Origin: Phormidium tanganyikae FI6-MK23
Lineage (GTDB): Bacteria; Cyanobacteriota; Cyanobacteriia; Leptolyngbyales; Leptolyngbyaceae
DNA length: 64,000 nucleotides
Reading direction: 5' to 3'
NCBI GenBank assembly: GCA_019359175.1
Contig: JAHHHU010000017.1
Location: 1 to 64,000 of the forward strand
A model generated the notes under the pieces. That model saw nothing but the letters and a program-made list of their open reading frames with translations, had not been told where the DNA came from and did not search any database. The position numbers and the translations under genes are program-made. Below, piece by piece: positions 1 to 64,000 of the stretch (within the stretch, counting starts at the first letter, position 1; the number at the start of each line of letters is the position of its first letter).

Positions 1-67
1 CCCGCTCGACTTGGCATCGGGCGATGCTGCACCGGTTGCACTGTCTGCTCCTGCTATCAACGGTTAG
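1..67 (+). CDS. psbA: Photosystem II D1 protein, C-terminal end (partial)
   Basis: Only the last 21 codons are in the window, in the frame that starts at base 2 and ends with TAG at 65-67. The tail reads PLDLASGDAAPV followed by ALSAPAING, the characteristic D1 C-terminus. In the family, D1 is the photosystem II reaction-centre subunit in the thylakoid membrane that helps bind the manganese cluster. It is made as a precursor and CtpA cuts just after the Leu-Asp-Leu-Ala stretch seen here, so most of these residues would be removed on maturation. A strong terminator follows. The identification rests on a short but distinctive tail. Confidence 0.88.
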   Translation, partial: PLDLASGDAAPVALSAPAING

Positions 68-96
68 GTCTTGAATCAACTGAATTGAGCGAAGAG

Positions 97-125
97 AAAG
101 CCCCTCGGATTCCGAGGGGCTTTTT
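97..125 (+). terminator. Rho-independent terminator of psbA
   Basis: The 12-bp arms AAAGCCCCTCGG (97-108) and CCGAGGGGCTTT (112-123) enclose a three-base loop and run into a T tract. It lies 30 bases after the psbA stop codon, where a terminator for a very highly expressed photosystem gene is expected. Confidence 0.9.
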
Positions 126-215
126 CGTGTTTAAAGGCATTGATCCCTGAAGGGCAAGTCAATTGGAGAACTTTGGCTTATCCTGGGAATCAGTGATCTG
201 CAAGATGTATTAAGC

Positions 216-1832
216 ATGGCTAGTTCGTGGCAGCGATCGTTGATTTTCGCGGGTGTCGGCGCGACCCTTTCACTTTGGTTTCTGGAGAATTTGACGCACA
301 CCTTGGGGGATTGGCTTCCCGCGATCGTCATTGGAAGCGGGATTGCTTGGGTGGCGGTGAAGTTTCAGAAAGATGACACTCCGAAAATTCAAGTAGCGCC
401 GCTGTCACTGAATCGGGTGCAGAACGAATTGGTTGAAGCGAAGGGATTATTGGATTTGTTGGCGATCGAGAGTCAGGACTTAACGATCGATGGTAGCGCT
501 CAACAATTATCAGATTTGCGATCGCAGATCAATCAGATTACTTCAGACCTGAATCGTGATGAGATTCGCTTTGCGGTAATGGGCGGGAAATCGGTTGGTA
601 AAACGATGCTTGTCAATCTGCTGCAACATGGATGGGCTGCGGAAGTTTCACAGAAACTAGTCTTACAAGATACGCCAGAATTATTTGCAGCGACAGATGG
701 CGGAATTATTGCGGAAAGGGATGCTTGGAAACTTGCGCGATCGTCGGATGTCGTTTTGTTTGTCACAAATGGGGATTTAACTGCAACTGAGTTTCAAGCG
801 ATTCAACAAATTACTGGGGTTGGAAAAAGATTAGTTCTCATTCTGAATAAACAGGATCAATATTTGCCGGAGGTTCAGCAAGCGATTCTTAATCATTTAA
901 GAGAGCGAATGTCTGAAATTCTTGCTCCTCAAGATGTGATTGCGATCGCCACAAATCCAAAATCGCTCAAAATTCGGCAGCATCGATCGGATGGAACGGT
1001 GAAAGAATGGTTGGAAAAACCAGAGCCGCAACTTTTGCCATTGCTTGATCGGTTAAATCAAATCCTTTTGCAAGAAGGGCAGCAGCTTGTTTTGGCGAGT
1101 TCGCTCAGTAATGTAACTGCGGTTCAGGCTGAGGCGAAAACGGCATTGAATCGAGTGCGGCGCGATCGTGCAGTGCCTCGAATTGATCAGGCTCAGTGGC
1201 TCGTAGCGGGAACGGCGTTTGCAAATCCATTCCCGGCATTGGATCTGTTGGCAACTGCCGCAATTAATGGGCAAATGGTCTTGGATCTCAGCAATTTGTA
1301 TCAGCGCAAATTTACGTTAGATCAGGCAAAAACGATCGCGGCGACGATGGCGAGTGTGATGGTGAAATTGGGACTGGTGGAGGTTTCGACGCAAGCGATC
1401 GCATCGATTCTCAAAACGAATGCAATTACCTTTGTGGCAGGAGGACTGATTCAAGGTGTGAGCGCAGCTTATTTGACTCGGATGGCTGGACTCACGCTGA
1501 TTGAATATTTTGAAGGGGAGCCGACTGGAGAAATTAAGCCTGATCTGCTGCAACAAATCATGCAGAAAGTGTTTGAGCAAAATCGCCGCTTACCGTTTCT
1601 GCAAATGTTTGTGAAGCAAGCGGTTGATCAGTTGGTTAAGCCGACGATCGCATCTTCTCCCCAAGTGCCTAAACCGCTCGACAGCTTGCCCGCGCCTCAA
1701 GAAGCGCCTTTGGAAATTGGTGCAAAGCTTGAAGAAGACGTAAAACTTCAGTCGCTCCAACCCCTAGCGATTCCCGAACCTGTTCCTATTTTGAATCAAG
1801 AACCTCAACTCATCGAAGGTAGAACATCATAG
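216..1832 (+). CDS. Membrane-associated GTPase with DUF697-like C-terminus
   Basis: This 538-residue protein has two hydrophobic segments at the N-terminus (about residues 8-48), then a Ras-like G domain. The P-loop GGKSVGKT is at 123-130 and the guanine-specificity motif NKQD at 211-214. The usual DxxG of switch II is replaced by a DTPE-type sequence near 152. The region of about 300-450 is Ala/Gly-rich and helical, with hydrophobic stretches, like the DUF697 half of YcjX/HflX-neighbour GTPases in cyanobacteria. The tail after 470 is proline-rich and probably disordered. Its biological role is unknown. The last 28 bases overlap the convergent pheA gene. Confidence 0.75.
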   Translation: MASSWQRSLIFAGVGATLSLWFLENLTHTLGDWLPAIVIGSGIAWVAVKFQKDDTPKIQVAPLSLNRVQNELVEAKGLLDLLAIESQDLTIDGSAQQLSDLRSQINQITSDLNRDEIRFAVMGGKSVGKTMLVNLLQHGWAAEVSQKLVLQDTPELFAATDGGIIAERDAWKLARSSDVVLFVTNGDLTATEFQAIQQITGVGKRLVLILNKQDQYLPEVQQAILNHLRERMSEILAPQDVIAIATNPKSLKIRQHRSDGTVKEWLEKPEPQLLPLLDRLNQILLQEGQQLVLASSLSNVTAVQAEAKTALNRVRRDRAVPRIDQAQWLVAGTAFANPFPALDLLATAAINGQMVLDLSNLYQRKFTLDQAKTIAATMASVMVKLGLVEVSTQAIASILKTNAITFVAGGLIQGVSAAYLTRMAGLTLIEYFEGEPTGEIKPDLLQQIMQKVFEQNRRLPFLQMFVKQAVDQLVKPTIASSPQVPKPLDSLPAPQEAPLEIGAKLEEDVKLQSLQPLAIPEPVPILNQEPQLIEGRTS

Positions 1833-2650
1833 CTACCAAAGATTTTCAGTGTTTCTGTGCAGGTTTCTAATTCGGTTAATGCAGATTGAATTGCGTTTTG
1901 TCGGGTGTCGGCTTCTAAATCCACAAAGAAAACGTAATCTCCGAGCGATCGCTTCGTGGGTCGAGATTCGATTCGGCTTAAATTGATTTCTCGCTCTGCA
2001 AAAATTTGGAGCGGTTTGAGCAATACTCCTGGCTGGTTTGCGCTCACACTAAAAGCGAGTGAAGTCCGACTTCCGCCCTGTGAAGCATTGAGGCTGAGAA
2101 CCAGAAAGCGAGTGCAGTTTTCTGGATGGTCATTGATCGGTGAAGCGAGGATCGGCAAACTGTATAATTGAGCGGCTCTTTGTGATGAAATTGCCGCGAT
2201 CGTTTGATCTTCGCCTAGATGCTGCAGAGCTTCAGTCGTGGAATTCGCGGGGATGATTTGGGCATCCGGAAGATTGCGATCGAGCCAGTTTTGACATTGG
2301 GCAAGCGCTTGAGGATGAGAATAAACGGTTTGAATTTCGTCTAAACGTTCTGCGATCGATAACAAAGCATGGTGAATTGGAAGCACGATCGCGTGTTGAA
2401 TTCTGAGACGATCTAGCCGCCAAAGCGCATCGAGCGTCATTGTCACGCTTCCTTCGATCGAATTTTCGACCGGAACTACGGCGAACTGTGCCTGTTTTTT
2501 CGCAACCGCTTCTAGAGATTGAAGAATACTGGGATAAGGACAGAGAAACGCTGTGTCATTGCTGGTCTGAGTCAACCAAGTTAAGTATTTGAGTGCCGCA
2601 GCTTCCGTGTAAGTTCCGTGTGGCCCTAAATGTGCGATCGTCTGTGTCAT
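1805..2650 (-). CDS. pheA: Prephenate dehydratase
   Basis: Converts prephenate to phenylpyruvate in phenylalanine synthesis. The 281-residue product has the monofunctional layout: a catalytic domain with LGPHGTYTE at 8-16, VENSIEG at 61-67 and the catalytic TRF at 180-182, followed by an ACT domain (about 197-275) with the ESRP motif at 228-231 that binds phenylalanine for feedback inhibition. I chose the ATG at 2650, immediately before the conserved TIAHLGP start. An upstream in-frame ATG at 2671 would add seven non-conserved residues. There is no chorismate mutase domain. The 3' end overlaps the convergent GTPase gene by 28 bp. Confidence 0.95.
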   Translation of the reverse strand: MTQTIAHLGPHGTYTEAAALKYLTWLTQTSNDTAFLCPYPSILQSLEAVAKKQAQFAVVPVENSIEGSVTMTLDALWRLDRLRIQHAIVLPIHHALLSIAERLDEIQTVYSHPQALAQCQNWLDRNLPDAQIIPANSTTEALQHLGEDQTIAAISSQRAAQLYSLPILASPINDHPENCTRFLVLSLNASQGGSRTSLAFSVSANQPGVLLKPLQIFAEREINLSRIESRPTKRSLGDYVFFVDLEADTRQNAIQSALTELETCTETLKIFGSYDVLPSMS

Positions 2651-2834
2651 CGCCTGTTTCCTCAGTTTCAAAACGTTTCAAACTCTCGTCATTTCTATAT
2701 TCTGATGAGTTTTGTAAAACAGTAATCTTTTGATCAACTAAATATGTTTATATTTCAAAAGGTGAACGTGCAATCATAAAAAGCCCCTTAAAATTAGTTC
2801 ATAATTAGAAAAACCTCCTCAAACCCCTTCCCTG

Positions 2835-3413
2835 ATGGATACTCGGTTCTCTGCCTCTCTTGGAGTCGAAATCATCGTTCCAGAGCAGCCCATTCATATC
2901 ACAAATTATCTGCGACAGCCGCAACGAGTCGTGAGTGCCCTAGTTGCATCCAGTCAGGTTGAGCAATTGAGTGAAGAAGTTTATCGCCTAAAAATGCGTC
3001 AACTTAACTTCATGACGCTGTGTATTCAGCCCGTCGTTGATATGCGAGTTTGGGCAACTGAAACGGCTGCGATTAATCTACGATCGATTGCGTGCGAGTT
3101 GCGCGGAATTGAATATATGCAAGATAAGTTTTCGCTGGATTTGAACGGACAGCTTTCACCGTGTCAACAGCATGGAAACACTTATCTCAAAGGACAAGCT
3201 GATTTGGTTGTTCAGGTCGAACTTCCTCCCCCCTTCTCGTTCATGCCTCGCCCCCTGCTTGAAACTGCGGGGAATAGTTTGTTGATGAGCGTTCTATCGA
3301 CCATTAAGCAGCGGCTATTACAGCAATTGTTAGACGACTACCGCAACTGGGTTGCACTGCAAATGGCAACCAGTACGCCAACAAACCCGATCGCAGTTAA
3401 CCCGTTAAATTAA
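2835..3413 (+). CDS. DUF1997 family protein
   Basis: A 192-residue soluble protein with no signal peptide or membrane segment. The stretch of about 10-175, with alternating polar and hydrophobic beta strands and the phrases YLRQPQRVV and FMTLCIQPVVDMRVW, matches my recollection of DUF1997, a family found in cyanobacteria and plastid-bearing plants. The function is not established. It is divergent from pheA across an AT-rich 184-bp gap and lies just upstream of obgE. Confidence 0.7.
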   Translation: MDTRFSASLGVEIIVPEQPIHITNYLRQPQRVVSALVASSQVEQLSEEVYRLKMRQLNFMTLCIQPVVDMRVWATETAAINLRSIACELRGIEYMQDKFSLDLNGQLSPCQQHGNTYLKGQADLVVQVELPPPFSFMPRPLLETAGNSLLMSVLSTIKQRLLQQLLDDYRNWVALQMATSTPTNPIAVNPLN

Positions 3414-3510
3414 ACTTTGCATCTCAGCGTGGAATTGGTGTTTTCCCGATGGCGATGAATTGAATGTCGATCGATCTCAAAAGTCTCTAACATAGAGTAG
3501 TGGGAATTAG

Positions 3511-4593
<1,083 letters not shown>

Positions 4594-4606
4594 GAATTGA
4601 ACGAAA

Positions 4607-4636
4607 AAGCATCGATTGCTTGTGCGATCGATGCTT
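4607..4636 (-). terminator. Stem-loop after obgE
   Basis: The arms AAGCATCGAT (4607-4616) and ATCGATGCTT (4627-4636) are perfectly complementary with a 10-base loop. The U tract is on the minus-strand transcript (five As precede the left arm), so it terminates best for transcripts leaving the paraslipin gene. It could also stabilise the obgE 3' end. Confidence 0.5.
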
Positions 4637-4696
4637 CTCGGACTTCATTCAGGAATGAGGCAGATTCGGAGTGAGAGAACTCGTCGAATTAACCCT

Positions 4697-4889
4697 AAGT
4701 CAGTTCGACAGGTTCTCTCGCTTCGTTTCATTCGGCTTCTGCCCCCTAAATCCCCCAAATTTGGGGGACTTTGAAACCTAAGATTTTCTTGAGACTCTGG
4801 TAGTTCATTTTCTCAAAGTCCCCCAGAATGGGGGATTTAGGGGGCTTTCCGAGCGTGCAATCGAAGCAAAAGGTCTGATCGAGCTGACG
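4697..4889. mobile_element. MITE-like palindromic element, copy 1
   Basis: A 193-bp element. Its ends are imperfect inverted repeats (GTCAGTTCGAC at 4699-4709, TCGAGCTGACG at 4879-4889). Its core (4741-4845) starts GCCCCCTAAATCCCCC and ends GGGGGATTTAGGGGGC. Direct repeats TTAACCCT (4689-4696) and CTAACCCT (4890-4897) flank it and look like an 8-bp target duplication. The right-hand duplicate contains the stop codon of the paraslipin gene. No protein is encoded, so any mobility would need a transposase in trans. Confidence 0.75.
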
Positions 4890-5834
4890 CTAACCCTTCC
4901 CGTTTTCATCCACCATCGACAACATTCCTTGCAACGTTGCCGGAATGCTGCGCGGGTCCATAAACATCACCTTACTGCTACCGCTCTTACCGACCGTCGT
5001 ACCCATATCCAAGTAACTCATAGCCAACAGCACTTTACCTGCTTCCGCTGCGCGAGGATCAGCGTTGAGGGCTTGATTCACAATTTGAATCGCTTCTGCG
5101 GTCGCTTGCGCTTTAAGAACCGTCTGCTGGCGTTCCGCTTGGGCTTTTAGCACGATCGTTTTTTGATCCGCTTCTGCCGCTAAAATGGTTGCCTTCTGAC
5201 GCGCTTCCGCATCGAGAACCTGCGCTTCCGCTTTACCGCGTGCCGAGTTCACTGCCGATTCTCGCTCCCCTTCTGAGGTGAGAATTGCAGCCCGTTTGCG
5301 GCGTTCGGCGGACATTTGCAGTTCCATCGATTCCTGCACGGCTTTTGAGGGAATAATGTCCCGCAGTTCCACGCGAGTCACTTTCACACCCCAAGGATCA
5401 GTTGCAGTGTCAAGGTCTTGCAGCAGAATTTCGTTGATCTGCGATCGAGCTGTAAACGTTTCATCTAGCTCCAACTGTCCCATCTCTGCTCGAATCTGAG
5501 TCAGAACTAGATTCACCATTGCCGATTGGAGATCTTGCACCTTGTAGTAGGCTTTCTCCATATCAACAATGCGCCAGTACACCACAGCATCAGCGGTAAT
5601 CGAAACGTTATCGCGCGTGATACAGCCCTGCGGCGGAATGTCGAGGACTCGTTCTCGAACGGTTCCTTGAAAAGCAACGCGATCGAGTCCGGGAATCACG
5701 AAACTTAGACCAGGGGAAAGTTTGCGATCGTAGCTTCCCAAACGTTCGACTAGCGCTTCGTTTCCTTGCTGAATAATTTTGACGCTAGAGACGGCTCCAC
5801 CACCGACGACTAAAGCGATAAACCAACCCCACAT
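4890..5834 (-). CDS. SPFH/stomatin-like protein (paraslipin)
   Basis: A 314-residue membrane-anchored protein. An N-terminal hydrophobic segment (about 2-20) is followed by an SPFH/band-7 domain (about 20-190), then an Ala/Glu/Gln-rich coiled coil (about 190-260), and a tail with SYLDMGTT and [14 protein letters not shown] proteins form oligomeric rings or scaffolds at membranes. It lies 12 bp downstream of an NfeD gene on the same strand, the classic stomatin-NfeD operon. Its stop codon lies in the flanking repeat of MITE-like copy 1. Confidence 0.9.
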
Positions 5835-5846
5835 ATCAATTTCTCC

Positions 5847-6257
5847 TTAAAATTCTTCTGGCATCACAATTAAAGTTGTTCCCTTGCGTCCGACGACATA
5901 TACACGCCGACCCACTGGAATATCGAGATTGGAACTTTCGCACCGTGCCGACCAAGAGTTTCCTTCATAGCGCACTCGCCCGATTTGTCCGGGGCGAATC
6001 TCTGTCAGGGTTTCGGCTTCAGTCGCATCGAGTTTGAACGCGGCTCGACGATTGACAAACCGACGAGAAACCATCACCAGCACGATCGACAAAATCACCC
6101 ACAGCACGACTTGCATCCCAAGCGGCAGTAGGTGAGCCACGATCGCGACAAGCAAAGCACTCAGTCCTAAAACAAAGGCGATAAATGCCGTGGGCAGAAC
6201 AAATTCGACTAAACACAATCCTGCGCCAACGATGAACCAAACTACCGTAGGAGTCAT
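5847..6257 (-). CDS. NfeD family membrane protein
   Basis: This 136-residue protein has three hydrophobic segments (about 5-25, 27-45, 49-64) and then a soluble beta-barrel of OB-fold type (about 85-136) with GQIGRVRYEG and GTTLIVMP. That is the short NfeD1b form without the ClpP-like protease domain. It is the first gene of a two-gene operon with paraslipin, and these partners are thought to act together in membrane-domain organisation. The exact role in cyanobacteria is unclear. Confidence 0.88.
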   Translation of the reverse strand: MTPTVVWFIVGAGLCLVEFVLPTAFIAFVLGLSALLVAIVAHLLPLGMQVVLWVILSIVLVMVSRRFVNRRAAFKLDATEAETLTEIRPGQIGRVRYEGNSWSARCESSNLDIPVGRRVYVVGRKGTTLIVMPEEF

Positions 6258-6448
6258 AACCTCAAGCGTTTGAAGAGTACTGAATTCTCACACCAACCAG
6301 GAAAAGTGCAGCGATCGCGAGATAAAAAGTCATGCTTTAATACAAACTTCAAACTGTGAATGCAACATTCCGGCAATGTGTCGATCTTTTCGGCTCAGTT
6401 GGCGGTAAGATGCGTTGCGATTCGCTTCTTCATCCTAGCTTCTCCACT

Positions 6449-8323
6449 ATGAACTCCTCTGGCAAACTGTTCGACCGCTCTACCACTTTGACGATGAGCC
6501 GCTTTCAACCTCAAGGATTTCATTATCTTTGGGCAGTGGGGACGACCGCACAGCGAAAGAAATCTGGAACCACGGTCGCAGATCGCTACCAAGTCAAGGC
6601 TCCGCAAATTTGGCTCGATACGCAGCCCGAAACTGATCCCCAAGTGCCATTAGCTTCGTCAGAACTGGCACAAACTTATCTGCTGCTGTATCCGTATCGA
6701 TTGCACGTCCCGGAAGTGTACGGGGTGTGTCGCGAGGGCGGCGATGAGATTTTGTTGCTGGAGAATGTGCCGATCACCGAAGAAGGGGAATTGCAGCCGT
6801 CGATCGTGCAGGCTTGGTATCAAGGCAGTGCAACGCGGCAGGTTTATTGGCTGTGGCAGATTCTGGAACTGTGGACGGCGTTTTCTGAGTTGGGTGTTGC
6901 GTCCAGTTTGCTGTCGCCAGATTACATTCGGATCGAGGGCTGGCGGATTCGGTTGAAAGAGTTGATTTTGGATGAAGGGCAGACGCAAGAATCGTTTGCA
7001 CAGCCGAGTTTGGCGAATTTAGCTCAAAGTTGGTTGGTGTTATTGCCCGATGCGAAACCTGCGATAGCGGAACCGTTACAAGCGATTTGCGCTTTGATGC
7101 AGTCTGCAAATGTGAGCTACCGCGAGATTTCGACTCGGCTGAATCAGCTTTTATTAGAACAAGCTGCCCAACTGCCGCTGAGAATTCAGGTGTATGGTGC
7201 GACTGATGTGGGAAGACGGCGATCGCATAACGAAGACACTTGTTATCCGATGACTTCGAGAACGCAGACGTTTGATGATTTGTCGGCGCGATTGACGATC
7301 GTGTGTGATGGCATTGGCGGACATGATGGCGGAGAAGTGGCAAGCCAGTTAGCGGTGCAGTCGATTCAATTGCAGGTGAAAGCGCTGTTATCGGAAATTG
7401 CAGGACAGCCGGAACCGTTACCGCCGGATCTTATTTGTGATCAATTGGCTGCGATCGTTCGAGTGGTGAATAACTTAATCGCGGCGCAGAATGATTCTCA
7501 GAATCGAACGGCTCGTCGTCGGATGGGAACGACGCTTGTGATGGCGTTGCAGATTCCGCAGCGCGTGACCTTGCCGGGCGGCTCGATCGCGAATAATGCT
7601 CACGAAGTTTATCTCGTCAATGTTGGAGATAGTCGCGCTTATTGGATCACATCAGAATATTGTCATCAGTTAACGGTCGATGATGATGTGGCGGTACGGG
7701 AAGTTCGGATGGGTCGATCGCTGTATCGAGAAGCGCTGAAACGTCCCGATTCGGGTGCGTTAACTCAGGCAATGGGAACCCGTGAAGGGCATCATTTACA
7801 TCCAAGCGTGCGGCGATTCATTCTCGAAGAAGATGGAATGCTGGTGCTGTGTTCGGATGGTATGAGCGACAACGGATTTGTTGAGCAGTCTTGGGCGGAC
7901 TATGCAGAACTGATTTTGCAGGATAAATTCTCGATCGAATCTGCTGTAAAGTCTTGGCTCGACTTTGCCAATCAGCGCAACGGTCACGATAATTCTTCGA
8001 TCGTTCTCACCCATTGCCAGACTTCAGCCGCTTTACCTGAGTTGCGATTGCCCGTACCGCTCTCGTTGGAAAGCACAGATGATCGAGGTTTACCAGAGCC
8101 GATCGTCATTCCACCGACCGAAGTGATGAAGCCGAAACGCAAGAATCGAATTGGGCTGAAACTGTTTCTCGTGCTGCTACTGGGCGGCGGAGCGGCGTTG
8201 GGAACTTGGTATTATCGTGATCCGGCGGGAATGCAGCAGCGGGTTAGAACTGAGGCGGAACGGATTCAACCAATGATCGAATCATTGCGTCAACGCATTC
8301 CTAACGATTTGCTCAAACGATAG
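6449..8323 (+). CDS. PP2C-type Ser/Thr phosphatase with kinase-like N-terminus and C-terminal membrane anchor
   Basis: Starting at 6449 the product is 624 residues; an in-frame ATG at 6356 would add 31 unstructured residues, and neither start has a good ribosome site. Residues about 250-520 form a PP2C phosphatase with GATDVGRRRSHNED, the metal-binding CDGIGGHDGG, MGTTLVMA, VNVGDSRAYW, VLCSDGMSDN and the final GHDN. One hydrophobic helix near residue 575 (KLFLVLLLGGGAALG) anchors it to a membrane. The first 220 residues have spacing reminiscent of a degenerate protein kinase but lack catalytic motifs. The likely role is reversing Ser/Thr phosphorylation in signalling. Confidence 0.85.
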   Translation: MNSSGKLFDRSTTLTMSRFQPQGFHYLWAVGTTAQRKKSGTTVADRYQVKAPQIWLDTQPETDPQVPLASSELAQTYLLLYPYRLHVPEVYGVCREGGDEILLLENVPITEEGELQPSIVQAWYQGSATRQVYWLWQILELWTAFSELGVASSLLSPDYIRIEGWRIRLKELILDEGQTQESFAQPSLANLAQSWLVLLPDAKPAIAEPLQAICALMQSANVSYREISTRLNQLLLEQAAQLPLRIQVYGATDVGRRRSHNEDTCYPMTSRTQTFDDLSARLTIVCDGIGGHDGGEVASQLAVQSIQLQVKALLSEIAGQPEPLPPDLICDQLAAIVRVVNNLIAAQNDSQNRTARRRMGTTLVMALQIPQRVTLPGGSIANNAHEVYLVNVGDSRAYWITSEYCHQLTVDDDVAVREVRMGRSLYREALKRPDSGALTQAMGTREGHHLHPSVRRFILEEDGMLVLCSDGMSDNGFVEQSWADYAELILQDKFSIESAVKSWLDFANQRNGHDNSSIVLTHCQTSAALPELRLPVPLSLESTDDRGLPEPIVIPPTEVMKPKRKNRIGLKLFLVLLLGGGAALGTWYYRDPAGMQQRVRTEAERIQPMIESLRQRIPNDLLKR

Positions 8324-8423
8324 AGCGATCGACACGCGTTATGCAAAGATTAAAAGGTTGTCTATCGTTCGATCAGGGCAAGTGGCTGTGGTGAATCTTG
8401 CGGAGAGAGGAACACTCAAGGTG

Positions 8424-8645
8424 ATGAATATTGGCGATCGTGTTCGGGTGAAAGAATCAGTGGTGGTGTATCACCATCCAGAACACCGCAATCAGGCGTT
8501 TGATATCAAAGGGCAAGAGGGCGAGATTACTGCGATCATCAAAGAGTGGCAGGGTCGTCCGGTGAGTGCAAATTTTCCGGTTTTGGTCAAATTTGAAGGC
8601 AAGTTTCGCGCTCATCTTCAGGAATTTGAACTCGAAGCGATTTAA
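8424..8645 (+). CDS. ftrV: Ferredoxin-thioredoxin reductase, variable (alpha) chain
   Basis: Small subunit of the enzyme that passes electrons from photosynthetic ferredoxin to thioredoxin. The 73-residue protein is an SH3-like barrel with the family phrases GDRVRVKESVVVYHHPEHR, FDIKGQEGE and GRPVSANFPVLV. I chose the ATG at 8424 because the family starts just before this motif; GTG at 8421 is possible. The longer frame upstream, back to 8358, has no family similarity. The catalytic Fe-S subunit (ftrC) is not in this window, as is usual, since the two genes are unlinked in many cyanobacteria. Confidence 0.9.
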   Translation: MNIGDRVRVKESVVVYHHPEHRNQAFDIKGQEGEITAIIKEWQGRPVSANFPVLVKFEGKFRAHLQEFELEAI

Positions 8646-8714
8646 GCAAGTTCGATGCTAAAAAATTCTAGAGGAGATTTTCGATCGCATTAACTAGTAA
8701 TCGGGCGATCGCAC

Positions 8715-8945
8715 TCAGTCCTCGGATCTACGCCGAAACCAACTAAAAACATTAATATCGCCGCGCATTTTTTCAAGTTCGCGGCGATTTTGTTCTGAAA
8801 CTTCGCCATACCATTCGCAATGGCGATCGTGGGCTTCACGCGAATGGACTTCTTGATAAAACTGATGCGTCGATCGATAGATTTCAAATAGTTCTGGCTC
8901 GGCGTGAATAGAGGGCAGAAACCAACGATGATTTTGCAGCGGCAT
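8715..8945 (-). CDS. Small conserved hypothetical protein
   Basis: A 76-residue polar protein rich in Arg, Glu, His and aromatic residues, with no signal or membrane segment. It starts MPLQNHRWFLPSIHAEPEL and has a helical middle (EVHSREAHDRHCEWYGEVSE). It looks like a small conserved cyanobacterial family that I cannot name. A longer frame in another register overlaps it but has an implausible composition. It is an isolated gene convergent with ftrV. Confidence 0.6.
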   Translation of the reverse strand: MPLQNHRWFLPSIHAEPELFEIYRSTHQFYQEVHSREAHDRHCEWYGEVSEQNRRELEKMRGDINVFSWFRRRSED

Positions 8946-9217
8946 GAGTCGGATGAGCGAACATTTGATGTCAATCTAGCGCATTTTGCGAAAGATTCCC
9001 GTTAAATTCAGTCCTCTCGATAGAGTTATGAATCTAAAGAGTTTGTAATGATGCGGGTTGAGGAATCTAAGTGAAATTCACCTAACGATTATTGATGAAT
9101 GCGTAAGCTGAGTGACTATTACGTTCCGTCTATGCTCAACTCTGCAATTCCCAATCCTATTTGTGAGCCACAGACTCAAGTTGAAAACTTTTTTAAAATA
9201 ATTCGATCGTTAGGGTC

Positions 9218-10567
9218 ATGACTGAACCAGGAAATATTCACGATCGGCAAAATCTGATTCAACATTTAGAAGAAGTCGATCAGCGATTTAACCAACTTTA
9301 TCAAACGGCCGATAACGCGCTTTCGCCTTCATCGGATACGCCTTTTTCAGAGTATCTATCTGCTTTGTCAATCGCATTAGAAGAATTAAAACTAATCGAG
9401 GAAGAAGTTTGTCAACACAACCAACAGCTTTCTGAAGCAAGACAAGCGCTTGAAACTGAGCGGCATCGCTATCAAGAACTTTTTGAGTTTGCGCCAGATG
9501 GGTATTTGGTGACTGATAAATACGGCAAAATTCAAGAAGTAAACCGTGTTGCAGTCGAGCTATTAAAGATCGAGAAGAGGTATCTTGTCGGTAAAGTGCT
9601 GCCCAGTTTCGTTGCGGAAGAACACCGAAACGTTTTTCGATCGCTTTTACTTCAACTGCAATCAATCAACCAAATGCGCGAATGGGAAATCCCGTTTGTG
9701 ACGCGCGATGGGGCACGATTTGAAGCAGCGTTGACGGTGGTTGCTGTGAAAACAGAAAGCGGAGATACGATCGCGCTTCGCTGGTTGCTGCGGGATGTTA
9801 CGAATCGGAAACAGATCGAAGAGAAATTTAGAAAAATTCAGCGGCAAAACTTAGAACTGCTTGAAGCCGATCGCTTAAAAGAACAATTTATTGCAACAAT
9901 GTCTCATGAATTACGGACACCTCTAACCGCAATTCTCGGATTTTCAGATCTACTTCTACGTCAATTTCATCGGCAGTTTCCACCGCATCAAACGAGATTA
10001 ATTGAGCGAATTTTTGAGAATGGGCGGCACTTACTCAGTTTAATTGAAGATATTTTAGATTTTTCAGATCTACGCAGTAAGCGAATTGAATTTCGCTTAG
10101 AAGTGTTTGACTTAAATGAATTAGTTGCGTTAACGATCGAGGAAATGCGATCGCTTTCTGAACAAAAAAAACTTGATCTTCATGCTCAATTTGCGACAGC
10201 AAATTTAGTGATCATTAATGATCGGGCGCGAGTCAAACAAATTCTGGTTAACCTCCTTTCTAACGCGATCAAATTCACTGATTCAGGATTAGTCTGTGTA
10301 CAGGTCAGCCCTGGAAAGCCAGGAAAAGTTGCGATCGTCGTTCAAGACACGGGGATTGGGATTGATGAGGCTGATTTCGATTTAATTTTCCAAGAATTTC
10401 GGCAGGTAAATCAAACTACGACGCGGCAGCATGGCGGCACAGGATTGGGACTTGCCATCACCAAAGCGCTGACTCAGCTCATGGGCGGCGAAATCTCGGT
10501 GCAGAGTACGCTTGGACTCGGCTCCACCTTTACCGTCGAACTCCCGATGCACATAGCCCCTCTCTAG
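9218..10567 (+). CDS. PAS-domain sensor histidine kinase
   Basis: A 449-residue soluble kinase. An N-terminal coiled region (1-80) leads to a PAS domain with PAC tail (about 85-195; ELFEFAPDGYLVTDKYGKI), a HisKA domain with the phospho-acceptor in MSHELRTPL (His230), and a HATPase domain with the N box NLLSNAIKF (about 345), DTGIGID (about 382) and GGTGLGL (about 407). No membrane segment is present, so it probably senses a cytoplasmic signal. No response regulator is adjacent. The last codons and stop (PMHIAPL-stop) lie in a 28-bp sequence repeated beyond MITE-like copy 2. Confidence 0.93.
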   Translation: MTEPGNIHDRQNLIQHLEEVDQRFNQLYQTADNALSPSSDTPFSEYLSALSIALEELKLIEEEVCQHNQQLSEARQALETERHRYQELFEFAPDGYLVTDKYGKIQEVNRVAVELLKIEKRYLVGKVLPSFVAEEHRNVFRSLLLQLQSINQMREWEIPFVTRDGARFEAALTVVAVKTESGDTIALRWLLRDVTNRKQIEEKFRKIQRQNLELLEADRLKEQFIATMSHELRTPLTAILGFSDLLLRQFHRQFPPHQTRLIERIFENGRHLLSLIEDILDFSDLRSKRIEFRLEVFDLNELVALTIEEMRSLSEQKKLDLHAQFATANLVIINDRARVKQILVNLLSNAIKFTDSGLVCVQVSPGKPGKVAIVVQDTGIGIDEADFDLIFQEFRQVNQTTTRQHGGTGLGLAITKALTQLMGGEISVQSTLGLGSTFTVELPMHIAPL

Positions 10568-10704
10568 ATCTACCGTCTACGCATAGATCGTCGCTTCGTT
10601 TGGGTCGGCTTCTGCCCCCTAAATCCCCCGTTTTGGGGGATTTAGGGGGCGAGGATCTCAGCAGCAGATCAGAAGGCTCCCAATGCACATAGCCCCTCTC
10701 TAGA
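10541..10704. repeat. 28-bp direct repeats bracketing MITE-like copy 2
   Basis: Positions 10541-10568 and 10677-10704 match at 27 of 28 bases (both begin CTCCC and contain GCACATAGCCCCTCTCTAGA). The first copy holds the 3' end and stop codon of the histidine kinase gene. The second lies beyond the palindrome. This is either a long target duplication or a local tandem duplication. Confidence 0.85.
10569..10676. mobile_element. MITE-like palindromic element, copy 2 (short form)
   Basis: This copy contains the shortest core: 10614-10650 is a perfect 16-bp inverted repeat GCCCCCTAAATCCCCC / GGGGGATTTAGGGGGC with a five-base loop. The left shoulder has the family sequence CGCTTCGTTTGGGTCGGCTT. 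The outer GTCAGTTCGAC ends seen in copies 1 and 5 are not recognisable. As RNA the hairpin would also be a stable 3' end for the kinase transcript. Confidence 0.65.
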
Positions 10705-10801
10705 CAGAGTATGATCGCGCTTTCGCTCTGCCACTGTGTAGATTTAGCGGCGTGTTCGGATGTTCTACAGTAACCCTGATTAGACTGGCGCAGGAGCAAA
10801 C

Positions 10802-11533
10802 ATGCCGGATTTAGATGACCAAGCCATTAGCAAGGTCGCAGAACTGGGGATAAAAAGTCAGCTCGATGAAGTTGAAAATCTAAACGTTGAAATTGATATT
10901 GATCCGTTAAAGGTGATTACTGGGGCGCTGAATTCTGTGTCGATCGCGGGTATGGGCATGGTGATGAAGCAGGACCTTCGAATTGAGCAAATGGAATTTA
11001 GCACAGGCTCGGTCGCAATCAATCCTTTGAGTCTCGCTTTTGGCAAAATTGAGCTAACACATCCTACTGAAGCGCAAGCGATCGTCACCCTCACCGAATC
11101 TGATATTAATCGTGCCTTTAGTTCTGAATTTGTGCGCGGCAAAATGCAGAATCTAGAAGTGCAGGTGAACGGCGAAACCGCGATCGTTGATACACAAAAG
11201 ATTAAGTTCGGGCTACCCGGTGGCGGCAAGATTCTTCTTAGTACCGAAGTAGTTTTACAAGACTCACAAGAACGAAAACCTGTCGCTTTTACTGCCGTTC
11301 CAGAAGTTAGCTTAACCGGACAGCAGATTAGCCTCGAAAACGTTGAGTATGTGGACAGTCAAGAACTCTCGCCAGAGTTTACTGAAGCGATGCTTAATCA
11401 AGCGCGAGAACTGCTCGATCTGCGAAATTTCGAGCTTGGGGATATGTCGCTTCAGTTAAAGCGATTGGCTGCTCTGAAAGGAAAACTAATCCTTGAGTCA
11501 GAAGCGATCGTCAATCAGTTTCCGTCATCGTAA
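10802..11533 (+). CDS. DUF2993 family protein
   Basis: A 243-residue protein lacking a clear signal peptide. The beta-rich pattern (EIDIDPLKVITGALNSVSIAG, ITLTESDINRAF-like TLTESDINRAF, GKILLSTEVVL) matches DUF2993, the LmeA-like family of lipid-binding folds common in cyanobacteria. The ribosome site GGAG precedes ATG 10802. It is 29 bp upstream of a DUF2231 gene on the same strand, so the two are probably co-transcribed. Its molecular role is unknown. Confidence 0.75.
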   Translation: MPDLDDQAISKVAELGIKSQLDEVENLNVEIDIDPLKVITGALNSVSIAGMGMVMKQDLRIEQMEFSTGSVAINPLSLAFGKIELTHPTEAQAIVTLTESDINRAFSSEFVRGKMQNLEVQVNGETAIVDTQKIKFGLPGGGKILLSTEVVLQDSQERKPVAFTAVPEVSLTGQQISLENVEYVDSQELSPEFTEAMLNQARELLDLRNFELGDMSLQLKRLAALKGKLILESEAIVNQFPSS

Positions 11534-11562
11534 AAGCTAAATTACTCTATTAGGAGAACACC

Positions 11563-12087
11563 ATGTCGAGAACCACTCCAAATATTCCGCTCTTGGTTGA
11601 ATCGGATGAAGCTGAACTGCGTGATAGTGGCGTTCCCAGTACGGTTCATGTCGCGAAACACCCGCTGCATCCGCTGATTGTGACTTTCCCGATCGCATTT
11701 CTTACAAGCACACTTGCAACTGATGTTGGTTACTGGCTGACTCAAGATGCTTTCTGGGCACGCGCTTCCTTCTGGCTTTTAATTGGAGGTTTGATCACTG
11801 GTTTAGTTGCTGCAGCAACCGGAATGAGCGATTTTCTCCGAATTGGGCGAGTTCGCGAACATAGTGCAGGTTGGGCGCACATGGTCGGAAATATTGCGGC
11901 ATTATCCTTGTCTGCTGCAAGTTTGTGGCTCCGCTGGAACAATCAAACGGGCGCAATTTTGCCAACTGGAATTATTATTTCGCTGTTCGTTGCGGCAATT
12001 TTAGGCATCACTGGATGGTATGGGGCTGAGTTGGTCTATCGGCACAAAGTTGCTGTTATTGGAATCGGGCCAAAAGGACGACCTTAA
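11563..12087 (+). CDS. DUF2231 membrane protein
   Basis: A 174-residue protein with a soluble N-terminus (1-35) and four hydrophobic helices (about 47-66, 73-96, 108-126, 133-152). It carries the family signature HPLHPLIVTFPIAF at the first helix and ATGMSDFL after the second. DUF2231 proteins are small integral membrane proteins of unknown function. A strong GGAG ribosome site precedes the ATG. It follows DUF2993 closely and ends before a terminator. Confidence 0.85.
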   Translation: MSRTTPNIPLLVESDEAELRDSGVPSTVHVAKHPLHPLIVTFPIAFLTSTLATDVGYWLTQDAFWARASFWLLIGGLITGLVAAATGMSDFLRIGRVREHSAGWAHMVGNIAALSLSAASLWLRWNNQTGAILPTGIIISLFVAAILGITGWYGAELVYRHKVAVIGIGPKGRP

Positions 12088-12166
12088 CTTGGTTAAAGTG
12101 AGTTGAATGGAAGACTTAAAACGCACGGCCTCACGCTTTTGGACGATTCACTAACTCATACATTTG

Positions 12167-12194
12167 AAAGAGGCAGAAAACGCCTCTTTTTTTT
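12167..12194 (+). terminator. Rho-independent terminator
   Basis: The arms AAAGAGGC (12167-12174) and GCCTCTTT (12182-12189) flank a seven-base loop and run into nine or more Ts. It closes the DUF2993-DUF2231 unit. Confidence 0.9.
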
Positions 12195-12229
12195 ACATTT
12201 ATATCAGATAGAGTTCAATTTTTTACCTT

Positions 12230-12586
12230 ATGAATAACGATTCAAAACCTACTGAAAATAATTCTGGGATCAATCAACCAATGACTCCTCAAGAAGTTGA
12301 TCCTCAGCAAAAATTAGAACACTTAAAAGAGCTTGAAAAAGGTGGTTTAACTGCAAACCCTGGAGATCGCATTGATGAATCGATGTCGCTTGAAGAAAAG
12401 GCGAAGCAAGTTGCAGTCGATGCACCGGACATTACAGGCGACCACATTACCGTTCCGACCTACTTCGTGGTTGAAACCCCCGAAGGTGAAGAGAAAGCCC
12501 TGCATCACGTGAAAGATGCCGAAGAAATCTCTGACATGATTCGTATGGCTCGACTCGACGAGAACGGCAACCAAGTTTGGCGGTAA
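12230..12586 (+). CDS. Small acidic hypothetical protein
   Basis: A 118-residue hydrophilic, acidic protein with no membrane segment. The N-terminal third is Asn/Pro/Gln-rich and likely disordered. The C-terminal half (THVPTYFVV-like ITVPTYFVVETPEGEEKALHH and EISDMIRMARL) looks folded. I do not recognise the family. It stands 76 bp before an SDR gene on the same strand, and after a terminator, so it starts a new unit that could include the SDR gene. Confidence 0.65.
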   Translation: MNNDSKPTENNSGINQPMTPQEVDPQQKLEHLKELEKGGLTANPGDRIDESMSLEEKAKQVAVDAPDITGDHITVPTYFVVETPEGEEKALHHVKDAEEISDMIRMARLDENGNQVWR

Positions 12587-12662
12587 GGTTTCTGAGCGAT
12601 CTCATCCGTCACTGGATAAGATTGCTCACTCCGCCAATGTCCAAACGCAAAGGAGCAAAACG

Positions 12663-13532
12663 ATGGTACAAGCCTCAGAGCAGCAAAAAACCCAGCCCGC
12701 TCAACACCAAGACCAGCAACCGGGTTCCGAATCACAAATGAATCCGCTACCCCGGAGTACGGATTCTAAGTACAAAGGCAGCGATAAGCTAACTGATAAA
12801 GTGGCACTGGTGACAGGTGGTGATAGTGGGATCGGTCGGGCAGTTGCTATCTTCTTCGCGAAAGAAGGCGCAGATGTTGCGATCTCTTACTTAAACGAGC
12901 ATGACGATGCCAAGGAAACGATTCGCCTTGTCGAGCAAGAAGGTCGTCGCTGTATTGCGCTTCCGGGCGACATTGGTGATGAATCGGTTTGTAAGGAAGC
13001 AGTGCAAAAGACGATCGAGCAATTCGGTCATCTCGATATTTTGGTAAACAATGCGGCTGAACAACACCCGCAAGAAAGCCTGGAAAACATCACCGCAGAA
13101 CAGCTAGAGCGCACCTTCCGCACTAACATTTTTAGTATGTTCTTCATGACGAAGGCTGCGTTGCCTCACCTGAAGGAAGGCAGTGCGGTCATCAATACTA
13201 CTTCTGTGACTGCCTATCAAGGAAGCCCTTCATTGCTTGATTACTCTTCGACTAAGGGCGCGATCGTGGCCTTTACTCGATCGTTGTCTCAGTCATTGGT
13301 GGAAAAAGGAATTCGCGTGAATGGGGTTGCGCCCGGCCCGATTTGGACACCGTTGATTCCGTCTACTTTTCCGCCGGAGAAGGTCGAGAAGTTTGGTCAG
13401 CAAGTACCGATGCAGCGTGCAGGACAACCGGAAGAGGTTGCGCCAAGCTATGTGTTTTTGGCATCGGATGATTCGAGCTACATGACGGGTCAAATTCTGC
13501 ATCCGAACGGCGGGAATGTCGTCAACGGCTAG
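12663..13532 (+). CDS. Short-chain dehydrogenase/reductase (GSP39/YghA-like)
   Basis: NAD(P)-dependent oxidoreductase of 289 residues. A 40-residue polar N-terminal extension precedes a Rossmann fold with TGGDSGIG at 51-58, NNAAEQHPQ, and the catalytic YSSTK (Tyr194, Lys198). The N-terminal extension rich in Gln and Pro and the TGGDSGIGRAVA wording are typical of the general-stress-protein-39/YghA subgroup; the natural substrate is unknown. ATG 12663 has an excellent AAAGGAG ribosome site. A stem-loop follows the stop. Confidence 0.9.
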   Translation: MVQASEQQKTQPAQHQDQQPGSESQMNPLPRSTDSKYKGSDKLTDKVALVTGGDSGIGRAVAIFFAKEGADVAISYLNEHDDAKETIRLVEQEGRRCIALPGDIGDESVCKEAVQKTIEQFGHLDILVNNAAEQHPQESLENITAEQLERTFRTNIFSMFFMTKAALPHLKEGSAVINTTSVTAYQGSPSLLDYSSTKGAIVAFTRSLSQSLVEKGIRVNGVAPGPIWTPLIPSTFPPEKVEKFGQQVPMQRAGQPEEVAPSYVFLASDDSSYMTGQILHPNGGNVVNG

Positions 13533-13849
13533 ATTGGCTCAAGTGTTGGATCAGAAAAAAGTAGTTGGTAATAAGTCGTGAACCAGCTTGTTGCCAGCTA
13601 CTTTCTCATATCTGTATATTCTAGTGTTGCGCTTAGTGTTGCAATAAATCGATCTAAAGTATTAAATACTTGAAAATGAAGCTGCCGCTACAGCGTTCCT
13701 CAAAATCATTTTATAGATTGACTAATAATTGACTCTTTTGTTTCAAACCTTTTAATTCAGCGACATTGATTTTTTGCTTCTCGCGTCAAAGAGTAGATTC
13801 TATGATGCGATCGGAGTATCCTTAGAACAATAATAAGTTTTGTTAACAA
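13533..13849. other. Intergenic region with stem-loop after the SDR gene
   Basis: 317 bp without a credible gene. Near the start, AAAGTAGTTGGTAA (13558-13571) can pair with TTGCCAGCTACTTT (13591-13604), with two G-U pairs in RNA, giving a probable 3' stem-loop for the SDR transcript. The rest is AT-rich and presumably contains the promoter of the following membrane protein gene. Confidence 0.5.
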
Positions 13850-14533
13850 ATGGCTTGGAAGATCTTATTAGAACCGGATTTGTTTAGCTTCACTTCGCCA
13901 TTTTTGAGAAGAAAGCGATCGGCGTTTGAAGTTGAAGACTTACCTGGACTGTGGCGCGTTCACTGGCAACTGGGTGATAAAACCGTTTTATCGACGTTCT
14001 ACACCCGCATTGATCAAGCCTGCTTGCTGTGGGGAATCATTTCAACGCTCATTTTCTCGATCGCGCAATTCTGCCTCCTCGATTGGCGATTTCAAGCAGT
14101 TTTGTGGACGGGACTGACACTCGTTGGCACGATCGCAATGCTCAGACTTTCTCGCCCTTGGCGCACGATCAAGCCGCTCAGTGACGTAATTGACGGTTGG
14201 GTGTTCTTGATGCTGTTTGGGGTGGCATTGACGGATTTCAGCATCTTTCTCGGCTGGGGGCAGATGTTGTTGTATCTGTGTCCGCTGTGGCTTGCGATCG
14301 ATGGGATCGGCTATGTGTATACGGGGGTGAAAATGCGATCGCGTGCTTTCGCCTTTATCGGACTGTTGAATTTTGCTGGAATTGCCATCCTGCCCTACTT
14401 CGACGCATGGCAATTTCTGACGACGGGTTTGATTACGGGGATCAGTACGCTGCTGATGGCTGAATTGCAATGGGACGCTGGCGATGTTTGCGCTCATCTT
14501 GCAGAACTTCAGTCGCGGGAATCGGAAATTTAA
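13850..14533 (+). CDS. Hypothetical polytopic membrane protein
   Basis: A 227-residue protein with a polar N-terminus of about 60 residues and then about six hydrophobic helices between residues 63 and 205. The N-terminal part contains WRVHWQLGDKTVLSTFYTR. No transporter or enzyme signature is visible and I do not recognise the family. The gene is monocistronic, preceded by the AT-rich intergenic region and followed by a 111-bp gap. Confidence 0.6.
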   Translation: MAWKILLEPDLFSFTSPFLRRKRSAFEVEDLPGLWRVHWQLGDKTVLSTFYTRIDQACLLWGIISTLIFSIAQFCLLDWRFQAVLWTGLTLVGTIAMLRLSRPWRTIKPLSDVIDGWVFLMLFGVALTDFSIFLGWGQMLLYLCPLWLAIDGIGYVYTGVKMRSRAFAFIGLLNFAGIAILPYFDAWQFLTTGLITGISTLLMAELQWDAGDVCAHLAELQSRESEI

Positions 14534-14644
14534 ACATTCCTTAAGTGGCATTTTCTATTTTCAAACTGTCGCATAAGATACAGAATATATGAGATTCATT
14601 CACCTGCCGGGGCAAACTCAGGCACATAGCTCCCAAATTTTCTT

Positions 14645-14986
14645 ATGCGTCACTCCCGTTTTGCTCAGTCCTACAATGATTCTGTTCCTAGCTTAGAAGT
14701 CACCGAAGCGGAAATGCTCGATCGACGTTCTCCCAAAAGCTGGACTTGTGAAACGATCGCTCAACTGAATATTCCACGCGCAGATTTGACGGAAATTGTT
14801 CGATCGACATCGCCTGTAAAATCTCGGCGCTCTGGCATCGTTCGTCGATCTCACTCGATCGTAGATGCTCATCGCTTGACGATTCATCGAAATGTGACTC
14901 GTCGAATGCAGGCAGCAAAAGAGCGCGGCGATGAACAGCTATTGCGTGCTTTAGAAGCAGAACTCCGAGAAACGATCTCGGCATAA
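14645..14986 (+). CDS. Hypothetical basic protein
   Basis: A 113-residue Arg/Ser-rich protein. The middle (about 55-75) has SPVKSRRSGIVRRSHSIVD, and the C-terminal 35 residues are predicted helical (RRMQAAKERGDEQLLRALEAELRE). There are no known motifs. A classic terminator 34 bases after the stop supports a real transcription unit. The function is unknown. Confidence 0.55.
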   Translation: MRHSRFAQSYNDSVPSLEVTEAEMLDRRSPKSWTCETIAQLNIPRADLTEIVRSTSPVKSRRSGIVRRSHSIVDAHRLTIHRNVTRRMQAAKERGDEQLLRALEAELRETISA

Positions 14987-15019
14987 GCACGAGTTTAAGT
15001 TTGTAGGTGAAGGTTAGCG

Positions 15020-15055
15020 GGTGGCGTGATGTAAGAGTCTGCGCCACCTTTTTTT
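15020..15055 (+). terminator. Rho-independent terminator
   Basis: GGTGGCG (15020-15026) pairs with CGCCACC (15042-15048) and is followed by seven Ts. It ends the small basic-protein gene. Confidence 0.9.
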
Positions 15056-15092
15056 GCGTAAATTTGTGTGAGTTCGATCGGGCTATGCGTTA

Positions 15093-15281
15093 ACGTCAGT
15101 TTGGCAAGCTGCTCCCTCCGCTGCTGGGATCTTCGCCCCCTAAATCCCCCATTCTGGGGGACTTTGAGCAGCAGAAACTTCCAGAAACCCAAGAATTCTT
15201 TAAAATTCAAAGTCCCCCAAATTTGGGGGATTTAGGGGGCAGAAGCCGACCCAAACGGAGCGATAAACAACTTGTGCATAC
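15093..15281. mobile_element. MITE-like palindromic element, copy 3
   Basis: The core spans 15135-15240, from GCCCCCTAAATCCCCC to GGGGGATTTAGGGGGC, with inner ACTTTGA / TCAAAGT arms. The left end ACGTCAGTTTGGC (from 15093) matches the terminal repeat of copy 5. The right shoulder AGAAGCCGACCCAAACGGAGCGA matches in inverted form but its outermost end is decayed, so the right boundary (about 15281) is a guess. It fills most of the gap between two genes on opposite strands and lies just beyond the 3' end of both. Confidence 0.65.
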
Positions 15282-15336
15282 ACGATAGGAATGGAATCCG
15301 GATCGCAACGAAGCGAATTGATGAATCGATCGAGCG

Positions 15337-16743
15337 CTAATTCCGCTTAGACAACTCATCCAGCATCGCAGGCGTTTCGATTCGATGAACGCGAATTTGA
15401 TCTAAACGAGGCCCTTCCGCAGATACAACCGTTAGTTCATAGTTCGCATACTGAAGCGTCTCACCTTTGTGCGGAATCTTTTGCCATTGATAAAACAAAA
15501 AGCCTCCGAGCGTTTGATACTCATCAGTTAAAGGCAAATCAAGCTGTAGTCGATCGTTGATTTCTTCTACATCTACCTGTGCCTGAATCAAGAACGTATT
15601 CTCATCGACAATCTGAAATTCGAGACCTTGCTCACTTTCGGATTCTGGCGGATCACCGATAATTTGAGTCACCAAATCTTGAATCGTGACTAAGCCCGCT
15701 GTACCACCGAACTCATCCACAACGAGAACCATATGCTGTCGATCGCGCTGCATCAATGTCAGCAGTTCGCCTAGGGTCGTGTACTCCGGTACAAATCGTG
15801 CAGGCTGAATCCAAGATTTAATCGGACTTTCTAAATTCAGCGTTCCTTGGACTAAGGGTTCTGCGAGTTCTTTTAGATGCACAAAGCCGCAAATATCATC
15901 GATCGATTCTCCGGTCACTGGAAAGCGAGAATGTCCACTTTCAGCAACTTCAACTAACAAATCGCGCACTGTCGCATCGATCGGTAAAGTAATCATGCTC
16001 GAACGACGCACCATCACCGATTCGGCTGAAACTTCCGCAAACTCAAACACATTACTGAGCAGTTCGCGTTCTTCTTGTTCGAGTCCGCTCGATTCACTAG
16101 AAGTTGCAATAATGAGCTGCAATTCTTCCGGTGTCACTTGGTTATACCAGCCTTGCCCCGTGTACTGCACTCCCAACAGTCGCAATAGTAATCGAGTCGA
16201 TTGATTCAACACCCAAATGAATGGATTAAAAAATCTAGCGATCGCTAAACTAAACGGGCCTAAAAATCGCGCGATCTCTTCTGAGTATAAAAGCGCCAAT
16301 GATTTTGGACACAGTTCGCCCAATACGATTTGCAAGTAAGCGATCATGAGAAATGCGATCGCAGTGGAAGCCGAATGTGAAACGGGTTGAATCCACGCAT
16401 CCGGCAAAGGCAGCCAATTAATCCACACTGACACGACCACCGCCATCGTCGATTCCCCGATCCATCCCAGAGCCAAGCTCGATAGCGTAATCCCAAGCTG
16501 TGTGGTCGAAAGTAATCGATCGATACTGCGCTGGAGTGACTGTACGGTACGGGCTTGAATATCGCCCGCATCGACTAATTGATTAATTCGAGAGCGCCGC
16601 ACTGAAACGATCGAGAATTCAGCCGTCACAAAAAAGGCGTTGATCGCGATGAGCAGCAGCACCGACAGAAATCGCAATCCAATATCGGCGGCATTTAGAT
16701 CCTGAAGCGGAACCGCCAAGAGCAGCGGAATAGGGGCAGTCAT
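15337..16743 (-). CDS. CNNM/CorC-type transporter-associated protein (DUF21-CBS-CorC)
   Basis: A 468-residue membrane protein often labelled hemolysin. An N-terminal DUF21 membrane domain (about 20-205, three to four helices) is followed by a CBS pair (about 215-340, with VMVRRSSMITLPIDAT and QHMVLVVDEFGGTAGLVTIQDLV) and a C-terminal CorC/HlyC domain (about 355-445, with DEYQTLGGFLFYQWQKIPHKGE). The family is linked to divalent-cation efflux. The gene is single and convergent with copy 3 of the repeat. Confidence 0.92.
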   Translation of the reverse strand: MTAPIPLLLAVPLQDLNAADIGLRFLSVLLLIAINAFFVTAEFSIVSVRRSRINQLVDAGDIQARTVQSLQRSIDRLLSTTQLGITLSSLALGWIGESTMAVVVSVWINWLPLPDAWIQPVSHSASTAIAFLMIAYLQIVLGELCPKSLALLYSEEIARFLGPFSLAIARFFNPFIWVLNQSTRLLLRLLGVQYTGQGWYNQVTPEELQLIIATSSESSGLEQEERELLSNVFEFAEVSAESVMVRRSSMITLPIDATVRDLLVEVAESGHSRFPVTGESIDDICGFVHLKELAEPLVQGTLNLESPIKSWIQPARFVPEYTTLGELLTLMQRDRQHMVLVVDEFGGTAGLVTIQDLVTQIIGDPPESESEQGLEFQIVDENTFLIQAQVDVEEINDRLQLDLPLTDEYQTLGGFLFYQWQKIPHKGETLQYANYELTVVSAEGPRLDQIRVHRIETPAMLDELSKRN

Positions 16744-16803
16744 TGAGCCATCAAAGTGAGAAGAGCCAAAACGATGAAATCACCTGAGTAGATGAGTTTA
16801 ACG

Positions 16804-17469
16804 TTATTTGATTGGAATGTCTGCCATCTTGAGTTGCAGCTTTTGATCGGGATAGTCGCTCAGTTGTAGTGAGATTTTTTGAGCATCATCGAGCATCGAA
16901 GTCGGGATGCTGACGGTTCCGGTAAAGCGATCGCTTTTCGAGGGCAGTTCGGGCGGCAATCCGGTTGTATCCGCGACGATCAAGCGTCCTTTATCGTCGG
17001 TGACGTTGAGAAAACTGTAGAGGAATTTTATCGCTTGATTGCTGTTGTTTTTTAGCGCCACGTCTAATAAAAGAAATTCACCTTGTTTCCGAATACTTGT
17101 GACATCCATTGCGACTCCATTCGTTTGAGTCGTCATAGGAAGTTTAGCAGCGGTGGGATTCGCATCCGTTTTGCTTTGGTCTGATTTGGCTTGTGGTGAA
17201 GCACTCGGACTCGTTGCAGCAGAACGCCCGGAGGTGTTCACCTTTTCTTTTACCGATTTGAGAATGTCCTCTTCTTTAATCAGAACGATATCTTCGCGCA
17301 CACTGGTGTTTTGGGCGCTTCCTTTATTGGTTGGACGCGAATCTGGCTGTTTGATTCCTTTGAGCGCTTGTCGCCCGATCGCGAATCCCCATGTTCCAGT
17401 AAATACGCCTGCCCCTAGCATTAGGGCGAGCAACGTAAACGTCAGGGCAACAGTGGAATTGATTTTCAT
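16804..17469 (-). CDS. Hypothetical membrane-anchored protein
   Basis: A 221-residue protein with an N-terminal hydrophobic anchor or signal (about 8-30), a long Ser/Pro/Lys-rich linker (about 40-115) and a C-terminal beta-sandwich-like domain (about 115-215) with VTSIRKQGEFLLLDVALKNNSNQAIKF, resembling DUF4352-type extracytoplasmic domains. It is probably exposed to the periplasm. No partner gene is evident; it sits 60 bp upstream of the CorC-like gene on the same strand and may be co-transcribed. Confidence 0.6.
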   Translation of the reverse strand: MKINSTVALTFTLLALMLGAGVFTGTWGFAIGRQALKGIKQPDSRPTNKGSAQNTSVREDIVLIKEEDILKSVKEKVNTSGRSAATSPSASPQAKSDQSKTDANPTAAKLPMTTQTNGVAMDVTSIRKQGEFLLLDVALKNNSNQAIKFLYSFLNVTDDKGRLIVADTTGLPPELPSKSDRFTGTVSIPTSMLDDAQKISLQLSDYPDQKLQLKMADIPIK

Positions 17470-17609
17470 GGGCGATCGAGCAAAATGGGACTTACATCAG
17501 CAATTGTATGCTGCAAATTTCAATTTGAGCAGACCCGATTTGATGAGCGCGATTTGATTTTCTAACAGGGCGATAAAACGAAAATTCTCAGCTACAATAC
17601 GGCTATTCG

Positions 17610-17682
17610 CCAGGGTTGGCCGAGCGGTCTAGGCAGCGAACTCATAATTCGCCTCAGGCAGGTTCAACTCCTGCACCCTGGA
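17610..17682 (+). tRNA. tRNA with CAT anticodon, probably tRNA-Ile (lysidine type)
   Basis: A complete 73-nt cloverleaf: acceptor CCAGGGT / ACCCTGG with discriminator A, a three-pair D stem GCC/GGC, anticodon stem GCGAA/TTCGC with loop CTCATAA, a five-base variable loop, and T arm GCAGG-TTCAACT-CCTGC. CCA is not encoded. CAT can be elongator Met, initiator Met or Ile read after lysidine modification. The C1-G72 pair argues against an initiator. The AACTCATAATT anticodon arm and the D-arm wording resemble chloroplast trnI-CAU, so I favour tRNA-Ile2. Confidence 0.9.
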
Positions 17683-17748
17683 TTAAAAAAAATTGGATTG
17701 CAGAAGCGGTAAAGCATCCACAATCCAAAATCACAGTTCCAAATTCTG

Positions 17749-18225
17749 CTAAAACCGCTGTGGAAGCAATTGAGTTGGGCGCGGGGGTTGGACTGGAAAT
17801 TGCGGCTCTAGCGGTTGCTCGATCGCGAATTCGCTGCCCGTGACTCGATTGCTAGAGTTCGGTAGCGTTTGTACCGAGAGATTGAATGGATTTGGCAGAT
17901 CAGCAGTACGAATCAGGGGATCGCTCGATACTTGCTGATTCAACAGATCCACATACAGCCGATGAATCCGCTCTCCATCACGAGAAATTTGGTTTTCAGG
18001 AAATCCAAACGGAGTTCCCAGAATGGTTTGGGTTGTTCGTAAGGGATTGCGATCGGAAAACTCGCCCAAAGGGCCGTAAAATGCACGATCTACAGTGTTC
18101 GGCACAGTTTCGCGGGGTCGGAACACCGGAGATGCTGAATCTTGAGCATTTGCTGACAGAGCAATCATGCTCGAAACTGCGCTGAACCCAATTGCGCGGA
18201 CAAGGCTCTTGATCCTAACGCCCAT
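17749..18225 (-). CDS. Hypothetical secreted protein
   Basis: Starting at ATG 18225 (GAGGA ribosome site) the product is 158 residues with a signal peptide ending at about residue 28 (IALSANA before QDSAS). The mature part is Pro/Arg/Asn-rich without cysteines and ends PPRPTQLLPQRF. The longer frame upstream, back to 18342, would bury the signal peptide and is unlikely. I do not recognise the family. The gene is divergent from pyrE and convergent with the tRNA. Confidence 0.6.
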   Translation of the reverse strand: MGVRIKSLVRAIGFSAVSSMIALSANAQDSASPVFRPRETVPNTVDRAFYGPLGEFSDRNPLRTTQTILGTPFGFPENQISRDGERIHRLYVDLLNQQVSSDPLIRTADLPNPFNLSVQTLPNSSNRVTGSEFAIEQPLEPQFPVQPPRPTQLLPQRF

Positions 18226-18367
18226 AGTCTCTATCCTCAATGATTGGTTAAGGGTGACAGCTAGATTCGGTGATTTCGCGATCGACTCAGTATTTATACG
18301 ATTCGACGTGTTGAATTTAACCAAATCTACACTTTTTGCCACGTAATATTCATTAGTCTGCCCTTAT

Positions 18368-18985
18368 ATGACAAATGTGACTAAGTTCGATGCCAAATCA
18401 TTTCCTTGGGCAACTGCCTCGATCGACGATGTGCGCGATCGGCTTCTGGATCTCTTCTGTTTGGATGCGTATCGCGAGGGAGATTTTCTCTTATCTTCGG
18501 GACAGCGCAGCACCTACTACATCAATGGCAAGCAGGTGACACTTCATCCTCAAGGCGCGTTAGCCGTGGGGCGAGTCTTGTTATCGCTGGTTGCACTGGA
18601 GACGGTGGCGGTTGCCGGATTGACGTTGGGGGCTGACCCGATCGTCACGGCGACGAGTGTGGTGGCAGCATATGAAGGTCGATCGATCGCGGCGTTGATT
18701 GTTCGCAAAGAAGCAAAAGGGCATGGAACGCAGGCTTACATTGAAGGGCTAACGCTGCCAGAAGGAAGTCCGATCGTGGTGCTAGAAGATGTGGTGACGA
18801 CTGGACAATCCGCGATGAAAGCGGTCGATCGATTACGCGATGCGGGCTATCAAGTTGAGGAAGTGATTTCACTCGTCGATCGACAACAAGGCGGAGCGGA
18901 ATTTTATCAACAGCAGGGATTGAAGTTTCGGGCGGTTTATACGATCGAAGACTTACAGCAGCGCTGGAAACAGTTGCAAGGCTGA
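18368..18985 (+). CDS. pyrE: Orotate phosphoribosyltransferase
   Basis: Joins orotate and PRPP to give OMP in pyrimidine synthesis. The 205-residue protein has the substrate loop SSGQRSTYYINGKQV (about 46-60), VAGLTLGADPIVTA, RKEAKGHGT (catalytic loop) and the PRPP motif VVLEDVVTTGQSA (about 137-149). Length and motifs fit the monofunctional enzyme. There is no pyrF fusion. The nearest downstream gene is a small HMA-like protein about 100 bp away on the same strand. Confidence 0.95.
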   Translation: MTNVTKFDAKSFPWATASIDDVRDRLLDLFCLDAYREGDFLLSSGQRSTYYINGKQVTLHPQGALAVGRVLLSLVALETVAVAGLTLGADPIVTATSVVAAYEGRSIAALIVRKEAKGHGTQAYIEGLTLPEGSPIVVLEDVVTTGQSAMKAVDRLRDAGYQVEEVISLVDRQQGGAEFYQQQGLKFRAVYTIEDLQQRWKQLQG

Positions 18986-19087
18986 ATGTTCGATCTGTAA
19001 AATATTCTGCGACAAAATCTATCTGAAGCGGGGGTGAAGATTGCCGCGATCCAAACAACATAAAAAGTGTTGTATGAGTCGAAGATT

Positions 19088-19288
19088 ATGGCATTGAAAC
19101 TGCACGTTCCAACCTTAGACAGTCCTGAAGCGGCACAAGATATCAAAGACACCATTCTGACGCATGAACCCGATGCGAAAGTAGATATCGATCTAGAGCA
19201 AAAGACTGTAACCGTTGAAGCTAAAGCCTCAGAGGAAACTTTTAAGCAGGCAATCACGGCAACGGGACATGAAGTGAGCGGCTACTAA
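19088..19288 (+). CDS. Small HMA-fold protein without metal-binding cysteines
   Basis: A 66-residue protein with the beta-alpha-beta-beta-alpha-beta pattern of heavy-metal-associated domains (LKLHVPTLDSPEAAQDIKDTIL, KVDIDLEQKTVTVEA, EETFKQAITATGHEV). The position of the CxxC copper/zinc site reads as LDSPEA, with no cysteine anywhere in the protein, so it cannot bind metal in the classical way. I chose ATG 19088 because the fold begins there. A stem-loop lies right after the gene. Confidence 0.75.
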   Translation: MALKLHVPTLDSPEAAQDIKDTILTHEPDAKVDIDLEQKTVTVEAKASEETFKQAITATGHEVSGY

Positions 19289-19295
19289 AAAAAGG

Positions 19296-19352
19296 TAACG
19301 ATGAACGGTTTACGAAACTAAAGAATGCTACGTTTTGAACCGCTCATCGTTA
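19296..19352. repeat. Inverted repeat between the HMA-like and PPOX genes
   Basis: TAACGATGAACGGTT (19296-19310) is complementary to AACCGCTCATCGTTA (19338-19352) at 14 of 15 positions, with a 27-base loop. There is no T tract, so this is either an attenuator/processing stem or the 5' leader of the PPOX gene, whose first credible start codons (19352, 19364) lie at or after the right arm. Confidence 0.7.
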
Positions 19353-19363
19353 TGACGCTCAAA

Positions 19364-19906
19364 ATGGCAAAGTTTTACCCGGCATTGACAGACGCGCTTC
19401 AGCAATTTATTCAGAAACAGCACATTTTTTTTACTGCGACCGCTCCGATCGCTGGGCGAGTGAATGTCTCTCCAAAAGGGATTAATTCGTTTCGCGTTCT
19501 CGATCGACAAACCGTGGCGTACCTCGATCTCACAGGCAGCGGCAACGAAACGAGCGCTCACCTGCTCGAAAATGGACGCCTGACGATCATGTTTTGCAGC
19601 TTTGTTGGCAAGCCCGTGATCTTGAGGTTATATGGAATGGGTTTGGTAATTCGCGCTCAGGATGACAAGTGGGAATCGCTGTATCCTTTGTTTGAAACGA
19701 TTCCAGGAGCGCGACAGATTATCTTGCTCCAAGTTGAAACCGTTTCAACCTCTTGTGGGGGTGGTGTGCCACTGTATGAGTTTGTCAGCGATCGAGATAC
19801 GTTGGTGAACTGGGCAGAGAAGAAAGGCAAAAAAGGACTGGAAAAATATTGGCAGGCTAACAATCAGACCAGTATTGATGGATTGCCTACCCATTCGTTG
19901 ATCTAG
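19364..19906 (+). CDS. Pyridoxamine 5'-phosphate oxidase-like flavoprotein
   Basis: A 180-residue split-barrel protein of the PPOX superfamily, with FFTATAPIAGRVNVSPKG, RQTVAYLDLTGSGNETSAHL and GRLTIMFCSFVGKPVILRLYG. Members bind FMN, F420 or heme; the substrate here cannot be told. I start at ATG 19364 (MAKFYPALTD); in-frame ATGs at 19325 and 19352 are alternatives, and all lie in or next to an inverted repeat that could hinder translation. It is convergent with ilvE. Confidence 0.85.
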   Translation: MAKFYPALTDALQQFIQKQHIFFTATAPIAGRVNVSPKGINSFRVLDRQTVAYLDLTGSGNETSAHLLENGRLTIMFCSFVGKPVILRLYGMGLVIRAQDDKWESLYPLFETIPGARQIILLQVETVSTSCGGGVPLYEFVSDRDTLVNWAEKKGKKGLEKYWQANNQTSIDGLPTHSLI

Positions 19907-19912
19907 AACGGG

Positions 19913-19948
19913 TTTGGTAGAGACGCGATGAATTACGTCTCTACCAAA
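19913..19948. terminator. Perfect palindrome between convergent genes (bidirectional 3' stem or dispersed repeat)
   Basis: TTTGGTAGAGACG (19913-19925) and CGTCTCTACCAAA (19936-19948) are perfect 13-bp arms with a 10-base loop. They lie between the convergent PPOX and ilvE stop codons. GTAGAGACGCGA-type palindromes are, from memory, a common dispersed repeat in filamentous cyanobacteria, so this may be a repeat co-opted as a 3' end. Confidence 0.6.
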
Positions 19949-19952
19949 GCAA

Positions 19953-20912
19953 TCAAACCGCCCCGATTAATTGTGCAGGGATTGAAATCGATTCGCTCTC
20001 AGCGGGAATGAAAGAGAAATCGATCTCAGGATGCGGCTCAATTCCCGAAATCGCCTTGAAGAAACGATCGCTAATCGCATCAATGATCGGAGAGTCGCCG
20101 TACTCGGTTTTCTCGATCGAGCGAACAGGCGTGATTTCTGCTAGCGTTCCAACCAGTGCAACTTCATCCGCAATCAGCAATTCTGTTCGCTCGATCGGTC
20201 GTCGCTCGAAGGGAATCCCCATCGATTGACACAGGCTTTCAACAATATCAACAGTGATACTTTCGAGTGCCCCTTCCCAAGCAGGAGGCGTGAATACTTT
20301 GCCATCGCGCACGACCAGCACACAGGTTTGGGTCGTTTCTGCAACTCGTCCTGCTTCATTCAGAATGATCATGTCCGAATAGCCGCGATCGCGTCCTTCG
20401 ATTTTGACAAAGCGGGCGATTTGATAGTTCGTGCTGGTTTTAACTCGGCAGGGAAGCGCTAAATCGTTGCCGCGTCTCCAAGGAGTGACACCGAGATTCA
20501 TTGCAGCAGGGCGCGTTGTGGGGGTGTGATATGCAGTCAGAACGAGATTGCTGGTGCTGCCTTCGCCCCAATGTCCTTCATCCCCGTAAAGTGTTGCTCG
20601 AATCCACATATTACGATCGCGCTGATAGAGCAGTTTGATCAAATCGTGATGCGCTTTTTCAAACTCTTTGTAGCTCATGTCGAACGGGATGTAGAGAATT
20701 TTTGCCGATCGACGTAAGCGATCGTAGTGTCGCCGCATTGCTACAATTCCGAATCGTCCATCGGGCTGCCAGTAGCCTTTAAGACCTTCAAACACATTTA
20801 AACCGCGCAGAACTGCTTCGCTGGAGATGTGGAAGTTCGCGTCTTCCCAGAGGGAAATCTTGCCGTCAAAGTAAACGTATTTGGGTTTCTGGAGTTGGGT
20901 AATAGAAGCCAT
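19953..20912 (-). CDS. ilvE: Branched-chain amino acid aminotransferase
   Basis: Class IV PLP enzyme that makes leucine, isoleucine and valine from their keto acids. With the start at 20912 (MASITQLQKPKYVYFDGKI) it has 319 residues; an in-frame ATG at 20942 would add ten. The PLP lysine is in RVKTSTNYQIA (Lys158), with LNEAGRVAETT at 185-194 and the glycine-rich GDEGHWGEGST. A substrate such as a D-amino acid is possible, but the overall length and wording fit IlvE. The gene stands alone. Confidence 0.88.
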   Translation of the reverse strand: MASITQLQKPKYVYFDGKISLWEDANFHISSEAVLRGLNVFEGLKGYWQPDGRFGIVAMRRHYDRLRRSAKILYIPFDMSYKEFEKAHHDLIKLLYQRDRNMWIRATLYGDEGHWGEGSTSNLVLTAYHTPTTRPAAMNLGVTPWRRGNDLALPCRVKTSTNYQIARFVKIEGRDRGYSDMIILNEAGRVAETTQTCVLVVRDGKVFTPPAWEGALESITVDIVESLCQSMGIPFERRPIERTELLIADEVALVGTLAEITPVRSIEKTEYGDSPIIDAISDRFFKAISGIEPHPEIDFSFIPAESESISIPAQLIGAV

Positions 20913-21163
20913 AGGATTCGGGAATGAAGGGTATTGGGACAAACGGCTGACCGTCTAACAAGGCGGAGTCAAAAAATCAGTACTCCACTCTCTTATCATC
21001 AAAAACAACCGCTCTGTCCAGGAATTGTACGGACAACTTCATCAAATCCTTGTATCAGTGTTTCCTGTTTAAATTTTGCGTGCTGTGATTTCACGATCGA
21101 GTCCGAGATCAAACGGAGCGCGATCGTCAGTATTCTAAGTAGGGCGACCTACGGCGTTAAGGG

Positions 21164-22813
21164 ATGAAGATCCAAGATTCTGACAAAAATCATTCGATTC
21201 TCTGGTTGTTCCTGAGCTTGGCAATTGCTGCACTCTACGCGGGTCTGGCGATGCGTGAGGCATTTTCAGATCCGACGATGATTCAAGACGATGCGCGGGT
21301 CTATTTGATTTGGATGCAGCGATTTGTTGATCCTGATCTATTTCCGAATGATTGGATGGCGGAGTATTTTCATTCGGTGACTCCTTGGGGATTGGGGACG
21401 CTGTATTGGATTGCAGCACGGCTTGGAATTACGCCGATCGTGATGAGTAAGTTGCTGCCGATGGGGTTGAGTGTACTGCTCGGTTGGTATGGTTATCGAT
21501 TGACGCTGGCGTTGTTTCCAGTCCCGATCTCTGGATTTTTTAGCAGTGTGATTTTGCTGCAGAGCTGTTGGCAACGGGATGATATTGCGTCAGCTTCTCC
21601 GCGATCGTTTTGGGCGCTGTTGCTGGTTGCGCTGTTGTACTACTTTGTGAAGCGGTCTTGGATTGCGATCGCGGTTGTCGTGGTGGTGATGGCGCTATTT
21701 TGTCCGTTGGCAGCGGTGTTAGTGGCGCTGTGGTTGGGATTGCGTGGGGCGTGGGGATTGTTGAAGCGTCGCTCTGAGCGGGCGGAATGGGCAATTTTGG
21801 GAATTGCGATCGCGATGTTGTTGCCGTATGTGTTGAGTCAGTCGGAGTTTGCGCCGACGGTGAATGCGGCTCAGGCGCGATTGATGCCGGAATTTCAGCC
21901 GGGGGGACGCTTGCCGTTTTTCTACCCAAATCCGCTGCGGTTCTGGTTCGATGGAGCCGATAGCGGCTTTCAAGTTTCGTTTAATCCACCTGCGATCGGG
22001 TTGGGATTATTGTTACCGTTGCTTCTGCGATATAAAAATCGCTTTCCTCAAGTGCAGCAGTTAAAACCGGATTGGCTGATCTTGCCGCAGCTTGCAGGAA
22101 CGGGGTTGCTCGGGTTTTTTCTAGCTCATGCGGTGTTTGTGAAGCTGCATTTTCCCAGTCGGTATACGACGCATAGCTGGCGAATTGTAATGGCGATCGC
22201 GGCGGGAATTGTGATTGCGATCGGGATTGAGCGGGTGAAGTCTTGGCGATGGCAACGAAGCGCGATCGTGGCGGTTGGTTGTGCGATCGTGCTGTATCCG
22301 CATCTAGCTTGGCGGGATTTTCCACGTACAGGATACGGAACGGGTGATTATCCTGCACTGTATGATTTTCTCAAAACTACGCCAAAATCGACTTTGACGG
22401 CTTATTTGGGGGAAGATAGCAGCAATTTGCCGATGTTGGCACAGCGATCGACATTAGCGGCTCAAGAGTATGCGGTGCCGTTTCATTTGGGCTACTATCT
22501 GCCGATGCGACAAAGAGCGATCGAGTTAATTGATGCCCAGTACAGCGAATCTTTAGAACCTGCGAAACAGTTGATTCGGCAGTACAAAGTGACGCATTGG
22601 TTGCTCGATTCTAATGCGTTTGCGCCGGGGTATTTAAGAAGCTACCGCTGGTTTCGATTGTTCGAGCCGTCAATAGGTCAAGCGATCGAAGCTTTGAAAG
22701 CGGGTCGAGTTCCGGCAATGCAAAAAGTCGCGGGGAAATGTGCGATCGCGAATCCGAATGGGGTAACGGTTTTAGATGCGGATTGCATTTTGAAGCAAGT
22801 TAATTCGCGTTAA
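21164..22813 (+). CDS. Polytopic membrane protein, possibly a GT-C-type glycosyltransferase
   Basis: A 549-residue protein with about ten hydrophobic segments between residues 12 and 405 and a soluble C-terminal third (about 405-549). After the first helix comes IQDDARVYLIWMQRF, an acidic pair in the first external loop. That arrangement is typical of GT-C lipid-linked-sugar transferases, but I see no definitive family motif. It is G/T-rich on the coding strand, with many antisense open frames that are shadows. It is isolated between ilvE (divergent) and lysC (convergent). Confidence 0.6.
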   Translation: MKIQDSDKNHSILWLFLSLAIAALYAGLAMREAFSDPTMIQDDARVYLIWMQRFVDPDLFPNDWMAEYFHSVTPWGLGTLYWIAARLGITPIVMSKLLPMGLSVLLGWYGYRLTLALFPVPISGFFSSVILLQSCWQRDDIASASPRSFWALLLVALLYYFVKRSWIAIAVVVVVMALFCPLAAVLVALWLGLRGAWGLLKRRSERAEWAILGIAIAMLLPYVLSQSEFAPTVNAAQARLMPEFQPGGRLPFFYPNPLRFWFDGADSGFQVSFNPPAIGLGLLLPLLLRYKNRFPQVQQLKPDWLILPQLAGTGLLGFFLAHAVFVKLHFPSRYTTHSWRIVMAIAAGIVIAIGIERVKSWRWQRSAIVAVGCAIVLYPHLAWRDFPRTGYGTGDYPALYDFLKTTPKSTLTAYLGEDSSNLPMLAQRSTLAAQEYAVPFHLGYYLPMRQRAIELIDAQYSESLEPAKQLIRQYKVTHWLLDSNAFAPGYLRSYRWFRLFEPSIGQAIEALKAGRVPAMQKVAGKCAIANPNGVTVLDADCILKQVNSR

Positions 22814-22825
22814 AACTGCCGAATC

Positions 22826-24649
22826 CTATTTCATGCCCAATGCAGAAATCTGTACTCGCTGAGTTCCAGACAGTTCAAACGCTGCATGAATCGCCCGAAG
22901 CGCCATTACGCCTTGATCTTCTTCCACTACACAACTGACTTTAATCTCAGAGGTTGCAATCATCTGAATGTTAATTTCATGCTTGTAAAGTGACTCAAAC
23001 ATTCGCGCGGCGATCCCCGGTTGCCCGACCATGCCAGAACCGACAATGCTCACTTTCGCGATCGCACTATCCACCACCACTTCGCCATATCCAATCTCCG
23101 ATCGCGCACCTTCAAGCGTTTGTCTTGCGCCTTCAGCGTCCATTTGCGCCACGGTAAAAGCAATATCGCGCGTCATCACACCGTCAACCATACGACAGCG
23201 CTGCGACTGAATAATCATATCGACGCTGATATTTTGGCTGGCAAGAAGTTGAAAGATCTTTGCTGCCATACCGGGACGATCAGGAATGTGGCGAACGGCA
23301 ACGCGGGCTTGTTTGAGATCGAGCGCGACACCTCGGACTGATGCGGAAGTTGGCGCGATCGGAGCTTGAGTTTTCATGCCAGATTGTGACACTTCAAACA
23401 CTTGGCAGAGAGCAGCGATCGCTCGATCGCAATCCACTTCATCGACGACACAACTTACTTTTACTTCAGAAGTTGAGATCATCTGAATGTTAATCCCCGC
23501 ATCCGCTAGCGTTGAAAACATTTGCGCGGCAACACCCGGACGACCAATCATTCCTGCACCTGCGATCGTCACTTTCGCAATCTTTTGCTGAATCATCACA
23601 TCTGGTGCGAGTTCAGCAGAGATCGAATATCCTGCGGTTAATGCTGGAATGATTGCATTCGCAACGGCTTCCGCACGAGTGAGAGATTTTTTCACCACAG
23701 TAAAAGCAATATCGTTGGAATTGCCTTCATGAATCGATTGAATAATCAAATCGACATCGAGTTTCTGAGAAGCAATTTCACCGAATAGTCTTGCTGCGAC
23801 ACCGGGACGATCGGGAACCCGCAACAATGCGACTTTCGCTTGATCGGTGTCAAATTCCACCGCATCGACTGGACGCGCAATTTCTAAGCCTTCGAGGGGG
23901 CGGGGTCGCGGTTGGGGAGAACGCACCCAAGTACCGGGATCATCTGTCCAACTCGATCTCACAACGAGCGGCATTCCATAGTTTCGAGCAATTTCAACCG
24001 CGCGAGGATGAAGGACTTTCGCACCCAGGCTGGCAAGCTCCAACATCTCATCACAAGTAATCTCGCTCATCAATTCAGCATCTTCGACCAATCGCGGATC
24101 AGCGGTGAGAATCCCTGGAACATCAGTGTAAATTTCGCAAAAATCCGCCTTCAACGCCGCAGCTAAAGCGACCGCAGAAGTATCAGAGCCACCTCGTCCT
24201 AATGTTGTGATTTCCCAATTTTCCGTGCTGCTGATGCCTTGGAATCCTGCAACAACGACCACTTCACCACGTTGTAAATGACGCTCTAAGCGATCTGTTT
24301 CGATCTTCAAAATGCGGGCGCGGGTATGATGCGCTTCGGTAATGATGCCAACTTGAGCGCCAGTTAGCGAAACGGCGGGCTGTCCAGCTTCTTGCAGTGC
24401 CATACTGAGAAGCGCGATCGACACTTGCTCTCCGGTCGATAACAACATATCCATCTCGCGACGATTCGGAGTTGCAGAGATATCGGTTGCGAGTTTAACT
24501 AAGCCATCTGTGGTTTTTCCCATCGCTGAAACCACGACCACCACAGAATTTCCAGCTTCAACCGTTTTCTTGACTCGTTGTGCAACTGCCTGAATGCGAT
24601 CGACTGTTCCGACCGAAGTTCCCCCGTATTTCTGAACGATTAGCGCCAT
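22826..24649 (-). CDS. lysC: Aspartate kinase with four ACT domains
   Basis: First step of lysine, threonine and methionine synthesis. The 607-residue protein has a kinase domain (1-255; [10 protein letters not shown] at the start, [17 protein letters not shown]) followed by a duplicated regulatory half: two ACT pairs, each pair containing [10 protein letters not shown] or [24 protein letters not shown] or [14 protein letters not shown] and a [16 protein letters not shown] strand. The doubled regulatory region is usual for cyanobacteria. I chose ATG 24649 ([10 protein letters not shown]); an upstream TTG at 24682 adds non-conserved residues. Confidence 0.95.
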
Positions 24650-24706
24650 TTCACCCGCTCCCCAAAGGTTCACTTGAACCAAATAATCAGTTTGATTTTA
24701 TCGCGC

Positions 24707-25936
24707 TTAAGCACGATGAATCAGGATTTTTGTGCGCGGGTTTGGATCGAGGACTTCGGTTTGAATCCAGTTGACCAATTCGGCATTTACACGATCGGGA
24801 CATTCATCATGGGCACAGTGTCCCGCATTGTCTAATTCAACGAGCCGCAAATTCGGATTGTATTTGAGAAATTGATGTGCAGAACCAGCGGGGATCATGC
24901 GATCTTGTTTGCCCCAGAGTAGGAGAACTGGAGTCTGAATGTTGCTGAGAATCGATCGAACACTTGGACTAAATTTTGGATGTGTCATTGCTTTGAGAAT
25001 GGCACAGAAGGCGCGCGCTGAATCTCTCTCTCTCGCTGGCTTTGCTAAAATTTCCAACAGTTCATCGGTAATAGCTTCTTGACCCGCATAAGCAAGCGAT
25101 ACCCAACGACGAATAATTCGCGGATGTCTCAGCAGATAGAACAAAGGATATAACAGCCACGAGGAGATAAAGACAGCTTGAATCAATCGAACAATCGGAC
25201 GCACGATCGCAGGCATCGTTTCGTGATGGCTTGCAGTATCCGGTAAGCTAATCATCGCCACACCGCGCACCATTTCAGGATGTTTTGCAGCCGTCGCCGC
25301 GCAAATCAAAGACCCGATCGAGTTTCCAACTAGGATCACAGGCTTACCAACGCAAGATTGCCAAAACTCATAAAGCTGGTCTGTCCAAAGGTCGATCGAG
25401 TAATGAACATCTGGCTTATCTGATGCTCCAAATCCCATCAAATCCAAGGCATAAACACTGTGATACTTCGATAGCACCGACATATTTTGTCGCCAATGTC
25501 CGATCGAGCCACCAAAGCCATGCACAAAGATCACAGGAACTTGGCTTCTAGGATTTGGCAGGATTGTGTGATGAACTTTCCAACCACGCCACGGGAAAGT
25601 TTGTTGATAGCCGAATCGCTGTAATTGTGCGATCGAAGGTGGTGCTGGTTTCGATAACGGCTGCGAGAAAATCGGACGAAAGAGATCGTACAATTTCAGC
25701 ACTATCGCATCGGATCTGGGGCTTAACAACAGCCAACCGACTGCAAGAAAGCTCGTGACGAAAATTTGAGTTAAGTCGATCGCAGTAGGTAGCCCTTTTG
25801 AGAATGCAGTAAGGATTCGATCCGCGATCGCAAACAGCCAAGCGAGATTTCCAAACTCCCATAAATCGGTTTTGAACTGTTCGATAAACGGTCGGAATCG
25901 CTGAAAGTCGATTGGCTGCATTGTCTGACTAGTCAT
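24707..25936 (-). CDS. Alpha/beta hydrolase with N-terminal membrane segment
   Basis: A 409-residue protein. An N-terminal domain of about 125 residues with one or two hydrophobic helices (near 55-72) precedes an alpha/beta hydrolase fold: oxyanion VHGFGGSIGHW, nucleophile elbow GNSIGS (about residue 205), acid in LLLWGKQDRMIP and catalytic His in AGHCAHDE. The substrate is unknown; lipid or ester hydrolysis is plausible. The gene lies 57 bp upstream of lysC on the same strand, so partial co-transcription is possible. Confidence 0.85.
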   Translation of the reverse strand: MTSQTMQPIDFQRFRPFIEQFKTDLWEFGNLAWLFAIADRILTAFSKGLPTAIDLTQIFVTSFLAVGWLLLSPRSDAIVLKLYDLFRPIFSQPLSKPAPPSIAQLQRFGYQQTFPWRGWKVHHTILPNPRSQVPVIFVHGFGGSIGHWRQNMSVLSKYHSVYALDLMGFGASDKPDVHYSIDLWTDQLYEFWQSCVGKPVILVGNSIGSLICAATAAKHPEMVRGVAMISLPDTASHHETMPAIVRPIVRLIQAVFISSWLLYPLFYLLRHPRIIRRWVSLAYAGQEAITDELLEILAKPARERDSARAFCAILKAMTHPKFSPSVRSILSNIQTPVLLLWGKQDRMIPAGSAHQFLKYNPNLRLVELDNAGHCAHDECPDRVNAELVNWIQTEVLDPNPRTKILIHRA

Positions 25937-26138
25937 AACTGGCGCTTCACAGGAAACTAACTTCCTCTACTGTGCAATGCGATCGTTGAGATACCCTCTG
26001 TAGATAGGTTGGTCTGCTTATTTCCAAAGACGAATTTAAGACAGATACGAAAGTTTACATTAACCCTTCTTGCGGCAGATTTCGCTTTCCTGAACGTTAG
26101 TTGAATGAATTAAAGAGTAGTTAATGCGAGAAGAAATC

Positions 26139-26336
26139 ATGCCGGACTCATATAGCCATAAAACTAGCACCATAAAATCTAATACGAATCAAAACGGCTT
26201 GACTGATCCGAATCCAGGTGACACGCCTACGGAAGCGGATTTCAGCCGTGATGATCAAGATGTCACTCCGGTCAATGAAGCAGCATTCGAGCGACCTACA
26301 GAAGAATCAACAGAAAAAGATCAGAAGCAATCATAG
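26139..26336 (+). CDS. Small acidic hypothetical protein
   Basis: A 65-residue, highly hydrophilic protein rich in Asp, Glu, Thr, Asn and Ser with no hydrophobic core, so probably disordered. I chose ATG 26139, which follows an AGAAGAA purine tract; an in-frame ATG at 26124 is the alternative. It lies 78 bp upstream of a DUF2267 gene. Small disordered proteins of this type often accompany stress genes, but nothing here proves a role. Confidence 0.5.
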   Translation: MPDSYSHKTSTIKSNTNQNGLTDPNPGDTPTEADFSRDDQDVTPVNEAAFERPTEESTEKDQKQS

Positions 26337-26414
26337 TTTCTGAAGTCATAGGTTCTTGGAGACTTTTGTGAGCGTTTTAACCGTTGAGCTTTTAATTATT
26401 TTGGGAGACAGAGC

Positions 26415-26804
26415 ATGAATTACGATCAGTTCATTAAAACAGTCAAGGATTTAGGAGGGTTTGGCGATCGCGATTCTGCAATTAAAGCAACAAAAGCGAC
26501 GCTAGAAACAATGCGGGAAAGATTGCTCGGCGATGAAGCAAGTAATCTAGCTGCACAGCTTCCAGCAGACTTAGCAGACTGCTTACGAGGACGTGAAGGA
26601 CAGATGGGTGATAACTTCAAAATTGATGAGTTCTATCGCCGAATTGCTGAAAGAGAAGGCGTAGATACTAACATCGCTGCAACTCACGCGAAAACAGTGA
26701 TTGCTGTTCTGAGCCAAGCAGTGAGTGCTGGAGAGTTCTCAGATGTTCGGATTAATTTCGCTAAGGATTATGATGAACTATTTGCTGAAGTCGCGCAACG
26801 ATAG
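26415..26804 (+). CDS. DUF2267 family protein
   Basis: A 129-residue helical protein. The wording YDQFIKTVKDLGGFGDRDSAIKATKATLETMRERL, followed by LAAQLPADLADCLRG and a second half of the same shape, is typical of DUF2267, which is two repeats of a helical unit. The function is unknown. A GGGAGA ribosome site precedes the ATG. A 13-bp hairpin lies 23 bp after the stop. Confidence 0.85.
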   Translation: MNYDQFIKTVKDLGGFGDRDSAIKATKATLETMRERLLGDEASNLAAQLPADLADCLRGREGQMGDNFKIDEFYRRIAEREGVDTNIAATHAKTVIAVLSQAVSAGEFSDVRINFAKDYDELFAEVAQR

Positions 26805-26827
26805 TTCGCTGTAAACTAGATATCTAT

Positions 26828-26858
26828 TAGCCCTGCTTTGAGAATCAAAGCAGGGCTA
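26828..26858. terminator. Hairpin between DUF2267 and gluconokinase
   Basis: The perfect arms TAGCCCTGCTTTG (26828-26840) and CAAAGCAGGGCTA (26846-26858) enclose a five-base loop. The following TTGATTTG is a weak U tract. It probably ends the DUF2267 transcript but could also be a leader stem of the kinase gene, which starts 24 bases later. Confidence 0.65.
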
Positions 26859-26882
26859 TTGATTTGTAGAAAAAGGCTTCAA

Positions 26883-28379
26883 ATGAATCATTTTATTGGA
26901 ATTGATATTGGAACAACGAGTACGAAAGCGATCGCAGTTTCATCCACAGGTGAAGTAAAAGGCATTGCAACCCAAGAATATCCGTTACTTTCTCCACAGC
27001 CTCGATTTGCTGAACAAGATCCGACCGTTATTTTCTCAGCAGTTCTGCAAGCAGTGCGAGAAGCAATACAGCAAGCTAATTTATCAAGTCGAGACATTGC
27101 TGCTGTTGGATGTAGCTCTGCAATGCACAGCCTAATTGTGATGGGTGCGGATCATATTCTTTTAAGTCAAAGTATTACTTGGGCGGATGGTCGGAGTGTT
27201 GCTCAAGCTGAAGCCCTAAAACAAAGCCCAGACGGGATGCAGATTTATCAAAACACAGGAACACCCGTGCATCCGATGTCGCCTTTAACGAAGTTGCTTT
27301 GGATGCGAGAGTGTGACTCAGAGCGATTTAACAAAGCTGCTAAGTTCATTTCGATCAAAGAGTATGTTTTGTACCAGTTATTCGAGCAATATGTTGTAGA
27401 TTACTCGATCGCATCTGCAACCGGATTGTTGAATCTTAGAACATTGAATTGGGATGAGAATGCTTTAGAACTTGTACAAATTCGAGTGGATCAACTAAGT
27501 GAAATAGTTCCGACTACTCATGTTTTGCAGGGAATGAAGCCTAAATATGCAGAGATAATGGGGCTTGATCCAAATGTTCCGTTTGTCGTTGGCGCGAGTG
27601 ATGGTGCATTAGCAAACATTGGAGTGGGCGCGATCGCATCTGATCAGTTGGCGATTACAATCGGAACAAGTAGTGCAGTCCGAAAAGTTGTATCCGAACC
27701 GCTCACTGATGAACAAGCACGAACCTTTTGCTATGCCTTTACCGACAAACAATGGTTGATTGGCGGTGCTTCTAACAATGGTGGGATTGTATTGCGATGG
27801 TTTCGCGATCAGTTTGGACAGCCCGAAATGGAGCAGGGTGGGAATGCTTACGATCTCCTGATTGAATTAGCCGAATCTGTTCCCGCTGGAGCAGAAGGAT
27901 TGTTGTTTTTACCGTTTCTTTCGGGTGAACGTGCGCCGTATTGGAATGCAGATGCACGGGGCGTTTTCTTTGGTGTGTCTTTGCAGCATCAGCGATCGCA
28001 TTTTACCCGCGCTGTTTTGGAAGGAATTTTATTTGCAGCCTATAGCATTACAACCGTCTTGAGTGACTTAACGCAAACAAGTCAAAGCATTCTAGTGTCG
28101 GGTGGTATGGCGCGATCGTCCTTATGGCGACAAATGATGGCGGATGTGTTCGGCATCGAAGTGCTTGCACCAGAAGTGTATGAAGCGAGTGGATTTGGTG
28201 CAGCGGTGCTGGCGATGTATGCAGTGAAGCAGATTGATCAATTGGAAGAGGTACGATCGATGATTCGGATTGGCGATCAACATTCACCAAATTTGCAGCT
28301 ATCCGAGCAGTATCACAAACAATTTGAACGTTATCAGCGAATTTATCAGCAACTAGAACCAGAGTTTTCGAGGGATTGA
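26883..28379 (+). CDS. gntK: FGGY-family gluconokinase
   Basis: Likely phosphorylates gluconate to 6-phosphogluconate, feeding the oxidative pentose phosphate pathway. The 498-residue protein has the phosphate-binding [12 protein letters not shown] (5-16), the substrate region [35 protein letters not shown], and the C-terminal ATPase motif [16 protein letters not shown]. The [16 protein letters not shown] segment is typical of the gluconate-specific subgroup, although xylulokinase-like activity cannot be excluded. I chose ATG 26883. The 3' end overlaps convergent bioF by 34 bp. Confidence 0.85.
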
Positions 28380-29668
28380 ATTAAGCGATCGATCTGGTCT
28401 TTCGTATGAGTTGCCATCACGGTCATACGAATTCGGCTGGTTGGAACTGTGGGCGGACGAATCGCAGGGGCAAAGATACCTTGCTCTTGTAGCGATCGTG
28501 CAGTTTGTAGTGCAGTTTGAACATCGGGTAATTGCCAACAGAGAATCGGAGACTCTGAGGGTAATAAGACACCAGGAGATTCCTCGCTTTGGTTTGGGCG
28601 GCTTCTGCCCCCTAAATCCCCCATTCTGGGGGACTTTGAGAATTGCGGCGTTCTTGGTCTGAAGTCCCCCACTCGTGGGGGATTTAGGGGGCTTGCCGAA
28701 TTCACAATCGGAGTGAGTGGTTTCTGTAGAGTTGAATTTAAAAGCTGTGATTTGAGATAAGTGACATTTTGCCAAAGCTGCGATCGACATTCCGAATCTT
28801 GCTGAACGATCCCAATTGCACATAATGCCGCAGCAGTATCAGCGGGTGATAGTCCCGTCGTGTAGATCCAACTGGGAGCGCGATTTCTCAGTAAATCAAT
28901 TAATGATGCAGAACCAGCAACATATCCGCCCAAACTTCCAAGCGCTTTACTCAAAGTTCCCATTTGTACGAGCGCGCGTCCGGTACAGCCAAAATGCTCA
29001 ACACATCCCGCACCTGTCGCACCCATGACTCCAGTTGCATGAGCTTCATCAACTAACACCATGCACTCAAACTGATCCGCTAAGTCTAGAATTTCAGGCA
29101 GCGGACACAGATCGCCATCCATGCTAAACACTGTATCAGTGAGAATGAGGCATCTTTGAAAGTGCGATCGCTGTTGTTCTAATTTTGTTTGTAAGTCCTG
29201 AATGTCACAGTGCTGATATTCCAAAATCGTTGCACCACTGACAATTGCACCATTCCGTAAGCTCGAATGATTGTATTGATCCGAGAGGATTAGATCGCGT
29301 TTGCCAACTAATGCAGCGATCGTACCCAAGTTCGCTAAATATCCAGAGCTAAATACGATCGCATCTTCGGTTTGTTTGAATTGTGCGATCGCAATTTCTA
29401 GCTCTCGATGCAAAGCTCGATGTCCCGTAAGCAATCTTGATCCAGTGCTACCCGTTCCGTATTGTTGAGTTGCTTCAATTGCAGCATTGATTAAGCGATC
29501 GTCTGTTGCTAATCCTAAATAATCATTACTGGCGAAGTTTAGATAAGTGCGATCGCCAATTTGAACCACTGCACCGGGGCGATCGATGGTTTTTGTCGAT
29601 CGATGCCAGCCTGCTCGGTTGATCGCGCTTAACGATTGTTCAATCCAAGCATAAGGATCATTCTTCAT
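28346..29668 (-). CDS. bioF: 8-amino-7-oxononanoate synthase with an in-frame repeat-derived insertion
   Basis: PLP enzyme joining pimeloyl thioester and alanine in biotin synthesis. The start at 29668 overlaps the stop of the preceding small gene (ATGAAGAATGA), giving 440 residues; relatives are around 385. Family motifs are present: [31 protein letters not shown] and the PLP lysine in [12 protein letters not shown]. Residues of about 320-355 ([13 protein letters not shown], then [13 protein letters not shown]) are the translation of MITE-like copy 4, after which the family sequence resumes ([10 protein letters not shown]). Whether the enzyme is active is not known. The gene overlaps gluconokinase by 34 bp. 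Confidence 0.9.
28585..28700. mobile_element. MITE-like palindromic element, copy 4, inside bioF
   Basis: The core is 28607-28692, from GCCCCCTAAATCCCCC to GGGGGATTTAGGGGGC, with the inner ACTTTGA arm. The left shoulder (from about 28585) is CGCTTTGGTTTGGGCGGCTTCT, as in copies 2 and 3. The outermost ends are not recognisable, so the boundaries are approximate. All of it is read in frame as part of bioF. Confidence 0.75.
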
Positions 29669-29873
29669 CCGGTTGTTCGCGAATTTCTGCACTCTTACCC
29701 CTCACTGGAGGTAATCTATCGACTAAACCCATTTCAAAAGCAACATCGGGAAGGTCACCTGCAATGTAGCGACCCGGTTGATAAACTCTTCCAGGCGTAA
29801 AGCAAACTTGACGAAGCTGAACCGTCTCAGCGGCGAGAAACATGGCTCTCGACATCCGGCGTTCGATTCCCAT
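29658..29873 (-). CDS. Small hypothetical protein coupled to bioF
   Basis: A 71-residue protein with a basic N-terminus, a middle [30 protein letters not shown], and a charged tail. There is no recognisable family. It overlaps the bioF start (ATGAAGAATGA) and lies 12 bp after another small gene, so all three are almost certainly one operon. Translational coupling suggests a related expression need, though no biotin role can be read from the sequence. Confidence 0.55.
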
Positions 29874-29885
29874 AATGCGCGTCTC

Positions 29886-30233
29886 CTAAAGTTGAATTCC
29901 ATTCTGCTGCATATAACTTAGCAACCAGTTTGCCATTGTTGCACGTCGAGTTTTTCGCGGTACGAGTTCATCGACGGTATAACCTGCGAAACCAAGCTGT
30001 TCTTTTAATAGCTGCTTATTTTCTGGTGGAATCGATCGCGTTAATTTCACTACGGCAGGACGACTTTCGATGAAATTTGGCGGTTCAGGATATGCCTCTA
30101 ACCAGTTTGAATCAACGGTTTTATTGTCATAACCGAGGTAATAGCAAACCAAACGATTGACGATCGCATCATCGATCGTATCTTTAAGAATCGCCCAAAT
30201 GGTGTCGGAATTTAACGGCGGTAAGTCAGTCAT
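29886..30233 (-). CDS. Hypothetical protein, first gene of the bioF operon
   Basis: A 115-residue soluble protein with no signal peptide. The N-terminal half is helical (NSDTIWAILKDTIDDAIVNRLVCYYLGY). The C-terminal part has SRPAVVKLTRSIPPENKQLLKEQLGFAGYTVDELVPRKTRRATMANWLLSYM. I do not recognise the family. It is 12 bp upstream of the small gene that overlaps bioF. Confidence 0.6.
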   Translation of the reverse strand: MTDLPPLNSDTIWAILKDTIDDAIVNRLVCYYLGYDNKTVDSNWLEAYPEPPNFIESRPAVVKLTRSIPPENKQLLKEQLGFAGYTVDELVPRKTRRATMANWLLSYMQQNGIQL

Positions 30234-30288
30234 AGCAATTATTCTGCGGGCGGAAGTTCTTCGGGTTTCTTTTCTTACAGCACTCTGA

Positions 30289-31137
30289 TCATCGAACCGT
30301 TTGAACGAATTTCTGAATCGCTTCTAAGTGTTCAATTGTAAATTCTGCATCGTTGTGATTTGCGCCGCGAATAAATAATAATTGTTTCGGAGTGGGAGTT
30401 GCATCATACAAAGCTTGACTCATCGCAGGCGGAATCAAAGTATCAGCATCACCGTGAAAGTACAGCACGGGCATTTTGAGCGATTTTACTTTGTCGATCG
30501 AGTTAAATCGCTGCGTCAAAATAATCTCCAACGGAAACAACCGAAAATATTTCTGCCGCACCGCCATTTCTTTCATCGATGTGAAAGAGCTTTGAACAAT
30601 TAGCGCTCTTGCATCAGGGTGTTTGGCTGCAAGGTCGATCGCGACTGCGCCTCCGATCGAGTAACCGTAAATCGTGATTTGATTCGGTGAAATTTTGCGA
30701 TCGTTAATCAAATAGTTCCAACCCGTTTGAGCATCTTCGTAAACTTGCGATTCAGAAGGAAATCCGCCTTCACTTTTGCCATATCCCCGATAGCTAATCA
30801 CCAGCACCGAAAACCCAAGCTGATGAATTCGATTCATTTGATCAACGCCGCCCAACGTGCCGCCGTTACCGTGAAAATAAAGCACGGTTCCTAAGTTCGG
30901 ATCTTTGCCCGGAAGCCACCAACCATGAATTCGCTCGGTTTTACCCAACCAAGTTTTCACTGGAAGCCAAACTTCTTGAGCCGATAAACCTAAATCGGCA
31001 GGCGTTTTGTAAATCGTGTGCGTGGGAAAGAAGATAAACCGCGACTGTATGAGAAACAGCACGAAACACACGATCGCATAAATGCGAAGCACCATGAATA
31101 GAGGCTTCCAAAGCCATTTTGCGCCAAATTTCATCAT
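30289..31137 (-). CDS. Alpha/beta hydrolase (Bem46/YfhR-like)
   Basis: A 282-residue hydrolase with an N-terminal signal anchor (about 10-30), oxyanion FHGNGGTLGG, nucleophile GYSIGG, acid FHGDADTLIPP and catalytic His in RGANHND. The substrate is unknown. The gene starts with ATGATGA that overlaps the stop of the small upstream gene, linking it translationally to a hicAB module. There is no terminator between them. Confidence 0.88.
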   Translation of the reverse strand: MMKFGAKWLWKPLFMVLRIYAIVCFVLFLIQSRFIFFPTHTIYKTPADLGLSAQEVWLPVKTWLGKTERIHGWWLPGKDPNLGTVLYFHGNGGTLGGVDQMNRIHQLGFSVLVISYRGYGKSEGGFPSESQVYEDAQTGWNYLINDRKISPNQITIYGYSIGGAVAIDLAAKHPDARALIVQSSFTSMKEMAVRQKYFRLFPLEIILTQRFNSIDKVKSLKMPVLYFHGDADTLIPPAMSQALYDATPTPKQLLFIRGANHNDAEFTIEHLEAIQKFVQTVR

Positions 31138-31352
31138 GATTCAGAGTTTCGATTTGAGCGATCGCGAATCCGCTGCCGCAAGCGCTCAACAATTCTAGGA
31201 GTTAATTCCGCTTCTGGTTCAACTTGTTCGCGCTGACCCAAAATTACTTCAGCCTCTTTAAAAGAAGCAGGTCGCAACCGCTGACGTAAAGCGATAAATG
31301 ATTGCTTTTGCCGCGCGATCTCTACTTGGGAAACTTGCGTTAGTTGGCTCAT
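31134..31352 (-). CDS. Small helical hypothetical protein between hicB and hydrolase
   Basis: Starting at ATG 31352 (GGAGG ribosome site) the protein has 72 residues, strongly charged and helical: RQKQSFIALRQRLRPASFKEAEVI and TPRIVERLRQRIRDRSN. No family is recognised. Its stop overlaps the start codon of the hydrolase gene and it follows hicB by 19 bp. Confidence 0.55.
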   Translation of the reverse strand: MSQLTQVSQVEIARQKQSFIALRQRLRPASFKEAEVILGQREQVEPEAELTPRIVERLRQRIRDRSNRNSES

Positions 31353-31371
31353 CTGTGTTTCCTCCAACAGT

Positions 31372-31584
31372 CTAAGCAAAAAGCAATCGACCTTTAGGTT
31401 CTGGAATCGGTCGTCCTAGCTCTTGCGCTGTGGTAATCCATTGCTGAATGATGACTTCAACATTTTGCACAGCCTCCTGATAGGTTTCGCCATCTGCGGC
31501 ACAACCTGGCAGTTCGGGCACTTCAACAATGAAAGCCTGATCGATTTCACTCCAATAGATGATGAGTTCATACCGAATCTTCAT
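31372..31584 (-). CDS. hicB: HicB-family antitoxin
   Basis: A 70-residue protein with the degenerate RNase-H-like HicB fold: MKIRYELIIYWSEIDQAFIVEVPELPGCAADGETYQEAVQNVEVIIQQWI. In known systems HicB neutralises the HicA mRNA interferase and represses the operon. It lacks the C-terminal DNA-binding extension of long HicB forms. The GGAGGAG site before ATG 31584 fixes the start. It overlaps hicA by 17 bp. Confidence 0.85.
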   Translation of the reverse strand: MKIRYELIIYWSEIDQAFIVEVPELPGCAADGETYQEAVQNVEVIIQQWITTAQELGRPIPEPKGRLLFA

Positions 31585-31834
31585 CTTCTCCTCCAAGTTG
31601 GTATCTCAAAATGATGTTGCGAACTTGTTTAACCTGATATGGCTTAGCTTTTCCTTGTTTGGGCTGAAGATTTAAGATATCTTCGATTCCCTCTTTAGAG
31701 AAGATGTGATGGCTGCCTTGAATGCGTTTTTCAAACCCCAAATTCACGAGAAGCTGACATAGGGGTTCAAAGGCAATATTAGCATCAGAGGTTCCCAACA
31801 GAATTTTGACCAACAGTTTATCTTGACGGCTCAC
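31568..31834 (-). CDS. hicA: HicA-family toxin (predicted mRNA interferase)
   Basis: An 88-residue protein from a GTG at 31834. It has the double-stranded RNA-binding-like fold of HicA, with LCQLLVNLGFEKRIQGSHHIFSKEGIEDILNLQP, including the His in GSHH that is catalytic in the family, and QVRNIILRYQL at the end. It overlaps hicB, the typical toxin-first order. Activity is predicted only. Confidence 0.82.
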   Translation of the reverse strand: MSRQDKLLVKILLGTSDANIAFEPLCQLLVNLGFEKRIQGSHHIFSKEGIEDILNLQPKQGKAKPYQVKQVRNIILRYQLGGEDEDSV

Positions 31835-31915
31835 TCGGTCTTCTTTTCACCCCATACGCTAATTTCAAAAACACTCACAGCCAACAAGTTTTATCTACAT
31901 CGACCTGGAGTGCAT

Positions 31916-33088
31916 CTATAGCTTTGATTTAACGAAGGTGGCTAAACGATCGATGCCTTTCTCGATCGTTGCCATATCGGTCGCGTAGGACAATCGAATA
32001 TGATCATCTGCATCAAACGCAATCCCCGGAATCGCAGCGACTTCTTGTTCTGTCAACAATCCATCACAAAACTCTAGCGAAGTCATCCCAAGTTTACTGA
32101 TATCGATCATCAGATAGAATGCGCCATCCGGTTTAATACAACTCAAGCCTGGAATTGCACAAACGAGATCAAAAATTGCTTGTCGTCGTTCTGCAAAAGC
32201 TTGACGCATGATCTCAACCGATTCGTTCGATCGAGGATCTTCGTACGCTGCGATCGCGCCATATTGAGCAAAGGTACAGACATTCGAGGTGCTGTGTCCC
32301 TGAATCTTACTTGCTGCTTTGATCAGATCAACATTGCCCACCAAATAACCGACGCGCCAGCCGGTCATCGAATACGCTTTGGCAAACCCATGACTGATGA
32401 TTGTGAGATCGAATGCTTCTGGACTCGCTGCCGCAATGCTTAGATGCTCTGCTCCGTCATAGAGTAAGCGTTCGTAAATCTCATCTGAGACGACGTAAAT
32501 TTGTTTCTCGACGATGACTTCTGCGATCGCGCGAATCTCATCGGGCGTGTAAACCATTCCCGTTGGATTTGAAGGTGAATTCAGAATGAACAGCTTTGTT
32601 TTATCGGTGATCGCTTGTCGCAGTTGGTCAGGCGTGATCTTGAATTGAGTCTCTGCGGTCGTTTTAACGACGATCGGAGTTCCGCCTGCGAGTTTCACCA
32701 TTTCGGGATAACTCACCCAATAAGGTGCGGGAATGATCACTTCATCGCCGGGATCGATTAGCACCATCATTAAGTTGTAGAGCGAATGTTTGCCGCCATT
32801 CGTCACGATGATGTTTTCGGGTTGGTAAGTGAGATGATTTTCTCGATGAAGTTTCGATATGATCGCTTCTCTTAAAAGTGGCTCACCTGCCGCCGGGCCG
32901 TAGCGCGTTTTCCCTTGTTTTAAGGCATCGGTTGCGGCTTGTTTGATGTGATCTGGCGTATCGAAGTCAGGTTCACCTGCACTAAAGCTACAGATATCAA
33001 CTCCGTCTCGCTTCATTGCTTTTGCTTTTGCGTCGATCGCAAGGGTCAGAGAAGGCGTAACCTGACTTACTCGTGCTGCCAGTTTCAT
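31916..33088 (-). CDS. aspC: Aspartate aminotransferase, class I
   Basis: PLP enzyme transferring the amino group between aspartate and glutamate. The 390-residue protein has [10 protein letters not shown] (36-45), [19 protein letters not shown] (169-177), SDEIYE (201-206), the Schiff-base Lys in SHGFAKAYS (Lys237) and RLSYAT at the C-terminus, fitting subgroup Ib (thermostable AAT). The gene is single, separated from fba by an inverted repeat. Confidence 0.92.
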
Positions 33089-33122
33089 GTCAATATTCAG
33101 AACGTGAAGGTTAAGTCGGGAA

Positions 33123-33162
33123 TCACAATAGAATCCCCATCGGGATTTAGATTCTATCGTGA
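33123..33162. repeat. Imperfect palindrome between fba and aspC
   Basis: TCACAATAGAATC (33123-33135) and GATTCTATCGTGA (33150-33162) are complementary at 12 of 13 positions with a 14-base loop that contains CCCATCGGG. There is no U tract on either strand. It could be a 3' stem of the fba transcript or an operator before aspC. Confidence 0.6.
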
Positions 33163-33198
33163 TCCCCGAAAATTAAACCCTAAGTTTTAACCGAACTT

Positions 33199-34281
33199 TT
33201 ACGCGATCGTAATCTCGGACGATAAGTAAACATCCTGAATCGCATGAAACAATTTCACGCCATCCTCAAACGGTCGCTGAAATGTCTTTCTTCCCGAAAT
33301 CAGTCCCGTTCCTCCCGCGCGCTTGTTCACAACCGCTGTCCGAATCGCTTCGGCAAAATCATTCTTGCCCGATGCACCTCCAGAATTGATCAATCCCGCA
33401 CGTCCGGCGTAACAATTGAGCAACTGATAGCGAGTTAAATCGATCGGGTGGTCAGTCGTCAATTCGCTATAGACTTTTGGATCGGTTTTGCCGTAGCTTT
33501 CTCCAGTTGCTTTCGCTACTGCACCGTAACCGTTATTGATCTCAGGAAGTTTTTGCTTAATAATGTCAGCTTCGATCGTCACTCCTAAGTGATTCGCCTG
33601 CCCGGTCAAATCTGCCGCGAGGTGATAGTCTTTGTCTTGCTTAAACGCATTATTCCGTAGATAGCACCAAAGAATCGTCGCCATGCCGTATTCATGTGCG
33701 AGGGCAAATGCTTGACTGACTTCCTGAATTTGGCGCGTCGAGTTTTCTGATCCAAAATAAATCGTGGCTCCAACCGCAACCGCTCCCAGATTCCAAGCTT
33801 GCTCGACCGAGGCAAACATCACCTGATCGTATTGATTCGGAAAGGTGAGAAGCTCATTGTGATTGAGCTTGACGATGAACGGAATCTTGTGAGCATATTT
33901 GCGCGAAACGCTGCCTAGAACGCCGAGCGTAGTCGCAACTGCATTACAGCCCCCTTCGATCGCTAATTTGATAATATTCTCGCTATCAAAATAGATCGGA
34001 TTTGGAGCAAACGAAGCGCCTGCCGAATGTTCAATCCCTTGATCCACCGGCAAGATCGAAATATATCCAGTATTTGCCAAGCGTCCGAACGAATAAAGCT
34101 GGCGCAAACTCCGAAGCACTTGAGGAGAGCGATCGCTTTGTACGAAAATACGATCGAGAAAATCCGGTCCCGGCAAATGGAGTAAGTCTTGAGAAACTTT
34201 GGCTTTGTGGGTCAGCAAATCTTCGCCTTCATCGCCCAACCAAGATGTCACGGACTGAGGCGCAGAGAGTGTAGCGGTCAT
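33199..34281 (-). CDS. Fructose-bisphosphate aldolase, class I (FbaB/DhnA type)
   Basis: Schiff-base aldolase of 360 residues for glycolysis and the Calvin cycle. Characteristic stretches are [61 protein letters not shown] and [12 protein letters not shown]. The ATG at 34281 has a GAGGAAA ribosome site; a longer frame to 34329 lacks support. Cyanobacteria usually also have a class II enzyme as the main aldolase, so this may be accessory. Confidence 0.9.
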
Positions 34282-34357
34282 CGCAGTTTCCTCAATACTG
34301 TTCCCATTTACTCTAACGTTTTGGCTCAAAATGGCTTATGTCTGTAAGAGTATTTTT

Positions 34358-34723
34358 ATGCGAATTCAAAAGGCTTGGGTGACGATCGCGGCGGTTCAGT
34401 TTAATCGATCGGTGCAGTTTTATCGCCATTTATTCCAGCAAGAACCGCAAGTTTTCGCGCCTCAGAAGTATGCCGAGTTCGAGACGTTTGGGATTCGATT
34501 GGGAATTTATCGCCCGACTGCGGAAGAGTCGCCAGAGAAAGCGCCGATTACATTATTTCCAGCGGTGAGTTTGTGTGTGCAGATTGAGAATTTGGAAAGT
34601 TCGATCGAACATCTCGATCGAGTCGATGCCTATGTGGGTGAGATTCGATCGGTTTCTCATGGACGAGAGGCATATGCTTACGATCCCGATGGCAATCGCA
34701 TTATTTTATATGAGCCAGCTTGA
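34358..34723 (+). CDS. VOC/glyoxalase superfamily protein
   Basis: A 121-residue protein with the vicinal-oxygen-chelate fold of two beta-alpha-beta-beta-beta units: VTIAAVQFNRSVQFYRHLFQ at the start and AYAYDPDGNRIILYEP at the end, the usual second-metal strand. The substrate cannot be told. It starts 77 bp from fba on the opposite strand. Its stop runs directly into a region of 21-bp tandem repeats. Confidence 0.8.
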   Translation: MRIQKAWVTIAAVQFNRSVQFYRHLFQQEPQVFAPQKYAEFETFGIRLGIYRPTAEESPEKAPITLFPAVSLCVQIENLESSIEHLDRVDAYVGEIRSVSHGREAYAYDPDGNRIILYEPA

Positions 34724-34742
34724 GTGACAGATACCATTTCAT

Positions 34743-34910
34743 TTTGGGATGTCCATTTGTCGTTTTGAGACATCCATTTTCGATTTCGGAATGTCCGTTT
34801 TCAATTTTGGGATGTCTATCTGTTGTTTTAAGACATCCATTTTTGATTTTGGGATACCCATTTTTGATTTCGGGATATTCATTTGCTGCTTCAAGACATT
34901 TGATTTTTGA
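34743..34910. repeat. 21-bp tandem repeat array with alternating complementary units
   Basis: Eight adjacent 21-bp units (34743, 34764, 34785, 34806, 34827, 34848, 34869, 34890; the last is degenerate). Units carry either GGGATGTCC-like or GACATCC-like centres, and these two forms are complementary. Units 1-3 and 4-6 match as a 63-bp higher-order repeat. There are no spacers, so it is not a CRISPR array. An 85-codon open frame runs through it only because 21 is a multiple of three. Confidence 0.85.
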
Positions 34911-35057
34911 TTTCTCTACGTATACACGGACAAATATGCAGAAACAACGCGAAATATTTAACTTTCAGACTCAATAAATAAATAGAAATACGAATCTCAT
35001 TGAGGAGAAAGCGGAATTAGCTTAGAGAAAACTTAAATCAATTGGGGCAACACTCCT

Positions 35058-35477
35058 ATGGCACTGAAAACACGCGGCTCTTCTGCGATCGACAAAGCAC
35101 AACGACGGTTAGCTTTGCTCAAATCGATCAATGAACATCTCGATCTCGGCTACGGGTTAACAACCGACAACTACGCTGGACTGACGGAACAAGCTCGCAC
35201 ATCGCTGGAAATGTACAATACGCTTTTGTCGAGAGTCGATGAAGCCCGCACGAATCTGGAACAAACCGAGAAAGCCCTTTCCGAAATGTCGGAACGAATG
35301 TTGAGCGGAGTTGCTACCAAATACGGTAAATCCAGCATCGAATACAGCAAAGCAGGCGGCTCAAATCGCAAGCGATCGAAAGCTGCTCCTCAACCTTCAG
35401 CCGAAGCACTACCGACGCTGACCGTTGAAAAGAATGGCTCGAAATCTGTTAATGGTCAGTCGGTTTCGACGAATTAA
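35058..35477 (+). CDS. Hypothetical helical protein
   Basis: A 139-residue protein with a helical N-terminal domain (about 1-85: KAQRRLALLKSINEHLDLGYG, TLLSRVDEARTNLEQTEKALSEMSERML) and a basic, Ser/Lys/Pro-rich tail that is probably disordered. No family is recognised. A strong terminator 23 bases after the stop confirms an independent unit. Confidence 0.65.
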   Translation: MALKTRGSSAIDKAQRRLALLKSINEHLDLGYGLTTDNYAGLTEQARTSLEMYNTLLSRVDEARTNLEQTEKALSEMSERMLSGVATKYGKSSIEYSKAGGSNRKRSKAAPQPSAEALPTLTVEKNGSKSVNGQSVSTN

Positions 35478-35500
35478 CCACATCACAACTCACGATCGCG

Positions 35501-35534
35501 AAAGAGGCATGGGGTAATCCTGTGCCTCTTTTAA
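35501..35534 (+). terminator. Rho-independent terminator
   Basis: AAAGAGGCA (35501-35509) pairs with TGCCTCTTT (35523-35531) and runs into a short T tract (TCTTTTAATTT). Confidence 0.88.
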
Positions 35535-35632
35535 TTTGATTTTGAGACGTTAAGATAAAAACCAGAGAGTCGCTTCGGAAACAAAGGTAAGTCTGTAGTT
35601 TCTCTGAGTATTATTGTTCGGTGGAGTCGCTT

Positions 35633-35788
35633 ATGTCAGAGATTAGAATCACGATCGAAGGAAAAGGCGCGATCGTTGCCGCAGATGCGTTGGTGAATCT
35701 ACCAGGAGTTTCAGGAAGTTGGGCAACTTCGGAAGAGGTGAAACGAGATGGAGCGCTCGAAGTGAGTGCAACTGATCCGCGTTCCTAA
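35633..35788 (+). CDS. Short protein resembling the start of an effector-associated protein
   Basis: A 51-residue open frame: MSEIRITIEGKGAIVAADAL, then VNLPGVSGSWATSEEVKR and a short tail. This resembles, from memory, the N-terminal lead of cyanobacterial proteins associated with effector/CHAT conflict systems, which continue into membrane segments; here the frame stops at codon 52. It may be a truncated remnant or a small protein in its own right. It sits just upstream of a toxin-antitoxin pair. Confidence 0.5.
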   Translation: MSEIRITIEGKGAIVAADALVNLPGVSGSWATSEEVKRDGALEVSATDPRS

Positions 35789-35851
35789 GTCACTGTTTGA
35801 ACTGGTTACAATCACAGCAATAGTTCTACTGTTTTACTTCAAGAAATCAAA

Positions 35852-36073
35852 ATGACAGATCGAGAACAACTCCTACACGAAATTGCTCAAGCTCCTGATG
35901 ATTTGATTCAGGAACTTGTGGCGTTTTTATCTACTGCGAAAGCGCGACGGAATGCTGCGCCTGTCTCTGGTAAACGTCGATCGCCTTCCGCTGCGGTTGT
36001 CGGAAAAGGAGAAACGCTTGGCGATCTAGTCAGTCCAATTGTTGACGAGCAAGAGTGGGAATGCCTGAAGTAA
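35852..36073 (+). CDS. Antitoxin-like small protein (VapB-type partner)
   Basis: A 73-residue protein with a helical N-terminus (REQLLHEIAQAPDDLIQELVAFLSTAKAR, the DUF2281-like opening) and a basic middle KRRSPSAAVVGKG. It overlaps the downstream PIN-domain gene by 13 bp, the usual antitoxin-first arrangement. DNA-binding activity is assumed from position only. Confidence 0.6.
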   Translation: MTDREQLLHEIAQAPDDLIQELVAFLSTAKARRNAAPVSGKRRSPSAAVVGKGETLGDLVSPIVDEQEWECLK

Positions 36074-36471
36074 TTCTCCTCGATACTCATCTCTGGTTTT
36101 GGTTTATTAATCAAGATCTCGATCGCTTTCCGACTGATTGGAACACCCTGATCGAGAATGCTGATCGAGTTGGAGTTTCTCCTGTGTCTTGTTATGAAAT
36201 TGCGCTTGCTCACCAGCGAGGGCGGCTCACTTTACCTTGCTCGGCAGATCAGTGGTTACAAGAAGCATTAGAACCTTCTGGCGTTGTCCTATTTCCGTTA
36301 ACGGCTGAAATCGCCTATCGAGCGGTCAATCTATCTCCAATTCATCGCGACCCGTTCGATCGCTTAATTATTGCAACGTCTTTAGTCTACGAAGCAACGC
36401 TACTCAGTATTGATGGTTTGTTTCCTCAATATCCAGAACTCGTTCCGTATCTCATGCGATCGCAGAAATGA
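36061..36471 (+). CDS. PIN-domain toxin (VapC-like)
   Basis: A 136-residue PIN-domain ribonuclease. The acidic residues of the active site are present: Asp in ILLDTHLWFWF at the start, Glu in VSCYEIALA, and the DPFDRLIIATSL and LLSIDGLF stretches. Family members cleave RNA and are held in check by the adjacent antitoxin. ATG 36061 is chosen because MPEVILLDTH is the family start. It overlaps both neighbours. Confidence 0.85.
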   Translation: MPEVILLDTHLWFWFINQDLDRFPTDWNTLIENADRVGVSPVSCYEIALAHQRGRLTLPCSADQWLQEALEPSGVVLFPLTAEIAYRAVNLSPIHRDPFDRLIIATSLVYEATLLSIDGLFPQYPELVPYLMRSQK

Positions 36472-36665
36472 AAACCCTTCAAATTACCCTCACCTTAGCA
36501 ATGATGTCGCAGTTGCTAGTTGCGCGAGGAGAGTTTGAAACTGCGATCGTAAATCTTCGAGAATCGATCGACATTCTTCAGCGCATTGGCTCACCTGATG
36601 CCGCAACGGTCATTGATATTCTGAATAGCGTAATTGAACTACAGAACAGGGAAGCGCAGGATTAG
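36468..36665 (+). pseudogene. TPR-like fragment overlapping the PIN gene
   Basis: A 65-residue frame starting within the PIN stop codon (ATGA). The sequence MSQLLVARGEFETAIVNLRESIDILQRIG looks like one or two tetratricopeptide helices, too few to fold alone, so it is probably a remnant. A 24-bp stretch (36540-36563) recurs at 37038-37061, where it encodes the same TAIVNLRE, suggesting the rest of the gene was disrupted. Confidence 0.4.
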
Positions 36666-37061
36666 AATTCTAAAGTGCGATCGACTACGGATCAGAAGTG
36701 CGATCGTTTATTGCTTTTGAATCGATCGGAGATAAAGAAGAATCTGTGATTTAATCACAACAACCAAAGAACGATCGACAAATAAATCTGCAATTCTACA
36801 AAGTGAGTTAACAAATCAATGAATCTATCTCCAAAAGCATTACGCTTTATCATCGAAGTCCTAGGCTACCGCATTCAAGCCTACGAAGCGCAATTAGAAT
36901 CCGACTCGTTAGACGAAGATACAGCTTCAGAGATTGGCAATGATGCCTTGTATCTTGAGACATTACGCCAAGAACTCTCTGAATCGCTCAACTCCCTACC
37001 TTCGCCCCTTCCAAATATTGCAAAAGTGACTCCATAGACTGCGATCGTAAATCTTCGAGAA
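36540..37061. repeat. 24-bp direct repeats around a small gene
   Basis: ACTGCGATCG followed by TAAATCTTCGAGAA occurs at 36540-36563 and again, identically, at 37038-37061. Between them lie the end of the TPR-like frame, an AT-rich gap and a small gene (36819-37037). The second copy begins one base after that gene's stop codon. Confidence 0.75.
36819..37037 (+). CDS. Small conserved hypothetical protein
   Basis: A 72-residue acidic helical protein: MNLSPKALRFIIEVLGYRIQ, then a DEDTASEIGNDALYLETLRQELSES stretch. It resembles short cyanobacterial proteins of unknown function that I cannot name. Its stop codon lies right at the start of the second copy of a 24-bp repeat. Confidence 0.55.
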   Translation: MNLSPKALRFIIEVLGYRIQAYEAQLESDSLDEDTASEIGNDALYLETLRQELSESLNSLPSPLPNIAKVTP

Positions 37062-37107
37062 CCGCTCGCTTTCCTCTCGAAACTCCTTTGAAGTCATCAG
37101 CGCGAGT

Positions 37108-38331
37108 TCATCCGGACAATCCCCGCATTGCCAACAAAGCCGTCCCATAAGCCGCCTCAGTCTGATCCGCCCGCATTACCGAAACCCCAATCTGTCTTTG
37201 CCGCATCGCCGTCCAAGCCGCATTATTTGCTCCTCCCCCTGCGGTCAAAACTCGCTTCAACGGTGATGCTCCCAAAGATTCCAACAATTGATAACCTTGA
37301 GCTTCAATTCTTGCCATACCTTCCAGCAACCCGTGAAGAAATTCCACTCGATCGATAGGTCTTGGCTCGATTCGAGGTGCAAGCATCGGATCATTAATCG
37401 GAAAACGATCGCCCGGTTGCAACAAAGGATAGTAATCGAGCGGACTTTCTTGATTTGGAATACGATCGCTCAATTCCCTCAGTTCATCCGACGTAAAAAA
37501 GTGCTGCAAAACTGCCCCACCCGTATTAGATGCACCTCCAACCAACCATCGATCGCCAAATCGATGACTATAAATCCCAAATTCAGCACGATCGACACGA
37601 ACATCACTTAACAACTTCAAAACCAATGTTGATCCAAGCGAAGTAACCGCATCACCAATCTCATTTGCTTGACTTGCGATAAAAGCTGCAATGCTGTCCG
37701 TTGTTCCCGCGCAAATCTGACAAGTCGGTGGAATGTGGAATTCTTGAGCGATCGACGGTTGAATCAATGCGATCGCGCTTCCCGGTTCTAATACGATCGG
37801 CATCAATTCCTTGAGCGGCAACCACTCCGGATATTCCAACCATTCCACGTCATAACCGAGCTTCAAACTATTGTGATAGTCACTCACGTCAAGCTTTCCA
37901 TGTAGTTGAAACGCCAACCAATCCGCTTGATGTAGAAAGTACCTTGCATCAGAAAAGCTTGCACAATTCAACTCCCACCAAAGCAACTTCGCAAGGCTAG
38001 AGGTTGCGCTGATTACCGTGTGTTGCTCAGGCGCGAAGGCGCGAATCTTCTCCAAAACACTTGCTCCACGCGCATCGTTGTACATCAGAGGCGTAGTAAT
38101 CGGAACACCAGCACGATCGCACAATAAAACCGTTGAGGAAGTTCCATTAATTGCAATCCGACTTATGCGAGACCGAACCTCGATCGATAAGCCCTCAATT
38201 AATTGCCACAGCATTCGATCCCAAGCTGAAGAAGCCGTAACGCTTACTTGTGCAACGATGTCGCGTTCTGAATTTATTGCGATCGCTCTTGCCCCAGAAG
38301 TTCCAAAATCAATTCCTAGAAACAGATCCAT
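37108..38331 (-). CDS. FGGY-family sugar kinase, D-ribulose kinase-like
   Basis: A 407-residue kinase shorter than canonical xylulokinases. It has IDFGTSGARAIAIN at the start, INGTSSTVLLCD, MYNDARG, ICAGTTDSIAAFIAS, VGGASNTGGAVL, and AGGGANNAAWTAMRQ near the end. The compact form with DFGTSGARA is that of the cyanobacterial/plastid kinases SePSK and AtXK1, which are reported to prefer D-ribulose. It stands alone, convergent with the small gene upstream and divergent from a secreted protein gene. Confidence 0.85.
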   Translation of the reverse strand: MDLFLGIDFGTSGARAIAINSERDIVAQVSVTASSAWDRMLWQLIEGLSIEVRSRISRIAINGTSSTVLLCDRAGVPITTPLMYNDARGASVLEKIRAFAPEQHTVISATSSLAKLLWWELNCASFSDARYFLHQADWLAFQLHGKLDVSDYHNSLKLGYDVEWLEYPEWLPLKELMPIVLEPGSAIALIQPSIAQEFHIPPTCQICAGTTDSIAAFIASQANEIGDAVTSLGSTLVLKLLSDVRVDRAEFGIYSHRFGDRWLVGGASNTGGAVLQHFFTSDELRELSDRIPNQESPLDYYPLLQPGDRFPINDPMLAPRIEPRPIDRVEFLHGLLEGMARIEAQGYQLLESLGASPLKRVLTAGGGANNAAWTAMRQRQIGVSVMRADQTEAAYGTALLAMRGLSG

Positions 38332-38437
38332 AAGTCATTAAGTTTTTGTTCAACTCTTCTCAAATCCATACGCTTCTTCCGTAGCAAGACACAACAGCGG
38401 CGTAGTATTCCAAAGATTGATTCAATTGGAGAACTTC

Positions 38438-39133
38438 ATGCAACGCCATCTTTTAGCTGTGACTGTCCTAATGCTTACCTTTCCCACAATCGCTTCAGCC
38501 GCAGTTTACACCACAAAAACAGGACAAACTCGCTTCGTACTGACTCAACACAACGGAAAGCTACTCGCTGAATACGTCACTCGAATTCAGGGTAGAGACT
38601 GGGTTGGATCTGCGAATGTGACGGGGGTTCCAGTTCCCCAAAGTGGAGTATCGCGCTATCAAGGCACCTTTCAAGATTTCCGCACGGGTACAGGATCAGA
38701 GCAAACTTGTACAGGCGCGATCGAGATTGTCGATAATCTCCCAGCTCAGTCGTTTTCCGTCACTTGGAAAATTACAGGTGGAAAATCCTGCCCAGCATTA
38801 GGACAGACCGCTATACTAAATCTGGTCGATGCTCGCCCTCGTCCAGACGGGCGTGGAGACTTTACGCCTGCGATCGTCAATCAGTGGAATGGTGGCACTC
38901 AAAGCAGCACTTGGCGCGGATGGCGCGTGGTAGCAGCGGATGGTTCCCTCAACTGTCGTACCACACCAAACGGTGCAATTAAAGTCGCGTATAAAACCGG
39001 GGATGCCATCAGCGCGTTTAGCGATCGCTCTGGGCTTGCGACGACCACATTAAACGGTTTGCCCTGGCTGAAAACAACCGACAACTGCTTTGTGCGCGCC
39101 AACTCTCAATTCATTCAACCCATTAACTACTAA
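38438..39133 (+). CDS. Hypothetical secreted protein
   Basis: A 231-residue exported protein. A signal peptide (about 1-21, ending IASA) is followed by a beta-rich domain (about 25-125) with two cysteines (CTGAIEI, SCPALGQ) and a C-terminal SH3-like domain (about 150-228) with RVVAADGSLNCRTTPNGAIKVAYKTGD, the pattern of bacterial SH3 repeats. GGAG precedes ATG 38438. The function is unknown; a cell-envelope role is plausible. Confidence 0.7.
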   Translation: MQRHLLAVTVLMLTFPTIASAAVYTTKTGQTRFVLTQHNGKLLAEYVTRIQGRDWVGSANVTGVPVPQSGVSRYQGTFQDFRTGTGSEQTCTGAIEIVDNLPAQSFSVTWKITGGKSCPALGQTAILNLVDARPRPDGRGDFTPAIVNQWNGGTQSSTWRGWRVVAADGSLNCRTTPNGAIKVAYKTGDAISAFSDRSGLATTTLNGLPWLKTTDNCFVRANSQFIQPINY

Positions 39134-39236
39134 TAGATTAGATTGGTAAACCTTGATGCTTCTGAACTCTTTCTTGAGTAGGACGTAGGAATATAGCAAA
39201 TACCGCTTAACTGAGAATCAGTTTAAAGGTGTTGTT

Positions 39237-40142
39237 ATGGAAACTCAGGAAAAAGTGATGTCACTGCCACATTTAAGAGAATTAGGCATTACACGAGAAA
39301 TGATATTTCCGATCGGGCTTGGTGGAATGCCAATGTCAATTCGCGATCGCCCATCGGAAGATCAATCGATCGCAACGATTCACAAAGCACTAGAACTTGG
39401 TGTCACCCTCATCGATACCGCTGATGCTTACTGCCGCGACGAATCCGACAAGCACCACAACGAAAAACTCATTTACAAAGCACTCCAACACTATTCTGGT
39501 GATAAAAGCCAAGTCATGATCGCCACAAAAGGCGGACTGATGCGCCCGAATGGAGCTTGGACACAAAACGGCAATCCTGATCACTTGCGTCAAACAATTC
39601 GCGAAAGCTTTGAAGCACTCGGCGGCGACAAACCGATCGACATTTGGCAGTATCACTCGCCCGATCCGAATTACTCGATCGAAGATGCCCTCGCTCCCGC
39701 AAAAGAAGCGCAGAACGAAGGATTAGTCCGCTATGTCGGCATATCAAACTTCAGCGTCGATCAGATCAAACGAGCGTGTGATGTCGTCGAAATTGTCTCC
39801 GTTCAAAACCAATACAATCCCTGGCATCGCAACCCAGAGTACGATGGCGTACTGGAATACTGTGAAGCGCAAGGTATTACCTTTTTACCTTGGAGTCCGC
39901 TCGGTGGTATGAGCCGCGTCAAACAGTTACAACAGTTCACCGGAATCGCAGATTTGGCGACTGAAAAAGGCTTATCGATTTACAGTTTGATCCTGGCGTG
40001 GATGCTCTCGAAATCCCCTTGCATCGTTCCGATCCCTGGAGCCAGCCGACCGGAGAGCATTGCCGATTCAGTTAAAGCCGCTCAAGTTCGCTTAGAACCG
40101 CCCGAAATCGCGATCGTCGAAGATGCGATCGCCAATGTCTAA
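39237..40142 (+). CDS. Aldo/keto reductase
   Basis: A 301-residue NADPH-dependent reductase of TIM-barrel fold. The active-site residues are visible: DTADAYCRDES (Asp and Tyr), the Lys in MIATKGG and the His in IWQYHSPDP, followed by VRYVGISNF and the cofactor-binding IVPIPGASRPESI. The physiological substrate is unknown. The conserved core begins around residue 15; an internal ATG at 39258 is a possible alternative start. Confidence 0.9.
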   Translation: METQEKVMSLPHLRELGITREMIFPIGLGGMPMSIRDRPSEDQSIATIHKALELGVTLIDTADAYCRDESDKHHNEKLIYKALQHYSGDKSQVMIATKGGLMRPNGAWTQNGNPDHLRQTIRESFEALGGDKPIDIWQYHSPDPNYSIEDALAPAKEAQNEGLVRYVGISNFSVDQIKRACDVVEIVSVQNQYNPWHRNPEYDGVLEYCEAQGITFLPWSPLGGMSRVKQLQQFTGIADLATEKGLSIYSLILAWMLSKSPCIVPIPGASRPESIADSVKAAQVRLEPPEIAIVEDAIANV

Positions 40143-40219
40143 TTTCTTAACTTCTTTACAATTCGCAATATTTCTGTTACAGTCTGTAAAGAAGCTGAGA
40201 AATGAAGCGAGAAGAACCC

Positions 40220-40429
40220 ATGAAAAGCGGATCAATTGTTGATGACCAGGGCAAGTTGAACAACTTCGCGATCGAGCCTCAAATGTACGTCACCGATCAG
40301 CCTCAATTTGGCTTCAACAAAAACGCAGAGCTGTTAAACGGTCGCCTTGCAATGATTGGCTTCGTTTCGCTTTTGGCACTAGAAGCATTCACCGGACATG
40401 GCGTAGTCGGATTCCTAACCGGACTTTAA
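40220..40429 (+). CDS. hli: High-light-inducible protein (chlorophyll a/b-binding-like)
   Basis: A 69-residue single-helix thylakoid protein. The chlorophyll-binding motif is present as ELLNGRLAMIGF (Glu38, Asn40, Arg42) at the start of the membrane helix. HLIPs bind chlorophyll and carotenoid and protect the photosystems under strong light and stress. ATG 40220 follows a GAAGAA tract; an in-frame ATG at 40202 would add six residues. A strong terminator follows immediately, so the gene is monocistronic. Confidence 0.93.
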   Translation: MKSGSIVDDQGKLNNFAIEPQMYVTDQPQFGFNKNAELLNGRLAMIGFVSLLALEAFTGHGVVGFLTGL

Positions 40430-40445
40430 GTTTTAACAATTCGCA

Positions 40446-40485
40446 AAAAAGGGTGATGTCTCTCCAAAATCGCATCACCCTTTTT
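40446..40485 (+). terminator. Rho-independent terminator of hli
   Basis: AAAAAGGGTGATG (40446-40458) pairs with CATCACCCTTTTT (40473-40485). The A and T tracts make it work in both directions, serving hli and, from the other strand, the ycf36 gene. Confidence 0.92.
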
Positions 40486-40504
40486 ATTTGGCCATTTGAT
40501 GAAA

Positions 40505-40996
40505 CTACAGGAAGAACCAAACTGCAACCCCGATCGTAATTCCAACCGCGATCGTGCTAAAAGTCTTTTTTAACCGTTCCAAAATCGGCTGCACCTGATA
40601 ATTCACTACTAACCGATCCTGCGTCAGCACTTCCGGCGGCTTTTCCCACATTTGCCCGTCATACCAACCCGACTCTTCGTAAAACACAGCAGGATCGAGC
40701 AAGCGTCTCTGCACATATGCCCATCCTAAATAGAGCCGCAGCAACGCTAATCCTGGAATCACCAGCGCTCCCGCTGAACCGAACAACAGAAATTGCGACA
40801 AATGTTTCGCAGGTGGAAAACTCACCGCTGCCACGGGTGCAGAAACTAGCCAACTGATCGCCCAAAGAATGACGATCGGTTTGAGATAGTCGATACGATC
40901 GAGCGTTGCCCACCGAAAAAACCAAGATTCCTTCAGGTCTTGATATTCATTAATCGGTCTCTGTTCATCAGGAACGGGACAAATAACTGAGTTCAT
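40505..40996 (-). CDS. ycf36: Ycf36/CGLD27 family protein
   Basis: A 163-residue protein with two hydrophobic helices (about 43-64, 73-94) between polar ends. Distinct phrases are CPVPDEQRPINEYQDLKESWFF, LRLYLGWAYVQRRLLDPAVFYEESGWYDGQMWEKP and a final helix. This is the family kept in red-algal plastids as ycf36 and in green plants as CGLD27, implicated in plastid iron-related function. I chose ATG 40996; a longer frame to 41092 is not conserved. Confidence 0.88.
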   Translation of the reverse strand: MNSVICPVPDEQRPINEYQDLKESWFFRWATLDRIDYLKPIVILWAISWLVSAPVAAVSFPPAKHLSQFLLFGSAGALVIPGLALLRLYLGWAYVQRRLLDPAVFYEESGWYDGQMWEKPPEVLTQDRLVVNYQVQPILERLKKTFSTIAVGITIGVAVWFFL

Positions 40997-41196
40997 AATC
41001 AAGCCGAGGAAATGAAAAGATATCGTTTCAGTATAAAAGACTTGGCTAGAGGAGGAAAGGAGCCGCTTAGAGAAACAAGCCTCAGATTCCATTCAGCTTC
41101 AAAAATAGCGCCCCTGCATTCAAAAATTAAGACTACAACACCACTTAAAACCACCAGAGCATTAAACTCAAGACAAATAAAACTGGAGGTTCCAAA

Positions 41197-41652
41197 ATGG
41201 GCGGACGGACGATTTACCTTCTAGCGGCGCTTGTAGGTGGGGCAGTTCTTCCGGTTCAAGTCGCTCTAAATACTTTGCTGCGGCGTTATGTCGGTGAACC
41301 GATGCAGGTTACGTTTGTCTCATATCTGGCGGGAACTTTGGCATCTCTTGTGATCTGTTTCTTCGCAAGATATCCACTTCCTACTTCTACTTCTCCGGCT
41401 CAAACATCCTGGTGGATGTGGATTGGCGGATGTTTGGGAACGTTGTATGTCTGGTCAACCATTTTCGCAACACCCCAGATCGGAGCCGCGCTTGCGCTTG
41501 CTTTGACGATCGCAGGTCAGATGATTGCAGCCCTATTTCTCGATCACTATGGCGCGATCGGACTCGCTAAAGTTGAGGCAAGCCCGCTCCGAATTGCAGG
41601 AGTTGTATTAGTCGTATTGGGCGTTTCATTCGTTGCTTATGCGAAACGTTAA
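41197..41652 (+). CDS. DMT-superfamily membrane protein (DUF606/YdcZ)
   Basis: A 151-residue integral membrane protein with five hydrophobic helices. The wording GGAVLPVQVALNTLLRRYVGEPMQVTFVSYLAGT is typical of DUF606, a half-size relative of drug/metabolite transporters. The second half includes WMWIGGCLGTLYVW and IGAALALALTIAGQMIAALFLDHYG. The substrate is unknown. A TGGAGGT ribosome site precedes the ATG. Confidence 0.88.
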   Translation: MGGRTIYLLAALVGGAVLPVQVALNTLLRRYVGEPMQVTFVSYLAGTLASLVICFFARYPLPTSTSPAQTSWWMWIGGCLGTLYVWSTIFATPQIGAALALALTIAGQMIAALFLDHYGAIGLAKVEASPLRIAGVVLVVLGVSFVAYAKR

Positions 41653-41713
41653 AGCTTTTTCAGTCACAAAAAATCGGGAGGTTGCAAAACGATCTCCCGA
41701 TTCATTCAAAGCT

Positions 41714-42118
41714 CTAGAGTTCGCCGAAGGGCACTTGTGCAGCGTGACCCCAGAACGACTCCAAACCATAGTACTCACGCTCTTGAGGCATCATGATATG
41801 GACAATCACATCGCCGTAATCTTCCACAATCCAACTGCCATCAGCAAAACCCTCAGAGCGAATCGGTCTGAGGTTTAGCGTTTCCTCCAGCTTGTCCTCG
41901 ATCGATCGAGCAATTGCCCGGACTTGCACCTTCGAGTAACCCGTCACCATCACAAAATAATCAGCCAGAACTGTGACCTCGCCCACTTTCAGCAACACAA
42001 TATCGCTCCCTTTCCGCTCATCGGCTGCTTCAGCAATTAATTGTGCCATTCTGTCGCTGCGATCGTCGATATTGATCATCGGCGTGGAGAGGGTTTGTTG
42101 GTTAGAAAGTTCTGTCAT
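41714..42118 (-). CDS. rsfS: Ribosomal silencing factor RsfS
   Basis: A 134-residue protein of the Iojap/RsfS family, which binds ribosomal protein L14 to block subunit joining when nutrients are short. Motifs are DIVLLKVGEVTVLADYFVMVTGYS, EGFADGSWIVEDYGDVIVHIM and the tail REYYGLESFWGHA. It lies 44 bp downstream of yqeK on the same strand, a neighbourhood conserved in many bacteria. Confidence 0.95.
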   Translation of the reverse strand: MTELSNQQTLSTPMINIDDRSDRMAQLIAEAADERKGSDIVLLKVGEVTVLADYFVMVTGYSKVQVRAIARSIEDKLEETLNLRPIRSEGFADGSWIVEDYGDVIVHIMMPQEREYYGLESFWGHAAQVPFGEL

Positions 42119-42162
42119 TCAGGTTTGAATTCCTTTTACGAAGTGGTTTAGTAAACTGCGAT

Positions 42163-42846
42163 TCAGCGCGATCGTGCTTCAGCTTGTTTGAACTGATGCA
42201 AGAACGCATTGCGCGTCTGAACCGTGCGCGGGTGGATCAGATGACCCGCTTGAATCAGGTGTCGGAGGGAAGCATCCGCCGCCTTCCAAGTTGCCTGAAT
42301 CAAATCCTGCCGACTCAAATCACGCAATTCTTCTAACTCTGGTGTGGTTCCGCGTCCGGGTTCAAGACCGTCTGCTAAGTAAACCACACAACCGAGTAAG
42401 CTCATATTCGGACTGCCCAACGTATGATGACGAATGGCATCCAAAATCTCCTCATCCTCAATCCCGAATTCATCCCGCGCCACAATCGCGCCCACATCGG
42501 CATGAAGGAGATGCGGATTCAATTCATCGATTGGATCGAGGATTAAGCCTTCTGCAATCGCCATATTTAGCAATCGTTTGGGCTTAAAGAATTTCGCCAA
42601 ATCGTGCATCAGAGCCGATTGCGCCGCTTTCTCGACATCGAGATTATGCAACTGAGCAAGCTCGATCGCAAACTGTTCAACGCGGAGAATGTGACGAATT
42701 CGAGTTTCAGGAACATTTCCCTTGAGCCACGATAAGACTCTAGCGCGAGTCCGATCGGGGGGTGGAAGTAAGCCTGAGAGCGCGATCGATTGATTCACCT
42801 GCGGCGAAGTCCCTTCAGTCTGTAGTGCTTTGGGCAATTCACGCAT
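42163..42846 (-). CDS. yqeK: HD-domain phosphohydrolase YqeK
   Basis: A 227-residue HD-domain enzyme; family members hydrolyse diadenosine tetraphosphate symmetrically. Metal ligands are visible at His52 (RIRHILRV), the HD pair His81-Asp82 (ALMHDLAKFF), HADVGAIVARDEF and IRHHTLG. A tail after 190 is polar. It forms an operon with rsfS. Confidence 0.9.
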   Translation of the reverse strand: MRELPKALQTEGTSPQVNQSIALSGLLPPPDRTRARVLSWLKGNVPETRIRHILRVEQFAIELAQLHNLDVEKAAQSALMHDLAKFFKPKRLLNMAIAEGLILDPIDELNPHLLHADVGAIVARDEFGIEDEEILDAIRHHTLGSPNMSLLGCVVYLADGLEPGRGTTPELEELRDLSRQDLIQATWKAADASLRHLIQAGHLIHPRTVQTRNAFLHQFKQAEARSR

Positions 42847-43083
42847 CTGTGTGGCTAACTCCGGTTAGTGATGCCGATTAGTGACACATTGCAAGTAATC
42901 CTCGACATTCAACGATCTCATCCTCTCAGTTCTGTTCTCATTTTAACGTAACTCTTAGATCTCGACCGCTCCGGTTGCGAGTTCGGTTTCTGCGGCAGAC
43001 ACCTAGAAATTCAGGTGGTAGCATATGGGATGAAAGCAGTCAATTAAGCCTCGTACAGAACTTAAGCAAAAGGTAAAAAGGCG

Positions 43084-43770
43084 ATGTTTTTTCACTGGTC
43101 TTATCTCCTGCTGATTCCCGGCATGATTTTGGTGTTCTGGGCACAGCAGCGAGTTCAAAGCACATATCGCAAATATTCTGAGATTCCCTCGAAAGCGGGA
43201 CTGACCGGGGCACAAGTGGCAAAGACAATTCTCGATCGTATGGGGATTCAAAACGTGACGGTTGAACCCGTGGCGGGTGAGTTGACCGACCATTACGATC
43301 CGAGTGCGAAAGCGGTTCGCCTTTCGGAAGTTGTTTACAATTCGACTTCGGTAGCGGCAGCGGCGGTTGCGGCACATGAATGCGGGCACGTTCTGCAAGA
43401 TGTCAAAGGCTACAAGCCGATGAATATGAGAGCCGCACTGGTTCCAGCGGTGAACTTGGGTGCGAATTTTGGCCCGATTTTAATTATGGCGGGTCTATTT
43501 ATTGGCGCACTGGGGAAAGTATTTATCCCGCTCGGAATTGCGCTGTTTGCAGCGGTGATTATTTTCCATAGTGTAACCTTGCCTGTTGAGTTTGATGCGT
43601 CGAATCGGGCATTGCGTCTGATTGGTGAGTTGGGCATCTTGCAGGGTGAGGAAAATCAAGGGGCGCGGAAAGTGTTGAACGCAGCGGCGTTTACTTATGT
43701 GGCAACTGCGCTCTATGCGTTGCTTCAACTGCTGCAATATATTTTGATTGCGATGGGTCAGCGCGATTAA
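43084..43770 (+). CDS. Zinc metallopeptidase, YugP-type
   Basis: A 228-residue membrane protein with an N-terminal helix (about 5-20), a HECGH zinc motif at 98-102 (AAAVAAHECGHVLQD), two hydrophobic helices (about 130-165) and a final helix (about 205-224). This is the zinc-dependent neutral peptidase family of YugP. The substrate is unknown. The perfect palindrome after its stop separates it from the convergent lipoprotein gene. Confidence 0.9.
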   Translation: MFFHWSYLLLIPGMILVFWAQQRVQSTYRKYSEIPSKAGLTGAQVAKTILDRMGIQNVTVEPVAGELTDHYDPSAKAVRLSEVVYNSTSVAAAAVAAHECGHVLQDVKGYKPMNMRAALVPAVNLGANFGPILIMAGLFIGALGKVFIPLGIALFAAVIIFHSVTLPVEFDASNRALRLIGELGILQGEENQGARKVLNAAAFTYVATALYALLQLLQYILIAMGQRD

Positions 43771-43787
43771 GCGATCGATTTCATTTC

Positions 43788-43830
43788 AATAAAAGAGCCG
43801 ATTGGGAAATCCTCGATCGGCTCTTTTATT
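43788..43830. terminator. Bidirectional terminator
   Basis: AATAAAAGAGCCGAT (43788-43802) and ATCGGCTCTTTTATT (43816-43830) are perfect 15-bp arms with a 13-base loop, with A and T tracts on both sides. They lie between convergent genes. Confidence 0.93.
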
Positions 43831-43833
43831 GGT

Positions 43834-45402
43834 TTACCAAGTCACACGATCGCTTAATTGCTCCATTAGCTTTTTACCGACACCCGGAACACGATCGAGA
43901 TCTTCGATCGTGTTAATTGGTCGTGCTCGAATAATTCGTTTCGCTAATCCAGAACCAATTCCGGGCAGTGCTTGTAACTCCGCTTCGGTCGCAGTATTCA
44001 GATTCACCTTACCATCGGCTCTGATAGTGGGTGGAGGGCATTGTTTTTGTTGAGCATCTACTTTGCGCTGGATTGCGGGGGGAACACCAAGGGCTGAGTT
44101 GGCGTACAGTCGATCGAACTCTCGCTGGAAATGCGCGGCAACTGTTGAACTATGAATGATCAACAAGGTTTCATCATTGCCTCGATTGGCGGCGTTTGTC
44201 CAGTTGTGTGAGCCTGTGATTACAGTTTGTCGATCGACAATTCCAAACTTATGATGCAATAAATCTCCGGGTGGAAGCTGCGGTACACCCACGGTTTTGA
44301 GCGGATTTTGCCACGGGCGATTGTTCGGTTCCCATTTACAGTTATCACTTAGCGCAATGCCCAACATATCTAAGCCTTCGCTGAATGTCCTGTAGATAAA
44401 TGTTGGTTCGATCAAAGCTCGAATTGCAATGTTTGAACGAGGTTCGATTGCATTCACCAAATCTTGATCCGAGAACACGAACAAAGCTAAATCGATCGAT
44501 TGCGTCGATTGTTGTAGTGTTTTCGCGATCAAACCATTCGAGGTCTGCTCCCAAGGAATTTTGTTGGAATTTGGGGAGAAGTGTAGATCAAGTTGCGTTT
44601 CACCGATTTTGAACTGTTGAACTGGGCGATCGGGTTTCTTCACTCCGAACTTGCGATCGCGCCACATCAGTTCAAATTCTTCAGTAAATGCCTGTGCTAA
44701 CTCAGGACTGTTAATTCTTAAAAGAGTGTTGACATTACCACGGCTGCTCGGACGGGCAAAATCGCCGAAAACATCGGACAAAGTAAAGTTCGCCGAAGTC
44801 ACGATCGTTGTTTTGCTATCCACAACTATAAATTTGTGGTGCATCAAATCGCTGCCTCGGCTCCCGTCTGCACGATCGTCAATTCGAGGAATCTTCGCAT
44901 TATCGAGAACAACCAAGGCATCACGATCGCGAATTTCTTCTTCGCTCAGTTGTCCATCGCGATTTTGATCGATTAGCGATCGAGCTTCCTGATATCTTGC
45001 TTTTTCGCGCTCAGGTAGTTTCTCAATTTCTGCTGTCGTATACGCACTGTAAGGACGGGAATACTCATTTTCCAGAATGACTCGAATTTTGACTCCAGCA
45101 GCAGCACGATCGCGCAGCGCTTTCGCCACATTCGGCAATCGAAACTCTTGAACTGCGATATCAATTCTTGAGGTTGCAGCGGCAATTGACTCAATCAAAA
45201 CTTGCTCTAAGTTATCGCCCGATCGTGTAATTTTCCGATACGGCTCGGTATATTCAGACGTAGGTTCCTGATTTGTAAAAACCTGAATATTCGGATCTTG
45301 TGGGAGCGGAGTCGGGCGCACACTTACCGAAGATGCCGCTTGGCACCCCGTAAACAGTGCCACACAGAGACTAAACTGGAGAAAGTGATTGAGTCTAACC
45401 AC
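43834..45402 (-). CDS. Phospholipase D-like lipoprotein with EF-hand loop and helix-hairpin-helix tail
   Basis: A 522-residue protein from a GTG at 45402. A lipoprotein signal (lipobox LFTGC, Cys20) implies membrane anchoring outside the cytoplasm. Two HKD active-site motifs follow: MHHKFIVVDSKTTIVTSANF (about 188-207) and HHKFGIVDRQTVITGSHNW (about 385). In the first PLD half sits DQNRDGQLSEEE (145-156), a canonical EF-hand calcium loop. The C-terminus (about 465-522; VNLNTATEAELQALPGIGSG) is a ComEA-like double helix-hairpin-helix DNA-binding unit. The substrate could be DNA or lipid. Confidence 0.87.
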   Translation of the reverse strand: MVRLNHFLQFSLCVALFTGCQAASSVSVRPTPLPQDPNIQVFTNQEPTSEYTEPYRKITRSGDNLEQVLIESIAAATSRIDIAVQEFRLPNVAKALRDRAAAGVKIRVILENEYSRPYSAYTTAEIEKLPEREKARYQEARSLIDQNRDGQLSEEEIRDRDALVVLDNAKIPRIDDRADGSRGSDLMHHKFIVVDSKTTIVTSANFTLSDVFGDFARPSSRGNVNTLLRINSPELAQAFTEEFELMWRDRKFGVKKPDRPVQQFKIGETQLDLHFSPNSNKIPWEQTSNGLIAKTLQQSTQSIDLALFVFSDQDLVNAIEPRSNIAIRALIEPTFIYRTFSEGLDMLGIALSDNCKWEPNNRPWQNPLKTVGVPQLPPGDLLHHKFGIVDRQTVITGSHNWTNAANRGNDETLLIIHSSTVAAHFQREFDRLYANSALGVPPAIQRKVDAQQKQCPPPTIRADGKVNLNTATEAELQALPGIGSGLAKRIIRARPINTIEDLDRVPGVGKKLMEQLSDRVTW

Positions 45403-45489
45403 AAGCTAGATTGCCCCACAAAAAGAACCTGCTACTTTCAAGCAGCGACTCTGAACAGCGTACCCATTTTTCTTTGACCAACCCCGCTC

Positions 45490-46659
45490 ATGCAAATCTA
45501 CCTCGATTACAGTGCGACTACTCCCACGCGACCTGAAGCGATCGCGCAAATGCAGCAAGTTTTGACGGAGCAATGGGGCAATCCGTCGAGCCTGCACGTC
45601 TGGGGAAATCGCGCCGCGACAATTTTAGAGCGATCGCGGTTTCAAGTCGCTCGATTCATCAACGCGCCCGAAGAATCGATCGTGTTCACTTCTGGCGGTA
45701 CTGAGTCGAATAATTTGGCGGTGATGGGTATCGCGCATCAGTACAGCACTCCGCAACACATGATTATTTCGAGTGTGGAACATTCTGCAATTTCCGAACC
45801 TGTTCGACTTCTAGAGCAGTGGGGTTGGGAAATTACGCGCCTTCCGGTGAATGTGTTGGGACAAGTGAATCCCGTTGATTTGCAGTCAGCATTGCGATCG
45901 AATACGGTGCTAGTGTCGATCATTTACGGTCAAAGCGAAGTCGGAACGGTGCAACCGATCGCGCAAATTGGTCAGATTGTGCGGAATCACGGCGCGATCT
46001 TCCATACTGATGCCGTTCAAGTTGCGGGAAGATTGCCGCTGGATGTGCAGCAGTTACCTGTTGATTTACTCTCGCTTTCAAGTCATAAGCTCTATGGTTC
46101 TCAAGGAGCGGGAGCGCTGTATGTTCGTCCGGGTGTGGAGTTAGCTCCATTGTTAAATGGGGGTGGGCAAGAAGGGAAACTACGATCGGGTACTCAAGCG
46201 TTACCTGCGATCGCGAGTTTCGGAATTGCAGCAGAGTTAAGCGCACAGGAACTATCAACCGAAACGCCGAGATTGATTCGATTACGAGATCGATTGTTCG
46301 ATCAGCTTTCTGATGTTCCCGAATTAGTGACAACGGGCGATCGAATTCATCGCTTGCCGCATCATGTGAGTTTCTGTTTGCCCGATGCCGATGGCGAAAT
46401 GCTGAACGGAAAAGTTTTAGTCCGACAAATGAATCTAGCTGGAATCGGCATTAGTGCGGGGGCTGCCTGTAGCAGTGGCACATTGAAGCCGAGCGCGATT
46501 TTGTTAACGATGGGATATAGCGATCGTGCAGCAAAATCGGGAATTCGACTGACGTTGGGACGACATACGACTGAGGAAGACATTGATTGGAGTGCGATCG
46601 TGCTGAAGCAAATTTTGGCGCGACTGCAACCGCAGAAACAACCTTGTGAATGTTTTTAA
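45490..46659 (+). CDS. Cysteine desulfurase (NifS/IscS family)
   Basis: PLP enzyme that takes sulfur from cysteine for Fe-S clusters and thiolation. The 389-residue protein starts MQIYLDYSATTPT and has TSGGTESNNLAV, SVEHSAISEP, SSHKLYGSQGAG with the PLP lysine (about residue 200) and the sulfur-accepting cysteine in GISAGAACSSGT (about 325). The active-site loop is the IscS/NifS group I type. No iscU or iscA is adjacent, as is common in cyanobacteria. Confidence 0.92.
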   Translation: MQIYLDYSATTPTRPEAIAQMQQVLTEQWGNPSSLHVWGNRAATILERSRFQVARFINAPEESIVFTSGGTESNNLAVMGIAHQYSTPQHMIISSVEHSAISEPVRLLEQWGWEITRLPVNVLGQVNPVDLQSALRSNTVLVSIIYGQSEVGTVQPIAQIGQIVRNHGAIFHTDAVQVAGRLPLDVQQLPVDLLSLSSHKLYGSQGAGALYVRPGVELAPLLNGGGQEGKLRSGTQALPAIASFGIAAELSAQELSTETPRLIRLRDRLFDQLSDVPELVTTGDRIHRLPHHVSFCLPDADGEMLNGKVLVRQMNLAGIGISAGAACSSGTLKPSAILLTMGYSDRAAKSGIRLTLGRHTTEEDIDWSAIVLKQILARLQPQKQPCECF

Positions 46660-46802
46660 GGTATCCAAAAACTAAGCCGAGTTCGATAAGATGAAAGGAT
46701 TGCCCTCACCATACAATGTGTATAGCTCTTTGTTCGTAGGCACTGCGTTAGTCGAGTCTTGAACTTATTCAAACTTAGTGTGAACAGTCGTACAATCTCT
46801 CC

Positions 46803-47573
46803 ATGTACGATGACACTTGCCGATTTCTTGCTGAACACTTCCCCGCTGACTTTGCCAGTCGGCTGTTGGGAAAAGCTGTCAGCCTGACCGAACTCAAACC
46901 CTCTGAACTCTCACTCGATCCCATTCGGGCGGATGCCCTGATTTTGCTTCAGTCCGACGAGTCAGTTTTGCATCTAGAGTTCCAGACTCGCCCTGACAAA
47001 GACATTCCGTTTCGGATGCTAGATTACCGAGTACGAGTCTACCGGAAATATCCAGCCAAAACTATGCGGCAAGTGGTGATCTACCTTCAGCCCACTGGAT
47101 CTGCTCTCGTTCAGCAAATCAGCTTTTATATGGAGCGGACTCGCCATGAATTTGATGTGATTCGCCTGTGGGAGCAGCCCAGCGCACTGTTTCTGCAATA
47201 TCCTGGACTCATTCCTTTTGCGGCGCTCGGTCAAAGTGCAAATTCAGAAGTGGCATTGCGTCAGGCTGCCCAGGCAATTAATCAAATTCAAGATCCAACG
47301 ATACAAGCTAACCTAACAGCGGCTTCAGCGATTTTGGCTGGGCTAAGATTAGAAGATGATGTGATTTATCAATTATTGCAGAGGGATATTATGCAGGAGT
47401 CATCCGTTTATCGTTCGATTTTTGCAGAAGGAGCAGCAGAAAAACAACGGGAAATTGCTCTTAATTTGCTAAGAGAAGGCTTTCCAGTTGAAGCCGTTGC
47501 GCGTGGAACAGGTTTATCGATCGGAGAAGTCCAACAGCTTCAACAACACCTCAATCAGTCTGCATCATCTTGA
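46803..47573 (+). CDS. Rpn-family PD-(D/E)XK nuclease-like protein
   Basis: A 256-residue protein. The N-terminal half carries a PD-(D/E)XK-type core: RADALILLQSDESVLHLEFQTRPDKDIPFRMLDYRVRVYRK, with the metal-binding Asp, Glu and Gln-containing strand of Rpn/transposase-associated nucleases. The C-terminal half is helical with NLLREGFPVEAVARGTGLSIGEVQQL, a helix-turn-helix-like end. Such genes multiply freely in cyanobacteria and are linked to recombination. The last 9 bases overlap convergent larB. Confidence 0.8.
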   Translation: MYDDTCRFLAEHFPADFASRLLGKAVSLTELKPSELSLDPIRADALILLQSDESVLHLEFQTRPDKDIPFRMLDYRVRVYRKYPAKTMRQVVIYLQPTGSALVQQISFYMERTRHEFDVIRLWEQPSALFLQYPGLIPFAALGQSANSEVALRQAAQAINQIQDPTIQANLTAASAILAGLRLEDDVIYQLLQRDIMQESSVYRSIFAEGAAEKQREIALNLLREGFPVEAVARGTGLSIGEVQQLQQHLNQSASS

Positions 47574-48338
47574 TTTGAGTTTTGCACCCGTTCTAAGAAT
47601 CTGACCTGCCAACATTGCTCCACCAAATCCATTGTCAATGTTGACGACTCCAATTCCCGTTGCACAGGAGTTCAGCATCGTTAACAATGCGGACAATCCA
47701 TTAAAACTTGCGCCATATCCGATGCTGGTCGGAACTGCAACGATTGCACAATCTGACAATCCCGCCACCACGCTCGGCAACGCCCCTTCCATTCCCGCCA
47801 CCACAATCAACACATCCGCCTGTGATAAAACGTGAACGTTGCTAAGTAAGCGATGAATGCCAGCGACTCCCACATCCCAGAGGCGCTGCACTCGGAAACC
47901 GCATAGTTCAGCCGTAATCGCAGCTTCTTCGGCAACGGGAAGGTCAGCAGTTCCAGCAGAAAGAATCCCGATCGTACCTTGATGAGTAGGAGATTGAACT
48001 GGATTCAATGCACAGATTCGAGCCGTCGGATAGTAGATTGCATCGGGAACCATCTCTTTTACCCAAGCATAAACCTCTGCTTCCATCCGGGTTGCCATCA
48101 CGACAGAAGCTTTACCACGCAGGGCTTCCATGATTTGGGCGATTTGTTCCGGGGTTTTTCCGGGACTCCAGATCACTTCGGGAAATCCGGTTCTCAGAGA
48201 TCGATGATGATCAATATTCGCAAAGTCACCCACAGGTTCAAACGCCAGATATTTCAGCTTATCGAGGGCATCAGCTGAACTCACTTTGCCTTGAGAAACT
48301 TCGTCGAGTAATGCTTTGAGCGCTTCGGGTTGACTCAT
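47565..48338 (-). CDS. larB: Nickel-pincer cofactor biosynthesis protein LarB
   Basis: A PurE-like carboxylase of 257 residues that acts on nicotinic acid adenine dinucleotide in the first step of the nickel-pincer nucleotide. Motifs are VIWSPGKTPEQIAQIMEAL, GILSAGTADLPVAEEAAITAELCG, VVAGMEGALPSVVAGL and VPTSIGYGASFNGLSALLTMLNSC. No larA, larC or larE lies in the window. It is 17 bp upstream of a peptide-binding lipoprotein operon on the same strand only by proximity, and overlaps the Rpn-type gene by 9 bp. Confidence 0.92.
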   Translation of the reverse strand: MSQPEALKALLDEVSQGKVSSADALDKLKYLAFEPVGDFANIDHHRSLRTGFPEVIWSPGKTPEQIAQIMEALRGKASVVMATRMEAEVYAWVKEMVPDAIYYPTARICALNPVQSPTHQGTIGILSAGTADLPVAEEAAITAELCGFRVQRLWDVGVAGIHRLLSNVHVLSQADVLIVVAGMEGALPSVVAGLSDCAIVAVPTSIGYGASFNGLSALLTMLNSCATGIGVVNIDNGFGGAMLAGQILRTGAKLKSR

Positions 48339-48354
48339 TGTTTAGGAAACACAG

Positions 48355-50151
48355 TTACTCTTTTATTCTAAGTTCTTGAATATTCCATAGTCCCCAACTG
48401 GGCAAACCAGAATATTTCAATCCTTCAACTCGATTTCTCACCGCCATGATTGCGGAATCGTTGACTAAGTGAATGACGGGAAGTTGTTCCTGTACGAGTT
48501 GTTGAAATTCACCGTAGATTTTTTTACGTTTTTCTCGATCGAGTTCTCGCGCTCCTTCAATAAATAAGCGATCGATTTCTTTTTCCCAATCATTTGCCAC
48601 ATAGCCTTGAATCTTCGACTGTCCTACTTGCTGACTCAAGTTAAACGAATGCGATCCGCCGCTGGTCATCCAGAGATTCGCGAGTCCCTGCGGTTCGATA
48701 CCACCTGTAAAGCCGATCATGTGAGCATCCCAATCTCTTGAGCCGTTTATTTTATCGATTAAAACATTGAAATTGATCGGATTGTAATCGACTTCAATCC
48801 CAATTCTCGCGAGATCTTGTCGAACTTGAGCGCCGATCGCTACTCGCGTTAGATTGTTCGTGTTCGTGAGCAGCGTGAATCGGACTCGATTACCTTCAGA
48901 GTCGAGAAGCTGTCCACGATCGTTGTATTTGAAGCCCGCTTTTTTCAACAAGTCCTTTGATTTTTGCGGATCGTAGTTGTAAATTTTTAAGCCTTCTTTT
49001 TGCGAGAACGGACTTTGTACGGAAATTGGAGAATTCTGAACGACTCCTAAACCTCGAAATAGATTGGTATTGATTCGATCTCTATCGATCGCATAGGCGA
49101 CCGCTTGACGAAACTCCAGTGTATTAAACCAGCGTGACTTAATTGGATCAACGAATGGCTTTCCGTTCTGATCTTTCGCCTTACTGAGATTGAAGGTAAA
49201 GTATAAAACTCCCGACCAAGGGCCACCATTTAAAACTTGAAAATTCCCTCGATCTTCTTCTCGTTTTAATAAAGAAAAATACTCAGGACGAAGCGGTCTA
49301 GTATCTCCCATCACATCCAGATCACCGGAGCGAAATCTCAATAATTGCGTATCCTGATTCTCAATAAACTGCCAAACAATACGATCGATGTAAGGAAGCT
49401 GTGTTCCAGTTTGATCTTTACGCCAATAGTACGGATTTCGCTTTAAAACTAATCTTTGTCCAGCACTGTAACTATCAATGACATAAGCGCCATTCGTGAT
49501 GATTTTCTTTGGATCAGTATCCGTTCCCCAAGTTGAGATAAATGCTGGATTTCCATCGGGTAACTTGCTTTTGACTGCTTCAGAAAGCGAATGCTTTGGC
49601 AAAATCATGATGCCATCTGGGGCAGCAGTCGCAGCAAGTAGTGGGGCAAAGGGTTCAGGTAGAATGAACTCGACTTGTCGATCGCTAATTTTCTGAACCT
49701 TTGGAAAAACCTTCTTCGTTCCTATCTGAACGCTTTCCTTTTGGTCGGTTGGAACTTGCGGATTAAAAACAACATCCTCGTATGTAAAGACAACATCATC
49801 CGCTGTTAAAGGTGTTCCATCCGACCATTTCAAGTTCGGTCTAAGTGTGAAAACGACGCGCTTATTATCAGACGAGAACTTCCACGATTCTGCTAATGCA
49901 GGCTCATAGTCTCCGGTCGTACCATTCTCTTTTGTTAGTCCCTCATAAATGAATGGAAATACACTCGGAAAAGTTTGATTGTTCGCGTAATTAAATGTTT
50001 TAGGATCAGTTGGACTTACTAATACTAACTGCGGAATCTGTGCAGCTTCGGTTTTGTACTCGCGCGGATTGCAACCTGATAGAAAGAGTGAAGCGATCGC
50101 CAAAATCACCACAAAGCCTCGACGCATACTTTGAAACTGTATCTCTCTCAT
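48355..50151 (-). CDS. Peptide-type ABC transporter substrate-binding lipoprotein (second copy)
   Basis: A 598-residue SBP_bac_5 protein. A lipoprotein signal (LFLSGC) is followed by the binding domain with LVLVSPTDPKTFNYANNQ, NLKWSDGTPLTADDVVFTYEDV, GAYVIDSYSAGQRLVLKRNPYYWRK and IDRDRINTNLFRGLGV. It carries oligopeptides or similar solutes to an ABC permease that is not in the window. It is a close relative of the next gene upstream (50407-52191), with an antitoxin-like gene between them, and probably arose by tandem duplication. Confidence 0.92.
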   Translation of the reverse strand: MREIQFQSMRRGFVVILAIASLFLSGCNPREYKTEAAQIPQLVLVSPTDPKTFNYANNQTFPSVFPFIYEGLTKENGTTGDYEPALAESWKFSSDNKRVVFTLRPNLKWSDGTPLTADDVVFTYEDVVFNPQVPTDQKESVQIGTKKVFPKVQKISDRQVEFILPEPFAPLLAATAAPDGIMILPKHSLSEAVKSKLPDGNPAFISTWGTDTDPKKIITNGAYVIDSYSAGQRLVLKRNPYYWRKDQTGTQLPYIDRIVWQFIENQDTQLLRFRSGDLDVMGDTRPLRPEYFSLLKREEDRGNFQVLNGGPWSGVLYFTFNLSKAKDQNGKPFVDPIKSRWFNTLEFRQAVAYAIDRDRINTNLFRGLGVVQNSPISVQSPFSQKEGLKIYNYDPQKSKDLLKKAGFKYNDRGQLLDSEGNRVRFTLLTNTNNLTRVAIGAQVRQDLARIGIEVDYNPINFNVLIDKINGSRDWDAHMIGFTGGIEPQGLANLWMTSGGSHSFNLSQQVGQSKIQGYVANDWEKEIDRLFIEGARELDREKRKKIYGEFQQLVQEQLPVIHLVNDSAIMAVRNRVEGLKYSGLPSWGLWNIQELRIKE

Positions 50152-50169
50152 TCTTCTATTTCACTCGCT

Positions 50170-50400
50170 TCAAGGCTTTTCATCGCGCATTCTTTTTTGC
50201 AGTTCTACCGGATCTTCGTTGAAGTTTGGTGAGTCTTTCAGGATGCCAGCGTATTCAGAAAGAAACCTCTCCGGCTGTTCTACAAAAGCTTGATTCGCTC
50301 CAGATTTCTGCTGCAAAGACTCAATAAATATGAGTACCTGGCTCGCTTGGTCTTCTGGCAACGTCTTCACCAATTCATAGATTTTGTCTGCTACTTTCAT
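50170..50400 (-). CDS. Antitoxin-like small protein (DUF2281-type)
   Basis: A 76-residue protein with MKVADKIYELVKTLPEDQASQVLIFIESLQQK at the start and an acidic tail, resembling DUF2281 and other VapB-type antitoxins. No toxin gene accompanies it. It lies 6 bp downstream of one peptide-binding lipoprotein gene and 18 bp upstream of its paralogue on the same strand, so it is likely co-transcribed with both. Confidence 0.65.
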   Translation of the reverse strand: MKVADKIYELVKTLPEDQASQVLIFIESLQQKSGANQAFVEQPERFLSEYAGILKDSPNFNEDPVELQKRMRDEKP

Positions 50401-50406
50401 TATTTG

Positions 50407-52191
50407 CTAATCCTCGACTCTCAGTTCGTAGAGGTTCCACAGTGCGCCACCACTTTCGGGATATTGCACCCCTTTTACCCGATTTCGAACAACTGCCATC
50501 ACCCGTGCGTTTACCAACGGAATCCAAGGCAAATATTCCTGAGAAATCTTCTGAATTTGACCGTAGATCTGTTTGCGCTTGGCTTCGTCTAATTCCTGTG
50601 CGCCTTCCACATAGAGCCGCCCGATCTCTGCTTCCCAATCTGCAACAACACGACCTTCAAGCGGCGGTTTTCCAGGAGTTGCAGACTGATTGAAACTATG
50701 CGATCGACTTTCCGGCAACCACACATTTGCCCCACTATTCGGCTCTTTACTGCCGCCCATTGCTAATAGATACGACTCCCATTCCTGAGTGTTATCCAAC
50801 TTATCAATCAATACCCCGAAGTTAATCGGATTGATATCGACTTGAATCCCCAATCGGCTCAAATCTTGCTTGATCTGTGCGACCATTGCTTCTCGTACCA
50901 CATTGCCCGCATTCGTGATCAGCGTAAAGCGAACCGCGTTTCCTTCTGCGTCGGTCAACTGTCCGCGAGAATTTAGCTTAAATCCTGCTTCTGTTAGTAA
51001 CTGTTTTGAACGAGTTTGATCAAAGTTATAAGCTTTTAGCCCTTCTTCGGGTTTGAGATAGTACGGGCTGGTTTCGAGAATTTGCGAATTGATCAACACG
51101 CCCAATCCGCGAAAAATGTTCGTGTTCATTCGTTCGCGATCGATAGCGTATGCGATCGCTTGTCGGAATTTTGGTTCGTTAAACCACTTCGACTTCACCG
51201 GATCAACGACCGGACGACCATTTCTCCGTCCCTTATTTTGGTTGAACGCCATAAAGGTTGTAATCGGTCGAGTGCCGCCGATATACGTTGTGAAATCGCC
51301 CCGTTTTTCCTGCTTTTTCAGAATTGGATAATCTTCCGGGCGAATCGGCTCAGACACATCCAAACCGCCCGATCTAAACTGCAAAAGAATCGTGTTCTGA
51401 TTTTCCACCACGCTCCAAATAATCCGCTCAATAAAAGGCTGCTGATTGTTTTGAGCATCTTTGCGCCAGTAGTTCGGATTGCGTTTAAAGATAATGCGCT
51501 GAGTTGCGGAATATTGGTCGATCGTATACGGCCCGTTTCCGATCACCTTTCTCGGATCGGTGTCGGTTCCCCAAGTCGAGAGAAAGATCGGGTTGCCATC
51601 AGAACCCGTTTTTCTCACTGTTTCTTCTAGAATATGTTTTGGCAAAATCGCCAATCCACCTGTCACCCGCACAAAGGGCGCAAATGGTTCGGGGGTTGTG
51701 AATTCAACTCGTCGATCGTCAATTTTTCGTACCGACGGCAGAGCGCGTTGCTTACCGATCCGCAAGACATCTTGAATATCGGTTGGGACTTTGGCATTCA
51801 AGAAAATATCCTGGAACGTAAAGACGACATCATCGGCGGTCAGCGGCGCACCATCCGACCATTTCAACCCTTCGCGCAGCGTAAACGTCACTTTCTTTTT
51901 GTCCGGCGCGATTTCCCACTTTTCAGCAAGCTCTGGCTCTAATTCTCCGGTCAATCCATTTTCAGTAATCAGCCCAACGTATACAAATCCCGTGACGTTC
52001 GGATCTTCGTTAATCAGCGCATAGTTAAATGACTTTGGATCGCTGAGAACCGTATCGATCATTTGCGGAACTCTTGCTGCCTGGGTTTTGTAGCCCTGCG
52101 GATTGCAAGCCGTAATGCCGATCGCAAAACAAAACGTCACCATTGCAAACGTCCAGAATCGCCAAAAACCTGTCGGAGCAGAAAATTTCAT
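50407..52191 (-). CDS. Peptide-type ABC transporter substrate-binding lipoprotein (first copy)
   Basis: A 594-residue SBP_bac_5 protein. The lipobox is ITAC (Cys29), then NPQGYKTQAARVPQ, GLKWSDGAPLTADDVVFTFQDI, GPYTIDQYSATQRIIFKRNPNYWRK and AIDRERMNTNIFRGLG. Nearly every landmark has a counterpart in the neighbouring copy, with similar length, so the two are paralogues. The product is expected at the periplasmic face of the cytoplasmic membrane. No permease or ATPase gene is adjacent, so it must use components encoded elsewhere. Confidence 0.92.
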   Translation of the reverse strand: MKFSAPTGFWRFWTFAMVTFCFAIGITACNPQGYKTQAARVPQMIDTVLSDPKSFNYALINEDPNVTGFVYVGLITENGLTGELEPELAEKWEIAPDKKKVTFTLREGLKWSDGAPLTADDVVFTFQDIFLNAKVPTDIQDVLRIGKQRALPSVRKIDDRRVEFTTPEPFAPFVRVTGGLAILPKHILEETVRKTGSDGNPIFLSTWGTDTDPRKVIGNGPYTIDQYSATQRIIFKRNPNYWRKDAQNNQQPFIERIIWSVVENQNTILLQFRSGGLDVSEPIRPEDYPILKKQEKRGDFTTYIGGTRPITTFMAFNQNKGRRNGRPVVDPVKSKWFNEPKFRQAIAYAIDRERMNTNIFRGLGVLINSQILETSPYYLKPEEGLKAYNFDQTRSKQLLTEAGFKLNSRGQLTDAEGNAVRFTLITNAGNVVREAMVAQIKQDLSRLGIQVDINPINFGVLIDKLDNTQEWESYLLAMGGSKEPNSGANVWLPESRSHSFNQSATPGKPPLEGRVVADWEAEIGRLYVEGAQELDEAKRKQIYGQIQKISQEYLPWIPLVNARVMAVVRNRVKGVQYPESGGALWNLYELRVED

Positions 52192-52333
52192 ACGTCGATC
52201 GCGCTGCTTTCAGAAAGTGATTCTATCCTTTCTACACCTTTTGCGGGATTTCTGGGCGATTTATCTAAGATTGTGTTGCTATTTTGGCTGCTACGATCCA
52301 GGAAGTAGGTTTAAGAGATCTAGAGAGATAGCC

Positions 52334-52573
52334 ATGAGTTTGGTCATTTCAGACGACCTTGTACGAGCAAGCGGCTTGTCAGAACGAGAATTGTTTCTGG
52401 AAATTGTGCTAATGCTGTTTCGTCAAGACAAAATTAGTTTAGGAAAAGCAAGTGAACTGATGGGGATGCACCGGATGCAGTTTCAAAAACTTTTGGACGA
52501 TCGTGGAATCTGCGTTCACTACGATGTTGCTGAATTTCAACAAGATCTCAATAACTTGCAGGAAATCTCTTAG
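52334..52573 (+). CDS. UPF0175-family antitoxin
   Basis: A 79-residue helix-turn-helix protein: MSLVISDDLVRASGLSEREL, LEIVLMLFRQDKISLGKASELMGMHRMQFQKLLDDRGI, typical of UPF0175. ATG 52334 begins the conserved part; a longer frame to 52103 is not conserved. It lies 2 bp before a DUF3368 PIN-domain gene, the usual toxin partner of UPF0175. The promoter region of the divergent lipoprotein gene lies upstream. Confidence 0.85.
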   Translation: MSLVISDDLVRASGLSERELFLEIVLMLFRQDKISLGKASELMGMHRMQFQKLLDDRGICVHYDVAEFQQDLNNLQEIS

Positions 52574-52575
52574 CA

Positions 52576-53052
52576 GTGACGCTCGTAAGTAATACCTCAC
52601 CCATTTCAAATTTGGCGAAGGTCAAGCAACTAGAGCTAATGTATCAACTATATGGCGTGATTCTGATTCCGAATGCGGTTTATGACGAATTGTTAGACGA
52701 AAGGGCGGGTGAAACTGTGATTACAGCAGTTCAATCAGCAGATTGGCTGGAGATTCACTCAGTACAGAATCAAAAATTGGTGAATCAGTTAAGCGATCGT
52801 GTCAACGTGGGAGAAGCTGAGGCAATTGCTCTCGCTGTCGAAGTAAAAGCTGCTCGATTGCTAATTGATGAGCGTCTTGGTAGACAAGCGGCAACAGATT
52901 TAGGATTAAAAAACACAGGTGTACTAGGAATTTTGCTGTCAGCAAAACGCCGCAATTTAATCGCAGAAGTCAAACCTATCATGGATGATTTAACAACACG
53001 TCAGTTCGACAGAAGTGGCTTGCTCCGTTTGGGGATCCAGGAAGCCCCCTAA
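52576..53052 (+). CDS. DUF3368 PIN-domain toxin, 3' end replaced by a repeat element
   Basis: A 158-residue PIN-domain protein from a GTG at 52576: TLVSNTSPISNLAKV, IPNAVYDELLDERA, NVGEAEAIALAVEVKAARLLIDERLGRQAA and GVLGILLSAKRR. The core up to PIMDDLTT (codon 140) is normal. The last 18 residues are read from MITE-like copy 5, with the stop inside the CCCCCTAAATC core. The original C-terminus survives downstream at 53168-53239. The PIN active site is upstream of the insertion, so toxin activity may be retained; stability may differ. Confidence 0.85.
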   Translation: MTLVSNTSPISNLAKVKQLELMYQLYGVILIPNAVYDELLDERAGETVITAVQSADWLEIHSVQNQKLVNQLSDRVNVGEAEAIALAVEVKAARLLIDERLGRQAATDLGLKNTGVLGILLSAKRRNLIAEVKPIMDDLTTRQFDRSGLLRLGIQEAP

Positions 53053-53175
53053 ATCCCCCATTCTGGGGGACTTTGAACCGGAAGCTTTGGCTTGAAGTCC
53101 CCCAGAATGGGGGATTTAGGGGGCAGAAGCCGCTTGCAACGAAGCGAAAAAACTCGTCGAACTGACGTTGACAAC
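52990..53175. repeat. 8-bp direct repeats flanking MITE-like copy 5
   Basis: TTAACAAC (52990-52997) and TTGACAAC (53168-53175) match at seven of eight bases and are placed exactly at the two ends of the element. Both encode Leu-Thr-Thr in the DUF3368 frame. Confidence 0.8.
52998..53167. mobile_element. MITE-like palindromic element, copy 5
   Basis: This 170-bp copy is the best-preserved. Perfect 12-bp terminal inverted repeats CGTCAGTTCGAC (52999-53010) and GTCGAACTGACG (53156-53167) enclose the core (53044-53124) GCCCCCTAAATCCCCC ... GGGGGATTTAGGGGGC. Near-perfect 8-bp direct repeats flank it. No coding capacity; a source transposase is not in the window. Confidence 0.85.
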
Positions 53176-53239
53176 CGTTGCAAATTTCCGAATTAGCCGC
53201 CAACTGTATGTAGATGTTTTGAGTGCAGCAGGTGAATAA
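53168..53239 (+). pseudogene. Displaced 3' end of the DUF3368 toxin gene
   Basis: This stretch reads LTTVANFRISRQLYVDVLSA then AGE and a TAA stop in one frame. It matches the usual C-terminal end of DUF3368 proteins. The codon phase is the same as at 52990, so removing the element and one flanking repeat joins codon 138 to this piece and gives a 161-residue protein. Confidence 0.8.
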
Positions 53240-53301
53240 GTTGTTTCTTGCTACCTAATATGGAACTGATGTCTCTCCGCATCATTCATGCCTTGTCGAG
53301 C

Positions 53302-54996
53302 TTAATCCAGCACTCGATCGACCCGATCGCGCCAGACTAATCGAATCAGCGATCGCAATAAAAACAAACCCGCAAACGCCGCGATCGCAAATGCAAAAAT
53401 CGCACCGCCGCTAATCTTACCGACGAGCAAAATCGCCCCAGTCAATGCCGCAAATCCTGAAATACAAGCATAAAGCAGCGCTCTGACCGAAAGATTTAGC
53501 GTTTTCAAGGCTCGATCGTGCTTGATCGAATCGACCTGAATTCGGAATTTTCCTTGCTCTAAACGTGTTTCTACTCGCTCGATCGCGCTCTGAGTCGGGT
53601 TCGGCTTCGTTATCCGATATGCCAAATAACTCTTTGCCTGCCGCGCCAACTCACTTACGCCGCCCCCTTGACGCGCTGGAATTGTCGCTAAACTTTTGAC
53701 GAACGGTTTCGCCGCTGACAGCAGGTTATATTGCGGGTCGAGGTCGCGGGCGACTCCATCTAATGTCGTCAAAGCCTTAACGATAAAGGTCATCTTGGCG
53801 GGCAAGCGGAACGGCTGTTGTTCAAACACCGCATAAAGCTCATTGCGCAAACTCTTGAAGGCTTGCATCTCGATCGGCTTATCCGCAAAGCGATCGACCA
53901 GTACGTTTACAATTCGCTTCACCGGAGTCATGTCTGACATCGGCTCGATTAAACCCATGTCAGCCAGCGTACTCACGACCTGATCCGTATCTTTCTTCAA
54001 GACAGCGAAAAAGGTTTGTACCATCTGATTTCGATTGATCGGTTGCACTTCTGCCATCATGCCGAAATCGTAGAAAATCAGCTTGCCATCGTGACTGACT
54101 GCCATGTTGCCGGGATGCGGATCGGCTTGGAAAAAGCCATCTTGCAGCAGTTGTTTCAGATAAGCGCAAATTCCTAAATGATTGATTTCACGCGGATCGA
54201 TGCCGATCGCGAGCAAACTTTGTCGATCGTTGACCTTAATCCCCGGCACATATTCCATCGTCAACACGCGCCGAGTCGTGTACTTCGGATAAATCTTGGG
54301 GACGACAATGCGATCGTGATCTGCGAAATTATGCCGAAAGCGATCAGCGTTCATCGCTTCTTGGACGTAATCGATTTCTCGACTCAAAATCTCGGCAAAT
54401 TCGGCATGAATCGTCTGAATATTATAGTTTCGGGCATTTGGCACGAGGCGATCGATCCAGCGTACTAATCGACCAACGATTTGGAAATCCATCGTAAAGA
54501 GCTGATCGAGTCCCGGTCGCTGCACTTTCACGACCACTTCTTCACCCGTGTGCAGTCGTGCCCGGTGGACTTGTCCTAAACTTGCAGCCGCGATCGGAAT
54601 TCGATCGAAGTCCGCGTACAGTGTGTGCAGCGGATAACCCAGTTCGGCTTCAATAATCGCGATCGCTTGATTCGAGTCAAACTCTGGCACGCGATCTTGA
54701 AGTTGCCCTAATGCCTTGACGTACTCCAACGGCAACAGATCTGCTCGTGTCGAAAGCGATTGTCCAATTTTGATAAATGTTGGGCCTAAATCTAAAAGCG
54801 TTCCCACCAGCCATTGAGCGCGTCGATTTCGATGATGGGCGGACTTTCCTGAAATCTGGCGATCCCACCACAGATAAAACGTCAGTTTTGCAGCCGACAC
54901 GGAAATATCCACTTGCCGCGCCAGTGGAGAAGAAATTTGCCGTTGCCAGCGTAGAGGTTTAGGAGAGACAGCAGTTTGTAACATAACTTCAGACAT
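53302..54996 (-). CDS. ABC1/UbiB-family atypical kinase (AarF)
   Basis: A 564-residue protein of the UbiB family, involved in quinone or prenyl-lipid metabolism. It has the family motifs TFIKIGQSLSTRADLLP, the Ala-rich ASLGQVHRARL, VVVKVQRPG with the ATP-binding Lys, ADPHPGNMAV and FYDFGMMAEV (Asp of the magnesium site). Two hydrophobic helices close to the C-terminus (about 505-552) anchor it to the membrane. Its neighbour upstream is a sensor kinase on the same strand. Confidence 0.93.
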   Translation of the reverse strand: MSEVMLQTAVSPKPLRWQRQISSPLARQVDISVSAAKLTFYLWWDRQISGKSAHHRNRRAQWLVGTLLDLGPTFIKIGQSLSTRADLLPLEYVKALGQLQDRVPEFDSNQAIAIIEAELGYPLHTLYADFDRIPIAAASLGQVHRARLHTGEEVVVKVQRPGLDQLFTMDFQIVGRLVRWIDRLVPNARNYNIQTIHAEFAEILSREIDYVQEAMNADRFRHNFADHDRIVVPKIYPKYTTRRVLTMEYVPGIKVNDRQSLLAIGIDPREINHLGICAYLKQLLQDGFFQADPHPGNMAVSHDGKLIFYDFGMMAEVQPINRNQMVQTFFAVLKKDTDQVVSTLADMGLIEPMSDMTPVKRIVNVLVDRFADKPIEMQAFKSLRNELYAVFEQQPFRLPAKMTFIVKALTTLDGVARDLDPQYNLLSAAKPFVKSLATIPARQGGGVSELARQAKSYLAYRITKPNPTQSAIERVETRLEQGKFRIQVDSIKHDRALKTLNLSVRALLYACISGFAALTGAILLVGKISGGAIFAFAIAAFAGLFLLRSLIRLVWRDRVDRVLD

Positions 54997-55102
54997 TATA
55001 CCCAGTCTGTACTCCCAGAAGAAGAGCAGTTCAACACACTTTTGGAAAGCGCTGACTTCTCAATCCGCTCTCCAAAATTCCATTCAGGAGAGTGTAGAAG
55101 AG

Positions 55103-57178
55103 CTACGCCCCTGCAATCTCCAAATTCTGCGGCAGCGTCACTGTAAAGCAGGTTTCGTAAGACTGAGAATCTGGAATTGTAACGCTCGTCGCCTCGATCG
55201 CGCCATTCAAGTGCTGAACCAAGCTCTTGACGAGTGCTAACCCTAATCCAGTTCCCGGAACCGCGTTCTGAGTCATGCCCTGACATCGACGGAATTTCTC
55301 AAAGATATGGGGCAGTTCCTCTTCAGCAATTGCTGATCCAATGTTTGACAATGCGAACTTGATTTGCTGTCCAGATTGTACCGTCACTTTTAATCGAACG
55401 GTGCTATTTGGATCGGCGTATTTGCCTGCATTGGTCAGCAGTTCGAGCAGAATTCGATTGAAACTCGCGAGGTCAGTATTGAAGACGGGCGATCTCGTTG
55501 GCAATTTCAAATCGAGCGTCAGTCCTTTTGATGCCCAGCGTTGATTGAAGGACTGCGAGACATCATTGATCGCATGACGTAATTCCACGCGCTGAAGCTG
55601 GAAGGCGACCTGCTTTGTTTCTAATTCCTGTAGCGCCAGTAAATCGTTGATCAGGCTAGTCTCTTGAGCGCACTGCTGTTCCAGAATGTTGAGATATTGC
55701 TGACGGCGATCAGGCGTAAGATTGGCTTGCCGCAACATCCGAATCGCCAGCATCATGCTGGTGAGCGGTGTTCGCAGTTCGTGGCTGAGGGTGCTGAGAA
55801 ACTCATCCATGCGCTGATTCATTACCCGCAGTTTTTCGATTTGCTTGCGAGTAATTTCGTACAGCTTTGCTTGCAGTTCTAAACTTTGCTGGAGTTGTGC
55901 GGTTCGTTCTTCGACCAGCGATTCGACTTGACGCAGGGTTTCTGTTTGAATAATCGCCGCGCTGATTTGGGCGCTGAGTAATTCGACAAGTTCGATTTCT
56001 TCCGGTTGCCAATTGCGCGATCGACTTTGTTGAACGGCGATAAAACCTAGCAGGCGATTTTTGCTTTCCAGAGGAACTAGCATGAGAGCAGGCGTTTTCT
56101 CTGGATCAAAAATCGGCGCAATGCCAATCGGTTCTTCTGTAGTTTCTTCAACGATCGGAAATTCCGCTACATCTCTGAACACAAACGATTTTGCAGTGCT
56201 GCGGAATGCCACCCGACAAACTCGGCAATCCGTCACCCAAAACGACTGACTCAACGGGGATTCCGTTTCTGAATCCACCGGATATCGCCGCCATTCGCTA
56301 TCGATCATAACGCGGGCTTTCGGCACTCGATCTCCATTCGATCTCAAACTCTGGCGCGGATCCCAAAACTTCGTTCTCAAAACAAACGCTTGATCAATTT
56401 CCAGCGCATGAGCTAACCCTTCTAGCGCCATGATCTGGACTTGTGGCACCTCTAAGGAATTCTGAATTCCCATGGTCACTTGTCGCAGCAGAGCTTGATA
56501 TTGGGCTTGTTTCGCGACTTTTTGCTGAAGCAAAATTTGGGAAATCGCGATCGCAACGTGATCCGAAACGTGCGCTAACGTATCCATTTCAAGGTCTGTC
56601 CAGCGATGCGCTTGAGAACACATCAAACTGACAACGCCATTAATCCGACCTTGAAAGTGAGTCGGTAAGCTCATCACTGCCCGAATCGGGAGCACTTTTG
56701 TCGAGTAAGCAATTTCGTTGAGCGTTAAATCAGAAATCAATAACTCTGATCGCTCTAGCGTTGCGGCTTCGACGATCGCGGAACTTAACAGAATTTCTTT
56801 TTGCTGATTGGCGGTGAACTGCGACTTAGCAAACCAAGCGGTGAGCGATCGTGTAGACGACTCGGACTGAATTGAAATCAAGCAAGCCTGCACGCCGTAA
56901 GCTTCGCCCAACAGGGTCGCCACTTCGGATAAAACAGCGTCGGGTTGGGTCGCTCGACTGAGGGCTTGAGTAATCTTGCGTCCGATCGTGGTTTCGACGC
57001 TTGCCAGATTGGGCTGAAAGGCACTGGGCACGGTTTCGAGGGGATGAGTAGACAATGAGGCAAGCCGATCCGACTCAATGCGAATCACCTCTTCTCTTGT
57101 AGTGTTGACAACATCCATGACTCGCCCCACAACTTCCTGTGATTCTATTGATCTCGATCGCGAAACTTTTGCTTGCAT
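55103..57178 (-). CDS. GAF-domain sensor histidine kinase
   Basis: A 691-residue soluble kinase. Two GAF domains (about 60-220 and 225-400) precede a coiled linker (about 405-455), a HisKA domain with the acceptor His near 465 (LSTLSHELRTPL), and a HATPase domain with LLTNAGKYADP and GTGLGLALVKSLV. I see no conserved Cys that would clearly mark a bilin-binding GAF. No response regulator is adjacent. It lies 107 bp upstream of the UbiB-like gene. Confidence 0.92.
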   Translation of the reverse strand: MQAKVSRSRSIESQEVVGRVMDVVNTTREEVIRIESDRLASLSTHPLETVPSAFQPNLASVETTIGRKITQALSRATQPDAVLSEVATLLGEAYGVQACLISIQSESSTRSLTAWFAKSQFTANQQKEILLSSAIVEAATLERSELLISDLTLNEIAYSTKVLPIRAVMSLPTHFQGRINGVVSLMCSQAHRWTDLEMDTLAHVSDHVAIAISQILLQQKVAKQAQYQALLRQVTMGIQNSLEVPQVQIMALEGLAHALEIDQAFVLRTKFWDPRQSLRSNGDRVPKARVMIDSEWRRYPVDSETESPLSQSFWVTDCRVCRVAFRSTAKSFVFRDVAEFPIVEETTEEPIGIAPIFDPEKTPALMLVPLESKNRLLGFIAVQQSRSRNWQPEEIELVELLSAQISAAIIQTETLRQVESLVEERTAQLQQSLELQAKLYEITRKQIEKLRVMNQRMDEFLSTLSHELRTPLTSMMLAIRMLRQANLTPDRRQQYLNILEQQCAQETSLINDLLALQELETKQVAFQLQRVELRHAINDVSQSFNQRWASKGLTLDLKLPTRSPVFNTDLASFNRILLELLTNAGKYADPNSTVRLKVTVQSGQQIKFALSNIGSAIAEEELPHIFEKFRRCQGMTQNAVPGTGLGLALVKSLVQHLNGAIEATSVTIPDSQSYETCFTVTLPQNLEIAGA

Positions 57179-57547
57179 CCTGTCATATGCCCGTTTGCGT
57201 CACTTTCGGGAAGTTCCCTTCACAGAGCTTCAGTCACTCAGTAAGGGGAGCAGCGTAGCGCGGTATCGAAAAGAGGTTCGGTAATTTTATACCAATACTG
57301 CAATTCGTTTACTGCAACTTATTACACCATTACTTTCAGATTACAATCTGGAGACTCTGAGGGTATCCGTAAATTCCCTCGATTGCGGTTCAAGATTTAT
57401 CAAATTCTCAAAATTTTACGGGCGGTGAAATCAAGAATAGATAAAGAAAAAGCAGAATTACCTCTACTAAATTGAGGATGAACGCTTGACCTCCGCGCTT
57501 TTAATAGTACACTTGAACGAAATTCGCTCTCATTTCTTCCCCAACCT
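57179..57547. other. Intergenic region upstream of two divergent genes
   Basis: 369 bp with no credible gene. It separates the divergent GAF kinase and HerA-like genes and must contain both promoters. It is AT-rich from 57280 to 57460, with no repeat element of the CCCCCTAAATCCCCC family. Confidence 0.5.
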
Positions 57548-59233
57548 ATGAGCTTAAAGCCTGCTTCAAACCCGACAAGCGTTGTGGGTACGGTGAAAGG
57601 GCCTGGCGAAAACGGCAATCAGTACGTTTTCATCACGTCTGATAATCGGTATGTCCGCATTGGTGAATATGTCTACTACGAGGTTCGCGAAGCGGGGTCA
57701 AACCGCAAGATTCTCGGTAAGATCTCCGATCGACGATTAATTGATCACTTACCTGACCGCATTTTTGCGGATACGGAGATTAGTCCTGAAGCGATCGCGG
57801 CTTTGGTCGGTTTTACCTATGACAATCCAGAGATTTATGAAGTGGGAGTCGATGTGATCGGATATTTCGATCTGTCGCTCGGTTTTATGAATCCGCGCAA
57901 AAGTCCCGATCCAGGCGCAAAGGTAGTTTTGGCGGATGATGCGATGTTGCAGCAGATTCTAAATCGTCGCCAACCGCGTGAAGTGGGAGCAGCCCATATC
58001 GGATCGCTGTTGCTGCGAGAGATGAATGCTGTACCGATCGCGCTGGATGTGAAAGAGCTTGTGAGTACACACATGGCGATTTTGGCGGGAACAGGATCAG
58101 GAAAGTCTTACACCGCAGGCGTTTTGATCGAGGAATTGCTGTTGCCGCATAATCGAGCGGCGGTTTTGATTTTTGATCCACATGGGGAATATGGAACGCT
58201 GGCAGAAATGCGCGGACATCCGGCTTTCGTGGGGGCGGACGGGTACGCGCCGAAAGTGAAAGTCATGACCCCGGAAGATGTGAGGATTCGGGTGTCTTCG
58301 CTTGATTACTACGATATTTTGGCGCTGCTGCCGGAAATGAGCGATCGACAACAAGCGATGTTGAGTAAAGCGTTTCGGATTTTGCAGAGCCACCGGAAAG
58401 GCGACTATCGCTGGGGCATTCAGGATCTGATCGCAGCGGTGCGGGAGGCGGATGTGCAGGTCGATGATGACGGCAACGAGAAAACGGGGTCGTCGGCTCC
58501 GGCACTGGAATGGAAGCTGGAAAAGATTGAACGATCGAACTATTTCCACACGATGGAACACACGGTTAGTCCGAAAGAACTATTTGAACCGGGACAAGTC
58601 ACTGTGCTTCAAATGAACGAGATTAATCAGGAAGAACAGCAGGTGATTTGTGCAGCGGTGCTACGACAGGCGAATCACGCTCGAATGAGTACTCAGAAGG
58701 AACTGATTTCGCCGCAGGATGAGAACTATTTGCCTTACCCCGTATTTATCCTGATTGAAGAAGCGCACCGTTTCGCACCCGCACATGAACCTTCGCGCTG
58801 TAAGTCTGTGCTACGAACAATTTTGAGTGAAGGTCGTAAATTTGGGCTAGGGATGGGATTGATTACTCAGCGTCCCGGTAAGCTTGATGCGGATGTGCTG
58901 TCTCAATGTATGAGTCAGTTTTTGATGCGGATTGTGAATCCGGTTGACCAAGAGAGCCTGAAATATGGAGTCGAAGCAGCGGGAAGAGATTTGCTGAAAG
59001 AACTGCCCGCCTTGACCAAAGGACAAATTATTATTTCTGGGGCGTGTGTGAATACGCCTGTGTTGTGTAAAGTTCGCCAGCGCTTGACGAAACACGGTGG
59101 AGAAACCTTGGATGCCCCCGCAATGTGGCAAAAACATTTTGACAGCCATCGCGTTCAGGAGCGGCAGATCGAGCTTGCACCTGTTGCGGTTCCGCGTCGA
59201 TCGCAGACTGTTCGGGGCAGAAGTATCGATTAG
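57548..59233 (+). CDS. HerA-like ATPase/DNA translocase
   Basis: A 561-residue FtsK/HerA-superfamily ATPase. The N-terminal HAS-barrel (about 1-110) is followed by the Walker A motif GTGSGKS at 181-187, FDPHGEYG, a Walker B/Glu in FILIEEAHRFAP and RNQRPGKLDA-like ITQRPGKLDADVLSQC. HerA proteins form hexamers that work with NurA nuclease in DNA end resection in archaea. No nurA lies within the window. Confidence 0.9.
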   Translation: MSLKPASNPTSVVGTVKGPGENGNQYVFITSDNRYVRIGEYVYYEVREAGSNRKILGKISDRRLIDHLPDRIFADTEISPEAIAALVGFTYDNPEIYEVGVDVIGYFDLSLGFMNPRKSPDPGAKVVLADDAMLQQILNRRQPREVGAAHIGSLLLREMNAVPIALDVKELVSTHMAILAGTGSGKSYTAGVLIEELLLPHNRAAVLIFDPHGEYGTLAEMRGHPAFVGADGYAPKVKVMTPEDVRIRVSSLDYYDILALLPEMSDRQQAMLSKAFRILQSHRKGDYRWGIQDLIAAVREADVQVDDDGNEKTGSSAPALEWKLEKIERSNYFHTMEHTVSPKELFEPGQVTVLQMNEINQEEQQVICAAVLRQANHARMSTQKELISPQDENYLPYPVFILIEEAHRFAPAHEPSRCKSVLRTILSEGRKFGLGMGLITQRPGKLDADVLSQCMSQFLMRIVNPVDQESLKYGVEAAGRDLLKELPALTKGQIIISGACVNTPVLCKVRQRLTKHGGETLDAPAMWQKHFDSHRVQERQIELAPVAVPRRSQTVRGRSID

Positions 59234-59235
59234 AG

Positions 59236-59274
59236 AAACGTCGATCGACAAATTTAGCAATCGACGTTTTATTT
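59236..59274. terminator. Bidirectional stem-loop terminator
   Basis: AAACGTCGAT (59236-59245) and ATCGACGTTT (59260-59269) pair with a 14-base loop, followed by TATTT. It lies between convergent HerA and hypothetical genes. Confidence 0.75.
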
Positions 59275-60108
59275 AACGTTGCCCAATGCAATCTCTTGAT
59301 TCTTGCGATAGGCTTGCGTCCGATTTTTCGCTACATCCGCACGCGGATGATTGTTTGGTACTTCGGACATCAGACGCGATGCAGTTCCCCACATCTCTGC
59401 AACCTGCTGCCACTGAGCGGGAGTTTTCGCCTCTTTGCTGCTTTTCGCGGCTCGTTCTGCCACTCGTACCGCAGTTGCAAACGAATCACCATCTTGCTTG
59501 ATGGTTGATTTCCATTGCGGTTGAGTTGTAGGACTAACCGATTCGCCGTTTTCACCCGCGAAGAGTTTGCCTTGATTCCAGGAATAGACTCCCCAACCTG
59601 CAAATAAGATCGCTCCGCTGATTACGACACCGCCGAGAATGCCTTTGGTAAACTGGCGTTTTTCGCGCACGGCTTGGGGTGAAAGCGTCTTGGGCAAATC
59701 ATCTCGATCGCTAAACGTTTCCCGCAAATCTTGGATCATTCCTCGGACAAAATTGGGTCGTCTGAGCGCGATTTCTTCTGCCCAAAGCAGCTGTCCATCG
59801 GGATCGCGATTGATTTCTTCAAACCAGAGCAATTGTTGTTCGCGGACAATTCGGCTGTTGATATTCACCCGACGGACATTGCGGGGTGAAATCGATTCGA
59901 GAATTTTGCGGACGCGCTCGGTGAGAATTGCGCGATCGAGTTGAGCCGGGGTCGCCGCTTCGCAAAGAAGCTGAAGCACACCATTTGCAAAAATGGCGCG
60001 TGTTCTCACTCCGGTATCGGACAGCTTATCATTCAGGACTTGAATAATTGCTGCAACACTGCCTTGGTGAGCTTGCTTGTAGATATCGTTGATCGCATTC
60101 ACTATCAT
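59269..60108 (-). CDS. Hypothetical single-pass membrane protein
   Basis: A 279-residue protein. The N-terminal 150 residues are soluble and helical (AINDIYKQAHQGSVAAIIQVLNDKL, LDRAILTERVRKIL); one membrane helix follows at about 160-180 (GVVISGAILFAGWGVYSW), then a polar C-terminus with an Ala/Lys helical stretch. I recognise a cyanobacterial hypothetical protein style but no named family. It is probably monocistronic. Confidence 0.65.
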   Translation of the reverse strand: MIVNAINDIYKQAHQGSVAAIIQVLNDKLSDTGVRTRAIFANGVLQLLCEAATPAQLDRAILTERVRKILESISPRNVRRVNINSRIVREQQLLWFEEINRDPDGQLLWAEEIALRRPNFVRGMIQDLRETFSDRDDLPKTLSPQAVREKRQFTKGILGGVVISGAILFAGWGVYSWNQGKLFAGENGESVSPTTQPQWKSTIKQDGDSFATAVRVAERAAKSSKEAKTPAQWQQVAEMWGTASRLMSEVPNNHPRADVAKNRTQAYRKNQEIALGNVK

Positions 60109-60261
60109 GGAGTTTATTAGTAGTTAACGAAAAACCCTGATCAGGAAACCACTACGATACTATATACGCTTGTTTTGGACTTAAGAGCAAGCATAACTTT
60201 CAAAACAGGCGAGTTTTCTGACAAAATTGCGATTTTTAGGAATGAATTGTCTTCAAAATTT

Positions 60262-61002
60262 CTAATGCAAATGCCGGGAGTCATTAAATCTACGAATTTG
60301 CCATAAATCAGTGTTAAAGCGATTCTGATTTTGCAGTTCCCAACGCGATCGATCAATCCAAAACTCAAACATGGCGGTATTGTGAGCGCGTAATCTCCAC
60401 GATCTATCACTTCCAAGTAATTGAGCGATTAAGTGTTGCAAAATCCAACTGTGACTCACAATCCAAAGTTGATCCCCGTCGCGGTGTCGGCGCATGATTT
60501 GATCGATAAATTGACGAGAGCGATCGCGGGCATCGTGTAAAGTTTCGGCTTCGGGGAGCGGAATCCAATCTGGAGAAGTTTCTAGTTTTCGGCAGAGATC
60601 CGGGTAGCGAGATTGTGCTTCCGCCCAGGTCAATCCTTGAAACACTCCGTTTTGGAATTCTTTTAGTTCTTCGGCGTATTCGATCGGGATTTTCTTCGGC
60701 GTGGGTTCGTCTTCGATCGGGTTTTCTAAATCTGGGTCGATCAAATCGCTCACCGCAGCGGGTAGGTGTGGTTTTTGAAAATACGAGAGCAAAATCTCAG
60801 TCGTTTGAGCCGCGCGTATCAATGGACTGGAATAAACGTGAGAGGGTCGCCAAGATTCAGATCGGAGATGTTTGGCGAGCTTTTCCGACTGTTGGCGACC
60901 GAGGGGAGACAGTTCGTAATCGCCGTGACCTTGCATTCGTTTTTCGATATTACCGATCGATTGAGCGTGGCGGATAAAGAGAAGTTTGAGGACTTTGGAC
61001 AT
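60262..61002 (-). CDS. Histidine phosphatase family protein
   Basis: A 246-residue enzyme of the phosphoglycerate mutase-like superfamily. The catalytic motif is RHAQSIGN (a variant of RHG/RHGE) at 10-17, with the second Arg in YSSPLIRAAQTTE, a Glu-containing central segment (EFQNGVFQGLTWAEAQ) and the second His in LWIVSHSWIL. The substrate is unknown; family members dephosphorylate small molecules or proteins. It is divergent from ndhM. Confidence 0.88.
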   Translation of the reverse strand: MSKVLKLLFIRHAQSIGNIEKRMQGHGDYELSPLGRQQSEKLAKHLRSESWRPSHVYSSPLIRAAQTTEILLSYFQKPHLPAAVSDLIDPDLENPIEDEPTPKKIPIEYAEELKEFQNGVFQGLTWAEAQSRYPDLCRKLETSPDWIPLPEAETLHDARDRSRQFIDQIMRRHRDGDQLWIVSHSWILQHLIAQLLGSDRSWRLRAHNTAMFEFWIDRSRWELQNQNRFNTDLWQIRRFNDSRHLH

Positions 61003-61129
61003 AGGACGAGGAGGGAATCAATCTTGAAGATGGGAAAGTATTGATAGATGGATTTACAGCGGATTGAGAATTTTGGTGAGAAGTGCATTTACAATTTCAA
61101 AAGCAAGCTACGTGAATCCAGGTCAGTTT

Positions 61130-61465
61130 ATGTTACTCAAATCTACGACTCGCCATATTCATATTTTTTCGGCAGAAGTGCAAAACAATGAGTTGGTCGA
61201 AAGCGATAAAGTTCTGACGCTGGATGTTGATCCAGATAACGAGTTGGTCTGGAACCAAGATGCGCTACAGAAAATTTACAGCAAGTTTGATGAATTGGTG
61301 GAATCCTATAGCGGTGAGGCGCTGACCGATTACAACTTGCGGCGGATCGGATCGGATCTGGAACATTTAGTGCGATCGCTGCTCAACAAGGGTGAGATTT
61401 CTTACAACTTGGAGAGCCGTGTTTTGAACTACAGCATGGGATTGCCGCAGGTAAAAGCGGATTAG
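61130..61465 (+). CDS. ndhM: NAD(P)H-quinone oxidoreductase subunit M
   Basis: Stromal-type subunit of cyanobacterial NDH-1, which drives cyclic electron flow and respiration. The 111-residue protein has MLLKSTTRHIHIFSAEV at the start, TLDVDPDNELVWN, YSGEALTDYNLRRIGSDLEHLVRSLL and NYSMGLPQVK at the end. I chose ATG 61130 because the family begins with this sequence; the frame extends upstream to 61064 without similarity. Confidence 0.95.
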   Translation: MLLKSTTRHIHIFSAEVQNNELVESDKVLTLDVDPDNELVWNQDALQKIYSKFDELVESYSGEALTDYNLRRIGSDLEHLVRSLLNKGEISYNLESRVLNYSMGLPQVKAD

Positions 61466-61563
61466 GGGCTTTTGCCTGCGATCGTTTGAAGAATTGGAAA
61501 CTTCGCAGATCAAGGCAAGCCAAATTCCCTAAACTGGAGAGAGCGTGTATTGCCAGTATTCTG

Positions 61564-62940
61564 ATGAAATCGCCGCCCGGATTGCGTTCTCCTGCTCTTG
61601 TTCAAACTCTATCGCTCGTGGCTGATCCGATCGCATTTTTCGATCGGGCGGTGGCTCAATACGGGGATACCTTCACGACACGAGTGTTGGGGCTGAATTC
61701 TCCGCCTGTGGTGTTTCTCAGCGATCCGGATGCAATTCAGGCAGTGTTTACCACGCTCTCGGATGCGTTTGAGTTTGGTAAGGTGACGGATGTGTTTCGT
61801 CCTCTGGTGGGCAATGAGTCGCTGATTATGCAAGAAGGGGCGCGACATCAGCGGCAAAGACAGCTCTTGATGCCTGCACTGCATCGAGAACAATTGCACA
61901 GTCAGGGGCACTTGATCTGCCAGTTGACACAGAAACGCATGATCGAATGGAGCGTTGGCGATGCGATCTCAGTTCGATCGGAGATGTCAGAAATCTCGCT
62001 GCAAGTGATTCTTCAAGTCGTATTCGGTTTAGTGCCGGGAGTTCGGTACGAGCGATTAAAACAGCTACTTGCTCAACTGTTAGCAGCAATTACATCGCCG
62101 CTGTATTCGACGCAGTTCTTTTTTCCGATGCTCCAGCGGAATTGGGGGAGTTGGAGCCCTTGGGGACAGTTTTTAGAGCAAATGGCGCAGATCGACGCGC
62201 TGATTTATGCGGAGATTGTCGATCGTCGATCTCAATCGCTGCAAAATCGGACGGATATTCTCTCGGTGCTGATGATGGCACGAGACGAGCAAGGCGAATC
62301 GATGAGCGATCAAGAATTGCGCGATCAGTTGATGACTTTGCTGCTTTTGGGGCATGAAACCACGGCATCGGGCTTGACTTGGGCGTTTTATTGGTTGCAT
62401 CGGCATCCAGAGTCGCTCGATCGCTTACGCCAAGAATTGGACCAGTTGGGTGAAAATCCTGATCCGGTCGCACTTTCGCAAGCTCCGTATTTGACCGCGG
62501 TGTGCAAGGAGGCGCTGCGGGTTTATCCGATCGCATTAATCTCACAGCCGCGCAAGGTGAAGCGCACGATCGAGATCGAAGGCTTTACCTACGAGCCGGG
62601 AACGGTTTTGATCCCGTCTATTTATCTCGCGCATCGACGGGCGAAAACCTACGAACAAGCGGATCAGTTTAAGCCCGATCGCTTTTTGAACCAGAAGTTT
62701 TCAGCCTACGAGTATTTGCCGTTTGGTGGGGGTAGTCGGAGCTGCGTCGGGATGGCGCTTTCATTGTTTGAGATGAAGCTAGTGTTGGCAACGGTGCTAT
62801 CTTGGTACGAATTTGAAACGAATCTCGATCGTGCGGTTCGTCCTGCTCGTCGTGGAATTACCTTTGTTCCGCCGGATACGTTTCGATTGAAAGTGGTGAG
62901 CGATCGAGCAACAATTCCCGAACTCATTCACAATCCTTAA
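61564..62940 (+). CDS. Cytochrome P450 (CYP110-like)
   Basis: A 458-residue soluble P450. It has the proline-rich start SPPGLRSP, the I-helix oxygen site LLLGHETTASG (His264, Glu265, Thr266), the ExxR motif KEALR, and the heme ligand in FGGGSRSCVGMA (Cys394). The length and lack of membrane anchor suit the cyanobacterial CYP110 group, often fatty-acid or terpene hydroxylases; the true substrate cannot be told. A TTG-initiated extension to 61486 lacks similarity. It follows ndhM by 98 bp. Confidence 0.93.
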   Translation: MKSPPGLRSPALVQTLSLVADPIAFFDRAVAQYGDTFTTRVLGLNSPPVVFLSDPDAIQAVFTTLSDAFEFGKVTDVFRPLVGNESLIMQEGARHQRQRQLLMPALHREQLHSQGHLICQLTQKRMIEWSVGDAISVRSEMSEISLQVILQVVFGLVPGVRYERLKQLLAQLLAAITSPLYSTQFFFPMLQRNWGSWSPWGQFLEQMAQIDALIYAEIVDRRSQSLQNRTDILSVLMMARDEQGESMSDQELRDQLMTLLLLGHETTASGLTWAFYWLHRHPESLDRLRQELDQLGENPDPVALSQAPYLTAVCKEALRVYPIALISQPRKVKRTIEIEGFTYEPGTVLIPSIYLAHRRAKTYEQADQFKPDRFLNQKFSAYEYLPFGGGSRSCVGMALSLFEMKLVLATVLSWYEFETNLDRAVRPARRGITFVPPDTFRLKVVSDRATIPELIHNP

Positions 62941-63042
62941 CAAAAAAGGCAGAAATGCTTCACTTCATTACAGATTACAAAGGGTGAATCCCTAAGTGCC
63001 TTAAGATCGGCTAAATGATTGCCGACGTTTGGAACGATTGTT

Positions 63043-64000
63043 ATGCCTGCGATCCAGTATCAGCTTCAGTCACAGCTTGATTCTCAAGATCTTTACCAAT
63101 TTCTTCTCAGATGTAAACAATCTATCTCTCAAAGCGTTGATTATTGTATTGCCAGCATTTCTATAGCGGTTGAAGAAATTGATCTCCTTGCTGTTTTAGA
63201 AACATTGGTGGAACCGAATCAAAAGCATTTTTATTTTGAGAATAGTGGCTCAGTTTTAGCGTTTGATACGGCATTAGAATTTCAGGCTGAAGGCAGCGAT
63301 CGCTTTACCAAAATCAAAGAATCGATTCAAACTACGTTAAGCAAAACGCATCAAATCGGAGCGCTCGGTACCGAATTTTCTGGGGCGCATTTTTTTTGCA
63401 ACTTTACCTTTTTCGATCGCACAACCGATTCGTTGTTTCCGGCTTCCAGCGTGTTTCTTCCAGCGTGGCAGATCTCGCGAGTTCGAGACCAATCAACGAT
63501 CGTGGCAAATCTAAAAATTTCAGATTCTCTCGATCTAAACACTGCTGTCGATCGCACGCTACAAACGATTCAGCAAATTCGATCGATTAAACATAATGTG
63601 ATTCGTTTAGCAATTGATTCACCGAAACCTTTTTTCAAACAGCAATCGGTTTCGCATTCTGGTCACTATCAAAAATCTGTAACCGCAGCATTAAAACTGA
63701 TTCATTCACAGCATTTCAATAAAATTGTTTTAGCTGATGCTTTAGATGTCACTTCGCCATTACCATTTAATCTTGTTTCATCATTAAGCAATTTACGATC
63801 GCGGTATCCCAACTGCTACATTTTTTCTGCTAGCAACGGCAAGAATGCAACATTTATCGGTGCAAGTCCAGAACGACTGGTCAAAATACAGCACGATCGC
63901 TTATTCACAGAAGCGCTAGCAGGTTCAGTTCCTCGTGGCAAGACGCGCTCTGAAGATGCTCGACTTGCAGCAACGTTACTCAATGGGCGCAAAGAAAAGT
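63043..64000 (+). CDS. menF: Isochorismate synthase, N-terminal part (runs off the window)
   Basis: The open frame is intact from ATG 63043 to the end of the window (319 codons). The early part is poorly conserved, as in the family; the later part has KIVLADALDVTS, FIGASPERLVKIQHDRL and TEALAGSVPRGKT, which match the chorismate-binding domain of isochorismate synthases. The enzyme opens phylloquinone (or salicylate) synthesis from chorismate. The catalytic C-terminus is outside the window, so salicylate synthase cannot be excluded. Confidence 0.85.
   Translation, partial: MPAIQYQLQSQLDSQDLYQFLLRCKQSISQSVDYCIASISIAVEEIDLLAVLETLVEPNQKHFYFENSGSVLAFDTALEFQAEGSDRFTKIKESIQTTLSKTHQIGALGTEFSGAHFFCNFTFFDRTTDSLFPASSVFLPAWQISRVRDQSTIVANLKISDSLDLNTAVDRTLQTIQQIRSIKHNVIRLAIDSPKPFFKQQSVSHSGHYQKSVTAALKLIHSQHFNKIVLADALDVTSPLPFNLVSSLSNLRSRYPNCYIFSASNGKNATFIGASPERLVKIQHDRLFTEALAGSVPRGKTRSEDARLAATLLNGRKEK

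Follow-up and report, generated by a model that had tools for sequence, protein, structure and literature searches.

The locus described here raises the question of whether a short tandem array lying between two genes of Phormidium tanganyikae FI6-MK23 is a gene, a dedicated RNA device, a set of protein-binding sites or a minisatellite. In the whole stretch of DNA analysed (64,000 nucleotides, hereafter the window), TRF at a score of at least 40 returned only two rows, and both came from this array. The first, 34737-34914, has period 63 (2.8 copies at 77% match, 0% indels, score 200); the second starts at the same position and ends at 34884, with period 21 (7.0 copies, 68% match, 3% indels, score 119). 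TRF and unit listing together placed about 8.5 units of 21 bp, assigned to neither strand, at 34737..34914, arranged in a 63-bp super-period of unit types ABC ABC AB and showing a lag-21 identity of 0.64 over 150 bp. Head-to-tail units in the range of about 10-100 bp with detectable identity are what defines a minisatellite, and this array has them. A sequence-only reading had reported eight 21-bp units head to tail after a VOC-family gene; the array is real, but it extends from 34737 to 34914 and starts 6 bp earlier, 14 bp past the stop of the ORF at 34331-34723. The super-period that was claimed is confirmed by the unit types and the TRF period, and the proposed growth by triplication could have taken the form of a duplication of a 63-bp block, which is compatible with that super-period. 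The same reading was right to dismiss CRISPR, which we ruled out because the 21-bp units are contiguous and near-identical repeats with unique spacers are absent. On the plus strand the unit cores are GATGTC (units 1 and 4), GACATC (2 and 5), AATGTC (3), GATACC (6), GATATT (7) and GACATT (8). Complementary cores, said to alternate, do exist, the first pair being GATGTC (34748-34753) and, 21 bp further on, GACATC (34769-34774), with no strand assigned, and these two are partners of each other in the predicted plus-strand fold. However, since the GACAT-type core is confined to the B units (2, 5 and 8), it recurs in every third unit and not in every second.

The upstream neighbour is a VOC-like ORF of 130 aa (34331..34723, plus strand) whose NCBIfam matches are all weak (the FosB model, at E 4.9e-5, scores 23.7 bits where its cut-off is 171) and which has no Pfam match at E<=0.001. 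It has matches in 47 of 58 genomes and in all eight genomes of the genus, our own included. Downstream lies an uncharacterised protein of 139 aa (35058..35477, plus strand), a member of a multi-copy family with 10 matches in its own genome, matches in 22 of the 58 genomes and up to 13 within one relative; it matched nothing in Pfam at E<=0.001 or in NCBIfam at E<=0.01. In genome G017 one array was seen about 1.8 kb upstream of a homologue of this protein. Farther downstream in the window, at 35852-36471, a 73-aa ORF is followed by a PIN-domain protein (Pfam PF01850), an arrangement that resembles a toxin-antitoxin pair. Between the array and the 139-aa gene we found a conserved 3' tail (34945..35040, plus strand) with 83-85% identity over 68-92 bp at the orthologous site of two congeners. 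A search of 58 genomes at E<=0.01 located the tail in three of them; it is single-copy in the strain's own genome, whereas G005 carries array and tail at two loci; this fourth copy, beside the second G005 array, is not followed by the 139-aa gene. The block 34981-35000 was invariant in all four copies, and such a tail, with its invariant 20-bp block, suggests that something nearby may be constrained.

We compared the site after the VOC gene across the genus. A diverged 21-bp array was found there in three of the eight genomes (our own, G005 and G002) and was absent in the other five, the best lag-21 identity over 120 bp after the gene being 0.67, 0.72 and 0.57 in the carriers against 0.33-0.35 in the array-free congeners. 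In each carrier the best match to the 139-aa protein sits immediately past the array. The G002 array was missed by TRF at a score of at least 40 and rests on lag identity, with a lag-63 identity of 0.68 in its post-VOC region; a search for evenly spaced GAYRTC cores also overlooks it, and a blank from that search is no evidence of absence in other genomes. The units of the three arrays differ strongly in sequence and keep the same 21-bp spacing. Variation, which the sequence-only reading proposed to look for between strains, was observed in a species-level comparison, two further species having other units at this site; a unit sequence that differs between relatives at a shared site is again a property of minisatellites. 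The VOC gene tree is poorly resolved and does not group the three carriers, so gain and loss of the array cannot be placed on it. Near the site, copies of an inverted-repeat element of the CCCCTAAATCCCCCA...GGGGGATTTAGGGGG type were noticed by eye in G005 (L037, downstream of the VOC gene) and in G007 (L038).

The search for the same units in the 5.74-Mb genome of the strain itself had a divided outcome: no near-identical second copy of the array was present, but a profile detected a second, diverged array. A 400-kb sample (7% of the genome, with this second array outside it) gave 26 TRF rows at a score of at least 50. If arrays overlapping no ORF of at least 100 aa are taken as intergenic, only two in the sample had at least three copies, with best scores of 111 and 90, and both had a period of 21. 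These two (L221:5048-5158 and L228:1801-1909) are built from other units, so intergenic arrays of period 21 are not unique in this genome, in whose intergenic DNA that period may be favoured. The window array, with its score of 200, exceeded the top intergenic row of the sample (163, a 42-bp unit in 2.0 copies). A repeat of 21/42/84 bp was also seen elsewhere in this genome, inside a 1187-aa ORF (L134:1756-1966).

BLAST of the array against relatives was uninformative, since at E<=10 all but one of 58 genomes 'match', and we used profiles instead: R1, structure-free and built from the first three arrays, was searched in 144 genomes, and the broader R2 was built from seven. Since the G002 array helped to build both, its profile matches are by construction. 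Outside the building loci, R1 matched the second arrays of our own genome and of G005 and two arrays in G017; R2 added a third array in G017 and arrays in G009, G213, G292, G333 and G374. Eight of 42 genomes of the order gave a profile match at E<=0.01, and our own genome and G005 had two arrays each there, as did G009, where one of the two has indels, while G017 had three and G002 one; at the matches in G063, G005:C28:487k, G011 and G059 TRF found no 21-bp array. At E<=0.001, 14 of 388 genomes of the class matched, including G000, G002, G005 and G017. Four more of the 14, G213, G292, G333 and G374, which belong to one family and two genera, had many matches each; 15 stretches were taken from them, and in every one TRF identified an array, with 8.7-15.9 units. 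In the genus of G333, whose genomes are distant and large (mostly 7-10 Mb), a sample of 39 genomes contained 37 with profile matches at E<=1e-6, between 2 and 44 per genome, a figure of counted profile hits and not of individually read arrays. Single hits in G114, G178, G300 and G368 and most weak R1 hits are excluded from the array counts; the arrays counted span at least two families. Read on the minus strand, the unit has two parts: one is A-rich and better conserved (consensus GAAATAACAAAT), the other, of about 8 bp, varies more and in many though not all cases is self-complementary; some cores are exactly GCGATCGC and many are other 8-mers. The kinship of the distant arrays is suggested by the A-rich half of the unit, which is short, so that convergence could explain part of the likeness. 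On these sequence comparisons the window array is not a private slippage product, as that idea is contradicted by relatives both at the same site and dispersed.

Some of the distant arrays carry marks of possible mobility. Four of the 15 arrays L193-L207, namely L196, L199, L201 and L204 from three genomes, have common flanks with inverted ends of the CTACGGTGTACACACAAGT type, which match their inverse over 17-22 bp at 91-100% identity; the other 11 have no such pair. The flanks of L201 and L204, both in G374, are common to the two, and an exact CTACGGTGTACACACAAGT-type end joined to the array start pattern was matched in 1 of 19 genomes of the genus. For the window array, no inverted match between the 800-bp flanks was detected at E<=0.05. 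We rejected a bounded MITE for this locus on that ground, and any mobility of this array itself is putative. DNA similar to the window array was not found in annotated plasmids or phages, nor was DNA similar to L202 and L136 in annotated plasmids; the flank of L199 gave a 47-bp match to one Nostoc plasmid. Turnover of units can be followed at L198 and L202, one locus in two species, where the left 4 kb are about 90% identical and the unit cores are different (GGGTTCGC/GCGATCGC against GCGTACGC), a comparison that fits flanks turning over more slowly than units.

We asked whether pairing between units points to a regulatory or stabilising RNA structure in a transcript running from the VOC-like gene to the 139-aa gene, which we consider distinctly unlikely. 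The suggested row of hairpins did not appear: in the minimum-energy fold of the plus strand, units 1-2 form one small hairpin, followed by a larger, nested structure and by a third stem that is weak. Against dinucleotide shuffles the minus strand gave a moderate result (z -2.62, 2 of 200 as good), but the plus strand, on which both genes lie, was weak (z -1.75, 11 of 200). When the columns of the units were permuted with the tandem order kept, none of 100 controls was as stable as the window array on the minus strand, and 5 of 100 were on the plus strand, so pairing is present in it; the corresponding numbers on the minus and plus strands were 1 and 2 for G005 and 5 and 8 for G002. Complementarity between the cores of neighbouring units was equalled by 8 of 300 permutations in the window, by 45 in G005 and by 152, an ordinary value, in G002. 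The excess over controls that holds in the window is no rule of the family, since at most 5 of 100 controls were as stable in only 6 of 24 arrays on the minus-equivalent strand (leaving 18 without excess) and in 5 of 24 on the other. Core complementarity was significant (at most 15 of 300 permutations) in 6 of the 24 arrays, the window included, and the best self-complementary 8-mer fell in the same unit phase in 15; these 24-array tests leave out G009:C92, G192 and G140, and their pairing and phase counts are confounded by shared ancestry. The gene contexts and orientations of the arrays differ, terminator-like sites were looked for and not found, and a known structured RNA was rejected, as Rfam gave no match at E<=1 in 34300-35500.

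The constancy of the 21-bp length allows two further explanations. As 21 bp is two turns of DNA, each unit could be a site in a helically phased array for, for example, a nucleoid, partition or transposase protein, and the spacing is indeed held despite divergence: in the window 54 of 147 adjacent-unit sites differ with 8 of 8 units in phase, and over 24 arrays 4662 such sites include 746 differences, with 243 of 246 units in phase. For these counts, however, each array was divided every 21 bp between bounds that we had chosen, and TRF reported indels in L134, L135 and L157. The common unit phase of the best self-complementary 8-mer in 15 of 24 arrays also speaks for binding, as does the period of 21 in the two intergenic arrays of the 400-kb sample, whose units are different; on the other side stand the great unit differences between loci and inside the window array, non-palindromic cores such as GAGTTCGC, the small share of arrays with significant core complementarity, the shared ancestry behind the phase count, and a Pfam scan of eight ORFs in and around the array that named only the PIN protein and a DeoC/LacD protein. 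We regard such binding as quite improbable for the window array, and the broader proposal that the bipartite 21-bp repeats of cyanobacteria are helix-phased binding or structure-forming arrays, copied by small inverted-repeat elements, as unlikely; this proposal supposes a conserved A-rich part and an often self-complementary 8-bp core of drifting sequence. Equally, 21 bp is seven codons, and the array might encode on its minus strand a heptad-repeat peptide, (K/E)(I/V/T)xN(G/A)xP, which appears to us very unlikely. In 63 units from seven arrays (6 of 69 units with fewer than 9 of 21 consensus matches having been dropped) this frame contains a single stop, and it is stop-free inside 20 of 23 other arrays, but column-shuffled units average 1.1 stops, so that an open frame is expected from composition. 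Several frames are open simultaneously, because one stop-free unit opens an entire array, and there are in-array stops in L137, L195 and L199. The pooled pN/pS is 0.83, and although one array (G017_b) reaches 0.48 in the minus-strand frame, two other frames have lower pooled values, 0.55 with 28 stops and 0.57 with 6, so the ratio does not point to the minus-strand frame in particular. The ORF of L136 starts with a signal-like stretch, MQRKLFLNHLGLTAIAAP, and matches TIGR03057, the heptad model of NCBIfam, at E 4.1e-9; its sister copy carries a stop, and calling it a protein is not supported by these sequences. L136:6248-6631 and L137, both G017 arrays, were seen by eye to have a common left flank with a signal-like leader (MQRKLFLNHLGLTAIAAP and MHRKLFLTLLGFTAIAAP, respectively). 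The open stretch of the window has no ATG ahead of its units. Neither purifying selection nor a deficit of stops was found, and a protein-coding heptad repeat was rejected, in agreement with the initial description of the array as not plainly coding.

We thus favour, as the likely reading, that the window array is a non-coding, dispersed, fast-turnover intergenic minisatellite belonging to a cyanobacterial 21-bp repeat family, and probably neither a gene nor a dedicated RNA device. Such arrays lie at several intergenic loci per genome in several genomes. Arrays of this family would spread through duplication or transposition of short elements; slippage or unequal recombination, working in steps of 21 or 63 bp, would afterwards lengthen, shorten and homogenise them. 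The self-complementary cores may be a side effect of mutation in the repeats, and neighbouring genes would be affected, if at all, only incidentally. A putative function of the array is likewise most likely incidental. Several observations count against the minisatellite reading. Self-pairing is above control level in the window array and its two orthologues, and units that have diverged widely are still 21 bp long, for which frame or helical phasing could be alternatives. The missing inverted repeat at the window array, the invariant block of the tail, the possible convergence of the distant arrays and the failure of TRF to call the G002 array weigh on the same side. These sequence data do not discriminate between step-wise duplication, frame and helical phasing. 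What looked like a one-off curiosity becomes a recurrent class of intergenic repeats in cyanobacteria; we found no description of the family in the literature searched, which does not establish its absence from print. If the 21-bp phasing and the drifting self-complementary core are maintained, the arrays offer a natural test of neutral debris against phased binding or structure arrays. They may also be of use for typing strains, and annotation could mistake their open frames for hypothetical heptad proteins.

The mechanism proposed for the window array, minisatellite growth with dispersal, seems ordinary, and the family itself seems undescribed. Nostoc genomes contain heptanucleotide STRR repeats and small dispersed repeats, which are likewise cyanobacterial and dispersed but differ from the 21-bp arrays in unit length and sequence. 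The octamer GCGATCGC, known as HIP1, equals some unit cores, whereas HIP1 itself is scattered and not a tandem array. The X-X-X-Leu-X-X-Gly heptad of TIGR03057 shares its seven-residue period with the matching L136 ORF, but the heptads of L136 mostly have no Leu, and coding selection was not found. A promoter triplication described for the Anabaena WA102 genome (PMC4907049) is much longer. Nearest in kind is BrickBuilt of Porphyromonas gingivalis, a minisatellite/MITE of imperfect 23-nt direct repeats in intergenic DNA (PMC4596501). BrickBuilt differs from the cyanobacterial arrays in sequence, period and phylum; it gave no BLASTn match outside its species (PMC4596501), whereas the cyanobacterial arrays span at least two families; some of its copies have short terminal inverted repeats, whereas at the window array we found a tail and no inverted ends; and no promoter activity is known for the cyanobacterial arrays. 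Both consist of short, imperfect, spacer-free intergenic direct repeats, with conserved and non-conserved positions within the unit, and the likeness extends to leader or tail flanks, several copies per genome, the same loci in several strains, predicted stem-loops and, on some copies, the inverted ends (PMC4596501). By this analogy, BrickBuilt appears comparable to the cyanobacterial 21-bp arrays and is their nearest parallel.
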